From Arenicellales bacterium (GTDB lineage: Bacteria > Pseudomonadota > Gammaproteobacteria > Arenicellales > JAJDZL01): 64,000 nt of DNA. This document shows positions 1 to 64,000 of the stretch, one piece after another. The stretch covers positions 3,596,001 through 3,660,000 of the forward strand of contig OY282380.1 in assembly GCA_958295885.1 (NCBI GenBank), in the 5' to 3' direction. Position 1 is the stretch's first letter. Each line of letters opens with the position of its first letter. The notes under the pieces are model-generated. The model did no database searches. It worked only from the letters and a program-made list of their open reading frames with translations, and had not been told where the DNA came from. Made by a program: the position numbers and the translations under genes.

Positions 1-218
1 GCGACATGGCCGTGTGGGAGCGAGCGGGTGATGTCGAACAGTTCGGGTACAGGATGGGAGGAATTTTTAAGTTCTGCGCGGATCATTGCGATCAGAAACG
101 GTGGCAGTTTTGACAGGTTGGCAAGAGTTCTTTTCTTGCATTTTCCGTCTTGCCAGTAGGACTCTCGCACGAGAATGGCGGGCGGGGAATTTCTGTTTTT
201 GATGGTTTCTACATACAT
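1..218 (-). pseudogene. IS1634-family transposase, N-terminal part, runs off the left edge
   Basis: Reading leftwards from the ATG at 216-218 there is an open frame of 72 codons to the window edge. It begins MYVETIKNRNSPPAILVRES and continues through KKRTLANLSK to RSLPHGHV, the opening of IS1634-type DDE transposases. Only the N-terminal segment is visible, so intactness of the whole element cannot be judged. A second remnant of the same transposase family lies on the plus strand at 28145-28402. The alternative, a member of another IS4-like group, cannot be excluded without the catalytic core. Confidence 0.7.
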
Positions 219-336
219 GGGTAATCATTATATTCAATAAATTAATATTGTCAATTAATTAATGGAAATAATAACTAATTTACATGGGTAGGAATAAATG
301 CTAAAAAAATCGCAATTACTGCGATAAATCAAGTAA

Positions 337-558
337 TTACGTCCCTTTTTGCACTAAAATCCTCTGGAACTTGGGGTTAGGAGCTGGTGGTTTAATTTTT
401 TTCTTTTGATCAATTAAGTCTCTAAGCTCGCGGGCAAGTTTGCCGTGTCCCAATCTCGCTTCATGCGCGGCAATTTGCATAGCGACAGAATAGAAATGTG
501 AATCATCCCCGTCAAGATATGACTGTATGAGTGCTTTGAGTTGGTTACCACTCGGCAT
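337..558 (-). CDS. Short protein resembling the N-terminus of AAA-family ATP-binding proteins
   Basis: This 73-residue frame opens MPSGNQLKALIQSYLDGDD and contains FYSVAMQIAAHEARLGHG. That style of N-terminal segment is known from AAA-type ATP-binding proteins of about 330 residues which often precede serine-protease genes. No Walker A motif is present and the frame ends soon after the conserved part, so this is most likely a truncated remnant. It lies between a transposase end and a decayed restriction region, which fits decay. A genuine small protein is possible but less likely. Confidence 0.4.
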   Translation of the reverse strand: MPSGNQLKALIQSYLDGDDSHFYSVAMQIAAHEARLGHGKLARELRDLIDQKKKIKPPAPNPKFQRILVQKGT

Positions 559-945
559 TTGATTTATCCACTGATGGCATCAAAGGTGGAATATTTACTC
601 AGGTTTTCGCAATTGCGTTTGTTGGTGAGTAAGCTTTTGAAGACCATGCAGAATTATAAAATGTAGAATACAACGATAGTTCAGTTGTGAACGAGCAATC
701 ATTTCAGAGATTGAGACATTTTCTCGGCGGACTCAGGCATATGCGCCATAAGTGTGGGTGCTTCAAGTGTGTTTACAGCATTCAAGTACGACCAACCGGA
801 TGAACGAATAGTCTTTCTATCGTTACTTGATTGGCATGGAATTCATTGATTTATCATAAGGATTGATTTTACCGTTCGATTCAACAAGCCGATCTATCAA
901 TTTACTATCCTGATTCAATCTCTTTAAGGTCATATCGAATTTAGT
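559..945. other. Gene-free stretch with a tiny DUF6884 remnant
   Basis: No convincing gene is seen. On the minus strand around 783-880 a short reading (KINPYDKSMNSMPIK then stop) matches the C-terminal part of the DUF6884-like fragment near 38.4 kb, including the DNA stretch with the sequence ggcatggaattcattgat. It is therefore a third, very short, remnant of that sequence. The rest shows nothing recognisable. Confidence 0.4.
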
Positions 946-2835
946 TCAACTTTCAACCTCATCAAATGATTCGACGGCTTCTTTAAACTGATTGATTCCC
1001 ATCCCCCTTACATATGGTTCTTTGTGCAAACTAGCGCGAGTATTGCCAAGATATCCATCAGACCAACCTAGAGCTTTTTCAACCGCGCGATCCCATTCTA
1101 TTCTGACTTCGCACTCACCATCACGATATTGAGGAACATGTGCATCGCAAGTCCGATCATAGCATTGAGACAAAACAGTTAGAGCAAATTCATCGTTCTG
1201 TATATCAGGCACCATAGTGTTCCCGATTTCTTTGGTGCTGAATTTAGGGAAATCAAGTGTCAATCCACGACTCCGCATTATCTGAAGTCTTTCTATTGAC
1301 GAATTGAGAAAGACCGCCAAAGCTTTTGCTTCATCAACAGTTAAACCCGTTATCGGAGTCCAACCGTTTCCTAAATATTTGTTTTCACTAGCTACTGCGT
1401 TTAAGCGAGCGGTTGACAAGCGTTGACCGGCAGATATTAGTAAATGGCCGGCCTTTCGTAGCACTTTGTTTGTTTTTGATTCACCGACACTTCCTTTTTG
1501 CTGACACCTCCAGTGCGCATCTGGATTCGATCTCAGAGTCAATTGACCGTCAGCACCTTTCGATTTGATAATTGGAAAACTGTTATTAGACTTTTGACTT
1601 GAACTTTTGAAATTACCTCTCAATACTCGACCGGTTTCATGGACTTGAACATTTTTCATGCTATGTAGTGGAATGCTAGTCACATCATTCGCAAACTTCC
1701 AAGACTCACTTGCCAATTCTGGAATACGCCAAATACCAGGTGACCAATCGCCACTTAATATCCTTTCCGCCGGCCAATATGATACTTCTCCCCATCCGTT
1801 ATTTAGTTGCCGTCCTTCTCGGAGAAGTTTACACAACTCGTGCACGTCATCTTCCTTCATCGGAAATCGATCTAAGTGAACAAAATGTGTAGGTGGTTTG
1901 TTTTCGCCAATGTGCTTTTGTACGATTATCAGACTCTCATTAATACTAGTGTTTTGACTCATTTTAATTTGACCAGGCAGGTGACAAGTGACTATGGTGT
2001 GAATATGGTAAAGGTCTCCAAAATAACGTCTTTTGTTTAGAGACGACGTAGAACAAAGAATTAAAGTTGGCAGTACCATCGCAAGAACACCTTTGTCTTG
2101 AAGACAGTACCCTGCCATTACTTCAAACAACGGTCCAATAGAGTTCTTATCTATAACCTGAGACGGCACCGGGTCAGCCTCTTCTAGTGCCTGTTGAAGT
2201 TCGTTAACTCGGGCCCGCAGAGATTGCTGATCTTCGCTTGAAAATTTCTCTCCCATTTTGGCACGATTAGTAAATGGAGGATTCATGATCACAACGCGTG
2301 CATTCTTTACAGCGTCTACAGCTGCTTCAAGTCGCACATCTTGACTTTCTTGGTAAGTATTCCAAACGTCTGCTGATTTAATTTTGTCGTCCAACAGATG
2401 GGCATGTCGTCGTTTAGGCACCATTTGATCCTGACTAAGAAATTCAAGTGATCCGGCGTAAGTGCGAAGCTCTCGAATATTTCGACCGTAAGCCATACGG
2501 TACAATCCCATGTTGTTGAATCGGATTTCTGCGTTTCCAATACTCAATTGTGCAGCAGCCAATTGAAGAGATAATGGATTGATGTCAAAGGCTTTTAGAG
2601 AATTCTCTACTGCGGTTCGATGAAGCATGCTAACCAGTGTCCTATCCGCTCCTCCGCTTCTTCCTCGTCTACGTATTTCTGCGAGACACGCAGCTAATAG
2701 AGTTCCGCTGCCGCATGCTAAATCAACAATCTTTGTTGCTTTAAGGTCTTCCTTTTTCGTCCAGTCGAATTCTTCACACAAGTCAAGAGCTAAATTTGCT
2801 AATGTGAGAGCTGCTAGTGGTCGAATGCCGCGGCG
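946..2835 (-). pseudogene. N-6 adenine DNA methylase, N-terminally truncated
   Basis: The long open frame carries the SAM-binding motif VDLACGSGTLLAA soon after its start and the adenine-methylase catalytic motif NPPF about 150 residues later, followed by a target-recognition-like C-terminal half. The first canonical start is TTG at 2781, but the frame is open to a TGA at 2836-2838 and the extra residues (GIRPLAALTLANLALDL) look like methylase sequence. Methylases of this type normally have a long N-terminal region before motif I, and it is missing here. The preceding DNA carries fragments in other frames, consistent with frameshift loss. Function was probably modification within a restriction-type system; activity is doubtful. 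Confidence 0.7.
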
Positions 2836-3017
2836 TCATTGACGCCAATTGCGATTATGCGATAATCGCACAGCCATTCGTTGTCGACAGCATCGTGATA
2901 GGACCGACGATACAGTTCGACACCGAATATACTTTCGTCATCCATTGTTCGTACCAACCAGTCATTTCTCACTCTACGTATTTTCTGAATCGTGTACGTG
3001 AGGTCTCCAGTTGTCAA
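2814..3017 (-). pseudogene. Fragment upstream of the methylase, out of frame
   Basis: A 67-codon frame ends VNDAAAFDH where the methylase frame begins to make sense (GIRPLAAL), so a single-base shift near 2829 could join them. At its other end, near 3015, the frame of the next fragment ends in VFDNW while this one continues DLTYTIQKIRRVRNDWL, again suggesting a frameshift. No family is recognised. It is best viewed as the middle part of a decayed gene or gene pair running from about 3700 to 946. Confidence 0.4.
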
Positions 3018-3700
3018 AAACTAGCAACCAGTTTTCGGGGTAGCATCTGAAGTCCGAATGCTTGAATTTTGTTGTCTTTTTACAAATAATCTGAAGAATT
3101 GCATCATACCAGTTCTGCTCCAGAACATCACCCATGATTGGACGCGGAGGCACTTCGCCTCGAACAATCTTTCTCTGCACTTCCAATTCCTTTCGAGAAT
3201 CGGTGTACTTATACGCTGGAATAGGAAAAACGCCAGTTATGCCTTCCTGCTCAATTTCGGCTTGGAGTTTCGCCGCATTTTGTGAAATTGCTTCGATAAT
3301 CTCAATGCCAATTTACTTCGGTTCCCCTCTCTCAAACTCAAGAATCAAGTCAGGCTTATCGCTAAATTCGACTCGAAGTGGATAAGAAAGAATAGAACGT
3401 TCGATAGTGCGCAGAAAACGAAATGCAACCCGCCTTTCGCTACGGTACTTTGTTTGACCACACCCGCGAGGTGGCACGCTAACATTGCACGAATCTATCT
3501 TGTGAAGCAGGTCGTCAGCCGACGAAGCCCTAAGTGTATCAAGTGACATGTTCATTTGAAAATTTGAAATCTTTCGCCTTAGACTCAATCAATCCAAACC
3601 AATCATCAGTTAGATGCAACGGGCATCGATATACGGACAATGACCAAATTGTTTTGCCTTGAGAAATTCCTTCTTTCAGACGGTCTATATTAAGTTCCAT
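2974..3700 (-). pseudogene. Unrecognised gene broken by a nonsense codon and frameshift
   Basis: Three pieces line up on the minus strand. A frame from the ATG at 3700 (MELNIDRLKEGISQGKT) shifts near 3550 into a frame reading SLDTLRASSADDLLHK. That runs to GEPK and a TAA at 3313-3315, then continues in the same frame without a start codon as IGIEIIEAISQNAAKLQ and on to QNWYDAILQIICKKTTKF. Continuation across the stop in one frame argues for a nonsense mutation in a protein of about 240 residues. The product is not recognised; position suggests a partner of the DNA methylase, possibly a nuclease subunit. Confidence 0.45.
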
Positions 3701-4140
3701 AATTTAGATTCTGCACTCGCTAAACTATAGTACTCAACGCATTCGTTATTCTTGAATCACTTACAGTTGAAATCTGGAAGCGTTATCTCTACGGCTGAAC
3801 CGGTACAAACTGGACTTTTCATGTTCATACGGTAGTTTAACCAGAATCAATTATTTCTTGATTTGAAATTACCGATTTTATTTAACGAACTATTTTTATG
3901 AATTTTAACAACGTGAGGCCCGGAAGGATTCGAGCTTTCTCGGAAATAAACTATCAATTCACATTACACTGAACACCGCAAATGGAATTGCGCTGGTCGG
4001 TGTTAGAAATTCGAAACTATCGATCTTCGCGCCATGAAAAACTCACTCAGCGGCGAGAAATCAAATCCGAGAATTCACAGTCATAGAATAAGAGAGGAAC
4101 GATTCAGAAACAATAAATACAAGGTATCAGCCACTGAAAA
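3701..4140. repeat. 3' flank of Uma2 cassette A
   Basis: No gene. From about 3725 the sequence is shared with 13410-13835 (flank of cassette C), and from about 3915 also with 8870-9088 (flank of cassette B). It carries the hallmark stretches cattacactgaacaccgcaaa and tcggtgttagaaattcgaaac found downstream of nearly every Uma2 copy in the window. Confidence 0.7.
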
Positions 4141-4794
4141 CTATTTATTTGTTCCAATCAGCGCAGGCTCAGTTTCAGCTGTCAGTTTGCTCGGCAGCTC
4201 TTTGTGCACAGCATAAGATGACCACAAATCACCGAGATTGAAGCGAATAGCCTCAAAGGGCGGCAATGACACTGGCGCATCATCGAACAGCGCGTCAGTC
4301 TGCACCCATTCAGTGCCGCGCAGCTTAAATGCTTCCAACGATTGCACATTTGGGTCTACTAACCAAAGATAGCTGACACCCGCCCGCGCGTACGCCGCCC
4401 GCTTGCCGCCAAGATCAAGCTTTCTCGTTGATGGAGAAAGCACCTCGCACACCCAGTCCGGTGCCAGCTCAAAATAGGCAGTAATTGGAACCTCAGGCAT
4501 TCGCTGACGTCGCCATCCCGCGATGTCAGGCACCAAAATGTCCTTGCCTAGATGGAGTTCAGGTTCAAAGAGAATCCACCACCCGCCAGGGCCGCCGCGA
4601 CCGTAGTGAAAAGACGGACTGATGATGCCTACAAGTCCCGAACTGGCAATGGCATGAAGAGGAGCAGGCCTAGGGTGGGTGTAGAGTATGCCGTCGACAA
4701 TTTCTGCAACCTTGTGCGCCGGCGCATCCAGCACGTCCTGATAGGTAGCTTGAGGTGCATCTGTCTCGACTTTTTCTGCCTGCAATTTGTTCAT
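4141..4794 (-). CDS. Uma2 family protein, copy A
   Basis: A 217-residue Uma2 (DUF820) protein with the restriction-endonuclease-like PD-(D/E)XK fold. Family features are EIVDG (31-35), GGPGGWWILFEPELHLG, LVPDIAGWR (D90), PDWVCEVLSPSTRKLD (E117), GGKRAAYA (K131) and YLWLVDP. D90, E117 and K131 are the likely metal and catalytic residues. The start is the ATG conserved in all copies, preceded by a ttaaggt Shine-Dalgarno-like run, with a candidate -10 (tagaat) conserved about 40 bases upstream. Outside residues 52-68 it is closest to copy B, but inside that window it resembles C and D. The cellular role of Uma2 proteins is not established. Confidence 0.9.
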   Translation of the reverse strand: MNKLQAEKVETDAPQATYQDVLDAPAHKVAEIVDGILYTHPRPAPLHAIASSGLVGIISPSFHYGRGGPGGWWILFEPELHLGKDILVPDIAGWRRQRMPEVPITAYFELAPDWVCEVLSPSTRKLDLGGKRAAYARAGVSYLWLVDPNVQSLEAFKLRGTEWVQTDALFDDAPVSLPPFEAIRFNLGDLWSSYAVHKELPSKLTAETEPALIGTNK

Positions 4795-5671
4795 AGTTTC
4801 GCGTACCTTAAGAAGTGTTCTGATTCAATTCTAATCTACCGGTGCGCTGTGATTCAAACGCTATGGCTGTAAATTGTCATATTGCATCGGGTTTAACGTT
4901 CAACAGGTTCAGGTGCTCAAGATCTAAAGAGGAACTTTTTCTGTCGTGAACAGCATTAGTTGATTGGTTAGAATTTGTACAAGAAGAGACGCCCAAATTT
5001 ATACACCGTGCTCCATTGCAACAATCAGTCATAATTTGGTGGTGCTGAATAAATCAATTCGAACCATGGTGGCAATGAATCTGCAGATTGCCTCGCACCG
5101 ATTTAAAGACTGAATTTCTCTCACATTAAAAAACACAGCCTACACTTCAGTCAGTTTTCAAAATTGACCTGAAAACTGTGTTCAGACAAGCGTAGCATTT
5201 GTGTCGATATTGTCGGAATCAATTTACATTTTGCGCAAATACTGCCAAAGTGCCCGACAGACTGCCAAAGTGGAGTCAGCCGATGGTCTCTCAGTGTCTC
5301 GAAATAGATCGCGTGATGCCGTTGGCATTTTATGATTTTCCAGCTGCGCATTGGCAAAGCATTCGCAGCCACTGATTCGGTCGAATCGATGTTTTCGAAG
5401 AGATTTCGTAGCACGTTGGCAGTTTGATTCGCATGGGGATGCTGTGTATGATGCTCAAATTGGGTCAAAGTGTTGAGATGGAGAAGACCGTGAGGTTTCC
5501 AGCATGTCGGTAAAATGATACGAATAGTTGAATTCCAAGTAGGGTGCGAGGTGAAGAACATTGACTAGGCAGCCGTTTGAAATAATCCCCCACGCACTAT
5601 TATTCACAACCCCGCAGTTTGCAATTATTTTGGCATATTCTGGGTAAGATCGAACACCTAAACAGCATCCC
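4795..5671. repeat. 5' flank of cassette A and unassigned DNA
   Basis: 4795-5187 is the upstream flank of copy A and matches 9743-10289 beside copy B, apart from a 152-bp insertion in the latter. It includes gctgtaaattgtcatattgc and caacaatcagtcataatttg, seen with variation beside other copies. 5188-5671 is not shared with block B and shows no supportable gene; open frames there look like chance. Confidence 0.65.
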
Positions 5672-6606
5672 CTAACCGTCCAGAGCGCTTTCGGCAAGCA
5701 CCGCTTCAAGCTGTGCCGTTTGTTCGGCGCACTCTAGTTTATCAAGTTTCCTTAGCTTCATCATCTGCCACTGCACGGCGGGCAGAGTTTTCGCGTGCGG
5801 CACTTCAAGCAGTGCCCACTCGGGTTCGCCCTTTTGAAAAGACATCAGAAAGCGCCGATGCGCGTCAGACATTCGGTCTACTATATCGGCAATCAACTCC
5901 TCGCGCACTCGCATAAGTTCATCAAGCGTTACCGAATACTCCGTCATGCCCGAAAGACCGCGAGTGAATTCCGATTCCATTTTGCGGCGAACCGGTGCCA
6001 ACAACTTGCCCATGGGCCGGTGATGGCTGATCAGATAGACGACGAAAGCTGCGCGCAACCGTTTGTCAATGCCTTCATTTAACAGGGGTTCGCGGACATC
6101 GAATAGATCGCGCGGATGTTGGCGATGGAGTGTTGCGACTATTTTTCCGGCATACTGGTCCGCGAAGGACACCACTTGGACCGTGGCATGGCCAAACTGC
6201 CGTTCGACGAATTTTGAGACGTCTCTTACTGAAAGTTCAAACACGTAGCCGCGCAGCTCAGGAGTTACCTCAATCTTTATCTGTAATGTCGTTCACGGAC
6301 GAACAGCTTATTGATAGTGCCCTCCTCGAGCAATTTCCCTCGTTGCACTTTAACCAACGGCAGTAACTTCTTGATGCGATTTTCAATCATTCGCAGGACT
6401 ATGTTGATGCCATATAGTGACTCCTCGCGACCTGCAACCGGCAGATAGACCAAGTCAATATCCACCCACAGTCGAGGCAAATTCATGATGAACAGATTGA
6501 TGGCCGTACCACCCTTAAGGGAAAAGCAATTCTCCTCCGCTACAAAAGGAAGGATGCGTACCAGCAGCTCGACCTGTCGGCGGTATCTGTCATTCATGCT
6601 CATCAA
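5672..6606 (-). pseudogene. AbiEii-like nucleotidyltransferase toxin, frameshifted
   Basis: The N-terminal piece (6277-6606) carries SLKGGTAINLF and VDIDLVYLP, the nucleotidyltransferase motifs of AbiEii. It stops after KLFVRERHYR. The C-terminal piece, one frame over, reads LQIKIEVTPELRG and then SFADQYAGKIVATLHRQHPR and DLFDV, the conserved AbiEii core. A one-base shift near 6287-6293 separates the halves; repaired, the protein would be about 310 residues. AbiEii toxins transfer nucleotides and are neutralised by AbiEi. The upstream abiEi gene is intact and overlaps the start by 17 bases, so this is a toxin-dead locus unless the shift is a sequence error. Confidence 0.8.
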
Positions 6607-7468
6607 GATCTTCGGGAACTGTAATCTGGTATTTCTTATCGAGTCTTCCGCCTTTGAACAACATCCGCTTACCGCTGCCGAGATCCACTTCTGAGCGGTT
6701 AAGCCGTTCGACCCACGCGTGACGATGTCGATCAGCGAACCACAGAAACAGGCGCCTGACCTTTACGCTGCGACATTCACGTAAAAGACGGTTCATGCGT
6801 CTTGGGCTGATGCTGACAAGGCCTACCATCAGTACGTCTGCTTGGTGGAACGTCTCTCTATCAGGCAGCTCGTCAAGCAACTCGAGGATGGCCCGCTCGC
6901 GTGTCGAGATGGCGATTGGCCAATTTCCATTTCCAAAGTGAATCCATGTCAGACTACCGTGAATGGTCCCGAGTTGCGACGGCTGACCGCCGGCCATTAC
7001 AGTCTCAAGATTTTCGAAAACATTGATTATCGGTTCCGCACGAAACAGCTTTTGGGCATTGTGAAACACAAATGACGTCTCGACCGGGAGTTTGCGGAGC
7101 CAGCTTGGTGCTCGTTGGTCACCGTAGAGGTGAATCTCCGTCGGTCCCGCACTAGAAACATAGTGGCCAAGTCCATCAAGTTCCAGCGCGGTACGTCCGC
7201 CAACCACGATTGGCTGTTTTAAGATCAATTGAAGGGATACGACGACATGCTGCCAACGCAATGGTTCGGTCACATCCTCAACACCCAATTTGTATAGTGG
7301 GCGCCGGAACACGCCTCGAGTAATCGGCTGCAACCAGCCGCTCGCCACATATCGGCTGCGCAACGAGCTCGAATAGCCCGCAGCAGTCAACCACGCAGCA
7401 TCCGCCAGTAATCCTTCAGGCAAAAGCCGGTGCATTTGGTTTAACAATCTTCTTTTTTGATGTTTCAT
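6590..7468 (-). CDS. AbiEi-like antitoxin / transcriptional regulator
   Basis: A 292-residue protein with the N-terminal winged-helix segment typical of type IV abortive-infection antitoxins (LLADAAWLTAAGYSSSLRSR, GWLQPITRGVFRRP) followed by the AbiEi C-terminal domain with VVGGRTALELDG and ERAILELLDELPD. It would autoregulate the operon and neutralise the AbiEii toxin. The ORF is intact although its partner is frameshifted. A near copy lies at 10629-11504. The DNA just upstream is AT-rich and may hold the promoter, but no exact boxes are assigned. Confidence 0.85.
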   Translation of the reverse strand: MKHQKRRLLNQMHRLLPEGLLADAAWLTAAGYSSSLRSRYVASGWLQPITRGVFRRPLYKLGVEDVTEPLRWQHVVVSLQLILKQPIVVGGRTALELDGLGHYVSSAGPTEIHLYGDQRAPSWLRKLPVETSFVFHNAQKLFRAEPIINVFENLETVMAGGQPSQLGTIHGSLTWIHFGNGNWPIAISTRERAILELLDELPDRETFHQADVLMVGLVSISPRRMNRLLRECRSVKVRRLFLWFADRHRHAWVERLNRSEVDLGSGKRMLFKGGRLDKKYQITVPEDLDEHE

Positions 7469-7828
7469 AATATTGTAAATTTCACCATATCAAACCAAAT
7501 GTAAGTTTGACATAAAATTCATCTTAATCACTTAAAGTTTTCAATTTTGTAAATTCTTAAACTCAAATGCAGATTCGCTTCAAAGAATCAAGGGAAAGAG
7601 TCGTAGAGTTTCATTCAAGTATTTCAGTGGTGGTAATATTCGCATTCAGGGCTGTGATTGTTGATAGCGAGACTCCGATGTAGTGTCATTCAGCGACGGC
7701 TCGAATCCTTCGCGGGATAACAAAAACTAAGAATCAATAGCTCAAGAAAATTCGCTTGGACGACGGCATCTATTTCGTAGTCACGCAAGGGCGAAGCGAC
7801 ACTCAATTGATTACACACCCATTTTGCC
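7469..7828. other. Gene-free stretch between abiEi and the TIR remnant
   Basis: AT-rich at the abiEi end, where its promoter is expected. No gene, repeat or RNA is recognised in the rest. Confidence 0.3.
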
Positions 7829-8627
7829 GTGCCTCACCGCGATGACTTTATCGACGAATGGTTTGATCGAAAAATTATGGCAGGCGGGGATATCAATTCC
7901 AAAATCACAAAACGGGTCGAGCTCATCGAACTGTTTCTGATTTTTGTCAGTCCAGAATTTCTCGACTCGGACTACTGCGTGGAACAAGAGATGATGCGAG
8001 TATTAGAGCGAGTGCACGTGGTCGACGTGAATGTGATTCCTATTTTATCGAACCCTGTGACTGGACATCCACTCCCCTACCCTACGTCAAGGCATTGCCT
8101 GCGACGGCAAGCCAATCAGCATTGCACGAACAAATCGATGCTTGTCTTGATGTTGTGCAAATGTTGCTGCGAGTTTTGGAAGCAAAGAATGTGCCACAAG
8201 GCAGAACAAATTCGGAAGGTAAACCTTCCCAGTCTAAAGTCGCAAAAAACCGCGTCAAGCACAAATGTGATGAGACAGGCCGCAGCGATTTCCAGAACAC
8301 CGAATTTTGCGTTATTCAAGATTGCTTTGAGTGTGCCAATGCTAAGATCATTCAATTAGAGGATTTGAGAGGCTGCTCTGTTTCGCGTTTGACCGCCGCT
8401 TTATTAAAGGCATGATCGTCAACCGAGGACGCGAGTATTGTACCGACCCCATCACAGTTGATGACGGCAGAGACAAATACGGAATCGGAGGTATCTCATA
8501 TTCATTCCTAGAAAATGTCCTTCCTAGTTCTCCAGTCGCATATTTTGTAACGAGGCTGATGAATGCAGCTTTCTTTGAAACCGATGATGAGGGGTTTGAG
8601 CGACATGAAGAAAGGCTGACGCCGTAA
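7829..8627 (+). pseudogene. TIR-domain protein, multiply frameshifted
   Basis: The first frame reads DDFIDEWFDRKIMAGGDIN and LFLIFVSPEFLDSDYCVEQE, the central strands and helices of a bacterial TIR domain of the immune-effector type. Near 8048 the sense moves to another frame giving PCDWTSTPLPYVKALP, then to a third giving CDGKPISIA, then DACLDVVQMLLRVLEAKNV. All are in the order expected of one TIR protein. A last frame (8412-8627), with MIVNRGREYC and IGGISYSF, resembles the C-terminal domain that follows TIR in similar proteins. At least three frameshifts make it non-functional. The N-terminal strand of the domain is not clearly seen. Confidence 0.65.
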
Positions 8628-9088
8628 GACGCCGCTCAGTAATTTTGGAAGAAGTTTCTACAACGGATTGGAGTCGTCAGTGACTGATGTTGTTCGTTTG
8701 CGTTACAACAACTGCGACCATCACATTCGAAGATCCAACCCTTAGCGAGAACAAACACCGCGAGTTGCCACAGCGAAAACAGCCAGCTTCACAAGTCCAT
8801 TGCTCAAATGCAAGAAAACACCTTTCTGTTGCGCCTGGGATTCCTGGAAAAATTCAAACTTGGTAGTCCGGAAGGATTCGAGTGTTTTCAGAAATAAACT
8901 TTCAATTCACATTGCACTGAACACCGCAAACTGAATTGCGCCGGTCGGTGTTGGAACTTTGAAACTATCGATCTTCGCGACATGAAAACATCTCTCAGCG
9001 GTGAGAAATTAAATCCGAGAATTCACAGTCATAGAATAAGAGAGGAACGATTAAATGACAATAAATACAAGGTTTCAGCCACTGAAAA
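8628..9088. repeat. 3' flank of Uma2 cassette B
   Basis: 8628-8869 shows nothing recognisable. From about 8870 the sequence matches the flank of copy A (ccggaaggattcgag, ttgcactgaacaccgcaaac). A short hairpin (tctca-gcgg-tgaga) lies near 8995, in the position of similar small hairpins beside other copies. Confidence 0.65.
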
Positions 9089-9742
9089 CTATTTGTTTGT
9101 TCCAATCAGCGCAGGCTCAGTTTCAGCTGTCAGTTTGCTCGGCAGCTCTTTGTGCACAGCATAAGATGACCACAAATCACCGAGATTGAAGCAGATTGCC
9201 TCAAAGGGCGGCAACGACACTGACGCATCATCGAACAGCGTGTCAATCAGCACCCATTCAGTGCCGCGCAGCTTAAATGCTTCCAACGATTGAACATTTG
9301 GATCTACTAACCAAAGATAGCTGACTCCCGCCCGGGCGTACGCCGCCCGCTTACCGCCAAGATTAAGCTTTCGCGTCGATGGAGAAAGCACCTCGCACAC
9401 CCAGTCCGGTGCCAGCTCAAAATAGGCAGTAATTGGAGCCTCAGGCATTCGCTGACGTTGCCATCCCGCGATGTCAGGCACCAAAATGTCCTTGCCTAGA
9501 TGGAGTTCAGGTTCAAAGAGAATCCGCCACCCGCCAGGACCGCCATTACCGAACTCAAAAGGCGGGCCGATTAAAATTACAAGCCTCGAACGGGCAATGG
9601 CATGAAGAGGAGCAGGCCTAGGGTGGGTGTAGAGTATGCCGTCGACAATTTCTGCAACCTTGTGCGCCGGCGCATCCAGCACGTCCTGATAGGTAGCCTG
9701 AGGTGAATCTGTCTCGACTATTTCCGCCTGAAATTTGTTCAT
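9089..9742 (-). CDS. Uma2 family protein, copy B
   Basis: 217 residues, very close to copy A (shared AYARAGVSYLWLVDPNVQS and KELPSKLTAETEPALIGTNK). The candidate catalytic residues D90, E117 and K131 are kept; KLDLGG has become KLNLGG. In the window 52-68 it reads RLVILIGPPFEFG, unlike A but like copy E (RLVILIGPPFDFG), which points to gene conversion or cassette-like exchange. Its upstream flank contains a 142-bp MITE-like insertion 71 bases from the start codon, which could separate or replace promoter elements. Confidence 0.9.
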   Translation of the reverse strand: MNKFQAEIVETDSPQATYQDVLDAPAHKVAEIVDGILYTHPRPAPLHAIARSRLVILIGPPFEFGNGGPGGWRILFEPELHLGKDILVPDIAGWQRQRMPEAPITAYFELAPDWVCEVLSPSTRKLNLGGKRAAYARAGVSYLWLVDPNVQSLEAFKLRGTEWVLIDTLFDDASVSLPPFEAICFNLGDLWSSYAVHKELPSKLTAETEPALIGTNK

Positions 9743-10434
9743 AGTTTCGCGTAACTTAAGAAGTTTTCTGATTCAATTCTAAATCATTGGTGCGCTGTGA
9801 TTCAAACGCTATCAGGTGTTTCCCATGCTATTTTTTGGTCCATAAAATCCGGCAGGCGGCATCTAAAATGACACTCACACCACTTGGCTATTTTGCTCAT
9901 TATCAAACAAATTCGGATATTTCGCACTGACTTGCTTAGCGTGGGATGCCCCTGCAAACGCTATGGCTGTAAATTGTCATATTGCATCGGGTTTAACGTT
10001 CAACAGGTTCAGGTGCTCAAAATATAAAGAGGAACTTTTTCTGTCGTGAACCGCATTAGCTGATTGGTTAGAATCGTACAAGAAGAGACACCTAAATTCA
10101 TACTCCGTGTTCCATTGCAACAATCAGTCATAATTTGGTGGGCGCTGAATAAATCAATTCGAACCATGGTGGCAATGAATTTGCAGATTGCCTTGCATCG
10201 ATTTAAAGACTGAATTTCTCTCGATTCAAAAAATCAAAGCCTACACTTCAGTCAGTTTTCAAAATTGACCTGAAAGCTGTGTTCAGACAACCGCGTCGCT
10301 TCAAGCAAAATCTCTGCCAGTTCAAACCCCAAAATAGATGTCATCGATTACCAAAGTAAACGTACATGATTCTGTCGCATCACCCCGAATACATGAAATA
10401 TAAATTTCATCCATTCAAGAGTCTGTTTGACACA
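9743..10434. repeat. 5' flank of cassette B with insertion, then unassigned DNA
   Basis: Matches the flank of copy A up to about 10289 except for the insertion at 9813-9954. From 10290 to 10434 the sequence no longer matches block A. A short minus-strand reading there (MTSILGFELAEILLEAT) is too short to call. Confidence 0.6.
9813..9954. mobile_element. 142-bp MITE-like element with 10-bp target duplication
   Basis: The element begins caggtgtttcccatgcta and ends with the imperfect inverse (caggggcatcccacgcta on the other strand), 14 of 18 positions matching. It is bounded by direct repeats of caaacgctat at 9803-9812 and 9955-9964. The paralogous flank of copy A has a single caaacgctat and no insert, which proves insertion. 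It encodes nothing. A second copy is at 13261-13401. No transposase with matching ends is seen in the window. Confidence 0.85.
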
Positions 10435-10640
10435 CTTACTGTGTCTATGCTATGCAGTGACTCCTCGCGACCAGCTGCTGGCGGATAGACCAAGTCAATA
10501 TCCACCGACAGTCGAGGCGCGTTCCTAATGAACAGACTGATGACTGTACCACCCTTAAGGGAAAAGCAAATCTCCTCCCCCACAAAGTGAAGGATGCATA
10601 CCAGCAGCTCGACCTGTCGGCGTATTGCTCATCCATGATC
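10435..10640 (-). pseudogene. AbiEii-like toxin, N-terminal fragment (block B)
   Basis: Minus-strand reading RQVELLVCILHFVGEE, then SLKGGTVISLF and VDIDLVYPPAAGREES matches the first quarter of the AbiEii gene at 5672-6606. The signature GGTA has become GGTV and the sequence stops matching after about 70 residues, the rest being deleted. It lies just downstream of the second AbiEi copy, as in block A. Confidence 0.7.
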
Positions 10641-11504
10641 ATCAAAATCTTCGGGAATTGTAATATGGTATTTTTTATCGATACTTCCGCCTTTGAACAA
10701 AATCCAGTCACCGCTGCCGAGATCCACTTCTGAGCGGTTAATCTGTTCGACCCACGCGTGACGATGTCGATCAGCAAACCACAGAAACAGTCGCCTGACC
10801 TTTACGCTGCGACATTCACTTAAAAGGCGGTTCATGCGTCTTGGACTGATGCTGACAAGGCCTTCCATCAGTACGTCTGCTTGGTGGAACGTCCCTCTGT
10901 TAGGAATCTCGTCCAGCACCTCGAGGATTGCCCGTTCACGTGTCGAAATTACGATTGGCCAGTCTTCATTCCCGAAGTGAATCCATGTAAGGCTGCCGTG
11001 AATAGTCGCGAGCTGCGACGGCTGATCGCCGGCCATTGCGGTCTCAAGATTTTCGAAAGCATTGATCATCGGCTCCTCGCGAAACAGCTTCTGGGCATTG
11101 TGAAACACAAATGAAGTCTCGAACGGGAGTCTGCAAAGCCAGCTTGGTGCTCGTTGCTCACCGTAGAGGTGAATCTCCGTCAGTCCCGCAGAAGCATTGT
11201 GGTCAAGTCCATCAAGTTCCAGCACGGTACGTCCGCCAACCACGATCGGTTGCTTTAGGATCAATTGAAGGGAAACGACGACATGCTGCCAAAGCAATGG
11301 TGCAGTCACATCCTCAATACCCGGTCTGTATTGCGGACGCCGGAACACGCCTCGAGTAATCGGCTGTAGCCAGCCGCTTGTCACATATCGGCTGCGCACC
11401 GAGCTCGAATAGCCTGCAGCATTCAGCCACGCAGCATCCGCCAGTAATCCTTCAGGCAAAAGCTGGTGCAGTCGGATTAACAATTTACTTTTTTTATGTT
11501 TCAT
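10629..11504 (-). CDS. AbiEi-like antitoxin, second copy
   Basis: About 291 residues from the ATG at 11502-11504, chosen because it matches the start of the block A copy (MKHKKSKLL against MKHQKRRLL); an upstream ATG at 11534 would add ten residues of no family character. The winged-helix segment (LLADAAWLNAAGYSSSVRSR) and VVGGRTVLELDG are conserved. The ORF is intact although the partner toxin is reduced to a fragment. Sequence divergence from the first copy is moderate, so the duplication is not recent. Confidence 0.8.
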   Translation of the reverse strand: MKHKKSKLLIRLHQLLPEGLLADAAWLNAAGYSSSVRSRYVTSGWLQPITRGVFRRPQYRPGIEDVTAPLLWQHVVVSLQLILKQPIVVGGRTVLELDGLDHNASAGLTEIHLYGEQRAPSWLCRLPFETSFVFHNAQKLFREEPMINAFENLETAMAGDQPSQLATIHGSLTWIHFGNEDWPIVISTRERAILEVLDEIPNRGTFHQADVLMEGLVSISPRRMNRLLSECRSVKVRRLFLWFADRHRHAWVEQINRSEVDLGSGDWILFKGGSIDKKYHITIPEDFDDHG

Positions 11505-11559
11505 AGTATTGCAAGTATCACTAAAACAAACCAAATGGTAACTACTTGCCCCCTCCCCG

Positions 11560-12237
11560 AAGCGGGCAGGGAGTTTTCAGCAAAATTGAATGAGAATGAT
11601 TTTACTTGGACTGTCCGAGCATTTGCGCCGCATTGCCGTCAAGTGCGAATTGCACCGCGTCAAGCGAGCAATATCCTTGGCAGGACATTGACAAGCAGGC
11701 TCGGACATGATCGAAGTTTCAGAAGGTTCCTGAGACTTTCTCTTTGCATTTTGCCATTCAGAAGTCGCGCTCGGCTCGGCTGTTGCTGAACGGCGCCTCG
11801 CTTTGGATGGCGCTTTTTGATCACGATGTCGGCAAACGAGCAGCTGTGGATCCAGCGGTTTTTGCGGTTCACGCGGATAGAGGTTTCATCGGCGTTCAGC
11901 ACCGGCATCTCCAGCAGCCGTTCAAAGGTTGCATGTTCCCGACCGGCTAGGGTCTCATGCAGGCGCCGCACCCGTTTCAAAAGCGTCGCTTCACAAAACT
12001 GACGTCCACACGTCATCTTGAGCAACTGCGCGGTGCGCTGAGCGGCACCATCTGAGAAATCATCAGGTCGGTTGCGAAGGCGATGATGCTGATCCTGTGC
12101 AGTGCCGCCGGCTCGCGCTTAAAGATAGTGCTGCCGGCCAGATGCGATTCGATGCAAACGCTGTGAGGCAGCATCCGCGCAATGATGGCGTGACACAGCC
12201 CGGCCGTGGTTTTGGATCCGAATTTTAAGTTTCCCAT
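11560..12237 (-). pseudogene. IS66-family transposase remnant
   Basis: A central frame (11660-12025) reads EMPVLNADETSIRVNRKN and RWIHS then KKRHPKRGA, the hallmark catalytic stretch of IS66 TnpC, preceded by LLKRVRRLHETLAGREHA. The segment to its right lies in other frames and reaches IS66-like sequence (FSDGAAQRTAQLLKMT) only after a shift near 12013-12030. The zinc-finger N-terminus and the C-terminal half are missing. No terminal repeats are identifiable. Confidence 0.65.
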
Positions 12238-12648
12238 CTAGAATGGGTTGTGTATTCAACGATGCTGACATCATAGACTGGCTGTTCTGTTATGTCAAGG
12301 GGCGAATCAAATGTTCTGCTGTAAATCAATGTAATCAGGTTACCATGCCTCTGCACGATGGCATCTTCAACGGCAATGATCTGCCGCTCAAGATTCAACC
12401 AGAGGAGGAGTGATTAGTTGCCCTGATTGAATGAAATTCGACTGCAGGCGCGCAAACATACCCCTTGTTTTGATCAGAGATAGGAATTGTTCGCACCACT
12501 CAGCATGCGAATCGCTCTATGGACCCAACAAAATTTTGCCGCGTCTCCGTCTCCAGCCACACTGATTCAGGCGATGGCTTACAGCTTCAAAATACGGTTT
12601 GAAACCCGCTGTCTCCTGACAACAGGCACACGTTTCAGAACTTCGAAC
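12238..12648. other. Gene-free stretch
   Basis: No recognisable gene or repeat. A short plus-strand reading with MPLHDGIFNGNDLPLKIQPE near 12344 ends quickly and has no clear family. Confidence 0.25.
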
Positions 12649-13260
12649 TCAATGCGCGTTGTTTCGAAGCCGCTCAACCTGCTCCGGCGTCAATTCCGTA
12701 ACATCACATATATCTTCGATGCGCATTCCTATTGCAAGTAACTTACAGGCATATCGCTGCTGTGCTTCCTCGACAACTTCTCGATAGCCTTCCTCAAAGC
12801 CTTCCTCAAAGCCTTTCTCAAAGCCTTGTCTATACTCTAGAGAAGTCCAGCCCTCAATTTTCTCGACTTTCGCTCCCATGATTTTCTCTCCTTCCATTTC
12901 CTAGCTCAATTGCGACTTCCTTCCTACCATATACTCCCCAACAAGCCATTTCAAAAAGTCCTCCAACAAGTCTTCATTCCCTGTGTTCTCGCAACTCGAC
13001 TTGATCTCGGCTACCAATTCTCTAGTCACGCCCAAGGAATCGGTTCCTTCCAAACCCACCAAGCCCGCCATCACGTTCCCCTTCAGCTTCTGAGCTGCCG
13101 CACCCTGCTGAGACAGGTCAAACAGAAAATATTCCTGCTGAGCATACCACTGCGCCGGGAACATCGGATATTGGCTCTCAATCAATTCCCGCACTCCCAA
13201 AGCTGCCGTCCAAGGCTTCAGTCCATATAAATGATGATCGGTATGATCGCCGGATAGCGC
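12649..13260 (-). pseudogene. Rpn-family nuclease/putative transposase, truncated and broken
   Basis: Right to left the pieces read RYPAIIPIIIY, shift frame to GLKPWTAALGVRELIESQYP, continue to FLKWLVGEYM and stop at 12901. The next frame (12649-12897) has the glutamate-rich C-terminal helix GFEKGFEEGFEEGYREV and ends LTPEQVERLRNN. This is the C-terminal layout of recombination-promoting Rpn PD-(D/E)XK nucleases. The N-terminus is cut off exactly where the second MITE-like element begins at 13261. Confidence 0.65.
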
Positions 13261-13401
13261 CAGGTGGTTCCCATGCTATTTTTTGGTCCATAAAATCCGG
13301 CAGGCGGCATCAGAAATGACACTCACACCACTTGGCTGATTTGCTCATTATCGAACAAATTCGGAATTTCGCACTGACTTGGTTAGCGTGGGATGATCCT
13401 G
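13261..13401. mobile_element. MITE-like element, second copy
   Basis: 141 bp, nearly the same as 9813-9954 (tattttttggtccataaaat, tttcgcactgacttgg). Its ends are caggtggttcccatgcta and, inverted, caggatcatcccacgcta. No target duplication is visible: the left side is the truncated Rpn gene and the right side is the flank of Uma2 cassette C, so a deletion or recombination followed insertion. Confidence 0.75.
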
Positions 13402-13835
13402 CCTCCTACACTATAGGATTCAAGGCATTCGTCACTCTTGAATCACTTACAGTCGAAATTTGAGAGTGCTATATCTACAGCTGAACTGGTACACACTGGA
13501 CATTTCATCTTCATACGCTAGATAAATCTGAATCGATTATTTCTTGATTTGAAATTACCGATTTGTTATTTGACGAACTATTTTTTGATTTATCAATAAG
13601 TGCCCCGGAAGGTTCCGAATTACTTCAGGATGAAACATTCAAATCCCATTGCACTGAACTTCAAAAATGCTAAATAGCCGCTGGTGTTGGAATTTTGAAA
13701 CTATTTGTATTCGCGCCATGAAAACATCCCTCAGCGATGAGCAATCGATCTCAATTCCGAGAATTCACAGTCATCAAAAAAGAGAAAAGACTCAAAATAC
13801 AATATGTACAGGTTTTTTGCCACTGAAAGCCAGAT
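13402..13835. repeat. 3' flank of Uma2 cassette C
   Basis: Shares with 3725-4140 the stretches cttgaatcacttacagt and tatttcttgatttgaaatta, then the general cassette flank with cattgcactgaac. No gene is supported. Confidence 0.65.
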
Positions 13836-14483
13836 TTATGTTCCAATCAGCTCGGACTCAGATTTAATCGTCAGCTTGCTTGGCTGCTCTTGGTGAACAG
13901 CATGCGGCAGCCACAAATCACCGAGATTGAAACTGATCGCCTCAAACGGCGGCAACGAAACTGGCGCATCATCAAACAGCGTGTCTATCAGTACCCATTC
14001 CGTGCCGCACAACTGAAATGCTTCCAACGATTGAACAATTGGGTCTGCTAACCATAGGTAGCTGACACCCTCGCGGGCGTACACCGCTCGCTTGCCGCCA
14101 AGATCAAGCTTTCGGGTTGAAGGGGAAAGTACCTCGCACACCCAGTCTGGAGCCAACGTGCAGTAGGCTCCGGTCGGAAACACGGGCACTCGCTTACGTC
14201 GCCATCCTGCGATGTCAGGCACCAAAATGTCCTCGCTCAGATGGAGTTCTGGTTCGTCAACAATCCACCAGCCGCCAGGTCCGCCGCGACCGTAGTGAAA
14301 AGACGGATTGATGATTCCTCCAAGCCCAGAACTGGCAATGGCATGACGAAGGGCTGGTCTGGGGTGAGTGTATAGCGTTCCACCGACAATCTCCGCAACC
14401 ATGTGCGGCGGTGCATCTAGCACATCCTGATAGGTCGCATGAGAAGAAGTTTCAGCTACGCTGACTGCATGAGATTTTTTCAT
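13836..14483 (-). CDS. Uma2 family protein, copy C
   Basis: 215 residues from the ATG at 14481-14483, preferred over an in-frame ATG 33 bases upstream because it matches the start of copy E (MKKSHA). First unit of a tandem triplet with D and E, which share YCTLAPDWVCEVLSPSTRKL and YLWLADPIVQSLEA. Candidate catalytic residues D90, E117 and K131 are kept. The window 52-68 reads GLGGIINPSFHYGRGG, matching A and D. About 30 C-terminal residues differ from D and E (SKLTIKSESELIGT). Confidence 0.9.
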   Translation of the reverse strand: MKKSHAVSVAETSSHATYQDVLDAPPHMVAEIVGGTLYTHPRPALRHAIASSGLGGIINPSFHYGRGGPGGWWIVDEPELHLSEDILVPDIAGWRRKRVPVFPTGAYCTLAPDWVCEVLSPSTRKLDLGGKRAVYAREGVSYLWLADPIVQSLEAFQLCGTEWVLIDTLFDDAPVSLPPFEAISFNLGDLWLPHAVHQEQPSKLTIKSESELIGT

Positions 14484-14958
14484 TGTTTCAAATACCTTAA
14501 AAGCGTACTGACACAATTTTAGTCCATCGGTGCGCGGTGAATCAAACGGTACGGCTTTAATGTCTCACTTCGCATCGGGTTTCGTATTCAGCAAATTCAA
14601 AAGCTGCACTCCGACTGTCGTGAAAAGCGGTTCTGTCTATTGGCTTGGAGTCGCACACGAAAAAACACATCAGATTAAACGCCAGTATCTTATACGGCAG
14701 TCAGTTAGTTTTCGGTGGACGCGGAAGTAAAACAATTCACACCTTATCGGAACTGCACTTTCGATTCACATTGCACTGAACATCAAAAACGTAACTGCGC
14801 CGGTGGGTGTTGGAGCGTTGAGAATATCAATCTTCGTACCATGAAAATGTCACTCAACCGTGACAAATCGATCTCAAATCCGCGAGTTCACAGTCGTCAA
14901 TTTAAAAGGAACGACTCAAAAATAATAACTACAAGGTTTGAGCCACTGAAAGCTAGTT
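14484..14958. repeat. Tandem unit junction between Uma2 copies C and D
   Basis: The upstream flank of C passes directly into the downstream flank of D. 14517-14655 is almost identical to 15640-15778 beside copy D. No gene is supported. Confidence 0.75.
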
Positions 14959-15606
14959 TTATGTTTCAATCAGCTCGGGCTCAGCTTCAGCCGTCAGCTT
15001 GCTTGGCTGCTCTTGGTGAACAGCATGCGGCAGCCACAAATCACCGAGATTGAAACTGATCGCCTCAAATGGCGGCAGCGAAACTGGTGCGTCATTGAAC
15101 AGCGTATCTATCAGCACCCACTGAGTGCCGCACAACTTAAATGCTTCCAGCGATTGAACAATTGGGTCTGCCAACCATAGGTAGCTGACACCTTCGCGGG
15201 CATACGCCACCCGCTTGCCGCCAAGATCAAGCTTTCGGGTTGAAGGGGAAAGTACCTCGCACACCCAGTCTGGAGCCAACGTGCAGTAGGCTCCGGTCGG
15301 AAACACGGGTATTCGCTCACGTCGCCAACCTGCAAGGTCGGGTACCAAAATGTCCTCGCCCAGATGGAGTTCTGGTTCGCCAAGAATCCACCAGCCGCCA
15401 GGTCCTCCGCGACCGTAGTGAAATGACTGATTGATGATGCCTCCAAGCCCCAAACTGGCAATGGCATGACGAAGGGCTGGTCTGGGGTGAGTGTATAGCG
15501 TTCCACTGACAATCTCCGCAACCATGTGCGGCGGTGCATCTAGCACATCCTGATAGGTCGCATGAGAAGAAGTTTCAGCTACGCTGACTGCATGAGATTT
15601 TTTCAT
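14959..15606 (-). CDS. Uma2 family protein, copy D
   Basis: 215 residues, start chosen as for copy C. It differs from C at few positions in the N-terminal two-thirds but shares its C-terminus (EAEPELIET) with copy E, so it looks like a C/E mosaic or an intermediate. D90, E117 and K131 are present. The window 52-68 reads GLGGIINQSFHYGRGG. It repeats copy C at a spacing of 1123 bases. Confidence 0.9.
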   Translation of the reverse strand: MKKSHAVSVAETSSHATYQDVLDAPPHMVAEIVSGTLYTHPRPALRHAIASLGLGGIINQSFHYGRGGPGGWWILGEPELHLGEDILVPDLAGWRRERIPVFPTGAYCTLAPDWVCEVLSPSTRKLDLGGKRVAYAREGVSYLWLADPIVQSLEAFKLCGTQWVLIDTLFNDAPVSLPPFEAISFNLGDLWLPHAVHQEQPSKLTAEAEPELIET

Positions 15607-16080
15607 TGTTTCACATACCTTAAAAGCGTACTGACACAATTTTAGTCCATCGGTGCGCGGTGAATCAAACGGTACGGCTTTAATGTCTCACTTCGCATCG
15701 GGTTTCGTATTCAGCAAATTCAAAAGCTGCACTCCGACTGTCGTGAAAAGCGGTTCTGTCTATTGGCTTGGAGTCGCACTAGAAGAAACACATCATCTTA
15801 AATACCAAGGTCTAATACAGCAATCAGCTGGTTTTCGGTGAGCGCGGAAGTAAAGAATTCAAACCTTCTCGGACCTGCACTTTCAATTCACATTACACTG
15901 AACACCAAAAACGTAATTGTGCCGGTCGGTGTTGGAACTTTGAAACTATCGATCTTTGCGCCATGAAAACATCAATCAGGGGTGAAACATCGATCTCAAA
16001 TCCGCGAATTCACAGTAATCAATTCAAAAGGAACAAATCAAAAGCAATAACTACAAGGTTTTTGCCACTGAAAGTTAGTT
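15607..16080. repeat. Tandem unit junction between Uma2 copies D and E
   Basis: Same structure as the C-D junction: upstream flank of D, then tttcggtgagcgcggaagta, then the downstream flank of E with cattacactgaacaccaaaa. No gene is supported. Confidence 0.75.
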
Positions 16081-16728
16081 TTATGTTTCAATCAGCTCGG
16101 GTTCAGCTTCAGCCGACAGCTTGCTTGGCTGCTCTTGGTGAACGGCATGCGGCAGCCACAAATCACCGAGATTGAAACTGATCGCTTCAAAGGGCGGCAG
16201 CGATACCGTCGCATCATTGAACAGCGTGTCAATCACCACCCACTGAGTGCCGCTCAGCTCAAGTGCTTCCAGCGATTGAACAATTGGGTCTGCCAACCAT
16301 AGGTAGCTGACACCTTCGCGGGCATACGCCACCCGCTTGCCGCCAAGATCAAGCTTTCGGGTTGAAGGGGAAAGTACCTCGCACACCCAGTCTGGAGCCA
16401 ACGTGCAGTAGGCTCCGGTCGGAAACACGGGTACTCGTTCACGTCGCCATCCTGCAATGTCAGGCACCAAGATGTCCTTGCCCAGATGAAGTTCTGGCTC
16501 GAAGACAATCCGCCAGCCGCCAGGACCGCCATAACCAAAGTCAAAAGGTGGGCCAATTAAAATCACAAGCCTCGAACTGGCTATGGCATGAGGAAGGGCT
16601 GGTCTGGGTTGAGTGTATAGCTTGCCACCGACAATTTCCGCAACCATGTGCGGCGGTGCATCAAGCACATCCTGATAGGTCGCATGAGAAGAAGCTGCAG
16701 TCGCTTTGGCTGCATGTGATTTTTTCAT
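16081..16728 (-). CDS. Uma2 family protein, copy E
   Basis: 215 residues, third unit of the triplet (spacing 1122 bases from D). It shares most of the C-terminal half with D but in the window 52-68 reads RLVILIGPPFDFGYGG, almost the version in copy B 7 kb away. It also has GGWRIVFEPELHLGKD where C and D have GGWWI and DEPE or GEPE. Candidate catalytic residues are intact. Confidence 0.9.
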   Translation of the reverse strand: MKKSHAAKATAASSHATYQDVLDAPPHMVAEIVGGKLYTQPRPALPHAIASSRLVILIGPPFDFGYGGPGGWRIVFEPELHLGKDILVPDIAGWRRERVPVFPTGAYCTLAPDWVCEVLSPSTRKLDLGGKRVAYAREGVSYLWLADPIVQSLEALELSGTQWVVIDTLFNDATVSLPPFEAISFNLGDLWLPHAVHQEQPSKLSAEAEPELIET

Positions 16729-17921
16729 TGTTTAACATACCTTAAAAGTGATCTGACCCAATTTTAATTCATCGGCGCGCGGTGAATCTAACGGTACGTC
16801 GGTAGTCTCTCAACTTGCATCGGGTTTCGTGTTAATTAGGATCAAGTACGCAGGCTCAATGGAGGCACCTCGACTGTCGTGAAAAGCGGATCTATGGGTT
16901 GATTCGGAATCGTATACGAAATAACACATCGTCTTAAACGCCAGGATCAAATACAGCAATCAGTAATTGTCGGTATGTACAGAAGGAAAGAATTCGAAGC
17001 TTTTCGGAACTACACTTTCAAATCCCACTGAATTGAACATCACAAATGCAATGTAGGTGCCAGTGTTGGAATTTCGAGCTAATCGATCATCACTAGTTTG
17101 AAATTTCACTAAGCGGTGAGCGATTGATTCTGGAATCTTTAATATCACAATTGAAGAAAAAACAAATTCTCGAAATCAACAAGTGAAGGGAATTGAGCTG
17201 CCGAACTCCACTTCGATGTTTCAATTGACTCGGTTCCAGCTTCAGTTGTCGGCTTGCACGGTAGCTCTTTGTACGCAGCATGCGATAGCAACCTACCCTT
17301 CACCCATAAATTCAATTTAGGTACAAAGCTATGAGCATTTCATCCGAACTGGAGGAGCCTAGCAGCAATTCTGCGACTTGCGTCATGATGGATGACTGTA
17401 GTTTCTGTTGGTTCAATCGTTGAGTAAAGCTTTTCGTTTATCCGATTGGTTGAACTCGAATTCTGGGAATATCCTTGAACGGGGGCTCACATGAGGCTCA
17501 TATGTCCGAAAATCCATTGCAAAAACGTTACCAACACTGGTTAAATCATCATCAATCTCAGTCAAGCGCACCGTAATGAGGCATTGTATGGTACTGAAAC
17601 TAATTAAAAAAATGGACCGGAATCGTTGAGGGCAACTTTAGATTTCTGCTACAATTTTTCATTCGATTGTCTCTTTTCGGTTGATTGAAAATATTTTTTG
17701 AATCCGAAATTGGAGTAACACATTCTCTTGGCCACTAAAAATATCAGCTGTCAGATTGATTCAATGTAAACGAAATATGACAATGTTGTCGTGTGATGTG
17801 AACCATTCTTGATGTATATCGCCAGCGCGCGACTCGAATAATAGTCTGGAGTTCGGCTGACACCGATAGTTCAGACAAAACCGCACTAACCTTTCACAAA
17901 TGAAATTAGAGGAATATTCAA
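16729..17921. other. Flank of cassette E, a Uma2 stub, and the glutamate-synthase upstream region
   Basis: 16729-16975 is the upstream flank of E. 16975-17207 is another downstream flank (cccactgaattgaacatcac, ccagtgttggaatttcgagc), followed by the stub at 17208-17292. The remaining 630 bases before the next gene show no gene; the promoter of the FMN-binding gene should lie there but no boxes are assigned. Confidence 0.5.
17208..17292 (-). pseudogene. Uma2 C-terminal stub (tenth cassette)
   Basis: The sequence tttcaattgactcggttcca followed by gcttcagttgtcggcttg corresponds to the last 25 or so codons and stop of copies F and H. The match ends abruptly at about 17292 and no other part of the gene follows, so the cassette is truncated. 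It has the same orientation as all nine full copies. Confidence 0.75.
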
Positions 17922-19448
17922 ATGGTTATTGATCAGATCATGATGGCAAGTCTGGAGTTTCTCACGACCCTATTTGTATTCTGCGTCGGACTTTCCGTTG
18001 CGGTGATAGTCGTCATTTACTTCATGGATGTCCGTCAAACAAAGGATGCCATTCGACGCAATTACCCTGTCATCGGTCGATTTCGAGAAATCTTTACGAT
18101 GCTCGGCGAATTCTTCCGCCAATACTTTTTCGCGATGGATCGTGAGGAAATGCCGTTCAATCGTGCAGAAAGGGAGTGGATCGGTCGATCATCCAACAAT
18201 GCGGACAACACCGTCGCATTTGGCTCGACTCGGAATTTGTCTCCTGTCGGAACCACGATTTTTGTCAACTTCCCATTCCCAACGCTGACCGAACACGCTG
18301 TCGAAATGGTTTCTATGCAGATCGGAGAATACTGTAAGGAGCCTTTCATCGCTAAGTCCTTTTTTAATATTTCCGGAATGAGTTATGGAGCACTATCAAA
18401 GCCGGCTGTGCTCGCGCTTTCCAAAGGTGCCGCGATGGCTGGTTGCTGGTACAACACCGGTGAAGGGGGACTGGCTCCTCATCATCTTACCGGAGGGTGC
18501 GACATCGTTTTTCAAATTGGAACAGCAAAGTATGGTGTCCGAGATTCGGACGGTAACCTGGATCCGGCCAAGTTGCGAGAAGTTGCAGCCAATGAACATG
18601 TAAAAATGTTTGAATTAAAACTCAGCCAAGGCGCAAAACCCGGCAAAGGAGGAATACTGCCTGGGAATAAAGTTACGCCTGAAATCGCGGAAATTCGAGG
18701 AATTGCGGTTGGAGAACCATCCATTTCACCAAATCGCCACCCTGAAATTAGCAATGTTTCGGAACTCCTTGACGTGATGAACCAGATTCGTGATATTACC
18801 GGTAAACCGATTGGCTTTAAGTCAGTATTTGGGAACTTCGACTGGCTGGAAGAGCTGTGCCAAGAAGTGCATGCGCGAGGCATCGAGTCCGCTCCCGATT
18901 TCATTACCGTTGACGGCGGAGATGGAGGCACTGGTGCAGCTCCAATGCCGCTAATGGACAATGTTGGCCTGCCTATTCGGGAAGCTTTGCCGCTGGTCAG
19001 TGACGTTCTTATAAAGTATGGATTATCCAAACGAATCAGGCTCATCGCCTCCGGCAAACTGGTTACCCCATCTGAAGTCGCTTGGGCAATTGCGACTGGT
19101 GCTGATTTTGTAACTTCCGCTCGTGGTTTCATGTTCGCGCTTGGCTGCATACAGTCTCTCAAATGTAACAAGAACACCTGCCCGACTGGAATCACTACTC
19201 ACAACCCAAGACTACAGAAAGGATTGAACCCTGCTGACAAATCCGTCAAGGTCAACAACTACTTCTGGAAAGTAATCCGAGAGGTTCAGATTATTTCTCA
19301 TTCATGTGGCGTAGTTCGCCCCAGACTGATGAACCGCACACATGTCAGAATTGTCCAAAGCAACAGAATATCGGTTCCTATGAATGAACTGTTTCCTGAG
19401 CCCTCAGTCCTTCCTGAGTATGCGAATTTGAGCGAAAATTTGACTTAG
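17922..19448 (+). CDS. FMN-binding glutamate synthase family protein
   Basis: 508 residues. One N-terminal membrane segment (about residues 8-32) is followed by a glutamate-synthase-type (beta/alpha)8 domain with MSYGALSKPAVLALSKGA, TGEGGLAPHH, KPGKGGILPGNKV and ITVDGGDGGTGAAP. A cysteine cluster, CNKNTCPTGITTHNPRLQ, resembles the 3Fe-4S ligand region of GltB. It lacks the glutamine-amidotransferase domain, so it is not a complete glutamate synthase. Related stand-alone proteins occur with methylamine and N-methylglutamate genes; the GcvT-FAD and MttB genes at 24-28 kb make that link plausible but unproven. Start ATG with agagga 12 bases upstream. Intact. Confidence 0.9.
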   Translation: MVIDQIMMASLEFLTTLFVFCVGLSVAVIVVIYFMDVRQTKDAIRRNYPVIGRFREIFTMLGEFFRQYFFAMDREEMPFNRAEREWIGRSSNNADNTVAFGSTRNLSPVGTTIFVNFPFPTLTEHAVEMVSMQIGEYCKEPFIAKSFFNISGMSYGALSKPAVLALSKGAAMAGCWYNTGEGGLAPHHLTGGCDIVFQIGTAKYGVRDSDGNLDPAKLREVAANEHVKMFELKLSQGAKPGKGGILPGNKVTPEIAEIRGIAVGEPSISPNRHPEISNVSELLDVMNQIRDITGKPIGFKSVFGNFDWLEELCQEVHARGIESAPDFITVDGGDGGTGAAPMPLMDNVGLPIREALPLVSDVLIKYGLSKRIRLIASGKLVTPSEVAWAIATGADFVTSARGFMFALGCIQSLKCNKNTCPTGITTHNPRLQKGLNPADKSVKVNNYFWKVIREVQIISHSCGVVRPRLMNRTHVRIVQSNRISVPMNELFPEPSVLPEYANLSENLT

Positions 19449-19549
19449 AATTCGTACGAATTGGTCGTCAACGGCGATTTCGGAGTCTTAATGTCACAAA
19501 AAAACAACTTCTCGAAATCAACAATTGAGAGGAATTGAGCTGCTGAATT

Positions 19550-20203
19550 TTACTGCGATGTTTCAATTGACTCGGGGCCAGCTTCATTTGTCGGCTTGCT
19601 CGGCAGCTCTTCGTGCACGGCAGGCGGTGGCCACAAATCACTGAGATTGAAACTGATCGCTTCAAATGGCGGCAGCGAAACGGGCGCATCATCAAACAGC
19701 GTGTCGATCAGCACCCATTCAGTACCGTGCAGCTTAAATGCTTCCAGCGAGCGGGCATCTGGATCTACCAACCATAGGTAGCTGACACCCTCGCGGGCGT
19801 ACACCGCTCGCTTGCCGCCAAGATCAAGCTTTCGCGTCAGCGGGGAAAGCACCTCGCACGCCCAGTCAGGAGCCCACGTGAAGTAGGCTCCGCTCGGAAA
19901 CACAGGCATTCGCTCACGTCGCCATCCTGTGTAGTTAGGCACCACGATGTCCTCGCCCAGATGAATTTCTGGTTCTCTAAGAATCCACCACCCGCCAGGA
20001 CCGCCGTCACCGAAATGAAAAGGCCTACCGATCAGACTCCCAAGCCCAGAACCTGCTAAGGCATAAAGAGGGGCAGGTCTAGGCTGGATGTAGAGTTTGC
20101 CCTCGACAATTTCTGCAACCTTGTGCGGTGGCGCATCCAGCACGTCCTGATAGGTCGCTCGGGAAGAAGCAGCAGCCGATTTGACTGCACGCGATTTGTT
20201 CAT
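19550..20203 (-). CDS. Uma2 family protein, copy F (candidate catalytic Asp replaced by Asn)
   Basis: 217 residues, convergent with the FMN-binding gene. Closest to copy H (shared LYIQPRPAPLYA, REPEIHLGEDIVV, EVLSPLTRKLD). Where most copies have LVPDIAGWR this has VVPNYTGWR, so the candidate metal-binding Asp90 is Asn; E117 and K131 remain. The window 52-68 reads GLGSLIGRPFHFGDGG. The frame is intact, so a non-cleaving role is possible. Confidence 0.88.
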   Translation of the reverse strand: MNKSRAVKSAAASSRATYQDVLDAPPHKVAEIVEGKLYIQPRPAPLYALAGSGLGSLIGRPFHFGDGGPGGWWILREPEIHLGEDIVVPNYTGWRRERMPVFPSGAYFTWAPDWACEVLSPLTRKLDLGGKRAVYAREGVSYLWLVDPDARSLEAFKLHGTEWVLIDTLFDDAPVSLPPFEAISFNLSDLWPPPAVHEELPSKPTNEAGPESIETSQ

Positions 20204-20834
20204 TGTGTTACTTGCCTTAAAGAGTGTTCCGGACCAATTTTAATCGACCGGTGTGCGGTGAATCAAACGGTGCGGCTGTAAGCTGTCACCTTACATCGAG
20301 TTTCGTGTTCAGCAGGTTCAAGGCTCAAGACCTGAATAAAAACTCTGTCCGTCGCGAACAGCATTCTCGTAGATTGGCCTGAATCGCCTCTGCGAAGAGA
20401 AACCTAAATTTAAACTCCGCGGTCATTTGCAGTAATCTATCAGGACTTGGTCGATCCGGTTGCAACGTATCCGGATCTTAGCTGCGATGTCACTTAGATC
20501 CAATATCTCCAACTATCCACTCGTCTGATTGAAACATGAACGGTATGCAAGTGCATACAATCATTGATGCAGAAATTTGCAGCTAGTAAGCCGCAGTTCA
20601 AGAAAATTATCTTTTATAGCGCCCTATTCTGCTACCGTATGCTTGCATTAAAATTTACGTCGTACGAATACATGGAGATGAAAGCATTTCCCAATCAATG
20701 TCAAATCGAATTTGTAAATAGTGATAGGATTAATAATAAATAATTTCAATGATCTACATTGTTAAAATAGAAAAAAAACGAATCCCGCCACTTCAGCAAT
20801 TCGTTGATAGATTTTAATTCTAGCGAGATTATCC
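20204..20834. repeat. Long duplicated segment upstream of copy F
   Basis: 20204-21150 matches 31696-32525 plus 34188-34345 upstream of copy H, interrupted there by an insertion sequence. It includes gcaagtgcatacaatcattg and tagcgccctattctgctacc. No gene before the antitoxin remnant. Confidence 0.7.
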
Positions 20835-21383
20835 ATGAACAAAGACACAATTGTTCACGCCAAAATTGACGAGGGTGGAAAAATGAAGCGATTGCGGTGC
20901 TTGCTAGTATTGGATCAACCTAGTCAGATGCGTATCGCATCATGGCAGCTCGTGTAGCTGACAAAAAGGCATTTCCGTTCAATACGATAGAGACAAATTC
21001 GTAAACGATATCTGCAGTGCAAGATACTCGAGACGGAAATTTTGAGTCTTTCAATGACCAAAATTCGCAGGATTAGACGAACTAGACAATCTAAACGAGA
21101 CCATAAGCGAGTAAGAAGGAGACAATATTAAAATGAATTAAATTAATTCTTACCTGATGTATTGCAACGCCTCACCAATGATGAGACGGTCAACGCGCAA
21201 TTTCTCGATCGCGCGCTGATAGGTAACTGGAGAGACCATCAATTGCGACATATTGAGTCCGACTTGATTCTCAAATATAGAATCTTTGAAAATAAAGTTT
21301 GTGTTCTATTGGTGGGCCTAGCAGGAATGTATTCGAACATTGGAAAATTTGTCATTCTAAAATTTAATCATCGCAAGGTATAG
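20835..21383 (+). pseudogene. DinJ/YafQ-like toxin-antitoxin module, decayed (copy 1)
   Basis: The antitoxin starts MNKDTIVHAKID, then after a frameshift reads EAIAVLASIGST, a TAG, SDAYRIMAARVADKKAFPF, another stop, and VQDTRDGNFESFND. That is the layout of a RelB/DinJ antitoxin. It is followed by VLQRLTNDETVNAQFLDRA and LIGNWRDHQLRHIESDLILK, the C-terminal half of a YafQ-type ribonuclease toxin whose N-terminus is missing. The TAG is shared with the second copy at 32328-34246, so that mutation came before the duplication. Confidence 0.65.
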
Positions 21384-21494
21384 ATCAAAAGAATTAAGTC
21401 TTTCCGATAACGCACCTAATGCAAACGCATGAAGAAGAACAGCCAGTTTATTTTCAAATACATCATGCTTGATGGTCTGCTTATGTAGTTCACC

Positions 21495-21827
21495 TCATGC
21501 ATGCACCCGGTAAATATCGCATGTTGGTTTACTAGACAGCACGGAGACTACTTTCGGGACGAGTGGGTGCAACCCCCGAAAATGAATTCTCGGTGCAATC
21601 ATAATGATGACAGGCACCGGTAAGAATTCGAGGTTTTGCTGAAATTGGAAGCCTTTGTCTACGGTAACCAGCGAATCAAACAAACGGCTTTTGGCAAGTT
21701 GTAGCAACTCACCATTTGCTCTACCCGACTAACCCATATCCTGAACAGCATACACATCAAAACTATCGGGAAAGCACCACGAGAGTTGTTTTGGAACAGA
21801 TTCATCAAGCAGTACTTTCACGCTCAT
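21495..21827 (-). pseudogene. DUF5615 PIN-like protein with a nonsense codon
   Basis: About 110 residues from the ATG at 21825-21827: MSVKVLLDESVPKQLSW, then YAVQDMG, a TAG at 21729-21731, then SGRANGELLQLAKSR, DSLVTVDKGFQFQQNL and HPLVPKVVSVLSS. The order and spacing are those of DUF5615 PIN-like toxins, in which the position after MG is usually Trp, so TGG to TAG is the simplest explanation. It overlaps the end of the DUF433 gene by 23 bases, as expected of the pair. Confidence 0.75.
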
Positions 21828-22029
21828 TGCCTATGAGCACACCTGTCGCGCTTTCCAACACAGCAATAGCCTGTTCTCGAGATACTGTAGGGTAATCATC
21901 CAGAAATTCATCTAGCCGGACATTCGCCTCCAAATGGTCCCACAAAATGCGAACTGGAACTCTGGTTTCGGTAAATACGGGAGTCCCGCCCAAAATTTTC
22001 GGGTCTCGGTTGATCACTGCTTTGACCAT
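21805..22029 (-). CDS. DUF433 family antitoxin
   Basis: 74 residues reading PKILGGTPVFTETRVPVRIL, LDEFLDDYPTVSREQAIAVL. This is the complete DUF433 small winged-helix protein, usually the first gene of a pair with a DUF5615 PIN-like protein. Here the partner is downstream and carries a nonsense codon. The antitoxin gene is intact. Confidence 0.85.
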   Translation of the reverse strand: MVKAVINRDPKILGGTPVFTETRVPVRILWDHLEANVRLDEFLDDYPTVSREQAIAVLESATGVLIGNERESTA

Positions 22030-22816
22030 CTTCTTTATCCACCTTAAATTACCCTGGTTATGTATTTTACTGGAAACAGATCAGGTGAAATTCCTCACTA
22101 CTCTGATTATCGTAATTCGAAAGTCAATCTTGCTCGACGAGCAATTGTGTTAGGGATTGACTGGCTGGTGTTGTTTCAAATGTTAACAGGTTTGCTGTTT
22201 CTGAACCGTTTGTGCACTCTACAAGTAAAAATCCAGATATTTCAACATTCTTCAATCCCAATAACGCACTACTCAAATCAATCCTGATGCATCCATCGTT
22301 TCACTAGGTCCGGCTTTGATGCCCCTTGTTCAAAACGCGGCAGATTAATCTTGTTGACCGATTGCGGGCGACTTTTATGTTACTGGTAGAGCTGTGGAAT
22401 GAAAGAGTTCGAGCTTCGGCTGAATTGTCGTTCGAGATTGACTTTCTCGAAGTCAAGACACTACCTTTACAGTAAGCTATTACTGCAACAGAACCGTATC
22501 TACGGCAAATTGTCTCAAACACTCCCTGCGGGATTTCGGTCGTTTCATCCCGCCCCGCAAGTTTAATCGGTTGTAATTTGATTTCGCATTCGGAAACTAG
22601 CACTTGAAATTTGTGACTTCCAATGGAGATTTCATACAAATGTTCTAACCACTACCCTTCAAGAAATCGAATCCTGTCTAAAATGCTGGAACAGATTTGG
22701 CCTGCCACCAAAAAGTGAGTCAAAACATGGCTGGAAATACACTTGTTCAATCTCGCGCTGAATTTTAGACTGCGCAGTATTCATAGCGAATATTCAAATT
22801 CCGAATTATCGGAATA
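22030..22816. other. Stretch with one doubtful ORF
   Basis: A 111-residue minus-strand frame (22304-22639) starts MYEISIGSHKFQVLVSECEI and has a plausible first half, but the second half is serine- and arginine-rich and unlike a folded protein, so a frameshifted remnant is likely. No family is recognised. The rest of the stretch shows nothing. Confidence 0.25.
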
Positions 22817-23404
22817 TCACAATTTAATTTTAGCTGCCAAAAACACCTGCAGTAAACGACCGACTTCGGTCCGAGCAAGAGTCGTCGTCAGGTTTTTCTG
22901 AATTTGCTTGACCATTTTCTGAAGTGTCAAGATCTCTACAGGAATTCCATCCAATGCCTCTTGAAATGGTTTGTGATTCTCCCAAATTTCTTTTTCTCCA
23001 TTCAAGCGAGTAACCGCAGTAACGTGAGTAAAATTTTTCTCACCCGTCACCTCCCGTACTTTCATTACAAAGGCTTCCGACCATTTTTCGTTTGCTAGTT
23101 CCCGGAAAGTTTTCCAAGCATCTTTTCCTCCCACTTTCTCGTCCTTCTCGATTTTATTTTTCCAATAATTCGGATTAAGTCCGTTCTGCCAACTCTTGCA
23201 ACTGACAGCCAAAACTTTTTTCTTATCGCTTCGCGAAGGATGGAATCCTATGACATCAATGTCACTGTAGTTCGAATCCTTTTTTGAATCATAATCTGGA
23301 CGGTGCTTGTCCGGTCGGTATTTGATGTTGTGTTGAACAAAATACCCTTGGTGGATCAAATATTCCTCTACGAGTTGTTCAAGGATATCTTGTTTAGTTG
23401 CCAT
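22817..23404 (-). CDS. Restriction-endonuclease-like protein, PD-(D/E)XK type (tentative)
   Basis: 195 residues, intact. The N-terminus reads EQLVEEYLIHQGYFVQHNIK, then a possible nuclease core: YSDIDVIGFHP followed by KVLAVSCKSWQNG, where Asp of DIDV and Lys of SCKS would be the PD and DXK residues. The C-terminal third is helical. The arrangement suggests a stand-alone Mrr-like nuclease or nuclease-fold antitoxin partner, but no close family is recognised. Neighbours are decayed toxin-antitoxin genes, so a defence role fits. Confidence 0.55.
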   Translation of the reverse strand: MATKQDILEQLVEEYLIHQGYFVQHNIKYRPDKHRPDYDSKKDSNYSDIDVIGFHPSRSDKKKVLAVSCKSWQNGLNPNYWKNKIEKDEKVGGKDAWKTFRELANEKWSEAFVMKVREVTGEKNFTHVTAVTRLNGEKEIWENHKPFQEALDGIPVEILTLQKMVKQIQKNLTTTLARTEVGRLLQVFLAAKIKL

Positions 23405-24162
23405 AGTCGTTTACTCAATGTAGCAGTGGGCGCGGTCGCAAAGTATCGGAGCTTTTTGCGTAATTGCCATTCAACATAGATATCGTTAACTTCGAGAAAC
23501 GCGCCGTGTTCAATACAACCACAAAATGCTGTAACTCAAAGAGTTCGGTTTAACGAGCGTTCACTACGCAGTGTAAAAAGTGCTTAAGGTATTTTACTGG
23601 ATTGACAAGTAGCAGTTGATCATGTAAAACAGATTGGTTCAACAAAAGCCGCGATCCGTATAGATTGCTCCTGACCCGATAATATGCGTGCCTTCAATGA
23701 ATTTGAATAAATCATTTGCTGATCTTCATTTTTCCTCGAATTTCTTAGGTTACTCTGTCATTAAAGCGTCTCTACATTTTCGGGTTAGTACCACTTCGAA
23801 ACTTGAGTCCACTAGTTGCATAATCTGAAAAATGAACGCGATTGAGCTCTTTGTTGTGTCCACCGTAAAATCCATCATGCAGGTCAGCAAATCGATGCAC
23901 GATTCAGAAGTCCATGGTTTGCTCACTTGACCTTAATTCAGCTCAATGAATTTGTGATTGTTCTTGTATAAACTGCGCTTATAAGACTTCCATGAGATTG
24001 CGCGCGTTCTCTGTCAGAGAAGATATCACAATGATTGATAATTTCACATGAACAAAGGTCTAATTCAAATCGAATTTTGAATTCAGGTTTGGCTAGTACT
24101 GTGCTCAAACTCCAAAAATTTCTCCGGTCATTGAATTACTTGGCAATATAGATGGTGGAGTT
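23405..24162. other. Gene-free stretch with a dispersed repeat
   Basis: No gene is supported. It contains a 272-bp repeat (23516-23787) also found before the VapBC pair, and the upstream region of the GcvT-FAD gene. The dehydrogenase has ggtggag as ribosome binding site just before its ATG at 24163. Confidence 0.5.
23516..23787. repeat. Dispersed non-coding repeat, copy 1
   Basis: Matches 35931-36212 in the same orientation, with shared stretches such as actcaaagagttcggtttaa, gtgcttaaggtattttactg and cattaaagcgtctctacatt. No reading frame is conserved and no terminal inverted repeats are obvious. Confidence 0.75.
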
Positions 24163-26580
24163 ATGAAGAGACAGGCTAGAGTCGTCATTATCGGCGGTGG
24201 AATAGGCGGAGTATCAACACTTTACCATTTAGCCGAGGAAGGTTGGACTGACGCGATACTCGTTGAGCGAGATGAATTGACGTCTGGGTCGACTTGGCAC
24301 GCAGCTGCTCAAGTGACTCAGTTTGGTTCCAATCAAACCATGGTTGCCTTGAAGCGCCACTCAATCAACCTGTACCGCGAACTGGCCAACGATCCTGAAT
24401 ATCCCATTAACTACCACATCACGGGTGGCATGCGCCTAGCGCATACACTATCCCAAGTCGATACTTACAAACACTATATCGGTATGGCGGCAGGGGTTGG
24501 CGTAGATATGGAGTTCATTGATGCTAAAGAAGCAGGACGACGACATCCTTTGATGCAAGCGGACGGCCTTTTGGGAGCATGGTGGGACCCATTGGACGGT
24601 GATATTGATCCTGCTCAACTTGTGTTTTCACTGGCGAGACACGCACGAAACGCAGGGTGTGAAATCTATCGTTTCAACCCGGTTGAGAACATCACTCGTA
24701 AACAAAGCGGAGAATTCATTGTTCATACCAGGAACGGTGATATTAGCTGTGAGATCGTTGTCAACGCATCTGGATACCGAGTTAATGAAGTGGGTTCTAT
24801 GCTTGGTGTGACCCATCCCGTAGTTTCTTTAGAGCACATGTACTTTTTGACCGAGCCGATTGAAGAACTTGAGCAACTTGACTTTCGCGTACCGATCATA
24901 CGGGACCCGCGTGACAACTTCTACTGCCGTCAGGAAAAGACCGGACTATTGGTCGGGGTTTACGAGCAGGGCTGTCAACTGTTCGGACTAGATGGCATTG
25001 ATCCCGGATTTACAAAATCACTTTGTCCATCGGATATCGACCGTTGTCTGGATAACATGGAAAGTATATTTCAGCGATTGCCCTGTTTGGCGGATACAGG
25101 GATTCACACCGTAATCAACGGGCCAATTACCTATAGTGCGGATGGTGCGCCTTTGGTTGGTGCCGTCCCTGGATTGACGAACGCATTCGCTTGCCTCGGA
25201 CTGCGGGCTGGAATTGGAGAGGGAGGCGGGCTTGGCAAAGTTTTGGCACAGATTATTGTTTATGGGGAATGTGAATGGGATGCCTGGTATCTGGACCCGC
25301 GTCGTTTGACTCGCTGGGCGACAGTCGACGCAACTTGCCGCAAGGCCGTTGAAGAGTATCAACGCGAATTCGATTACAATTTACCTCATGAGTATCGATC
25401 TGCTGCCCGATTGGCGCGCTCAACGCCTCTCTATTGCGAACTGGACAGGCAGCATTGTCATTGGGGTGTAGTAAATGGCTGGGAGCGAGCGTTGTTTTTC
25501 AAACCATCACCTGATTTCGAGGATCAACACTCATACCACTTCACGCCGACTCAAGACATCATTGCGCACGAGATAACAGGAATCGTGAATTCAGTTGGGC
25601 TTATGGAAGTGTCAGGTTTTAATCGATATGAAATTCGGGGATATGGAGCTGGTGAGTATTTGGACCGCATGACATGCAGCACCATTCCGAAGCAGGATGG
25701 CAAGGTAAATCTATGCTATTTTTTGACCGAGAAAGGCCATTTGCTTTCCGAAGCGACTATCGCACGACTGGGAGAAGAACACTATTGGTATGGCTCTGCA
25801 GCACCAGCTGAATGGCACGATCGGGATTGGTTGTGTCAACACATGCCAGATTCGGTGTCATTGAACGAAATGACAACGAGTCATACGATACTGGTGCTGG
25901 CTGGCCCACAATCAAGGAATCTTTTGCAATCATTGTCACCCGGCAGTGACTTGTCAAACGAAGCGTTTCCAACCATGCAGGCAAAACACCTGAAATTGGA
26001 AAAATTTGAAGTTCTGCTAATGCGGGTTAGTTACTCAGGTGAACTGGCCTACGAGCTTCATGTTGCTAACGAGCATCTTGTTTTTACTTATGGCTTGCTT
26101 AGGGAGGCTGGAACTAAGTTTGCCCTGGTTCAGTTCGGATTGTACGCGACTGAGTCCATGCGCTTGGAGAAGGGGTACTTGCACTGGAAAGCCGAAATAA
26201 TTAACGAGCGCAATCCACTAGAAGCGGGTTTGGAACAGTTTACAAGAATGGACAAACCCGAATTCATTGGAAAGGATGTCCTGCAGAAAGAATCACGACG
26301 CGGAGACAGACAACGACTTGTAGTAATGACCGTAAATTGCGAACATGCACCGGCTCATTCAGGTGATCCTGTTTATTTGCGCGGACAACATGTTGGTACA
26401 GTTACTTCCGGCGGTTACGGGCACAGGGTGCAAAGCAATATTGCGTACGCTTATGTCGATACCAGTGCGTTGGCAGACGACACCTCAAAGTTAGAGGTGA
26501 GCATTCTGGGAGATTGCTATTCCGTTGCGTTAACTGCCCGGTGTATGTTTGATCCTCAAAATTTGCGAGCAAGGGCCTGA
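24163..26580 (+). CDS. GcvT-FAD dehydrogenase (dimethylglycine/sarcosine dehydrogenase-like)
   Basis: 805 residues. The N-terminal FAD domain has VVIIGGGIGGVSTLYHLA and ELTSGSTWHAAAQVTQF; the WH histidine lies where mammalian dimethylglycine and sarcosine dehydrogenases attach FAD covalently. The C-terminal half (about 430-805) is a GcvT/aminomethyltransferase fold with LRLEKGYLHWKAEI-type features (MRLEKGYLHWKAEIINERNP) and a final glycine-rich segment. Such enzymes demethylate N-methylated glycines and pass the methyl as formaldehyde or methylene-tetrahydrofolate. The stop overlaps the start of the MttB gene by one base, so the two are translationally linked. Substrate cannot be fixed from sequence. 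Intact. Confidence 0.9.
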   Translation: MKRQARVVIIGGGIGGVSTLYHLAEEGWTDAILVERDELTSGSTWHAAAQVTQFGSNQTMVALKRHSINLYRELANDPEYPINYHITGGMRLAHTLSQVDTYKHYIGMAAGVGVDMEFIDAKEAGRRHPLMQADGLLGAWWDPLDGDIDPAQLVFSLARHARNAGCEIYRFNPVENITRKQSGEFIVHTRNGDISCEIVVNASGYRVNEVGSMLGVTHPVVSLEHMYFLTEPIEELEQLDFRVPIIRDPRDNFYCRQEKTGLLVGVYEQGCQLFGLDGIDPGFTKSLCPSDIDRCLDNMESIFQRLPCLADTGIHTVINGPITYSADGAPLVGAVPGLTNAFACLGLRAGIGEGGGLGKVLAQIIVYGECEWDAWYLDPRRLTRWATVDATCRKAVEEYQREFDYNLPHEYRSAARLARSTPLYCELDRQHCHWGVVNGWERALFFKPSPDFEDQHSYHFTPTQDIIAHEITGIVNSVGLMEVSGFNRYEIRGYGAGEYLDRMTCSTIPKQDGKVNLCYFLTEKGHLLSEATIARLGEEHYWYGSAAPAEWHDRDWLCQHMPDSVSLNEMTTSHTILVLAGPQSRNLLQSLSPGSDLSNEAFPTMQAKHLKLEKFEVLLMRVSYSGELAYELHVANEHLVFTYGLLREAGTKFALVQFGLYATESMRLEKGYLHWKAEIINERNPLEAGLEQFTRMDKPEFIGKDVLQKESRRGDRQRLVVMTVNCEHAPAHSGDPVYLRGQHVGTVTSGGYGHRVQSNIAYAYVDTSALADDTSKLEVSILGDCYSVALTARCMFDPQNLRARA

Positions 26581-28112
26581 TGGTTAGTCGTCACAATAGA
26601 CGAAATGGTCTATCCAGTAGAGACGCAATGCGTAAATTGCGTGCCCAGCCTCCCGCCACCAATCCGTGTCCCGTAGGGATACCGGGCGGGTTTTACCAAC
26701 CGCTTAACCAGAATGAAATACAGTCAATTTATGACTCTGCGATAAGAGTTCTGGAAGAAATCGGAATGGAAAACACCTGCCGAGCGCTCACCGACAAAGC
26801 TTTGTCAGCTGGCGCACAACTCAGCGATACGGCAAGGCTTTGTTTTCCACGAAGCATGGTTGAGGACATCGTTGCCTCTGCCTGTCAATCATTTCCTCTT
26901 TACGGCCGGAATCCAGAACATGACATTGAAGTTGGTGGTGACCGGGTTTACTTCGGCACCGGTGGCGCTGCCGTGCAAACGATGGATCTCGACAGCGGTG
27001 ATTATCGTCAGTCTACGTTAAAAGATCTTTACGACTTTACCCGTCTCGCCGATAAGTTGAAGAATATTGCTTGGTTTACGCGCTGCTGTGTCGCCACTGA
27101 CATACCGAATCAACTCGATCTTGACGTGAATACGGCATATGCGTTATTGAGAGGAACAACTAAACCGATTGGAACAAGTTTCTTTATTGATGATCATGTT
27201 GATCCAGTGGTGAAAATGTTCGACTTCGTGCTTGGAGGCGAGGGCAGTTTTCGTAAAAGACCATTCTGCAAGGTCCACATTAGCCCGGTTGTATCACCGT
27301 TGCGCTATGGAGAAGATGCGGTGCTTGTCGCGCTGGCTGCGATACAGCACAGAATGCCGCTCAACAGTATCATCGCAGCACAATCTGGGGCAACCGCACC
27401 CGCGGCTCCAGCTGGAATGCTGGTTTCAACGTTGGCGGAAACTTTGGCCGCATTGATTATGGTGAACGTCTTCGAACGCGGTTACCCGATGATATTTTCC
27501 AATTGGCCTTTTGTTATCGATTTGCGTACAGGTTCATTTGCGGGCAGCGGTGGAGAGATTTCTGTCTTGAACGCTGCGGCTGCGCAGATCACCAACTGGT
27601 TGGGACTTCCTTCCGGAGTCGCTAGCTGCATGGCGGATACAAAGGCCGTAGATGCTCAAATGGGTTTCGAGAAAGCGATATCTGCCACGGCTGTTGGATT
27701 AGCTGGCGGAAATTTAATTTACGAATCCTCAGGCATGATGGCGAGTCTGCTAGGTGTGTCATTTGAAGCATTCGTAATCGATGATGAAATGCTTTCACAT
27801 GTTTACCGACTTCTGCGGGGGATTGAAGTTTGCGAAGAGACGATTGGATTTGAGGCGATTCGCGAGGCTGTTTTTGGAGAAGGTCATTTTCTGGGTGGTC
27901 AACACACCTTGGCAGCCATGGAGCGAGACTACTACTATCCCAAGCTCTCAAACCGCCAGGACCCTGATTCATGGATGGAGGACGGTAAGCCGACCATTTA
28001 TGAACAAGCCAATGCGTACGCAAGACAGATTCTGGCAGATCACCACCCTGATTACATTGATTCGAATGTTGATGCGGAACTGCGAAGGCAATTCAATATC
28101 TTGCTACATTAG
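26580..28112 (+). CDS. MttB-superfamily (non-pyrrolysine) trimethylamine methyltransferase family protein
   Basis: 510 residues with the MttB family layout: RVLEEIGMENTC near the start, YFGTGGAAVQTMDLDSG, RPFCKVHISPVVSPL and SGMMASLLGVSFEAFVIDDE. There is no in-frame TAG, so it is a non-pyrrolysine member, a group that includes glycine betaine and carnitine corrinoid methyltransferases. The start codon overlaps the GcvT-FAD stop (TGATG). No corrinoid protein or activase gene is present in the window, so either they are encoded elsewhere or the enzyme works differently. Intact. Confidence 0.9.
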   Translation: MVSRHNRRNGLSSRDAMRKLRAQPPATNPCPVGIPGGFYQPLNQNEIQSIYDSAIRVLEEIGMENTCRALTDKALSAGAQLSDTARLCFPRSMVEDIVASACQSFPLYGRNPEHDIEVGGDRVYFGTGGAAVQTMDLDSGDYRQSTLKDLYDFTRLADKLKNIAWFTRCCVATDIPNQLDLDVNTAYALLRGTTKPIGTSFFIDDHVDPVVKMFDFVLGGEGSFRKRPFCKVHISPVVSPLRYGEDAVLVALAAIQHRMPLNSIIAAQSGATAPAAPAGMLVSTLAETLAALIMVNVFERGYPMIFSNWPFVIDLRTGSFAGSGGEISVLNAAAAQITNWLGLPSGVASCMADTKAVDAQMGFEKAISATAVGLAGGNLIYESSGMMASLLGVSFEAFVIDDEMLSHVYRLLRGIEVCEETIGFEAIREAVFGEGHFLGGQHTLAAMERDYYYPKLSNRQDPDSWMEDGKPTIYEQANAYARQILADHHPDYIDSNVDAELRRQFNILLH

Positions 28113-28144
28113 TCCGAACTTCATCTTGAATTAATCTCAATACT

Positions 28145-28402
28145 GAACGCAAAACCCTCGCCAATCTCTCCAAATATCCTCCATACATCGTCGATGCCAT
28201 CCCCATCCTTTTGAAAGGCAGCGTCATCGTCCACTCCCTTGACCAGGCATTCACCGTCCAACGCTCACTGCCACACGGACATTTCGCGGCGCTGCTCAGT
28301 TTGGCTTCGCGAATCGGACTGCCGCCTGTTTTTACCAGCTGCCCAAAAGCATTCGCGTCGGTTCGATTGCAATTGACCGGGCAAATGCTTGGAAATTTGT
28401 AA
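28145..28402 (+). pseudogene. IS1634-family transposase remnant
   Basis: An open frame without a start reads KTLANLSKYPPYIVDAIPIL, then TVQRSLPHGHFAALLSLA, corresponding to residues of about 30-110 of the IS1634 transposase whose beginning is at 1-218. It ends in a stop soon after LTGQMLGNL. The catalytic DDE part is absent. It lies 32 bases downstream of the MttB gene. Confidence 0.7.
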
Positions 28403-28482
28403 AATAAGCCGTCAAATGTACTATTGTGAGAGACTCAGACCGTGTTTTCTCATTTCAGTCAACTACAAATCGTCGTGAATAC

Positions 28483-28683
28483 CTATACAGCGCAACTGTC
28501 TCTTTTGCGGTTCGGGTCAATAAGTCCAAATTTTGCCGATAAAATGAACCAACGTTGCTCTGTGCTTTCTACATTCGTTTTCGCTTTCTCAAACCAAGGG
28601 GAGATGTAGAGATTTTTCGCTTTTCTTGGTGTGTGTGCTTTCCTATTGACGCACGAAACCAAATACGGTTCAGAAGCGCGCAT
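28483..28683 (-). pseudogene. DUF6884-like fragment (copy 1)
   Basis: Reads YLVSCVNRKAHTPRKAKNLY, SPWFEKAKTNVE and RWFILSAKFGLIDPNRK, the N-terminal half of DUF6884 (YaaA-like) proteins, then diverges to RDSCAV and stops. The homologous DNA at 38415-38644 continues further (ISPYDQSMNSMP), showing truncation here. It is part of the repeat block shared by Uma2 copies G and I. Confidence 0.65.
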
Positions 28684-28986
28684 ATCCGATCAATCGTCTT
28701 CTCGCTTAAGGTGAATAGTTTCGATAATTGAAAGAATTTGGCTGTTGGTGGGATCGGTTGCAATTGTTGCGATCTCTTTCAGAAATGAATTTTCGAATCT
28801 CATTGCACTGAACTTCAACTATGCAATTTAGGTGCCAGTGTTGGAACTTCAAGCTAATCGATCATCACTCAATGAAAATTTCACTCAACGGTGAGTAATC
28901 GATTCCGAATCCTTGAATTCACAGTCTTCAAGGAAAAGATAATCGACTCGAAACCAATATGAAAAAAAGGTTTAAGCGATTGAAAT
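28684..28986. repeat. 3' flank of Uma2 cassette G
   Basis: Nearly identical to 38645-38947 beside copy I. It contains cattgcactgaacttcaac and the short hairpin actca-acgg-tgagt near 28885. No gene is supported. Confidence 0.75.
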
Positions 28987-29640
28987 TTATTTTAATGTTT
29001 CAGTCGGCTCGGGCTCAGTTCCAGCTGTCGGCTTGCTTGGCAGCTCTTGGTGCACAGCGTGCGGCGGCCATAAATCACCGAGATTGAAACGTATGGCATC
29101 AAAGGGAGGCAGGGAAACAGGCGCATCATCAAACAGCGCGTCGATCAGCGCCCAGTGAGTGCCACGTAACTTGAATGCTTCCAGCGAACGGGCATCTGGG
29201 TCTATCAACCAAAGAAAGTTGACGCCCTCTCGGGCGTACGCCGCCCGCTTCCCGCCAAGATCAAGCCTTCGCGTCGATGGAGAAAGCACCTCGCACACCC
29301 AGTCTGGAGCCAGCTCAAAATAGGCAGTAATTGGAGCCTCAGGCATTCGCTGACGTCGCCATCCTGCGATGTCAGGCACCAAAATGTCCTCGCTCAGATG
29401 GAGTTCTGGTTCGTCAAGAATCCACCACCCGCCAGGACCACCATAACCGAAATCAAAAGGCGAGCAAATTAACCCCCCAAGTCTCGAACTGGCTATGACA
29501 TGAAGAGGGGCAGGTCTAGGGTGGGTGTAGAGCTTGCCGTTGACAACTTCTGCAACCTTGTGCGGCGGTGCATCCAGTACATCCTGATAGGTCGCCCGAG
29601 GTGAATCTGTCCCGACTTTTGCTACCTGCGATTCATTCAT
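28987..29640 (-). CDS. Uma2 family protein, copy G
   Basis: 217 residues, nearly identical to copy I over the gene and about 480 bases of downstream flank. The striking exception is residues 52-68, RLGGLICSPFDFGYGG here against GLGGLIGMPFHFGVGG in I. Candidate catalytic residues are kept (LVPDIAGWR, CEVLSPSTRRLD, GGKRAAYA). The N-terminal 12 residues also vary (NESQVAKVGTDSPRA). Intact. Confidence 0.9.
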   Translation of the reverse strand: MNESQVAKVGTDSPRATYQDVLDAPPHKVAEVVNGKLYTHPRPAPLHVIASSRLGGLICSPFDFGYGGPGGWWILDEPELHLSEDILVPDIAGWRRQRMPEAPITAYFELAPDWVCEVLSPSTRRLDLGGKRAAYAREGVNFLWLIDPDARSLEAFKLRGTHWALIDALFDDAPVSLPPFDAIRFNLGDLWPPHAVHQELPSKPTAGTEPEPTETLK

Positions 29641-30159
29641 TGTGTTACGTACCTAAAAAGTGTTCTGATCTAATTTTAATCCACCGGCGCGCGGTGAATC
29701 AAACGGTGCGGCTGTAAGCTGTCACCTTGCATTGAGTTTCGTGTTCAGCAAGCTCAAGGTTCAAGACCTGAATAGAAACTCTGTCTGTCGTCAACAGCAT
29801 TTTCGTAGATTGGCCTGAATCACACACGAAGAAACACATGAATTTGAACTCCGAGGGCATTTTGCAGCAATCTGTCAGGATTTGTTGATCTCAGAAGGAA
29901 AGAATCGGATTCTTTTCGGAACTACGCTTCGAAATCCCACTGAATTGAACATTTTGCTACGGGCGACTGAACGTATAAGATCTGTGGAAAAATCTCGTTG
30001 GAATAAAGAAATTCGACTGAGATTTGTCGTAAGCAGTTCCTAGGCCGGTGTGTGTTCATCAGACCGCCGTGTGTCAGACGATTGTCATATTGACTCCGTT
30101 TCTCTAGTTTTGCACCTAGAGTCCTGATGCTTCGGCCTATCCTACTGATAATTGACATT
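29641..30159. repeat. 5' flank of cassette G and unassigned DNA
   Basis: 29641-29890 matches the upstream flanks of F and H (ggtgcggctgtaagctgtca, tcgtagattggcctgaatc). A partial flank-like stretch (cccactgaattgaacattt) follows to about 29953. The rest shows nothing. Confidence 0.55.
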
Positions 30160-30501
30160 TTACCAGACTATTCCTTTTTTCTGTCGATCATCTTCCTTTT
30201 CTTTCAGCCAGTCTTGCATTTCTTTTGGATCATTCTTCTCAATGCATCGTTCGATGATCGGGTTCTGTTTTGATGTTACCGGATACTTGAGCGGTAACAC
30301 CACACCCTTAAAAAGATATCTCCATCGCCGATACAGACGTATCAACTTTTCTTCAGGACTAGGGTCTTTTTCTACTACGCCGTGCTTAATAGCGAGATCG
30401 TAAATGCCTTTTTTTGTTTCTGCATTTATTTGCGTGATAGTTGCTTCATCCAAGCTATTTATCGCTTTTCTTATTTTTTCCAGCTTTTGTTCGTTTATCA
30501 C
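30160..30501 (-). CDS. Small unrecognised protein, charged
   Basis: 113 residues, starting MINEQKLEKIRKAINSLDEA and ending KEKEDDRQKKGIVW. No family is recognised. The motif PLKYPV...IIERCIEKNDPKEMQDWLKE recurs in a fragment just upstream (30735-30885), so the gene belongs to a small tandem family. It overlaps the preceding gene by 47 bases. AT-rich and lysine-rich relative to the Uma2 genes, suggesting separate origin. Confidence 0.55.
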   Translation of the reverse strand: MINEQKLEKIRKAINSLDEATITQINAETKKGIYDLAIKHGVVEKDPSPEEKLIRLYRRWRYLFKGVVLPLKYPVTSKQNPIIERCIEKNDPKEMQDWLKEKEDDRQKKGIVW

Positions 30502-30742
30502 GTACTTTTCCTATGATTTCCCACGCACCATCAGATGATGCCATTCGGTCCCAGAATCGGAATCTGGACTCTTTAAACTCATTCAATGTGAGGAATTTCT
30601 GATCTGTTCCTCTAATTTCTTTTTTCCACCGCTCCCATTCTTTCTTCAGCCTTTTATTCAGCTCTTTGTCTTTTCTAAATTTTTCAGTCCTTTTGAGAAA
30701 TGCTTTTTGCATTTTCTCTTTATACTCTTTCGACATTACCAT
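30455..30742 (-). CDS. Small unrecognised lysine/arginine-rich protein
   Basis: 95 residues with a strongly basic helical first half (KEYKEKMQKAFLKRTEKFRK) and KFLTLNEFKESRFRFWDRMA. No family is recognised. It is followed by the 113-residue gene with a 47-base overlap, so the two are probably one operon. Its ATG overlaps the stop of the upstream fragment. Confidence 0.5.
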   Translation of the reverse strand: MVMSKEYKEKMQKAFLKRTEKFRKDKELNKRLKKEWERWKKEIRGTDQKFLTLNEFKESRFRFWDRMASSDGAWEIIGKVRDKRTKAGKNKKSDK

Positions 30743-30885
30743 AAGTAATTTTCCTCAACGGCTTTATCGACCTGTTCCTTAATCCACTCATTCATCTCTT
30801 TTGGATCGTTCTTTTCCAAACATTTTTCAATCAATGGTATTTGTCCGACGTCTACAGGATAAATCAATGGAAGAACAAATGCAAT
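30735..30885 (-). pseudogene. C-terminal fragment of a paralogue of the 113-residue protein
   Basis: Minus-strand reading LPLIYPVDVGQIPLIEKCLE then KNDPKEMNEWIKEQ and ENYLW ends in a stop overlapping the next start. It aligns with the C-terminus of the protein at 30160-30501. Its N-terminus is replaced at about 30885 by the downstream flank of Uma2 cassette H, so the cassette arrival or a rearrangement cut the gene. Confidence 0.6.
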
Positions 30886-31041
30886 CTAGCTGCTGGTGTT
30901 GGAACTTTGAGCTTAACTGATCATCACTTGATAAAAACTTCACTCAGCGCTTAAAAATCGATTCCAGAGTCTTTGATGTCACAATTAAAGAAAAAACAAC
31001 TTCTCGAAATCAACTATTGAGAGGGATTGATCTGCCGAATT

Positions 31042-31695
31042 TTACTTCGAAGTTTCAATTGACTCGGGTCCAGTTTCAGTTGTCGGTTTGCTGGGCAGCT
31101 CTTTGTGCGCGGCAGGCGGCGGCCATAAATCACCGAGATTGAAACTGATCGCTTCAAATGGCGGCAGCGAAACTGGCACATCATCAAACAGTGTGTCGGT
31201 CAGCACCCATTCAGTACCGCGCAGCTTAAATGTTTCCAGCGAGCGGACATCTGGATCTACCAACCATAGGTAGCTGACACCCTCGCGGGCGTACACCGCC
31301 CGCTTGCCGCCAAGGTCAAGCTTTCGCGTCAGCGGGGAAAGTACCTCGCACGCCCAGTCAGGAGCCAACGTGCAGTAGGCTCCGGTCGGAAACACAGGCA
31401 CTCGCTCACGGCGCCATCCTGTGCAGTTGCGCACCACGATGTCCTCGCCCAGGTGGATTTCTGGTTCTCTAAGAATCCACCACCCGCCAGGTCCGCCGTC
31501 ACCTAAATCAAAAGGCATACCGATCAGACTCCGAAGTCTGGAACTGGCGAAGGCATAAAGAGGGGCAGGTCTAGGCTGGATGTAGAGCTTGCCGTCGACA
31601 ATCTCCGCAACCTTGTGAGGCGGCGCATCCAGCACATCCTGGTAGGTCGCTTGGGAAGAAGCAGCAGCCGACTTGACTGCATGCGATTTGTTCAT
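31042..31695 (-). CDS. Uma2 family protein, copy H (candidate catalytic Asp replaced by Asn)
   Basis: 217 residues, closest to copy F (LYIQPRPAPLYA, REPEIHLGEDIVV). The PD motif is VVRNCTGWR, losing both Pro89 and Asp90. The sequence LAPDWACEVLSPLTRKLD and K131 are kept. It also shares FPTGAYCTLAPDW with the C-D-E group, where F has FPSGAYFTWAPDW, a further sign of mosaicism. The window 52-68 reads RLRSLIGMPFDLGDGG. Intact frame. Confidence 0.88.
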   Translation of the reverse strand: MNKSHAVKSAAASSQATYQDVLDAPPHKVAEIVDGKLYIQPRPAPLYAFASSRLRSLIGMPFDLGDGGPGGWWILREPEIHLGEDIVVRNCTGWRRERVPVFPTGAYCTLAPDWACEVLSPLTRKLDLGGKRAVYAREGVSYLWLVDPDVRSLETFKLRGTEWVLTDTLFDDVPVSLPPFEAISFNLGDLWPPPAAHKELPSKPTTETGPESIETSK

Positions 31696-32327
31696 TGTTT
31701 CACGTCCCTTAAAAAGTGTTCTGATCCAATTCTAATCCATCAGTGTGCGGTGAAGTAAACGGTACGGCTGTAATTTGTCACGTTGCATCGGGGTTCAAAT
31801 TCGGCAGGTTCGAGCCCCCAAGAACTAAAGACGAACTCTGTCTGTCGCGAACAGCAGTTTCCTAGATTGGCCTGAATCGCAACAGAGAAATACAGAAATT
31901 TAAACTCCGCGGTCTTCTGCGACAATCAGTCAGGATTTCGTGGATCTGGTCGCAACGTATCCGGACCTTAGCCACAATGTCACTTAAATCGAACATTTCC
32001 AACTAACCACTTGTCTGATTAAAACTTGAACGGTATGCAAGTGCATAAAATCATTGATGCATAAAATTGCATTCAGCTAAGCTGCAGTTCAAGAAAATTA
32101 TCTTTTGTAGCGCCCTATTCTGCTACCGCATGTTTGCATTAAGTTTCACAACGTACGAATACATGGAGATGAAGGTATCTCCCAATCAACACCAAATCGA
32201 AATTGTAAATAATGATAGGATTATTAACAAATTATTTCAATGAGCTACATTTTTTAAATTAGAAAAATTCGAATCCCGCCACATCAGCAATTCGTTGATA
32301 GAATTTAATTCTAGCGAGAGAAAAACC
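31696..32327. repeat. Long duplicated segment upstream of copy H
   Basis: Equivalent of 20204-20834 upstream of copy F, with about 85-90 percent identity by eye. No gene before the antitoxin remnant. Confidence 0.7.
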
Positions 32328-32525
32328 ATGAGCAAAGACACAATTATTCACGCCAAATTTGACGTGGGTAGAAAAATGAAACAACTGCGGTGCTTGCTAG
32401 CATTGGATCAACCTAGTCCGATGGGTATCGCATCATGGCGGCTCGTGCAGCTGATAAAAAGGCATTTCCGTTCGATACGATTGAGACAAAATTGTAAACG
32501 ATAGCTGCAGTGCAAGATGCTCGGG

Positions 32526-34187
32526 CAGCAATTCTCATTTTAAAAATTCTTCAAGTTCACAAGTGATGAGTAGACCAATCGGTCATAGTCGGTCGCTGAA
32601 ACAGTCTCATTTCACAGTTTGAGTTGCGTTGTCCAGTGAACTGTCTGATCATTGCACTGCAACCACAAACTGAGCCCATACCTGCTTTTTCCATATTCTG
32701 GAAGTTCCTTTTTCTGCATTAATTATATTCTATAATATCAGGTACTTGTACTTTTTCCTGTTTTGTGTTATAAGCAGGTGGATGGATTCTCTGAGCGGCC
32801 ATCTCATCCGATCACTGCGGCAAGTTTTCAAGTCTCTGCCGGACCCGCGCACCGGCAAAAATATCCAAATCCAATTCCCCGACATCTTCATGGCTGCTTT
32901 CTCGGTGTTTTATATGCTCTCTCCGTCATTTTTACATTACCAGAGAATCATGAAAGCCCAACTCGCCCGCAACAACTGCCGTTCGCTCTACCAAATGCAG
33001 CGCATCCCCAGTGACAATCACATCCGCGCCCAACTCGATGGGATTGAACCGGCCGCGCTCAACCGCGCCTTTGAAATCGCGCCCAGGCTGGTTCTGCAAC
33101 ACCCCAAGGTTCACCGAAATTTCCAGATATTCGGCGACAGAACGCTCATTGCAGTCGATGGCACACAGTTTCACACTTCTTATAAAATCCATTGCAATCA
33201 ATGCTCTACGAGAAATCACAAAACCACCGGCACCGAATATCATCACAACGCCGCAGTGGCGGTGCTGACAGCGCCCCAGCACAAACAGATCCTGCCGCTG
33301 GCAGTGGAGTTCATCACTCCTCAGGACGGCGACAAAAAACAGGACAGCGAAGCCAAAGCCGTCAAGCGCCTGTTGCGACAGCATGGCCGCGCCTTCGATC
33401 AACGCTTCCGGCCGGTCTACCTCGGCGATGACCTCTACGCCCACCAGCCTATCAGCCAGTTAATTCTCGAACAACCCAACAGTGACTTCATTTTCAACTG
33501 TAAACCCGGCTCGCACAAGCTCATCCAAGAATACCTGCAAGGCGTTGAATTGCCGCACTTCCAACGCCGGCGCAAAAACAAGCGCAACCAATTTGAAACT
33601 TTTCAGTTCAAGTGGCTCTGTGAAGTTCCGATCCGTGGCAGTAAAGATGCACTCAAAGTCAACTGGCTGTCGGTCAAAGTCAGCCATCGGGGCAAAGTCG
33701 TTTACCACAATGATTTCATCACTTCCCTGCCACTCAATAAAGACACTGTCGAGACCATCGCACAGGCCGGAAGAAGTCGTTGTCGCATTGAAAATGAGAG
33801 TTTTAATACTTTGAAAACAAGAGGTTACAATATCAGCCATAACTTTGGGCATGGCCGGCGCGGGCTCGCAAACACCCTGTTTCAACTCAATCTTCTGGCC
33901 TTCGCCTTCCATACCATCAGTGACTTTCTATGTAAACCCTGGCAGCAGGCGCGACAGTCCTGGGGGGCGCGCTATCAATTTTTCGAAAACTTAAGAGTGC
34001 TCAGCCGACTGTACTACTTCGACCATTGGACTACACTGCTCAAAACCGTCCACCATTCGCGGGCTCCACCCACCTGATTGCACCTGAGCCGATGATTCGA
34101 TAAAACCCATCGGTGAAACCTTGTCGTTCCTATCTGGAGAAAAGTATCATGTAAATTAGTGTTCAATTGCCAAAATGAGAATTGCTG
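32526..34187 (+). mobile_element. Complete insertion sequence, 1662 bp
   Basis: Perfect 16-bp terminal inverted repeats (cagcaattctcatttt at 32526-32541 and its inverse at 34172-34187) are flanked by a 9-bp target duplication, atgctcggg, at 32517-32525 and 34188-34196. The uninterrupted paralogous site near 21030 carries the target once. One transposase gene fills the element. It is intact and recent by these signs. Confidence 0.93.
32782..34077 (+). CDS. DDE transposase, ISNCY/ISDol1-like
   Basis: 431 residues from the ATG at 32782 (MDSLSGHLIRSLRQVFKSLP), preferred over the in-frame ATG 36 bases upstream because of an aagcaggtgg ribosome-binding-like run. Early motifs SLPDPRTGKN and MLSPSFLHYQRIM are typical of this transposase group. 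DDE candidates are in FGDRTLIAVDGTQFH, VYLGDDLYAHQP and RCRIENESFNTLKTRGY. It would mobilise only its own element. The family assignment is from memory of these motifs; IS4-like is the fallback. Confidence 0.85.
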   Translation: MDSLSGHLIRSLRQVFKSLPDPRTGKNIQIQFPDIFMAAFSVFYMLSPSFLHYQRIMKAQLARNNCRSLYQMQRIPSDNHIRAQLDGIEPAALNRAFEIAPRLVLQHPKVHRNFQIFGDRTLIAVDGTQFHTSYKIHCNQCSTRNHKTTGTEYHHNAAVAVLTAPQHKQILPLAVEFITPQDGDKKQDSEAKAVKRLLRQHGRAFDQRFRPVYLGDDLYAHQPISQLILEQPNSDFIFNCKPGSHKLIQEYLQGVELPHFQRRRKNKRNQFETFQFKWLCEVPIRGSKDALKVNWLSVKVSHRGKVVYHNDFITSLPLNKDTVETIAQAGRSRCRIENESFNTLKTRGYNISHNFGHGRRGLANTLFQLNLLAFAFHTISDFLCKPWQQARQSWGARYQFFENLRVLSRLYYFDHWTTLLKTVHHSRAPPT

Positions 34188-34405
34188 ATGCTCGGGACGG
34201 AAATCTTGAGTCTTTCAATTGGTTTGAAGAACTAAAGGAAGACTAAAATTCGCAGGATTAGAAGAACAGGAAAATCTAAACAAGACCACAAGCGAGTAAG
34301 AAGGAGACAATATTAAAACGAATTAAATTAATTCTTACCTGGATTTTCGCACTAGGCTGGTTGCGGACGAGATAGAAATTTTCTGAATTTAATCTCGATA
34401 TCAAA

Positions 34406-34657
34406 CTATGTTCTGCATTCAGACGAGCGGACGAATCCATGGGTGGAGATATATGATTGATAATCTACAGAATCAAGGCAAAGATGAATTTGAGAATAAG
34501 CCTCTGCTATTGATTTTCCGGCCGGGTAATAAGGGCGCGCATGGATCAGTCCGATGTCGAGTCGGGCGCACGCCGGGGCCAGATACTGCGAACGATAGTT
34601 GGCGCCGTTGTCGACGTACAGCCTGGACTTACCCAAATTTGGTAAAGACGTTGACAT
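34406..34657 (-). pseudogene. Integrase-core transposase fragment (IS481-like)
   Basis: Reads SRLYVDNGANYRSQYLAPAC, ARLDIGLIHARPYYPAGK, the second catalytic Asp region of rve-type transposases, then loses sense. It lacks the first Asp and the Glu. It abuts an IS3 remnant on its right. Confidence 0.6.
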
Positions 34658-34985
34658 TTGAGAGTGACTCTGACTTCGCTTTTTTCAGCTGCAATTCATA
34701 CTCAGCCGGACTCCTATTGCCCAGACTCGTATGTAGCCTCTGACAGTTATACCTCGACTCGATATAAACAATCACCTGTCGTCTTAGCGCCTTCGCTGAC
34801 TTCAATGGATCCGTTTGCAAAACTGCGGCGGCGGATTCCGGTCAGGTTGCGATTAACGATGCCATGGGCATCGCTCCGCCGCCTCGCAGCATTCAAAAGA
34901 ACATCATCTGACTTCTTGCTGACGAGCATCAACCGGCTGCAAAATGATTGGCGAGCATGGTGTAGTACCACTGATAATTATTAAT
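34640..34985 (-). pseudogene. IS3-family OrfB C-terminal remnant
   Basis: The right-hand part reads, through frame changes, YTMLANHFAAG and AMPMASL, then DPLKSAKALRRQVIVYIESR, YNCQRLHTSLGNRSPAEYE. This is the C-terminal signature of IS3-family transposases. Several frameshifts are present and no terminal repeats are seen. Confidence 0.65.
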
Positions 34986-35072
34986 TATTTATTATCAATG
35001 ATTTAGGTTATCGTTTGTTAAACTTCGGTTAAGACTACTAATTCTACGCTGGTCTGTCGTATGCGCGATTTT

Positions 35073-35405
35073 CTATTCGAGTATCGTAGCAAGGCGAGCA
35101 AGTACATCATCCACAATTTTTTCTGGAACGGTTTCGACATGCCGCCCCTTTCTCGCAACAAGATCAAGGGCACGAGGCTGGTCGCAACGAATTACTCCAG
35201 TTGTTCGGGTGCCTGACTGCTTGAGAGAAATTGCGAATCCGCGTCTGCGCGCAAAACTGCCGCCTGTGGTGATTGGCAATACTACCGGTGTGTTAGTCAC
35301 TTTGTTGAAAGCAGCAGCGGAAACAATCAATACAGGTCGAAATCCTTTCTGTTCGTGGTCAACCGAGGGTTCCCGCCTAACTGACCAAATATCACCCCGA
35401 TTCAC
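35073..35405 (-). CDS. mazF: MazF/PemK-family mRNA interferase toxin
   Basis: 110 residues: MNRGDIWSVRREPSVDHEQK, GFRPVLIVSAAAFN, VVLPITTGGSFARRRGF and RCDQPRALDLVARKGRHVE. These are the complete PemK/MazF fold elements, including the GxRP loop. Such toxins cleave mRNA at short motifs. The start codon overlaps the antitoxin stop by one base. Both genes are intact, so the module may be active. ChpB is an equally good subfamily name. Confidence 0.9.
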   Translation of the reverse strand: MNRGDIWSVRREPSVDHEQKGFRPVLIVSAAAFNKVTNTPVVLPITTGGSFARRRGFAISLKQSGTRTTGVIRCDQPRALDLVARKGRHVETVPEKIVDDVLARLATILE

Positions 35406-35665
35406 TATAGCAACTCTTTGCCCACAGGTTTCGCTTCATCCCACTCACGGTCCTCGTCGGTAAGGATGTAGTCTTCTGCATCACACTGTGCCAGAAGTTC
35501 ATCAAGTGTGTAGCTATATCTCTTTTGCGGTGCAATGATTATCCGACCATTCTCGACATCAATATCAACCTTGTCTTCAACCCGGAGATTTACCAGGTTG
35601 AGAAGAACGGGAGGTATAGCGAGCATAATTGAACCGCCAACCTTGCGTAAGTTTGTCGTATGCAT
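35405..35665 (-). CDS. mazE: MazE/AbrB-fold antitoxin
   Basis: 86 residues. The N-terminal swapped-hairpin AbrB domain reads LRKVGGSIMLAIPPVLLNLV and VDIDVENGRIIIAPQKR. The C-terminal tail, YTLDELLAQCD, is the toxin-binding part. It lies directly upstream of the toxin with a one-base overlap. An 18-bp inverted repeat 15 bases upstream is a likely autoregulatory operator. Confidence 0.9.
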   Translation of the reverse strand: MHTTNLRKVGGSIMLAIPPVLLNLVNLRVEDKVDIDVENGRIIIAPQKRYSYTLDELLAQCDAEDYILTDEDREWDEAKPVGKELL

Positions 35666-35679
35666 TATTCAACTCCGAT

Positions 35680-35697
35680 GTTATATGTAGGTATAAC
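35680..35697. promoter_or_regulatory. Candidate MazE operator
   Basis: The palindrome gttata-tgtagg-tataac lies 15 bases upstream of the antitoxin start codon. Antitoxins of this fold usually bind such repeats to repress their own operon. Function is inferred from position and symmetry only. Confidence 0.5.
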
Positions 35698-36302
35698 AAC
35701 ATAGGACCTATATTGCAACTATTGGACTGGTTCAAATGATCTTGTGTTCATGTCCGCAGTATGTTGTTCGGATGTTCCTTCACTTACATCTAGGTTGCAC
35801 AGTACCGTTGCTGGGAAACTGCAAGCTCATACCACCACAGATCTGGCATGGAATCAAATGCCGAGATAAGCCTTCTTCACGTGCTCGTTATTGGCCAGAT
35901 TCCGGGCACTGTCGTGCATGGTTATCCTTACAACCACAAAATGTTGTAACTCAAAGAGTTCGGTTTAACGAACAGTCACTATGCAGCGTAACAAGTGCTT
36001 AAGGTATTTTACTGGATTGACCAGCAGCAGTTGATCATGTAAATCAGATTGGTTCAAAAACAGCCGAAATGCGTATATATTGCTTCTGCTTGATCTGGAC
36101 ACGATAATTCATGTACCTTCAATACGTTCGAATAAATCACTCGCTGATCTTCATTTTGCCTCGAATTGCTAAGGTTAATCAATCATTAAAGCGTCTCTAC
36201 ATTATCGGGTTACCAGTGGTTATTGTATCTAGCTGTTGGGCGATTGAATTCAGCACATACCAACAAACGCTAGTCAATACCATTGACAAATTAATACATA
36301 TA
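35698..36302. other. Gene-free stretch with a dispersed repeat
   Basis: No gene is supported. It contains the second copy of the 280-bp repeat at 35931-36212. The MazEF promoter would lie at the left end and the VapBC promoter at the right. Confidence 0.5.
35931..36212. repeat. Dispersed non-coding repeat, copy 2
   Basis: Partner of 23516-23787, same orientation, 12.4 kb away. Small insertions and deletions separate the copies (for example tgatctggac near 36095 is extra here), so divergence is substantial. Confidence 0.75.
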
Positions 36303-36323
36303 ATGTGTATACTTTTTACACAT
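36303..36323. promoter_or_regulatory. Candidate VapB operator
   Basis: The inverted repeat atgtgta-tactttt-tacacat lies 25 bases upstream of the VapB-like start codon and overlaps an AT-rich promoter-like region. A role in autoregulation is inferred from position. Confidence 0.5.
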
Positions 36324-36348
36324 ACACACAAATATACAAGGTAAAAAT

Positions 36349-36624
36349 ATGGCGAGGGTTCAGTTGATAATACCTGATGAAAAACGTAGCCGGTATATTC
36401 ATCAGGCTCGCAAAGAAGGCCTGACGTTGAGTGCTTGGCTGCGCGCCGCCGCTGATGAACGGCTTGAACAGAAGTCACGAGTTCAACCGTTTGAATCTGT
36501 TGCGGACCTTGAAGCCTTCTTCACTGAGTGTGACAAACTTGATACCAGAGGAACAGAGCCTGACTGGGAGCAACACCTCTCCGTCATAAATGAAGCTCGC
36601 AATCGAGGTACGACAAGTACGTGA
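36349..36624 (+). CDS. vapB: VapB-like antitoxin
   Basis: 91 residues. The N-terminus, ARVQLIIPDEKRSRYIHQAR then LTLSAWLRAAADERL, is a ribbon-helix-helix-like DNA-binding segment. The tail includes FESVADLEAFFTECD, a likely toxin-binding region. It overlaps the PIN toxin gene by four bases (GTGA). Start ATG follows an acaaggt run. Intact. Confidence 0.8.
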   Translation: MARVQLIIPDEKRSRYIHQARKEGLTLSAWLRAAADERLEQKSRVQPFESVADLEAFFTECDKLDTRGTEPDWEQHLSVINEARNRGTTST

Positions 36625-37010
36625 CCTTCGTTGATACCAATGTATTCATGTATTCGGTGGGTCGGGCACACCCGCTCAAGGAAATTGCTCGCGAGTTTTT
36701 CATTGTCGCTAGCCGCGAGCAAAGATCCTTGTGCACATCTGCTGAAGTGTTGCAGGAAATGCTATATTGCTACCTTTCCGTGAATCGCAAGCATACACTT
36801 GAAGCGGCTATATCACTCATCGTCAAAGCGAAAGTAGAGGTCTGGCCTCTGGAAAGCGAAGACGTGTATCTTGCCTGTAGACTTCAGGAACAGTACCCCG
36901 CTCTGTCAGCGAGAGACCTGTGCCACCTCGCAAGTTGTCAAAGACGCGGGATAGACCGAATCAAGACTTTCGATAAAGGGCTTGCATCGGCAGCAGGGTC
37001 TGAGGCGTAG
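36621..37010 (+). CDS. vapC: VapC-like PIN-domain ribonuclease toxin
   Basis: 129 residues with the PIN acidic residues visible: FVDTNVFMYSVG (first Asp), TSAEVLQEM (Glu), SARDLCHLASC (Asp) and IKTFDKGL (last Asp). The start is GTG at 36621, inside the antitoxin stop. PIN toxins cut tRNA or rRNA; the target cannot be deduced here. Both genes are intact. Confidence 0.88.
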   Translation: MTFVDTNVFMYSVGRAHPLKEIAREFFIVASREQRSLCTSAEVLQEMLYCYLSVNRKHTLEAAISLIVKAKVEVWPLESEDVYLACRLQEQYPALSARDLCHLASCQRRGIDRIKTFDKGLASAAGSEA

Positions 37011-37399
37011 TCCATAATTCCATTCAAGCCAGCACAGTAATTCATGTGATGTCGCCCGGCAGTATCGGTTCAAACTGCCTTCCCCAAAATTGCAAACTCG
37101 CGCTATGGTGTTAGATGCCAGATTGATTAATTGAAACACCCTCATTTTCTTGCAATTAATCAATGTCTTTATTGGAATAAAGCGATTTCACCCTGGATTT
37201 ACGCGTGGCCGCAATGCTCTGGGAAACCGTGAATTTATCGTTTCCTTATCGAGCAGAAGCTGGTGATTCTGAGGAAGCTTGTGGATTTGAAAGGGCCATC
37301 ACGAATTCTTGCTCGGCTAATTGTCAATTTCTGAATCAAACAACCAAAATTGGGACTCCAAAGTCCCAATCCCACCTCAAATCACAGATTTCTTGTGTT
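37011..37399. other. Gene-free stretch
   Basis: No gene, RNA or repeat is recognised between the VapC gene and the IS1182-like remnant. Confidence 0.3.
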
Positions 37400-38105
37400 T
37401 CAACCGAAGTTCAACCATATTCTCTGCATTTGGGTACAATTCGACATCAGCACTTCGAACCCCACTAGATTGAGTGCCCTCTTGAAGTTGTAACTCAGCG
37501 CCAACGGCGAGAAGTCACCCTGCCATCTGGGCAAAATTCGCATCATGAAATGACGTATCTGCCAGCCTTGCTTGAAGGTGCCATAGCGATGTTTTACGAT
37601 CAAACAGCGATCGCGAATCCGATTGGGATGGTCCATAAGGCGCTGTCGATTGCGTTGCACATCAGATTCATGCATCGAGCGCTGTAGCTTTCGACAGCGG
37701 AACTTCTCCGAAAGACACTGCTCTCTCGCGGCCGGACTGACGCTGTGCTGTACTGGCGCGATAAGTCACATACTGCTTGATTTTTTTAGGGGTTGGTCCA
37801 CTGTGCCGCAGTTTTCATCGGCCGGACCGACATAGACATCGGCTTCGGCATCATATTTTAAATCGTTCTGACCAAAGCAAGCGCCGCGTCCTTTATGATT
37901 CGCTTGCTTGGGCTCGGCCACCACGACTTCAAATCCCTTTTACTCACAGCCGTCCAGCTGTTCAGCGCTGTGATCATAAAAGCACTTCAAATCTTTCAAA
38001 CGATCAATTATTGGTTCGTTCATTCAGCCACCTTAGCTGCACACTTATTCGCAGGCCTTCCATCGGAACACAATTATTCACATCATCATAATCAGTGTCT
38101 GCCAG
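37400..38105 (-). pseudogene. IS1182-like transposase remnant
   Basis: Right to left: LADTDYDDVNNC (second catalytic Asp region), KGFEVVVAEPKQANHKGRG, LKYDAEADVYVGPAD, KQYVTYRAS, CLSEKFRCRKLQRSMHESDV and the C-terminal IVKHRYGTFKQGWQIRHFMM with LALSYNFKRALNLVG. The pieces sit in several frames with stops, so the gene is dead. No ends or target duplication are seen. Confidence 0.65.
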
Positions 38106-38414
38106 AAAACGTTTAATTTATTGATAATAATGTTTAATCATTTCATTCTATAAAGTGAAGATTTTGCTGGTTTGTGGCATTTGGCAGCGAAATTCGCCTT
38201 TGAACCTGTTTATCCGCCAAAACCGAAATATCTTCGTTTCAAAATATCGCATAATTATTATTTGTTATCAATTTGATGTATAGTTTTCTGATGAACACTA
38301 ATTACGTAACTTTGCCACGAGAAATTCTCAATAACGTTGACCAGCTGGAATGTAAATTGCATCGATGTCAGTGATGTGCGGTCTTAGTTCTTAAAACACA
38401 TCTTCTGCTCACAC
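38106..38414. other. AT-rich gene-free stretch
   Basis: Strongly AT-rich with no recognisable gene or repeat. Confidence 0.3.
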
Positions 38415-38644
38415 CTTTGGCTCCTTGACTGGCATGGAATTCATTGATTGATCATAAGGACTGATTTTGCGGTTCGGGTCAACAAGTCCATATTTCGCCG
38501 ATAAAATGAACCAACGTTGCTCTGTGCTTTCTACATACGTTTTCGCTTTCTCAAACCAAGGGGAAATGTAAAGGTTTTTCGCTTTTTTGGTGTGTGCGCT
38601 TTCCTATTGACGCACGAAACCAAATACGGTTCAGAAGCGCGCAT
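38415..38644 (-). pseudogene. DUF6884-like fragment (copy 2)
   Basis: Homologous to 28483-28683 but with one T fewer in a run near 38581-38588, giving a frameshift. It continues past the truncation point of copy 1 as LVDPNRKISPYDQSMNSMPV. It is part of the block duplicated with Uma2 copy I. Confidence 0.6.
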
Positions 38645-38947
38645 ATCCGATCAATCGTCTTCTCGTTTAAGGTGAATAGTTTCGATAATTGAAAGAATTT
38701 GGCTGTTGGTGGGATCGGTTGCAATTGTTGCGATCTCTTTCAGAAATGAATTTTCGAATCTCATTGCACTGAACTTCAACAATGCATTTTAGGTGCCAGT
38801 GTTGGAACTTCGAGCTAATCGATCATCACTCAATGAAAATTTCACTCAACGGTGAGTAATCGATTCCGAATCCTTGAATTCACAGTCTTCAAGTAAAAGA
38901 TAATCGACTCGAAACCGATTTGAAAACAAGGGTTGAGCGACTGAAAT

Positions 38948-39601
38948 TTATTTTAATGTTTCAGTCAGCTCGGGCTCAGCTCCAGCTGTCGGCTTGCTTG
39001 GCAGCTCTTGGTGCACAGCGTGCGGCGGCCATAAATCACCGAGATTGAAACGTATGGCATCAAAGGGAGGCAGGGAAACAGGCGCATCATCAAACAGCGT
39101 GTTGATCAGCGCCCAGTGAGCGCCGCGTAACTTGAATGCTTCCAGCGAACGGGCATCTGGATCTATCAACCAAAGAAAGTTGACGCCCTCTCGGGCGTAC
39201 GCCGCCCGCTTCCCGCCAAGATCAAGCCTTCGCGTCAATGGAGAAAGCACTTCGCACACCCAGTCTGGAGCCAGCTCAAAATAGGCAGTAATTGGGGCCT
39301 CAGGCATTCGCTGACGTCGCCATCCTGCGATGTCAGGCACCAAAATGTCCTCGCCCAGATGGAGTTCTGGTTCGTCAAGAATCCACCACCCGCCAGGACC
39401 ACCTACACCAAAATGAAAAGGCATGCCGATCAGGCCCCCAAGCCCAGAACTGGCTATGACATGAAGAGGGGCGGGTCTAGGGTGGGTGTAGAGCTTGCCG
39501 TTGACGACTTCTGCAACCTTGTGTGGCGGCGCATCCAGAACATCCTGATAGGTCGCCCGAGGTGAATCTGTCCCGACTTTTGCTGCATGCGATTCATTCA
39601 T
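38948..39601 (-). CDS. Uma2 family protein, copy I
   Basis: 217 residues, near twin of copy G except in residues 52-68 (GLGGLIGMPFHFGVGG) and scattered positions such as SPLTRRLD. Candidate catalytic residues D90, E117 and K131 are intact. Its upstream flank is interrupted by a group II intron at about 39690-40600, so only about 90 bases of native sequence remain in front of the start codon. Confidence 0.9.
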   Translation of the reverse strand: MNESHAAKVGTDSPRATYQDVLDAPPHKVAEVVNGKLYTHPRPAPLHVIASSGLGGLIGMPFHFGVGGPGGWWILDEPELHLGEDILVPDIAGWRRQRMPEAPITAYFELAPDWVCEVLSPLTRRLDLGGKRAAYAREGVNFLWLIDPDARSLEAFKLRGAHWALINTLFDDAPVSLPPFDAIRFNLGDLWPPHAVHQELPSKPTAGAEPELTETLK

Positions 39602-39689
39602 TGTGTTACGTACCTAAAAAAGTGTTCTGATCTAATTTTAATCCACCGGTGCGCGGTGAATCAAACGGTAGGGCTGTAAATTGTTATTG

Positions 39690-40600
39690 CGTCAGGACAA
39701 GTCCTGGAATTGGGGGAATGCTATGAAATAATGAAATAGTTGAAACCATTCATCGCAACCCAACGGGTTCGACTCCTGTCCGGCAAAGGCACAGCCTGCC
39801 AGCCGGAAGCGAGTGTTGCATGGCAGTCGGCAACGGCGGGCGATGAAGCGTACACAGCGGGCGATGAAGCGTCCTATTGAGCCTCGAAATTGCTATCGAT
39901 GGCGCTTTCAGTGTTAACTAGCTGGGAGCAGCACTTGCAACACCGCGAGTGGCGAGGTGTTGCAAGGCCGTCCGGGGTCGCTGGAACGGCGCAAAGTCGC
40001 GGGAAGGGTTGCCAGGGAACCTGAGAGAGCCTGTATTTTCCATCGGACAGGGTATCCGGCCAAAGGGGAGTCGGAGCAGAAAAGTCCCCGGCCCGTCGCA
40101 TGGTCTGCGGTGCGACGGGAGCGCGCAGGCGGAACACACAAAGACGGCAGACTACGATGGTACTGGTTGGCGAATCAATAAGCCGAAAGGATGAAATGCA
40201 GGCAGTCGTAGCGCTCTGATAGTACTGATGACGGCGGGGAACTGAGTCCATCAGGACCCGTTCGAGGGAAGCGGAGCGTCATGCATACAGAAATATTGGT
40301 GGGAAACGATGGAAAGTACACAGAGACTTACAAACACGTCTACGAAACAGCAATATATAGCCGAACAGGCGAGAGCGTCAGCAGTGGGTTTCAGACGCAG
40401 ACTTGACGTAGTATTTCGACAGTCTGAGTCATGCCCGACTGCGTGAGATTCTCGACCTGCGGATCAAGGAGGGGCATTCGATTTATGCCCGTTGAGCGAA
40501 CCTGTTGCATGAGGAACCGAGTGCGTCAATCGCGCACGCTCGGATCTGTGAGGAGCGGGGCTCGGTAACGACCCCGCTTACTCGGCCCCTGCATGTTTTT
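39690..40600 (+). ncRNA. Group II intron, internally deleted
   Basis: GC-rich structured DNA interrupts the Uma2 flank, which resumes at gatctaaagaggaactttgt (40627). The left part (to about 40275) has long complementary stretches and ends with gtactgatgacggcggggaa and cgagggaagcgg, typical of the end of domains I-III. A short in-frame piece at 40412-40495 (YFDSLSHARLREILDLRIKE) is reverse-transcriptase motif. Domain V is recognisable at 40514-40546 (gaaccgagtgcg, tetraloop region, then cgcacgctcggatc with a two-base bulge), followed by a domain VI hairpin. The domain V triad, normally AGC, reads AAC. Exact ends are uncertain. Confidence 0.75.
40412..40495 (+). pseudogene. Reverse transcriptase fragment of the intron
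   Basis: 28 codons reading YFDSLSHARLREILDLRIKE and GHSIYAR then stop, corresponding to the RT segment just after the FDxI motif of group II intron proteins. The remainder of the protein, including the YADD active site and maturase domain, is deleted, so the intron cannot mobilise itself. Confidence 0.6.
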
Positions 40601-42290
40601 TCGCATTCAGTGGAGTCAAGCGCGTGAGATCTAAAGAGGAACTTTGTCTGTCGCGAGCTGCAGTTTCGTAGATTTGCTTGGAATCGTACACGAAGAGACA
40701 CCTAATCTCCAGTCAGTACAGTTTTGAACTCTGAAATTAGGAGTACAAGTTGGCAACGCGTTGAAGATTTTCTACCGAAGAATTCGCGTGAACCATTCTT
40801 GCCTTACTTTTTCATGCTCAGACCTTTTATTCGCACGAACTGCCTGCCAATCCGAGTGCGCGAAGTTTTCTGCAAGATTGACGATGAAGTAATGTTGGCG
40901 GGTGCGCTTCAAATCAATACGTCCATTGCCGTCTATGATCCACAGTCCTCGAGGGTTGAGTTTGACTAATTCGTGTCTGTCAGAAAACCCCAAATTTTAC
41001 GCGTAATTGGACCACAAGCGAATTCGGAGCAAAAGGATATACGAATCAAAAAGAAACTCACCCGGGAGAAACAGTAGTATTCGCTGGATTCTTGGTACCG
41101 GAGGAACTTCAGTTTGAGACTCATTCCACATTGCAGGAAAATTACCTTCGTCATAAAAATTCTACCGGAAAGTTACGGATTGCTACCCTGAAAGAGGTTG
41201 AGCAGCAACAGTTGAGACGCAATCAGTAAACTGAGGCTTCCTTGCTTCTGGCACGCAATTCATGTTGCAGGACTAAACGATTGGCATCTTTAAACAAAAC
41301 GGATATACAAGGAATCTATCGATGAAGCTCGGAAGATGAACCCTGAACAGAGACATAAAAGCGGCAGTCCAAGAATCGATATGCGGTCCATGCATGTGGA
41401 ACTGTTCTCTGGTTTATATGGGCACGTAATAGCATTTCTGGAAGAGCGTGGCTGCAAGTAAGTTGCCATTGAAATTAGAACAGATCAAATCGACGGCGCG
41501 ATAGTCAAAAAATTCTAAGAATCGTGCAAAGAACTACTGCAGCTATTTCCCCATGTCGCTAGACGATCAGTCTGGGGCAAGTTAACAGAACAGAAGGTTG
41601 AAAAGTTGATAGTGTTCAGCGTTCCTGACACATACTCAATCGATTTGGAATTGGAAGTAGCAAGTCTGACCATCAGTCCAATCCCATTCGGAGACGGCTA
41701 CACCTTAGCGGCAGACGTACTTGCGAAGAGCCTAATATTATTTGTTCAGGAACAGGAAAGGTTCGCAGCTTTACAAGCCTCTCAACGGTCCAGATGCAAT
41801 ACGAGAACGTCCGCTGGCTGACAACCTCGCGGCATTTGATGATTGGGGAAACAGTAATTTGGGTGATCGTCTATAGGGACATCCAAATAGCCAACGGAAA
41901 AAAAACAAAATTTACTCGCGAAATTGATTTTTAGACTGGTTTGGTCGGGTATGCCGTATGTGCTTTAATTTCTGCAAGGATTGAAGATGCATAGTTTGCT
42001 GAAAAATAAGATGAATACGCAAGTCATTAAAATCATTAAACATTTCCAACAAAACACAAATGGCATCAGCTGATCCAAAATAAATAAAACGATTCGTAAC
42101 AGCTAACAATCAAGCAAATCCTGAGGCATATCGCTTATTGGAACAGAATCAGGTACTTAGCGATTCAACCTGGACGGTCCGTTTTTTGAAAATATTCAAC
42201 CGTGGGAAATACATACTAAATCAACTCGATATAAGCACAAATCATTTTACGAATCACAATTCCGTTCAAAAATCAGACTCTCCCGTCACA
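40601..42290. other. Long stretch without a supportable gene
   Basis: 40620-40710 is the remainder of the upstream flank of Uma2 copy I. After that only short frames occur, for example a plus-strand reading around 40770-40969 (IRVREVFCKIDDEVMLAGAL) and another near 41050-41229 (FLVPEELQFETHSTLQENYL). They look like decayed coding DNA, but no family is recognised. Confidence 0.35.
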
Positions 42291-43523
42291 TCAAATTTTG
42301 TCCAACTCTGCAGCTGGAATTATCAGGTGTAACTCACTGTCGTCAATTAGACGGTACTCCGGGAATTTTCCAGTCAATTTTTTCGTTTCCTCTCGAATTA
42401 TTGGAACGTCATCGCCTCGACGATCCATCATGTATGAGCGACCTAGTTCGGTCGATGTTGGGCAGCGGGCAAGTAGCGAAACAATTGCCTCGTTACGACA
42501 GAATTGTCGCAAGTGCAAATTATCCGGAGATAGCGTATTGGGAATGCCACCTGGTACGCACAGCTCAATTCGGTTTCGAAACATATGAAATCTTATTCGT
42601 GTGCCGGCCATTGAGTAATCACGATGTGCAACTGCGTTAACCAATGCTTCAAACAGAGCACGCTTGCTGTACTGGGAACGTTCGGTTCTACGAATTTGCT
42701 TGGTTGCTTGTGTGCGCATGTTTCGCATTGCGAAGTAGAGAGTTTCGTTGACTTGCTCATCTAGAGGTCCTGAAATATCTTGAGCGTCATACTGATAATT
42801 GATGTCATCTCGCTCGCCTTTGTAGTGGACAGCTTGAATCTGTGCGTGAGGAAGCCACTTTTGAGGCGATTTTGTGCATAAAAGAACTCCCGCGACAGTC
42901 AAGCGAGTAATTCCGGCATCGTCATCTGCTGCAATTCCTAACTTTTTTGCATTAATTTCGGTTAAATTTAGATATTCTCTTAAAAATCGGTTCGTTTGAA
43001 GTTCGTCAAGGTCAGAAAGCGATGTGCGAGGTACACTAAATTCATCGAATTGAATCAGCCGCATTTGATTGCGTTCCTGAAATAGTCGAGCTACGCTTTC
43101 GGCAGACAATTTCCGCTTAGTGTCTCCGAATCGTCGAAAGAAAACACCTGATACAGAATGTACATAGAGACTACGCTCAACTTCGACGCAAATGACCGCA
43201 ACATCATTGCCAATGCTATTTGGCAGCTCGAATTTCTGAAAGAAAATTTCAAGTGAGGGTTCAATCAAATCCTTACAAATATCTCGAACCCAAATTTGCA
43301 CAATGTCTAGTTTACCAAAAGGGATTCCAACTATTTCTCTAGTTTCATCATCTACACCTAACACGAGCGTGCCCCCTCTCCCATTCGCAAAAGCCGTTAA
43401 CTCTTCGGCTAATTTTTGGCGATTTGGAGCGTTTACGCGAGAGCCTGCAAATAAAACCTGCTTTAGCTCGAATGTAGAATCTTCACCCAGCCGGATACGC
43501 CGAATTAGTTCCGATTCAGTCAA
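42291..43523 (-). CDS. AlbA_2 (Schlafen-like) domain ATP-binding protein
   Basis: 410 residues. The N-terminal AlbA_2 domain has EDSTFELKQVLFAG, ELTAFANGRGGTLVLGVDD and VFFRRFGDTKRKLS. The second half matches RecG-like/HATPase proteins of this architecture, with LFEALVNAVAHRDYSMAG and IELCVPGGIPNTLSPDNL. Such proteins are common in defence islands and are thought to act on nucleic acid. The start overlaps the end of the PHP-ATPase gene by four bases, so the two form an operon. This gene is intact although its partner is broken. Confidence 0.85.
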   Translation of the reverse strand: MTESELIRRIRLGEDSTFELKQVLFAGSRVNAPNRQKLAEELTAFANGRGGTLVLGVDDETREIVGIPFGKLDIVQIWVRDICKDLIEPSLEIFFQKFELPNSIGNDVAVICVEVERSLYVHSVSGVFFRRFGDTKRKLSAESVARLFQERNQMRLIQFDEFSVPRTSLSDLDELQTNRFLREYLNLTEINAKKLGIAADDDAGITRLTVAGVLLCTKSPQKWLPHAQIQAVHYKGERDDINYQYDAQDISGPLDEQVNETLYFAMRNMRTQATKQIRRTERSQYSKRALFEALVNAVAHRDYSMAGTRIRFHMFRNRIELCVPGGIPNTLSPDNLHLRQFCRNEAIVSLLARCPTSTELGRSYMMDRRGDDVPIIREETKKLTGKFPEYRLIDDSELHLIIPAAELDKI

Positions 43524-46233
43524 TTTTCGTTCCCTTCCACTAGCATAATGCGACGATAGCGATCTCTAAACGCGTCCCGCCCACCTTCCATAACACGACA
43601 GATTTCGTCTCGAACTTTCTGCTCTTGAAGTCCACCCATACAAGTTATTCTCGTCTCTCCAGATCGAGCTTCAAAAGATAGAACGAGCTCCGCGTCACCA
43701 TGCACCACGATGTTCGGATTATGAGTGACGACTAAAATTTGACGAGAAACTTTTTTAGCTTTTATTCGCCTAACCACTAGCTCGTAAATTAGTGCATTAT
43801 CAAGATCGTCTTCTGGCTGATCAAGATTTATAGGCTCTGACCCGTAGCCGAGCACAAAGTCAAGTAAAGCAGCTGTCTGTTGACCTGGTGACCCTTGCCC
43901 AAGTGGAGTAATCGAAGCATTGGAATCTCCCATTTTCTTCCTTATACCAGCTTCAACCTTGTCTTCAGGGCAATAGAGTTCAAGATGATCAATCTGTTCT
44001 GGATTGAGATTTCTAAAGGCTTGTACGAATCGTCTATCCTTAACATCCCATGCGCTGTCATCACCTTCATGAAAGCTTCGGAGGTTTTTGACAACCAAAT
44101 CAAATCCATTCCAATTCCACGATTGGCTATTCTGTTGTTTTACTTTATTTTCAATCTCCATATAGTCTCTATCAAATCTATCAATAGCAAATGTATTTCG
44201 TAAAATACTCTTGAGGCCATCATGATTATTACTTGTTTTTATGTCAATTTGTACCAATTTGCCCGAATTTTCTCGAACGAATTTACGCCGATTCAAACTC
44301 AGCTGATATCGAATATTGCGGTATGACTCAAGTATTTTCTCAGCATCTGATTCATGGGCATCAGCCAAAGATAATTTTTCCTTTATTACAGTAATCTCTT
44401 TGTCTAGTGCAGCGAGTCGATTGACCAAGTCACTATATTCGTTCGGATTTCTCACGTTCTCCAGCACAAGTTTCTCTCTGACTTTCTGATAATCAACTTC
44501 ACTTTGATGAACAATGCCTGCCCATTTCTCCAAATCTGGACCATCAAACAGTTGCTGTAGTTATTCTCGCGAACGATCGACGGATTGTTGAATTTCAATC
44601 TTGAGCATTCTAATGATGCTACTTAATTTGGAATGAACACGGCTGAGTTCTGGAACTGCTTTGCCGTCAACTAAATTTAAGTCAGCAACCTCGATATCCT
44701 TAACAACGTTCGTTATGTTATTAATTGAATCCAAAGTGTCATCTTTTACTGCTTGCCAAGCTCTATTTTGGCTCTCCCGGATACGGTATTCTCTTAGTGC
44801 GTTAGAATGACCGCTTTTTTGGAGTACCATTAGTTTGCGCTGTATTTCAGAACGCTCCGCTTCACGGTCAGGCAAGATTTTCCCTTGAGCGGTCAACTCC
44901 CGCGCCCTTGCGCGTAAAGCCAAGTAAGATGCTTTTTTCTGTTCCATTTTCTACCAAGCTGCTTTTGCGTCGACTTCTTTCGAATCGTCAATTACGGTCA
45001 ACAACGCATTAGGGTCTTGAGCCAGTTGAAACAATTGTTTTTGGCTGAATATTCGTACCGGAAAACGATTTTCAACATCTCCTTTTTCTTCGATAACATC
45101 GTCCCCATCAAGACGACTAATGGGTGACATTGATCCGTCGTTGTTCCACGAGAGCTGGAATCTTTCTCCATTCTTGCGATAAATGACTTTAACGATAGAA
45201 TCGGCCGTAAGAAGTCCTTCATCCTTACGAAATTCCGGAATTTTAAAACGTTGATCGAATGTGTTCTTCAATTCCGTAAATTTGTCAAGCTCTGAATCCC
45301 GACGGAATGTTATCCGACAAAAGTCAATCAAGCTGGATTTGCCTGTTCCACGGCCACCAATGATTGAATTGAACCAGGGGTTTAACGGAACAATAAACTT
45401 TTTGCTTCTTCCTTGGTACCTGGCTTTTTCAATTTGAATGCTTTCAATTGCGAGGTCTGGATATGTATTTGGGTTGGGTCCTGTTTCGTTGTTAATCGGT
45501 TTCAAAGAATCCTCGCCATCAAGCAAAGCGAGACGCAGTCCTTCAGCATTGGGAGTGGTCATCTTCACCCACGTATATCGCCGTCCGAGGTCGTGAAGCC
45601 CGTGAGCGTCAGAACAAAAAACTCGAGGAATTTTACGACCGACCTGAGGTAAGCCATTTAAGAAATTCTCGTCTTCGGGAGAAATAATTGGAGTGATTTC
45701 AACGGCAGTCAATCCTTCATGTTTTAGTACCGCTATTCTCTGTTCCCCTGCAATTTTGAGCACCCCTTTTTTTCATTGATATGGGCGCTGAGAAACAAGC
45801 CCTGAAAATTTTCGTCACGCGCTAAGTCCAAAATTTTCTCTACACTAAAATTTGTACGATTGGTTTTTGGCTCTTTAATGTTCTCACGAATTCCAAGCTG
45901 AGAAAGAACATAACTTACATCCTCAGCTGTACTCTGCGGGTCTAAAACCAGCAATAAATGCGTGCCGTCACTTGCTGTGATCTCAACACCTGGAAATATG
46001 ACTGGGCCAGTTAGGCCTTCAGCTGCTTGTTTGAGTAGATTCACTGCCTTTGCCGTATTGTGGTCAGTAATAGCGACGGCATCCAATTTGGCTTCTTGCG
46101 CAGCACTTATCCAACTTTTCCAATCAAAAGTTTCAAAGTCGGTTAGCGGTTTGAAGTCATAGGATGCTGGGGTATGTGTATGCAAGTCAAACCGCCACCA
46201 ACGAGAACCCGGCCAATTCCAAATGTCAGTCAA
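43520..46233 (-). pseudogene. TrlF-like PHP-domain SMC-type ATPase, broken by one frameshift and two nonsense codons
   Basis: Segments in order: a PHP phosphoesterase domain (WRFDLHTHTPASYDF, AVAITDHNT, FPGVEITASDGTHLLLV); frameshift at a 7-base A run (45767-45773 on the plus strand); FCSDAHGLHDLG; Walker A GGRGTGKSSLIDF; TAG at 44951-44953; a coiled-coil part; TAA at 44561-44563; a second coiled coil; the ABC-type signature GQGSPGQQTAALLDF; Walker B LDQPEDDLDN; and VVTHNPN. The total would be about 900 residues. Continuity of frame across both stops supports recent inactivation of one gene. TrlF-like proteins combine PHP nuclease and ATPase and occur in defence settings; exact function is unsettled. 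Confidence 0.85.
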
Positions 46234-47285
46234 TTTACTCTCCTGCAGTAAAGTTCAGAATAAATTCCACGTGATTCTTTCGCGACCACTTCCAAACTAT
46301 GAAATGGGCTTGGCGCAGCCGACCACATTTGTTATTTCCCGCACTCGTTGTGCGATAACAGCAGAGACAGCACCGCAGTTGAAGTGTTGATGATGACAGG
46401 AGTTCTGCGCATGTTCTGTAATTTGTTGATATGATAATGATAATTCAGGGAATAAATATATTTTACCTCAGTCTTTGGCACTTATTCCCGAGAGTCTCCG
46501 TTTGGACGTAACTGCTGGATAATTCTACCCCTTAATTCCAAAAGTTCGGTCAAAGCCGCCTTGCAATTCTTCTAAGAATTTATATCAATAAGATAAATAT
46601 TCATAAATGAAAAGAGCAGCAGCGCTGGCAAGTCAGCTCTTCAGATTAAACTGTCGTTCAGCCGTAAGACAAATGCAAAAAACGCCTCTTGGGAAAGTGT
46701 ATGCGACGACTAGGTGATTCAGCCGCTTTAAATTAAGCAGTCCGCTTTTCGGGGGGGGGGGGTAAGTAGTTTCGATGAAATCTAAGATTGATTCTCGTCG
46801 CCAGAACAAATGCACTCGTTTTTCGGTAAGGTAGAAGAAGATACTTCAAAAATTATTCAGGGTTTCCAGCATCTGCTGAAACGAAAAGAATCTGAGTTGC
46901 GATTTGAAAAGAGATGATGCAGGAAATAATTTGATTTCATTGGTGAAGGGTAATGAACGTCAGGCTTTCCACAAAGCATTATTAACGATAGAGACGGTTC
47001 AGATGGAAATTCCTGGACTGCCGCAAACCCGCAAAAATTATTTTCAGGGTCTGCCAATTGAATTGACTGAGGAAAGACTATCCAATTTCAAAAACTGCCT
47101 CAGGTCAATACAAGCGATTCAGCACTCGTATTCAGCAATCACTTGGGATGTGTAAAATTTGAGGGGAAACACCCGAATTTCAGGAAGCCGTACTGCCTCG
47201 CCTGATTTGTCGATTAATTCGCCTGCAAACGCCAAACCATTGCCCAACGATCAAAAGCGCAGGCAATGGTTTGAATTCATTCGAA
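46234..47285. other. Boundary region with a 12-base G run
   Basis: No gene is firmly supported. A run of 12 G lies at 46751-46762 inside a minus-strand frame of 60 codons. A plus-strand frame at 46904-47155 (NERQAFHKALLTIETVQMEI, GLPIELTEERLSNFKNC) looks protein-like but has no recognised family. This stretch separates the decayed region from the conserved one. Confidence 0.35.
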
Positions 47286-47360
47286 TGGTGGGCGCACCTG
47301 GGATTGAACCAGGGACCTCTTGCATGTCAAGCAAGTGCTCTCCCCCTGAGCTATGCGCCC
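47286..47360 (-). tRNA. tRNA-Val (GAC)
   Basis: On the minus strand the sequence begins gggcgcatagctcaggggga, has the anticodon stem cttgc/gcaag around loop ttgacat (anticodon GAC), a T arm cctgg-ttcaatc-ccagg, and acceptor end tgcgccc followed by discriminator A and an encoded CCA. All four stems pair. Confidence 0.95.
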
Positions 47361-47476
47361 AATCTGATCGCTGCATTGAGCTGGCAGATTCTGCAGTCAA
47401 CTTGCGGCGGTTTCAACTCAGAAATATATCACAAGCTGCATTCGGTCAAAATCGCAATCATGCGGTTTTTTGACGA

Positions 47477-47500
47477 TAAAACGGCAGTTCTTCCAGCCGC
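47477..47500 (-). terminator. Possible uvrB terminator
   Basis: Downstream of the uvrB stop on the minus strand, cggc-tggaagaact-gccg is followed by tttta. The stem is short (4 pairs), so it is weak as a Rho-independent terminator. Confidence 0.35.
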
Positions 47501-47513
47501 CTGTGAATTTGTT

Positions 47514-49535
47514 TTATGAAATAAAAGCCAGTTCTTTAAGTTCGTAAATCTGATCTCGAATTTGTGCGGCTTTTTCAAACTCCAGGTTTGAAGCGAAGCG
47601 ATTCATTTGTTTTTCCAGTCGCTTCAACTCGCGGGAAACTTGATTTGGATCTTGCAAGTCTACTTCGATGCTGTCTGTTTTTCTGACTCTGGAGCTTGTC
47701 TGCTGTCCGGAGCGACGACTTCTCCTGGAAGTGCGCAGTTTCAAACCATCGATGATGTCCTTGATTTCCTTGTTGATGGTTTCTGGAGTAATTCCATTGA
47801 TTTCATTATGAATTCTTTGTTTTTCCCGCCTTCGATTGGTTTCTTCGATCGCGCTTTGCATGGATGCCGTTATTACATCCGCATACAAAATTGCGGCTCC
47901 GTTGACGTTGCGAGCAGCTCTGCCAATGGTCTGTATTAAAGATCGAGAGGATCGAAGAAAGCCCTCTTTGTCTGCATCCAAAATTGCAACGAGAGACACT
48001 TCTGGCAGATCAAGTCCTTCGCGCAGTAAATTGATGCCTACCAGAACATCAAAAACTCCACTTCGAAGATCTCGAATGATTTCAACCCTTTCCACGGTAT
48101 CGATGTCAGAATGCAGGTAGCGAACTCTAACCGAGTGTTCACTCAGATAGTCAGTCAGATCTTCCGCCATGCGTTTGGTAAGAGTGGTAACCAATACTCT
48201 TTCTTTGATCAATGCACGTTTTTTTATTTCAGACAAAAGATCGTCTACCTGGGTGCGCGCCTGTCGAACTTCGATGACCGGGTCAACCAAGCCGGTCGGC
48301 CGCACGACTTGGTCGGCGACATCCATTGACTTATCCAACTCATAAGGGCCGGGAGTTGCAGACATGAAAATCACTTGCGCAACCTTGCTTTCAAACTCGT
48401 CAAAACGCAGGGGGCGATTGTCCATTGCAGAGGGCAGGCGAAATCCAAAACTGACCAGATTCTCCTTGCGGGACCGGTCGCCTCGGTACATTGCTTTCAG
48501 CTGAGGAATTGTGGCATGACTTTCATCAATGACGACGAGAGATTTTCTCGGAAGATAGTCAATCAGCGTATCTGGAGCGTCACCAGTTTTTCTTTCAGAC
48601 AGGTGCAGTGAGTAGTTTTCAATGCCGGAGCAGTATCCCAGTTCCTTCATCATTTCGATGTCATAGGTCGTACGCTGCTGCAGGCGCTGAGCTTCGACCA
48701 GTTTGTCTTGTGCATACAGAACTTTCAGTCTTTCCTCCAGCTCGTTGGAAATTCGTTCGATCGCTTTTTCGACAGTGATTCGCTGGGTAACGTAATGAGT
48801 CTTCGGAAAAACCGTGTAGCGCACTACCTGATCGATCAGCTCGCCTGTGAGCGGATCGATCAGATACAGCTGATCAATTTCGTCTCCAAACAGTTCGACC
48901 CGTATGACCGCGCGGTCTGAATCAGCCGGGAATATGTCGATTACGTCTCCCCGCACGCGGAAAGTGCCTCGGCGCAGCTCCACGTCATTTCTGGAATATT
49001 GAAGCTCAGCTAAAGTTCTCAGGATTGCGCGCTGGTCGACGATTGCTCCCTTTCTTAGATGCAGAATCATTTTGTTGTATTCGTGAGGGTTGCCCAGGCC
49101 GAAAATCGCCGAGACCGTTGCGACGATAATCGTATCTTTTCTCACTAGCAGCGCGTTGGTGGCGGACAATCTCATCTGATCGATGTGCTCGTTGATCGAA
49201 GCATCTTTCTCAATGTACGTATCAGAAGCGACGACATAGGCTTCCGGCTGATAATAATCGTAATAGGAAACGAAGTATTCCACTGCGTTGCTCGGAAAAA
49301 AATCTCGGAGTTCCGAATAGAGCTGTGCAGCCAGCGTCTTGTTATGCGCCAGGATCAGAGTCGGATGCCCAGTCTGCTCAATAACCTTAGCAATCGTGAA
49401 CGTTTTTCCTGTGCCAGTGGCCCCGAGCAGAGTCTGATGCCTTTTGCCGGCTCGAACTCCGCAGACGAGCTGGTGAATCGCTTCCGGCTGGTCTCCCGCC
49501 GGCTCATAGTCTGCGACTAGTTTGAAAGGACTCAA
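47514..49535 (-). CDS. uvrB: UvrABC excision repair helicase subunit B
   Basis: 673 residues, full length for UvrB. Walker A is [12 protein letters not shown] (about 37-48), the damage-verifying beta-hairpin region reads [14 protein letters not shown], the DEAD-type box is VVIDESH, motif V and VI regions are [14 protein letters not shown] and QTIGRAARN, and a C-terminal UVR domain ([20 protein letters not shown]) binds UvrC. It loads onto DNA with UvrA and prepares the damaged strand for incision. It is divergent from the aminotransferase gene with a 77-base intergenic region. Confidence 0.98.
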
Positions 49536-49612
49536 TGGTCAACCTCTTTGAAATCTTGATTCGATATACTATTGGCTACAGGTAATATTGATTGTATTAG
49601 GGGGTAACTTCA

Positions 49613-50797
49613 TTGAGTAACTTTCCATTATCCGCGCGGGTCAACGCGATTAAACCATCAGCGACAATCGCTGTATCCACTCGAGCCCGCGAACTTCGAG
49701 CAGCAGGTCGCGACGTCATTGGCCTAGGTGCAGGTGAACCAGATTTTGATACACCGGAAAATATTCAGCAAGCTGCGATTAAAGCGATGCGCGACGGAAA
49801 GACAAAGTATACACCTGCTGACGGAACCTTGGAGCTGAAGCAAGCGATCGTCGATAAATTCGAACGCGAAAACAATCTGGTCTACTCAACCGCGAACATT
49901 GTCGCTTCCACTGGCGCAAAACAAAGTTTAATCAATCTGCTGACAGCAATTCTTAATGAAAATGACGAAGTCATAATCGTGGCTCCGTATTGGGTCTCTT
50001 ATCCGGACATGACGCTTCTGTCGGGAGGCACTCCCGTCATCGTAGACGCGGGAATTGAACAAGGTTTCAAAATACAGCCTGAACAGCTGCGCGAGGCGAT
50101 CACGCCGCGTACCCGACTGCTGATGCTGAACAGTCCAAGCAATCCTACGGGCGTTGCATACACTCAGCGCGATTTTGTGGCGCTTGGCGAGGTATTGTTG
50201 GAGCATCCCGATGTTCTGATTGTAACCGATGACATATACGAGCATATTCAATGGACCGGCCGGCCTTTCTGCAACATAGTCAATGCCTGTTCGGAATTGA
50301 AAGCGCGAACGGTCGTCGTCAATGGCGTCTCCAAAGCTTTCGCTATGACGGGCTGGCGGATTGGATATTGTGCAGCGCCCGTTCCGCTCGCAGCGGCAAT
50401 GCGAAAAATACAGTCACAAACCACTTCCAACCCAAATTCGATTGCACAGGCAGCTGCGGTGGAAGCGTTGAATGGACCGCAGGAATTTATCGGTGAAATG
50501 TTACGTCAGTTCAAAAAACGGCACGACTTTATCGTGTCCAGCCTAAATCAGGTCAGAGGAATGAACTGTCTGCCGGGAGACGGCGCTTTTTATGCGTTCC
50601 CAAACTGTCAGGATTTGATTGATTCACTCAATGGCGTTGATTCAGATCTAGCTTTGTCGGAATATATTCTCAACGAGGCCGACGTAGCAGTTGTGCCGGG
50701 CAGTGCATTCGGCGGTGAAGGTTATATCCGCCTCTCGTTTGCAACGGACATGGGTTCGATCCAAGAGGCGATGAGAAGAATTCATAGTCTATTCTGA
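49613..50797 (+). CDS. Class I pyridoxal-phosphate aminotransferase (aspartate aminotransferase type)
   Basis: 394 residues. PLP-binding features are STGAKQSLINL, the NSPSNPTG motif, VTDDIYEHI (Asp pairing with the pyridine nitrogen), the Schiff-base lysine in VVNGVSKAFAMTGWRIGY, and the carboxylate-binding Arg in YIRLSFATD. It transfers amino groups between aspartate or other amino acids and 2-oxoglutarate. The start is TTG at 49613, supported by a strong aggggg ribosome site nine bases upstream. The head-to-head arrangement with uvrB is known from pseudomonads. Confidence 0.93.
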   Translation: MSNFPLSARVNAIKPSATIAVSTRARELRAAGRDVIGLGAGEPDFDTPENIQQAAIKAMRDGKTKYTPADGTLELKQAIVDKFERENNLVYSTANIVASTGAKQSLINLLTAILNENDEVIIVAPYWVSYPDMTLLSGGTPVIVDAGIEQGFKIQPEQLREAITPRTRLLMLNSPSNPTGVAYTQRDFVALGEVLLEHPDVLIVTDDIYEHIQWTGRPFCNIVNACSELKARTVVVNGVSKAFAMTGWRIGYCAAPVPLAAAMRKIQSQTTSNPNSIAQAAAVEALNGPQEFIGEMLRQFKKRHDFIVSSLNQVRGMNCLPGDGAFYAFPNCQDLIDSLNGVDSDLALSEYILNEADVAVVPGSAFGGEGYIRLSFATDMGSIQEAMRRIHSLF

Positions 50798-50848
50798 ATT
50801 CTTCCTTCCTTAATCGTTTTCAACACTCTACAAGGAGTTTCTTCTGTT

Positions 50849-51799
50849 ATGTTTAATCCTGAATGGTCAGACGAGAATGTTAGAGACTACCTGACGCAGC
50901 TGGACTGCTGGGATGGCAGCATCGAAATGGAACCGCTTGTCGGCGGTCTGTGCAATCGCAGTTTTGTTGTAACTGATCATTCGAGCCGGTCCGTCGCTCG
51001 CATTGGAACCGACATCCTGGTTCACGGAATCACTCAGACCTCAGTTCAGACGTCAATGGTTGCAGCCGCTGAAATTGGCGTGAGTCCTGCCATACGATAC
51101 ATTGAGCGCGGGCTCGCCATCGTTGATTTTTTGACGGGCGGCTGTCTTCGTCCAGAAGATATGGGTGGCAGCCAGCAAAGCTGTGAATCAATCGTAAAGC
51201 GTCTGAAGCAGTTCCACGAAGGTTCAAGTCAAATTCGCGGTCCGCTTACCTACTTCTGGCCGTTTCAGGTCGTACGGCAGTACATCAGCGTAGGTTACCA
51301 GCACAACTCAAGACTTACCGATCAGTTTCCTGAGCTGCTGCGGATCAATAACCTGCTCGAACAGACAATTGAACCATTTCAGCCGGTGTTCACTCACAAT
51401 GACACTGTGCCTCAAAACTTTATGTTTGACGATGACGGAAAGATATGGGTTATCGATTGGGACTATGGAGGCTATGGTCATCCGATGTTCGACCTGGTAG
51501 GCGTCAGCTGCAATGCCGACATGGAAGCCGAACACGAGACTGCATTGTTTGAAATGTATTATGGAAAATTGTCCGATCAGCAGACTAGACAGCTTACTGC
51601 ATTTAAATTGGTTTTGAATCTAAGAGAGTACACCTGGGGCATGGTTCAAGAAGCAGTGTCTGATCTGGACAGTGCGAACGTGGCAGCTTCGATGACGGAG
51701 CTATACCCCGACCAAGACCCCGGTTATGAAGGTTACACGAATTTGAATCGAGAAAGATTTGAATCAAACTGGGCGACGTTTCAAGAGCTTTTTGAGTAG
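50849..51799 (+). CDS. Choline-kinase-like phosphotransferase
   Basis: 316 residues of the aminoglycoside/choline phosphotransferase fold. The nucleotide loop region is EPLVGGLCNRSFVVTD. The catalytic loop reads FTHNDTVPQNFMF (Brenner-type HND...N) and the metal-binding segment is VIDWDYGGYGHPMFDLV. The fold and next-door glycine betaine transporter suggest choline or a related amino alcohol as substrate, but ethanolamine or a sugar cannot be excluded. An aaggagt site precedes the ATG. Intact. Confidence 0.85.
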   Translation: MFNPEWSDENVRDYLTQLDCWDGSIEMEPLVGGLCNRSFVVTDHSSRSVARIGTDILVHGITQTSVQTSMVAAAEIGVSPAIRYIERGLAIVDFLTGGCLRPEDMGGSQQSCESIVKRLKQFHEGSSQIRGPLTYFWPFQVVRQYISVGYQHNSRLTDQFPELLRINNLLEQTIEPFQPVFTHNDTVPQNFMFDDDGKIWVIDWDYGGYGHPMFDLVGVSCNADMEAEHETALFEMYYGKLSDQQTRQLTAFKLVLNLREYTWGMVQEAVSDLDSANVAASMTELYPDQDPGYEGYTNLNRERFESNWATFQELFE

Positions 51800-51948
51800 T
51801 TCGGTTCCTATGTTTACACTAATGACCTGGTAGAGCGTTTATCTGAACACAGGTTCAAGTGAAATTCGAATTGATCTGTCAGATAGTTGGTCGTAGAAGG
51901 TCCCGATTTATTATTTGCTATTCACAATTTAGATAGGAGGAAAATGAC

Positions 51949-52899
51949 ATGAGAAATTGTCTGAAAGCTCTAATTTTGGCTAGTATTTTGGCGTTTTTAA
52001 GCTACGCGCCAACTGCTGGCGCTCAGGCAGAGTCAGAAGATCCAATTAAGATCACCTGGCACGACTGGACCGGGCAGTTCATCACCGCAACATTAATCGG
52101 TGAAATGCTCAAGTCGATGGGATACAGCGTCGAGTATGTTCCTGCAGACTACATAGCACAATTTGTGGGTCTTGAATCCGGCGATCTTCACGTGGCCGTC
52201 GAAATTTGGGAAACAACTGGAAAGGATGCATTGGAGGCGTCTCTTGCAACCGGCAACACCATAGATTTAGGTGAAACCGGCATGGATGCAATCGAAGAGT
52301 GGTGGTATCCCCTGTATATGAAAGAAAAGTGCCCCGGTCTGCCAGATTGGACTGCTCTGAATGGATGCGCCGAAGCGTTTTCCACACCCGAGACTCATCC
52401 TAAAGGTCGGTATTTGGGCGGCCCTGTCACCTGGAGCGGCTATGACGACGAACGGGCGGAATCTCTCGGTTTGGATTATGAAGTCGTTCATGCTGGGACG
52501 GATGCCGCACTGTTCGCGGAAATCGAATCTGCCTATCAGCGTCAGGCACCCATATTGGCTTGGGTTTATGCACCTCATTGGGCGCCCGCGAAGTATGAAG
52601 GAGAGTGGATTGACTTTCCCGTTTATACCGACGAATGCTACAAGGACCCCGCGTGGGGAAGCAATCCTGATATGAGCTATGACTGCGGCAAACCTCGCGG
52701 CTGGATCAAGGCGGTTGGCTGGGTCGGCGGCGAAGAAAAATGGCCGAAGGCTTATCAGGCGATTCGAAACTTTACGATTGACAATGATCTTATGAGTTCG
52801 CTGATTGTGAAAGTGGATTTAGAGGGTCATTCTGTAGAAGATGTGGTTGCCGAGTGGATGGCAAGCAATGAATCTGTCTGGAAAGCTTGGACGATGTAA
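51949..52899 (+). CDS. proX: Glycine betaine ABC transporter, periplasmic substrate-binding protein
   Basis: 316 residues. A signal peptide (LKALILASILAFLSYAPTAG, cleavage near AGAQA) leads to an OpuAC-type domain: IKITWHDWTGQFITATLIGE, DLHVAVEIWET, APILAWVYAPHWAP and the C-terminal WPKAYQAIRNF. The several Trp residues are of the kind forming the aromatic cage for quaternary ammonium groups. It delivers betaine to the inner-membrane permease. A very good ribosome site (aggagg) precedes the ATG. It is first gene of the transporter operon. Confidence 0.92.
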   Translation: MRNCLKALILASILAFLSYAPTAGAQAESEDPIKITWHDWTGQFITATLIGEMLKSMGYSVEYVPADYIAQFVGLESGDLHVAVEIWETTGKDALEASLATGNTIDLGETGMDAIEEWWYPLYMKEKCPGLPDWTALNGCAEAFSTPETHPKGRYLGGPVTWSGYDDERAESLGLDYEVVHAGTDAALFAEIESAYQRQAPILAWVYAPHWAPAKYEGEWIDFPVYTDECYKDPAWGSNPDMSYDCGKPRGWIKAVGWVGGEEKWPKAYQAIRNFTIDNDLMSSLIVKVDLEGHSVEDVVAEWMASNESVWKAWTM

Positions 52900-52918
52900 G
52901 TCCATATTCACAATAAAC

Positions 52919-52955
52919 TGACGCGCCAGCGTTTCAAGCGACACTGGCGCGCAGC
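52919..52955 (+). terminator. Intercistronic stem-loop between binding protein and ATPase genes
   Basis: The sequence gcgccag-cgtttcaagcgaca-ctggcgc forms a stable stem 20 bases after the binding-protein stop. It lacks a T run, so it is more likely a partial terminator or mRNA stabiliser that lets the binding protein be made in excess, as is common in such operons. Confidence 0.5.
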
Positions 52956-52997
52956 TTCTCCGTACGTTCCATACCAATCCAAGGCACTTTAATCGGA

Positions 52998-54047
52998 ATG
53001 CCCAGTACTGCACCTATTCTTTCCTGCAGGAACGTGTGGAAAATTTTTGGCAAGGGTGCTGAACGCTTTCTTGCCGAACATCAGTCGATCACAAACGAAC
53101 AGCTGGAATCGTCAGGCCTGATCGGAGCCGTGCGTGATGCCACCATCACAGTTTACGAAGGTGAAATTTTCGTGATCATGGGACTGTCAGGATCTGGCAA
53201 ATCGACCTTGCTCAGGTGTTTGTCCCGACTCATTGAACCAACTGGCGGTGAGATTATGTTTGAAGGACGGAATCTGCTGCAGCAGACAGAGAAACAGATG
53301 GTTCAAATTCGTCGTCACAAAATGGGAATGGTCTTTCAGCATTTTGCGCTTATGCCTCACCTTACAGTATTAGAAAATGTAGCATTCCCGCTTGAAATTC
53401 AAGGTGTTGATCGGACAGAGCGCGACAAAAGAGCTCGAAAAGTCATTGAACTTGTCGGTTTGGAAGATCGAGAAGCCTATTTTCCTCGGGAACTTTCAGG
53501 TGGTCAGCAACAGCGGGTAGGGATCGCGCGGTCACTGTCCGTAGAACCTAAAATCTGGTTTCTTGATGAGCCTTTTTCGGCGCTCGACCCGTTGATTCGG
53601 CGAGAAATGCAGGATGAATTTCTAAGCATTCAGTCCAAACTGAGCAAAACCATCGTATTCATTACACACGACTTTAACGAAGCGGTTCGTCTGGCCGACC
53701 GAATCGCAATCATGAAGGATGGTTCGATCATTCAGATCGGCACTCCGGAAGAATTGATTCTTCAGCCCTCCGATCAGTACGTTGAAGAATTCACGTACGA
53801 TCTCTCAAGAGCTCGGGTCTTTTCGACAAAAACAGTCATGACTGAAAAACAGGATGGCACCCCAGCAGGCGGTCAGGTTTTGGAAACCGTAAAAATTCAA
53901 GATATGGCGAAAGACATCATTCAATCGGATCTGCCTTTTGATGTGATCGATGCGGATGGAAGTGTCGTAGGCCAGATTACCAAAGAAGCAGTTTTAGGAG
54001 TCCTTGTCGACACCGACCAGCGTTCCTCTGCAGACTCCAGCCCATGA
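52998..54047 (+). CDS. proV: Glycine betaine ABC transporter, ATP-binding protein
   Basis: 349 residues. Walker A is MGLSGSGKST (61-70), Q-loop VFQHFALMPH, signature ELSGGQQQRVGIARS, Walker B IWFLDEPFSALDP and H-loop VFITHDFNEA. A C-terminal extension with FDVIDADGSVVGQITKEAVL is a single CBS-like half, typical of ProV/OpuAA regulation. It powers uptake through the double-domain permease. The stop overlaps the permease start (ATGA). Intact. Confidence 0.93.
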   Translation: MPSTAPILSCRNVWKIFGKGAERFLAEHQSITNEQLESSGLIGAVRDATITVYEGEIFVIMGLSGSGKSTLLRCLSRLIEPTGGEIMFEGRNLLQQTEKQMVQIRRHKMGMVFQHFALMPHLTVLENVAFPLEIQGVDRTERDKRARKVIELVGLEDREAYFPRELSGGQQQRVGIARSLSVEPKIWFLDEPFSALDPLIRREMQDEFLSIQSKLSKTIVFITHDFNEAVRLADRIAIMKDGSIIQIGTPEELILQPSDQYVEEFTYDLSRARVFSTKTVMTEKQDGTPAGGQVLETVKIQDMAKDIIQSDLPFDVIDADGSVVGQITKEAVLGVLVDTDQRSSADSSP

Positions 54048-56074
54048 GTCTGGCGACTGTCGCTGCCGCGAACATCAATCAGAAAAACATGGGAGTTTTC
54101 GCCTGGCTCCTGACGGTTTTCATAATCGCCGCAATCTGGATTGGGGGAGATCTTTGGCCATGGGCGGTTAAAGCACCGAAAGAGCTGCGCTGGAATATTG
54201 AATCATTCGGCAGCTGCACCAGCGTTCGTTACTGCGTTACGGGATTTATGAAGTGGCTGGTCAACGATGAAGCCTATCTTTTCCCCTGGACATTCAAGGA
54301 ATTCACAAGAACGATTGCAGCTGGAATCGAAATTCCCTATCAGTTCATCAGATCACTTCTGTCCAGTGGTTTCACGATACCTTTGGGCGAAGACGATTCC
54401 TGGCAGACTCCTCCAATTTCCTGGTTCGGGATCATACTGGCGCTGACCTGGATGGGCTATTCGCTGAAAGACTGGAAACTGGGACTGATGATCTTTTTGT
54501 GCGCTGCTTACATCGCAGTTTTCGGCCTGTGGGAGAGTGCGACGATCACCCTATCGTCAATTGCAGTCGCAGTTCCGATCGGAATTTTATTTGGAGTGGC
54601 GGTTGGAATACTTGGATTCAAATCGAAAAAATTCGAAAAAGCAGTCACTCCCGTATTGGACCTGATGCAGACTGTTCCAATTTTTGCCTATTTGGTTCCG
54701 GTGCTGTTCATGTTTGGATTTGGTCCGGTTTCAGCCATTACTGCGACCGTGATTTACGCCATGCCACCCATGGTTCGAGTAACGATTCTTGCGCTGAAAA
54801 CAGTTCCAGCAGAGATCAAGGATTTCGGCAAAATGGCCGGCTGTACAAAACATCAGATGACTTGGCGCGTCTTGATTCCATCGGCCAAACCAGGTTTGAT
54901 GGTTGGAGTCAACCAAGTGATCATGCTGTCCTTGAATATGGTCATTATTGCTTCGATGATTGGTGCCGGCGGACTTGGGTTTGATGTGCTTGCATCCTTG
55001 CGAAGACAGGCAATCGGTGACGGTCTGGAAGCGGGAATTGCCATTACTCTCATCGCCATCGTTCTGGACCGCCTGTCGCAGTCTTGGGCTGCAAGAGGTC
55101 AGAAAGCTCATGTCGAAGGAGAAGAACGGTGGTATGCCCACCACAAGAACCTGATTGTTGCTCTCCTGCTGCTTTTGGTCACGTCATTTGCGAGTTTTGT
55201 TTTCCCTCTGTTTGCTCATTGGCCGGAAAGTCTGGAAATTTCAACAGGACAAATTTGGAATGACGTCGTCAAGTGGATCAACATCAATTATTTTGATCAA
55301 CTCGAAGCGTTTAAGGTGTTCATTCTTCTGAATGTTCTAAAGCCGGTCAAGCTGTTCCTGCTTTCCCTGCCTTGGCCAGGAGTCATCCTGTTGCTCGCGC
55401 TTGCAGGATATCAGCTCGGAGGAGTTCGACTTGCCATTCTAGTTGTTTCACTGGCTGCCTTCATCCTGATCACAGGCCAGTGGACGAAAGCTATGATTAC
55501 GGTTTATCTGTGTGGAATTTCCGTCGCGGCGGCATCCATCATTGGAATTACGATTGGCGTCATTGCATCACGCACCAACGTAATCAAAAAGCCTGTATTG
55601 ATTGTGATTGACACATTGCAGACTCTGCCGAGTTTCGTTTATCTCCTGCCAGTTGTAATGTTGTTTCGGGTCGGTGATTTTTCGGCGATGGTAGCAGTCG
55701 TACTGTATGCCCTGCCCCCAGCAATCCGCTACACACTTTACGGCATTGAGCAAATTTCGCCGTCGCTTATTGAAGCTGCAAAAACGTCAGGATGCACGAA
55801 GCTGCAAGTTTTGTCGAAAGTTCAATCTCGGCTTGCTTGGCCGGAGATCATGCTCGGGTTGAATCAAACGGTTATGTTTGCTTTATCCATGCTGGTGATC
55901 ACTGCATTGGTTGGCACCAGAGATCTAGGGCAGGAAGTTTATATTGCGCTGACAAAGGCCGATACAGGTCGCGGAATTGTCGCAGGGCTGTCGGTGGCAT
56001 TCATCGCAATCATTGCAGACCGGTTGATATCTGCCGCTGCAAATCGGCGAAAACAGGCGCTGGGTCTGTCGTAA
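54044..56074 (+). CDS. proW: Glycine betaine ABC transporter permease, two permease domains in one chain
   Basis: 676 residues, about twice the usual ProW length. Each half has a binding-protein-dependent permease core: first AVAVPIGILFGVAVGILG, MQTVPIFAYLVPVLFMFGFG and AGCTKHQMTWRVLIPSAKPG (EAA loop); second GITIGVIASRT, DTLQTLPSFVYLLPVVMLF and KTSGCTKLQVLSKVQSRLAWP. Multiple transmembrane segments fill both. The fusion provides both permease subunits in one polypeptide. Translational coupling to the ATPase by ATGA and 12 bases to the next gene. Confidence 0.92.
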   Translation: MSLATVAAANINQKNMGVFAWLLTVFIIAAIWIGGDLWPWAVKAPKELRWNIESFGSCTSVRYCVTGFMKWLVNDEAYLFPWTFKEFTRTIAAGIEIPYQFIRSLLSSGFTIPLGEDDSWQTPPISWFGIILALTWMGYSLKDWKLGLMIFLCAAYIAVFGLWESATITLSSIAVAVPIGILFGVAVGILGFKSKKFEKAVTPVLDLMQTVPIFAYLVPVLFMFGFGPVSAITATVIYAMPPMVRVTILALKTVPAEIKDFGKMAGCTKHQMTWRVLIPSAKPGLMVGVNQVIMLSLNMVIIASMIGAGGLGFDVLASLRRQAIGDGLEAGIAITLIAIVLDRLSQSWAARGQKAHVEGEERWYAHHKNLIVALLLLLVTSFASFVFPLFAHWPESLEISTGQIWNDVVKWININYFDQLEAFKVFILLNVLKPVKLFLLSLPWPGVILLLALAGYQLGGVRLAILVVSLAAFILITGQWTKAMITVYLCGISVAAASIIGITIGVIASRTNVIKKPVLIVIDTLQTLPSFVYLLPVVMLFRVGDFSAMVAVVLYALPPAIRYTLYGIEQISPSLIEAAKTSGCTKLQVLSKVQSRLAWPEIMLGLNQTVMFALSMLVITALVGTRDLGQEVYIALTKADTGRGIVAGLSVAFIAIIADRLISAAANRRKQALGLS

Positions 56075-56086
56075 GGATTTCAGACA

Positions 56087-58528
56087 ATGATCCCCAGACA
56101 CTGCAGAACCGTAATTATTGGAGGTGGAATCATTGGTTCTTCTACCGCTTATCACCTCGCCAAATTGGGTGAAACCGATTGCGTGGTGCTTGAGCAGGGT
56201 ACGGTGACAAATGGTTCTACGTGGCATGCAGCGGGCTTGGTCGGTCAGTTACGAAGCAATGCGAATGTCACTCAGTTGCTGAAGTATTCCGTCGAACTCT
56301 ATGACCTGCTGGAGAGTGAGACCGGTCAGGCTACAGGATGGAAAATGAGTGGCGGACTGCGTCTGGCCTGCAGTCGGGAACGCATTCACGAAATCAAGCG
56401 GCAAATTACAACTGCCCGCGCTTTCGGGTTGGAGATGCATTATCTGACTCCTCAGGAAGCTGTCGAACTGTGCCCTGTTCTCAACGTGGAAGATGTTGCA
56501 GGAGCGGCGTATCTGCCAACTGATGGACAGGCCAATCCATCCGACCTGACTCAGGCGTTTGTTAAAGGTGCGAAATCGAAAGGAATCCGATTTGTCGAAC
56601 GTTGTGCGGTTGAAAACATCCTGCAGTCCAAAGGCAGAGTGACTGGCGTCTCGTCAAGCTTGGGTGATATTCAGTGTGAAAAAGTAGTGGTCTGCACCGG
56701 TTTATGGTCAAGAGCGCTTGGGTCGAAAGTGGGAGTCAATATCCCAATCGTGCCGATGCTGCATCATTACGTGGTAACGGGAAAGGTTCAGGGCGTATCA
56801 AAGTCGCTGCCTACCGTACGAGATCCTGATCGATTGATTTACTTTAAGGAGGAAGTCGGCGGCTTGGTTTTTGGTGGTTACGAGCTCAATCCGAAACAGT
56901 GGAAAGTCGATCAGCCGCCACCTGATTTTTCGTTTGCGCTGCTTGATTTTGAAGTTGGTCATTTTGAATCCATATTGGAAGCTGGACTGCAGAGAATTCC
57001 TGCCATGAATGACGCACACATCAAGCAGATGATCTGTGGGGTTGAATCTTTTACTCCTGACGGCAATTTCATTTTGGGCGAGACTCCGGAGCTCAGGAAT
57101 TTATTTGTGGGCACGGGTTTCAACGCATTCGGAATCGCAAGCGCTGGCGGAGCGGGAAAAGCACTTGCAGAGTGGGTGCAGTCGGGTGCGCCTTCCATGG
57201 ATTTACGAGCAGTTGACATACGAAGATTTGGTCAGGTTCATCGCAGTCAGGAATGGATTTCAAAAAGAACCATTGAACTTTGTTCCAAACACTACGCGAT
57301 GTCATGGCCCCATGAGGAACACACGAGCGCTCGGCCTCACACCAAGTCCGTTCTTTACTCGAAACTTAAACAGGCAAATGCTTGCTTTGGCGAAAAATTA
57401 GGCTGGGAAAGAGCGAATTGGTTCGCAAAAGAAGGAGACGAACCCATCGACATTTATTCTTATGGACGGTCCAACTGGCATGACCAGGTCGGGAAAGAAC
57501 ACCAGGCCGTTCGAGAAAGAGTCGGCATTATTGATCAGTCGTCCTTTGCAAAGTTTATTGTTGCGGGTGCAAATGCCGGGGAAGCTCTGCAGCAGCTGTC
57601 TTCCAATCGAGTTTTAAAAGAACCTGGATCAGTTGCCTATACACAGATGCTCAATTCACAAGGTGGAATTGAATGTGACGTGACCGTAACCCGCCTGTTC
57701 GATGACGAGTTTCTAGTGGTTGGAGGTACGGGATATGCAACTCACCATTTCTGCCACCTGCGAGACAGCCTTCATCAGATAGATCAGAGAGTGAATGTAA
57801 CGGATGTGACTCATGAATTTTCGACCTTGTCGGTCGCTGGCCCGAATTCCAGGAAACTGCTGCAGAACGTGTTTTCTGAAGATCTATCCAATGCTGAGTT
57901 TCGGTTCTTGACCTTCAAGCGCTTGAAATTCGGCAGATATGAAGTGCTGGTTCTGAGGGTTTCCTTTGCTGGAGAATTGGGATACGAGATTTACATGTCT
58001 TTAAACGGAACCGAATCGATTTTCAGTGCGATCCTAAAGGCAGGCAGGAATTTGGGCTTGGCTCATGTGGGATACCGTGCGCTTGAATCGCTGCGTCTGG
58101 AAAAAGGATTTAGGGCTCTTGGTTCTGACATCGGCCCCGATTACACACCTCTTGAAGCCGGAATGAGGAACCTTGTTCGACTGAACAGCGTGATTCCATT
58201 TTTAGGTCAGGCGGCGTTGATTGAACAAGACAAACATCCTCTGATTCGACGGTTCGCCTGTTTTTCATCCACCGATGAGCGCCTCACTCTGCTGGGAAGG
58301 GAAACGATTTATCGAAATGGAAAAAGAGTAGGATGGACGTCCAGTGCGGGTTGGGGATATACCGTAGAAAAGAACATCGCCTATGGGTATGTTCGCAGCC
58401 CTGACGGAGTTTCGAATGAATATCTCCGAGATGGACGGTATGAATTAGAAGTGGAAGAGAAACGAATTCCGGTGAGTCTAGAGCTCAAAGGCCTCTACGA
58501 TCCGCAGTCCATCCGAATGAGATCCTAA
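56087..58528 (+). CDS. GcvT-FAD dehydrogenase (dimethylglycine/sarcosine dehydrogenase-like), second paralogue
   Basis: 813 residues with RTVIIGGGIIGSSTAYHLAK and TNGSTWHAAGLVGQL (putative flavinylation His), a FAD oxidoreductase domain to about 370, a linker domain, and a C-terminal GcvT domain with LRLEKGFRALGSDIGPDYTP. It follows the permease by 12 bases with an aagga site and is co-directional, so it is very likely cotranscribed with the importer. The likely role is oxidative demethylation of an imported betaine-derived compound. It is a distant paralogue of the gene at 24163. Intact. Confidence 0.92.
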   Translation: MIPRHCRTVIIGGGIIGSSTAYHLAKLGETDCVVLEQGTVTNGSTWHAAGLVGQLRSNANVTQLLKYSVELYDLLESETGQATGWKMSGGLRLACSRERIHEIKRQITTARAFGLEMHYLTPQEAVELCPVLNVEDVAGAAYLPTDGQANPSDLTQAFVKGAKSKGIRFVERCAVENILQSKGRVTGVSSSLGDIQCEKVVVCTGLWSRALGSKVGVNIPIVPMLHHYVVTGKVQGVSKSLPTVRDPDRLIYFKEEVGGLVFGGYELNPKQWKVDQPPPDFSFALLDFEVGHFESILEAGLQRIPAMNDAHIKQMICGVESFTPDGNFILGETPELRNLFVGTGFNAFGIASAGGAGKALAEWVQSGAPSMDLRAVDIRRFGQVHRSQEWISKRTIELCSKHYAMSWPHEEHTSARPHTKSVLYSKLKQANACFGEKLGWERANWFAKEGDEPIDIYSYGRSNWHDQVGKEHQAVRERVGIIDQSSFAKFIVAGANAGEALQQLSSNRVLKEPGSVAYTQMLNSQGGIECDVTVTRLFDDEFLVVGGTGYATHHFCHLRDSLHQIDQRVNVTDVTHEFSTLSVAGPNSRKLLQNVFSEDLSNAEFRFLTFKRLKFGRYEVLVLRVSFAGELGYEIYMSLNGTESIFSAILKAGRNLGLAHVGYRALESLRLEKGFRALGSDIGPDYTPLEAGMRNLVRLNSVIPFLGQAALIEQDKHPLIRRFACFSSTDERLTLLGRETIYRNGKRVGWTSSAGWGYTVEKNIAYGYVRSPDGVSNEYLRDGRYELEVEEKRIPVSLELKGLYDPQSIRMRS

Positions 58529-58608
58529 ATCTTTCACTGCGTTCAGCCAGCTGAAGGCGCTGCATGGAGCAGCTGTTCCTGCCGCTCTAATTCGAATTTA
58601 CAAAAGAA

Positions 58609-58640
58609 GATGCCGCGCTGTTTGAAAACGGCGCGGCATC
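58609..58640 (-). terminator. Terminator of the tRNA-Asn gene
   Basis: A perfect 10-bp stem, gatgccgcgc and gcgcggcatc, around a 12-base loop. On the minus strand it is followed by ttcttttg, so it best serves the tRNA, but it may also stop transcription from the betaine operon. Confidence 0.7.
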
Positions 58641-58658
58641 TGACATCCGCACTAAAAA

Positions 58659-58734
58659 TGGCTCCCCGGGACGGGCTCGAACCGCCGACAAGATGGTTAA
58701 CAGCCACCCGCTCTGCCAACTGAGCTACCGAGGA
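58659..58734 (-). tRNA. tRNA-Asn (GTT)
   Basis: Minus strand starts tcctcggtagctcagttggc. The anticodon arm ggtgg-ctgttaa-ccatc gives anticodon GTT. The T arm is gcggttcgagcccgt-type and the acceptor end is ccgggga with discriminator G and encoded CCA. All arms pair. Confidence 0.95.
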
Positions 58735-58739
58735 ATTAA

Positions 58740-59097
58740 GTCGCACAATGATAATTTCTATTGATCACTTCGTCAAGTGAATTAACCAGATCACATTGCG
58801 ATTTAGGGAATTATATATTGAGTGGTCAACCTAATATCAATTCCTAGAAAGCAGTTTCAGATCAGAAATCGAATATTCATCAGGTTAAATCTGATTAATA
58901 AGACTAGGTTATTTAATTTAATATTTGATAATAATAATTTATGAAATTAAACATTGAGAAATCAAGTACTGAAAAAACATTTTTTTCAGCGGACTGCGCA
59001 TGACGAACATTTCAAATGGTGAGACAGCTGAAAGATGATTTGCAGTGAGTCGCTGAGGAGAATATTCAAGTCGTCCTCAATGCGAATCAAATTATTT
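58740..59097. other. AT-rich gene-free stretch
   Basis: No gene or repeat is recognised. The tRNA-Asn promoter should lie at the left end. Confidence 0.3.
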
Positions 59098-59345
59098 TCA
59101 GGCCAGCACATGCTGTAAAACCATGTTCTTGTGTCTGCTGCGACGCTGATGAAGGGACATCATCGCTTCAACCAAGCCAATCAGGACACGGAACTGGTCT
59201 CGTTTGACCATGGCTCGTCGCAGTTTGTGTACTGATGGCGGCAATGACGGGTTAGAATATGTGCTTTATCATGCCCACAGCGAAGACATTGAAAACTGTT
59301 ATTCCAGCAGTGGCGTTTCAAGTCATCCAAACAGGCTTTTTTTGT
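59098..59345 (-). pseudogene. IS1595-like transposase N-terminal remnant
   Basis: Reading leftwards: ACLDDLKRHCWNNSFQCLRC, GHDKAHILTRHCRHQYTNC, the zinc-ribbon start of IS1595-type transposases. A frameshift follows near 59210, with VLIGLVEAMMSLHQRRSRHK in another frame before a stop. The catalytic domain is absent. Confidence 0.45.
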
Positions 59346-59487
59346 GGAAATTGTTGAGTGCCGATGGTCGCTTGCGTTCCTATTGTGGCAACCAGAATAG
59401 CCGGGAATCTCGAAAATTAATTTCCAGCCTGCTTCAAATAACCACCTGCTTGGATAGATGCATTACTCCTCTATCAAACTGATTCAT

Positions 59488-60711
59488 TCACGATCTTTCC
59501 AATTCAGCAAGTTTAAGATATCCGTCTCTGGTTTGTGGAGCTTTGATGCCCAGCAGTTTGCTCCCCACCTGAGTCTTCAGAATCTGAGCCGTACCTCCTC
59601 CAATCGTGAACATTCGAACGTCTCGATACATTCGCTCCAAGGGCTCCTTGTCTCCGTAACCTCGGGCACCGAACATCTGGAGAGAGTCGCTGACTACCTT
59701 AATCGCAGTTTCAGATGCGAACATCTTCGCACGGGCCGCAAAAAGAATGTCAGGAAACAAACTGTCGTTCGGGCTGTGCGACTTTGCCGCTTCATACAGA
59801 AGCAATCGCGAAGCATGTACGTTCGCGTCCATATCGGCGATCATCCACTGCAGCCCTTGAAACTCAGCGAGAGGTCGACCGAACTGACGCCGATCAACCA
59901 GGTAACGCTTCGCGTGATCCAGTGCACCAGCTGCGACACCCATGGCAATGGTTCCGGCTCCGACGCGCTGACTGTTATAGGCATTCATCAAGTCGGCGAA
60001 TCCACGGCGTAGGCCTGACGGTGTTTTGAGCATGAATTTCTCATCCACCACCAGATCGTTAAAGTGGAGTTCGGCCTCCGGCATTCCGCACAAGCCGAGC
60101 GTGTGCTCAAGTCGTGCAACCGAAAAACCGGGTGGTTCAATTTTATTTTTCGGATCATAGTGAACAATAAAACCCCCGATACCCAGTTCGGCTCCGCTTT
60201 CTTCCGTCACTCTGGCAAAAATCAAGTACAGTTTCGACACGCCACCGCCGGTAATCCAGTGCTTGGCTCCGTTGATGACATACTTTCTACCGCGCTTGAC
60301 TGCTGTGGTTCTCATTTCAGTAGCAGCACTGCCTGACTCTGGCTCCGTAATGCAAATCGCTGGCTTGTCTCCAGACAACACATGCGGAGCACAATAGCTT
60401 TTTTGCGCGTTGGTGCCGTAGGCCATAATTGCGCTGATTCCGCCCATATTCGATTCGACAACAATGCGGGCACTGAGAGTGCAGGCTCGAGCGATCTCTT
60501 CAATCACGAGCACCGTATCAAAAAATGACGCAGAGCGACCGCCGAAAGCCTCAGGAATTGTCATGCCCATCAATCCGGCATCTGTAAGATCGGAGACATT
60601 TTCCCAACAATATTCGCGGGATTTATCCCATTTGGCGGCTTTTGGTGCGAACTTTCTCGCCAGCTCACGCGCAATCGATCTGTACACTTCAGATTTACTG
60701 GATTTTTTCAT
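59488..60711 (-). CDS. Acyl-CoA dehydrogenase
   Basis: About 407 residues from the ATG at 60709-60711 (MKKSSKSEVYRSIAREL); the frame opens 12 codons earlier but without family-like sequence. FAD/acyl-CoA features: AICITEPESGSAATEMRTTA, YVINGAKHWITGGG, NSQRVGAGTIAMGVAAGALD, RRQFGRPLAEFQGLQWMIAD and the C-terminal QMFGARGYGDKEPLERMYRD followed by RMYRDVRMFTIGGGTAQI. It catalyses alpha,beta-desaturation of acyl-CoAs. The substrate is not predictable; branched or short chain is possible. Intact, monocistronic here. Confidence 0.93.
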   Translation of the reverse strand: MKKSSKSEVYRSIARELARKFAPKAAKWDKSREYCWENVSDLTDAGLMGMTIPEAFGGRSASFFDTVLVIEEIARACTLSARIVVESNMGGISAIMAYGTNAQKSYCAPHVLSGDKPAICITEPESGSAATEMRTTAVKRGRKYVINGAKHWITGGGVSKLYLIFARVTEESGAELGIGGFIVHYDPKNKIEPPGFSVARLEHTLGLCGMPEAELHFNDLVVDEKFMLKTPSGLRRGFADLMNAYNSQRVGAGTIAMGVAAGALDHAKRYLVDRRQFGRPLAEFQGLQWMIADMDANVHASRLLLYEAAKSHSPNDSLFPDILFAARAKMFASETAIKVVSDSLQMFGARGYGDKEPLERMYRDVRMFTIGGGTAQILKTQVGSKLLGIKAPQTRDGYLKLAELERS

Positions 60712-60747
60712 GTATTCAATTCGTAGAATTTTTCTTAGATCAAGCAA

Positions 60748-61399
60748 ATAATAATTGCTTTCAAGTTTATTTTTCTTGAATTTATAAACACGCGCAAACC
60801 TAGGATCCTGTTGAAGACTTGGCAGGTAGAATCATATCCACAGTCGTCCTACCTTTCATCGTATATACAGAAGTGAGCTGCAAGCACCACAAATCAAAAC
60901 GAGCAAAGTCTTGAAAAGTTCATGGAAACCTGTTGGCGCGATCCTCGCTGCCAGCAAAAATAGCAGGCCTTGCGGACGGAGGGTGATCGTTTGCTCAACG
61001 TGATCTGAGTCATCCTGCGCAGAAATGCCTTGCATGAAGTCTGAAAACAGCTCGAATCAGCCATCTGGAATAAATCGATTGGACCCGACTGCCGTACTGA
61101 TTTCAGACTTGGAAAGCAACATACTAAATCCGCTGCGTCAAGCGGGCTCAGAGGTGCTCAGACCTTGGTACTTCAGTTCACCAAACACAAAATTTTCTCC
61201 TTCTGTTGTCATGCTTTATGCCTCGTGTATGGCAGGTAAATTTTGCTGTCGCTTTCCATGTTGGAAAGCGAATTTTTTAAGTGCTTTCGCTCGAGGGCGG
61301 AAGCATTCAAACTTCCCAAACTGACGACTTTTCGACTAGCGCAACTGCCTAGTTTACAAGTAGCGCTGACCTTTGTCTCTTTAATGGGGGTCAGTTCAG
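60748..61399. other. Gene-free stretch
   Basis: Several chance frames but none with recognisable protein character on either strand. The promoter of the acyl-CoA dehydrogenase is expected just right of 60711. Confidence 0.3.
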
Positions 61400-62647
61400 T
61401 CAGTGCACTACGACTGGCAAATCTGGCGTGCAGACGAAGTTTAAACAGGAAAAAGCGCTTCGCAATGAAGATTCGACTGATGCTGGATCTTTGGCTTTAG
61501 CATAAATATAGCCAGGATATTTTCCTCCTTCCGGCCATTGAATCAGCCTGTCGCCGCTGCGGACATCCAGACGTACCTCCAATATATTTTCTACGCATTG
61601 AGCTTGCATTACGCCTTCGACTCTTCGTAGAATGCCGTTTGCCGGCACTGGAATCATCAGAACTCCCGCTGCTGCATCCAGCCTCAGACTCTCTACTTTC
61701 TGTTCAATTGATCGCCGAAGTATGAATTCCTCAAGAGTGGAATCGGTGGCGAGTTCGAATAGTCTGGCACAATCACCTCCAATCGATCTTGCTGCGACTT
61801 CCAATATCCAAATCCTTTCTTTTTCCACTCGAACCTCTGCATGAATGGGGCCTACCTCCAAACCGAAAGACCGACATGCTTGAGACACAAGCTCCCGGAT
61901 CTTTTGTTGAGTTTCAAGGTTCAGTCTTGATGGAGTGACATAGTAGGTTTCTTCAAAATATGGACCGACCAATGGATCGGGTTTGTCGAATATGCAGATC
62001 GTTTCCAAGTCAGACCGAATCAAATATCCTTCCAAAGCATGCTCTGTTCCGGAAACGTATTGTTCGATCAAAATTTCTTTGGATTGATCCGGTCCGATCT
62101 CGTTTTCCAACAGTGAAGTAATTCTCCCCAATGCCTGTTTCAACCCTATCTCGCTGTTGGCTCGAATGACACCACGACTCGCGGATAAATTGACGGGCTT
62201 TGCAACACATGGAAACCGAACGCCCGAAATTTGCCTTTGCAGATCTTGGTCAAGTTGAACCAATCGAAATTCAGGCACCGGAAGTCCATGATTCTGCAAT
62301 GTGTTTCTTGATAGATTTTTATTGGCAGAATTTCGTACTGCCGAAATCGGGTTATGGACAACGCCTAACAGTTCGGCCACCTGAACCGCCAGCTCTCCAA
62401 ATTTTTCATCCGGTGAGATTACCGCGCAAATGTCAATATCCTCGTAAAGCTGGGAAATTGTGTCGGCGATTGAATCCGGGTCGCTAAGATTGGCTCGAAT
62501 GCCTGAACGGGATTGAGGAATGACATCAGCGTCGCCGTCTGAAACGAACAGTATTCTGATGGGAATATTTTCAGCCGCCTGTAAGTAAACCGCCGCACGA
62601 TAGCTGAAGTGCGGCGCGATTAATACGACGGTCTTAGCGCTGGTTAT
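61400..62647 (-). CDS. ATP-grasp domain protein with no canonical start codon
   Basis: The recognisable protein starts SAKTVVLIAPHFSYRAAVYL (a Rossmann-like pre-ATP-grasp segment). Next come the ATP-grasp lysines in FPCVAKPVNLSASRGV, the adenine-binding region ILIEQYVSGTEHALEGYLI, and the metal-binding EVRVEKERIWILEVAARSIGG. It resembles carbamoyl-phosphate-synthase-like carboxylate-amine ligases. The frame is open from the TGA of the Fe-S protein gene immediately upstream, in the same frame. The first ATG/GTG/TTG is GTG at 62380, which would delete the N-terminal domain. An ATA at about 62645-62647 is the best-placed start by homology. Substrate unknown. Confidence 0.75.
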   Translation of the reverse strand: MTSAKTVVLIAPHFSYRAAVYLQAAENIPIRILFVSDGDADVIPQSRSGIRANLSDPDSIADTISQLYEDIDICAVISPDEKFGELAVQVAELLGVVHNPISAVRNSANKNLSRNTLQNHGLPVPEFRLVQLDQDLQRQISGVRFPCVAKPVNLSASRGVIRANSEIGLKQALGRITSLLENEIGPDQSKEILIEQYVSGTEHALEGYLIRSDLETICIFDKPDPLVGPYFEETYYVTPSRLNLETQQKIRELVSQACRSFGLEVGPIHAEVRVEKERIWILEVAARSIGGDCARLFELATDSTLEEFILRRSIEQKVESLRLDAAAGVLMIPVPANGILRRVEGVMQAQCVENILEVRLDVRSGDRLIQWPEGGKYPGYIYAKAKDPASVESSLRSAFSCLNFVCTPDLPVVVH

Positions 62648-62683
62648 CGGCGGGCCAGTCGGCTTTGAACAGCGACAGGAAAA

Positions 62684-63079
62684 TCAGTGTGCGGCGCCAC
62701 ATCCGCCGCAAGAGCCCGTTCCACCGACCGATTGAAATACGTTATGAAATACAAAGGTTGCCTGTATTCCGTCATCAACATAATCGATTTCAGCACCTGA
62801 AAGATATTGCAGAGCAACAACATCGGCATATAGTCGAAAGCTGTCTCCTTCCAGTATGCGATCAAATTTGGACTCCGAATCCGCGTAGGTCATTCCGTAA
62901 TTCATGCCGCCACAGCCTCCTCCGGATACGTAGACACGAATTCCTCTTATATTTTCATCTGTAGAGTCAATCAGCTCTGCCATCTTGAGCCCGGCAGCTT
63001 CAGTTACATTGATCTCTGAATTCGTAATTTCAGTTTGATAGCTTCCCTGCTGCATGCTGTTCTCCAAAAATTTTTGCAA
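62684..63079 (-). CDS. erpA: IscA/ErpA-type iron-sulfur cluster carrier protein
   Basis: 132 residues from the first ATG, or 124 from the Met at residue 9 (MQQGSYQTEITNSEINVTEA), the likelier start. The A-type carrier motifs are complete: GIRVYVSGGGCGGMNYGM (first Cys) and the C-terminal GTGSCGGCGAAH (last two Cys). It delivers Fe-S clusters to target enzymes. Length and motifs suit ErpA but IscA is possible. The ATP-grasp gene follows in the same frame directly after the TGA. Confidence 0.9.
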   Translation of the reverse strand: MQKFLENSMQQGSYQTEITNSEINVTEAAGLKMAELIDSTDENIRGIRVYVSGGGCGGMNYGMTYADSESKFDRILEGDSFRLYADVVALQYLSGAEIDYVDDGIQATFVFHNVFQSVGGTGSCGGCGAAH

Positions 63080-63812
63080 CGAATTTGGTCGTTGGTGTCG
63101 AAATCATCGTTAGATATGGTATTTGAATATTTTAAATCAAGTGAAACAGATAGTTTGAGTTAGATTCTCGGGAGCAGTTTATTTGATATTGCCAAATGGA
63201 CAGTTCGTATTTGCTGGCGTATGCATAACTGTTCGTATTTTGATTGTCCGGCATTATTAATGCGGAGCTTCTCACTGAATTGACCAAGTCCTTCCATTCA
63301 TGTGACAGCGATAAGTTTTTCGATAGTTCAATGACAGAAATTCCGTACTGGCAATGGAACGTAGTTCACTGGATTGGAGACGAAGTCGGTGATTGATCTT
63401 GAAGCATTGTGAGATAGCCCGCAGATCAGGATAAAAAGAATTGATTGCCATTGCCCGCTAAAGTCGGCTGGCCGTCCGCTGAGAGGTGCGCACCTGAAAT
63501 CCAGTCAAGCGTACCTGCAACCCCGGTTGAGAGTCTCCATAAACCTAAGCGAATGGAATACGCGGGACCGCCAGTGAAAAGTCTGTCCCTAGAGCTCCAC
63601 ATTCTGGTTTTTAGCGACGGTTATTCCTAAATGAGGATTTGTATTCGGAAAATTCACGCGCAATGGTATGAAGTCAAAAATTCTTTGGTTTGAGATCGAA
63701 TCGTTGCAACAGTCAAAAGTCGATTCCCGAATCTAGAAGTGCACTTCGAGCCATGTTTACGTAGTATAAAATTGCTAATTCGAAGTTGAGCCAAATTCTG
63801 AAGAGTCGAAAA
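63080..63812. other. Gene-free stretch between divergent genes
   Basis: Should contain promoters for the Fe-S carrier (minus) and the efflux protein (plus). A plus-strand frame near 63445-63630 is not protein-like. Nothing else is recognised. Confidence 0.3.
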
Positions 63813-64000
63813 GTGAAATCACGCCTAATAGCTGCGGTCACGCCAATCTTGCTGCTTATTTCTTGTATGGCGCAGGCACATCAAGTTACCGGTCATGTTG
63901 ACTATCGGGTGAGAATCCCGATCCAGCCTTTAATTAGTGGGACGATTGTGGATGTTCCTGTCAAAGTCGGGGATATCGTCCAAAAAGGACAAATTCTCAT
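63813..64000 (+). CDS. Efflux membrane-fusion (HlyD/RND adaptor) protein, N-terminal part
   Basis: Starts at GTG 63813 and runs off the right edge after 62 codons. A signal sequence (LIAAVTPILLLISCMAQA) with a possible lipobox LISC is followed by VRIPIQPLISGTIVDVPVKV and GDIVQKGQIL, the biotinyl-lipoyl hairpin of periplasmic adaptor proteins. It would link an inner-membrane pump to an outer-membrane channel. Partners are outside the window. Confidence 0.8.
   Translation, partial: MKSRLIAAVTPILLLISCMAQAHQVTGHVDYRVRIPIQPLISGTIVDVPVKVGDIVQKGQIL

What the first reader, a model, noticed from the sequence alone, without database searches (positions are those of the whole stretch)
42291..46233. Two-gene module: TrlF-like PHP-ATPase plus AlbA_2 ATP-binding protein
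The genes overlap by four bases and would be cotranslated. The first is broken by a 7-A-run frameshift and two in-frame stops, the second is intact. The pairing of a PHP-SMC-like ATPase with a Schlafen-type AlbA_2 protein looks like a defence operon that may not be described as a unit.
Basis: partly seen in the sequence, partly recalled or inferred. Interest (0 to 1): 0.55.

Follow-up and report, generated by a model that had tools for sequence, protein, structure and literature searches.

The report
Decayed TrlF–TrlG (TRL-type) gene pair
The window holds a broken copy of a widespread two-gene bacterial module, a nuclease/ATPase-type gene followed by a Schlafen-fold protein gene, that was already named in an insect-associated bacterium for stopping growth in the warmth and that looks, from its parts and company, like an antivirus device.

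Summary
On the minus strand a TrlF/Ppl-family gene (PHP domain plus Rad50/SMC-like ATPase, 43520-46233) overlaps by four bases an open 410-aa gene (42291-43523) with AlbA_2 and HATPase_c_4 domains. TrlF is broken by a frame change at a seven-A run and by in-frame TAG and TAA. The pairing recurs: of 80 TrlF loci kept by a capped, similarity-ranked scan, 40 of the 76 with room downstream have this partner next door, under 16 phylum labels, and TrlF and TrlG distances agree (Mantel r 0.89, 0 of 5000 permutations). But the pair is not undescribed: it is trlF-trlG of the Photorhabdus TRL operon (2020), same two domains in TrlG, reported there for temperature-dependent growth arrest, not phage defence. 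TrlG has a Schlafen fold; the SLFN13-type triad is whole in 48 of 57, the window included. On IncC plasmids, and in an E. coli chromosome inside a Tn7-like element, the pair sits within type I restriction-modification genes. Most likely it is a two-protein immune/growth-arrest module whose window copy lost TrlF recently. Phage defence by the pair is inferred, not shown; a relevant preprint on bacterial Schlafens could not be read.

The parts
42291..43523 (-). trlG-like gene, open, 410 aa, TTG start
43107..43484 (-). SLFN_AlbA_2 domain (PF04326) of TrlG
   Evidence: residues 13-138 there, numbered without the first codon
43347..43484 (-). Schlafen-type acidic triad E14 (43482-43484), E19 (43467-43469), D59 (43347-43349)
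42336..42605 (-). HATPase_c_4 domain (PF13749) of TrlG
   Evidence: histidine-kinase-like ATPase fold in the model
43520..43523 (-). four-base overlap of the TrlF stop and the TrlG start (TTGA)
43520..46233 (-). trlF pseudogene (PHP + SMC/Rad50-like ATPase), TTG start at 46233
45767..45773 (-). seven-A run at which the trlF reading frame changes
44951..44953 (-). in-frame TAG in trlF
44561..44563 (-). in-frame TAA in trlF
45602..46188 (-). PHP ligand-like motifs DLHTH (46174-46188), TDHN (46057-46068), GVE (45982-45990), SAHIN (45775-45789), CSDAH (45602-45616), all present
45335..45358 (-). Walker A GGRGTGKS of TrlF
43799..43822 (-). Walker B DQPEDDLD of TrlF
47286..47360 (-). tRNA-Val(gac); kept beside uvrB in three same-genus genomes whose far side differs

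Best explanation
Identity (about 0.95): a trlF-trlG pair of the TRL type in a gammaproteobacterial genome (same order as a genome that matches Ca. Spongiihabitans, Arenicellales by NCBI), in which trlF was broken recently and trlG is still open. Working of the intact module (about 0.5, inferred): TrlF, like its relative Ppl, uses an SMC/Rad50-like ATPase to recognise a DNA state made by infection or stress, and a PHP domain that may degrade DNA; TrlG, presumably made from the same mRNA, is an ATP-gated Schlafen-fold RNase whose activation stops translation and growth. Together they would arrest or kill the infected cell, and can also fire under heat, as reported for Photorhabdus. Shown here: anatomy, recurrence, co-inheritance, active-site residues, fold. 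Inferred: nuclease activities, physical coupling, phage trigger.
For: TrlF family by profile above cut-off; Ppl homology, and a review states that E. coli Ppl is a PHP 3'-5' ssDNA exonuclease with an NTPase domain (PMC12904381, passages). In the own order 15 of 18 with room, of 21 loci that I chose. Of 45 TrlG-like ORFs in 848 kb of the 80 loci, 40 lie in that slot and the other 5 in loci already paired; none in 32 control loci, partly overlapping, 163 kb in sum. TrlF/TrlG distance Mantel r 0.888, 0 of 5000 permutations; nearest neighbour the same in 34 of 52. TrlG model (pLDDT 87.9): rSAMD9 tRNase Z 10.8 (rmsd 3.6, 147 aligned), SLFN13 Z 10.1 (3.2, 119), histidine-kinase ATPase Z 8.5 (2.9, 121). 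Triad E14/E19/D59 aligned with SLFN13 E205/E210/D248; EED in 48 of 57. TrlF model resembles JetC/MukB/Rad50/SMC and a PHP phosphoesterase. Photorhabdus growth-arrest suppressors fall in TrlG; mapped to this family some hit conserved columns (S16, A44, R137, N344) and others do not. Pair within type I R-M genes on two IncC plasmids and as cargo of a Tn7-like element in E. coli.
Against: No phage assay of the pair was found. The Photorhabdus work reports growth control, and no trlF mutations among suppressors. Nine of 57 TrlG rows lack the full EED triad (two of them broken or cut rows); five have Q at position 19, including the Y. ruckeri and E. coli plasmid forms that carry most of the Photorhabdus wild-type residues, so RNase activity may be absent in part of the family. 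36 of 76 TrlF have no TrlG. Relatives of the E. coli plasmid TrlG were found in 14 of 369 gammaproteobacterial genomes, with TrlF beside 5 of the 12 with room. All eight PHP ligand-like residues were seen in 41 of 54 paired TrlF rows, some of the rest being cut rows. The window's TrlG keeps 59 of 64 conserved columns, 11th lowest of 52 rows, so it may be drifting too.
Confidence: 0.6

Rival explanations
1. TrlFG is a growth regulator tied to temperature or starvation, not a defence system: TrlG, induced by heat, stops growth and TrlF modulates it.
For: Published phenotype of the TRL operon: induced at 36 C, growth arrest, suppressors in trlG (PMC7554251).
Against: Scattered distribution under 16 phylum labels, plasmid and Tn7-like carriage and R-M company in one branch, Ppl homology. 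Heat arrest could be misfiring of a defence module.
Confidence: 0.25
2. TrlG is a nucleic-acid-binding regulator with a Schlafen fold and no RNase activity.
For: Nine of 57 TrlG rows lack the full triad; public annotation often names it RNA-binding domain-containing protein.
Against: EED triad in 48 of 57, window included; fold match to tRNase domains.
Confidence: 0.2
3. TrlF is the antitoxin of a constitutively toxic TrlG.
For: Overlapping genes and co-inheritance.
Against: TrlG stays open beside broken or nearly deleted TrlF in five loci of this order (window, L077, L197, L198, L201).
Confidence: 0.07
4. The three TrlF breaks are assembly or sequencing errors and the gene is intact.
For: One lesion lies at a homopolymer; TrlF keeps 90 of 92 columns conserved in other paired TrlF, at the median of 52 rows.
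Against: Two of three lesions are in-frame stop codons; other large genes of the window such as uvrB are open; a second TrlF in the same genome is also broken (L077).
Confidence: 0.1

Closest known systems
Photorhabdus TRL operon trlR-trlF-trlG (PMC7554251)
   Same: TrlF-family gene directly followed by a gene with PF04326 + PF13749; same order and strand
   Different: No trlR-like gene recognised upstream in the window (no Pfam match for four small ORFs at 46633-47473); TrlF is broken; the window's TrlG has the EED triad, unlike the plasmid forms that most resemble Photorhabdus TrlG at the published residues
Ppl anti-phage protein (NF042955; PADLOC Ppl)
   Same: PHP + SMC-like ATPase; all four TrlF pieces match NF042955
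   Different: Single gene (review passage); the window's best piece scores 179.8 bits against a cut-off of 1000; here a Schlafen-fold partner follows
Schlafen RNases fused to a minimal histidine kinase, linked to BREX (PMC12839542, passages)
   Same: Schlafen RNase plus C-terminal histidine-kinase-like domain
   Different: There linked to BREX-type loci; here linked to TrlF. The wHTH named there was not tested here
PARIS (AriA/AriB) and Wadjet (JetABCD)
   Same: ABC/SMC-type sensor ATPase coupled to a separate nuclease effector; the TrlF model matches JetC and AriA among others
   Different: Their effectors are Toprim nucleases (AriB: search listing; JetD recalled), not Schlafen; works-like only

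Membership tests
TrlF family AAA-like ATPase (NF045780) | profile score over 350 bits | tested here: met
   429.5 bits over profile 217-943 with two stops read through; N-terminal piece 113 bits
TrlF family AAA-like ATPase (NF045780) | a translatable full-length gene | tested here: not met
   frame change, TAG and TAA; a decayed member
TRL operon | trlG with PF04326 and PF13749 right after trlF, same strand | tested here: met
   paper's Figure 1 legend
TRL operon | small regulator gene trlR upstream of trlF | tested here: inconclusive
   no Pfam match for four small ORFs at 46633-47473; the paper finds all three genes in synteny only in Photorhabdus, V. anguillarum and pYR3
TRL operon | temperature-dependent growth arrest | not testable with these tools
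   needs culture
Ppl (NF042955) | profile score over 1000 bits | tested here: not met
   best piece 179.8 bits; pieces were scored apart
Schlafen-type RNase | AlbA_2/Schlafen-core fold | tested here: met
   PF04326; SLFN13 Z 10.1, rSAMD9 tRNase Z 10.8
Schlafen-type RNase | E/E/D catalytic triad as in SLFN13 E205/E210/D248 | tested here: met
   E14, E19, D59; residue offset of 13 between the PDB chain and the paper's numbering set by me
Schlafen-type RNase | RNA cleavage | not testable with these tools
   needs purified protein

The most novel reading that the evidence does not exclude
TrlF-TrlG is a widespread two-protein immune system in its own right: a Ppl-like PHP-SMC DNA sensor/nuclease tied to an ATP-gated Schlafen RNase, carried by plasmids and a Tn7-like element and in one branch set within R-M operons; and the temperature restriction reported for Photorhabdus is autoimmunity of that system set off by heat.
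Probability: 0.4. Interest if true: 0.6.

Novelty: new member of a known kind. Interest (0 to 1): 0.4.

Why it matters
It joins two lines of work that the passages read here do not connect (PMC12839542 has no hit for TrlF or Ppl): a growth-arrest operon of Photorhabdus and the Ppl/Schlafen antiphage proteins. If the join is right, bacterial Schlafen proteins of the histidine-kinase-ATPase type have a defined partner, and a reported temperature limit becomes a case of immune misfiring that can be tested in E. coli K-12. The window copy itself is a fossil and matters little.

Tried and rejected
Island ends: no second copy of the tRNA-Val 3' end in the window (24-base pattern, up to 3 mismatches) and only weak repeats, 85% or less, in 36-50 kb; insertion at this tRNA is only suggested by the differing flanks of three relatives.

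Neighbourhood as evidence of defence: one search found 146 neighbour ORFs of at least 150 aa in the 40 paired loci, 122 of them of at least 200 aa; I left out 20 of the 122 by hand (mostly to fit the size limit, also three TrlF/TrlG copies) and scanned 102. PADLOC and Pfam gave, in tables capped at 25 families, methyltransferases (5 with PF01555), DUF499 (3), HmaA/B/C (2/2/3) and restriction genes amid housekeeping genes. No control set was scanned, so this is weak. By phmmer with the two IncC cassettes' genes, type I R-M relatives lay in one paired locus of the own order (L090), in none of the 40, and in three unpaired loci (L102, L151, L165): R-M company is a feature of one branch.

Selective keeping of TrlG: five loci of this order have a broken or mostly deleted TrlF and an open TrlG; none of the 21 loci shows the reverse; but of the 10 further loci fetched, two have a broken TrlG (L200, L202) and five a TrlG-like gene without clear TrlF, the reverse occurs elsewhere (L123), and TrlF is the larger target. 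No claim made.

PHP residues as a mark of pairing: all eight in 41 of 54 paired and 20 of 43 unpaired or edge rows; classes are related by descent, so no inference.

Photorhabdus TrlG itself was not obtained; its substitutions were mapped through the E. coli and Y. ruckeri plasmid proteins, which carry the stated wild-type residue at 11 and 10 of 13 positions with offsets of 0 and -1 or -2 chosen by me; at one position (A75) the two do not fall in one column.

Long TrlF forms at G000:C1:4357811 and 4389557 and in G005 have no TrlG beside them and form their own branch. The tree is a quick one with long branches that meet, and one pair of rows (L113, L084) is the same sequence twice, also.
Full report
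What is there. The window lies at 3596001-3660000 of a 4.42-Mb, one-contig genome. On its minus strand a gene frame of the TrlF/Ppl kind runs from 46233 to 43520 and a second gene from 43523 to 42291; they share four bases, TTGA. The first is broken by a frame change at a run of seven A, by TAG at 44951-44953 and by TAA at 44561-44563; the second is open over 410 aa. Pieces of the first match TrlF_fam_ATP (NF045780) and Ppl (NF042955, PADLOC Ppl); read through its stops, the longer stretch scores 429.5 bits, over the family cut-off of 350. PHP ligand-like motifs, Walker A and Walker B are in place. The second has SLFN_AlbA_2 and HATPase_c_4.

Is TrlF really dead, and since when. Two of three lesions are stop codons, which a homopolymer error does not explain, and uvrB and other long genes of the window are open. 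The broken TrlF keeps 90 of 92 columns that at least 85% of the other paired TrlF share, the median for 52 rows; its identity to the nearest relatives (46-47%) is what the TrlG identity (57-60%) predicts, 176 other pairs with TrlG identity of 55-63% averaging 44%. So the loss looks recent. The open TrlG keeps 59 of 64 such columns, 11th lowest of 52, so it may be drifting as well. In the same genome another pair has a broken TrlF and open TrlG (L077) and a third is whole (L076). Of 10 further loci of the order fetched around TrlG-like genes, TrlF remnants of 37, 87 and 159 aa stand before an open TrlG in three (L197, L198, L201), two have a broken TrlG (L200 with a TrlF remnant, L202) and five have no clear TrlF.

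Is the pairing real. Of the 80, 4 end too near a contig edge; 40 of the other 76 have a TrlG-type ORF right downstream on the same strand, and 36 do not. The 40 include a weak one (L164), a cut one (L114), a broken one (L123) and two short ones (L124, L149). A start codon within -8 to +4 bases of the TrlF stop is available in 35 of the 40. Paired loci carry 16 phylum labels; many are metagenome bins. In the own order I chose 20 places plus the window: 15 paired, 3 unpaired with room, 3 with under 700 bases downstream. All 45 TrlG-like ORFs in 848 kb around the 80 TrlF lie in paired loci, 40 of them in the slot after the main TrlF; 32 control loci, partly overlapping, 163 kb in sum, have none. 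The label 'paired' is clustered on the TrlF tree (15 changes against 30.1 shuffled, 0 of 500 as low). TrlF and TrlG distances agree far beyond chance (Mantel r 0.888, 0 of 5000 permutations, largest 0.366; nearest neighbour the same in 34 of 52; two of 54 rows dropped as short). From the other side the bond is looser: relatives of the E. coli plasmid TrlG turned up in 14 of 369 gammaproteobacterial genomes (E <= 1e-40), and TrlF stood beside 5 of the 12 with room, one of them the own genome. The sample of 80 was ranked by likeness to a paired TrlF, so 40 of 76 is not a census.

What TrlG is. A model of the window's TrlG (36 sequences, mean pLDDT 87.9) matches 3lmm along its length (Z 23.4, though rmsd 18.4) and, domain by domain, SAMD9 tRNase (Z 10.8), SLFN13 (Z 10.1) and histidine-kinase ATPase domains (Z 8.5). 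Its E14, E19, D59 align with E205, E210, D248 of rat SLFN13, of which the paper reports that mutating any diminished activity and that E205A and E210A were inactive (PMC5862951, passages). All three are kept in 48 of 57 TrlG; of the other nine, two are broken or cut rows and five have Q at 19, among them the Y. ruckeri and E. coli plasmid forms. So an RNase is likely for the window's branch and doubtful for another.

What TrlF is. A model of the L129 TrlF (25 sequences, pLDDT 87.2) resembles JetC, MukB, Rad50 and SMC heads, AriA, and a PHP phosphoesterase. A 2026 review describes E. [quoted passage not shown]

What is known of the pair. Searching TrlF led to the Photorhabdus paper. Its TRL operon is trlR-trlF-trlG; TrlF is annotated as a histidinol phosphatase; TrlG has PF04326 at 14-128 and PF13749 at 298-365; expression rises at 36 C and growth stops; of 29 sequenced tolerant clones 19 had a SNP and one an insertion in trlG, the remaining isolates without a trlG mutation did not resume growth at 36 C after freezing, and no trlF mutation was seen (passages, sections 5 and 9, part 1 of section 10). 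Mapped to this family, several substitutions hit conserved columns (S16 inside the E-x4-E motif, A44, R137, N344) and several do not. The pair on pYR3 that the paper names was found here too. So the unit is in print; as a defence unit I did not find it in ten searches. PMC12839542 (passages) reports Schlafen RNases with a minimal histidine kinase near BREX loci and cites a preprint on bacterial Schlafens in phage defence, which is not held.

Context. On one E. coli IncC plasmid the order is hsdR-trlF-trlG-hsdS-AAA-hsdM, on a Citrobacter one hsdM-hsdS-trlF-trlG-hsdR. The first form is found in 38 of 5426 complete E. coli genomes, 52 of 55 places on chromosomes; in the one chromosome opened it is cargo of a Tn7-like element beside yhiM. 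Plasmids with a relative of the window's TrlG: 94 of 72,556; with a TrlF/Ppl relative: 1120. In the window the pair lies downstream of a tRNA-Val that follows uvrB; in three same-genus genomes uvrB-tRNA-Val is kept, and the 12-14 kb fetched on the far side is different and lacks the pair. No flanking repeat marks an element.

Judgement. The finding is a real, recent pseudogene of a known and widespread two-gene unit. The open and interesting point is whether the growth arrest of TRL and the antiphage action of Ppl are one thing.

Noticed in passing
window 4141-4794, 9089-9742, 13836-14516, 14959-15639, 16081-16728, 19550-20203, 28987-29640, 31042-31695, 38948-39601: Nine similar minus-strand ORFs of 215-226 aa (Uma2-like by recall, not scanned) are scattered through the first 40 kb: a local family expansion.
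   Followed up: no
L204 6035-16805 and L177 411-11181: A Tn7-like element in an E. coli chromosome and an IncC plasmid carry the same cassette: type I R-M genes with trlF, trlG and an extra AAA_13-type ATPase gene.
   Followed up: partly
L196 2480-6573: A TrlG-type gene follows a 941-aa SNF2-type helicase gene instead of TrlF, so the Schlafen-HATPase protein has other partners.
   Followed up: partly
L192 6822-8561; L193 7099-8839: Own-genome TrlG relatives without TrlF; the first has 580 aa with a C-terminal part that no Pfam model matches, the second is split over two frames.
   Followed up: partly
L079 4063-5343: About 1.2 kb downstream of a lone long-type TrlF of the own genome lies a protein with a sub-threshold HEPN_Apea match.
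   Followed up: no
L112, L106, L119: Further TrlG-like genes in tandem after a TrlF-TrlG pair; L106 also has a second TrlF-TrlG pair.
   Followed up: no
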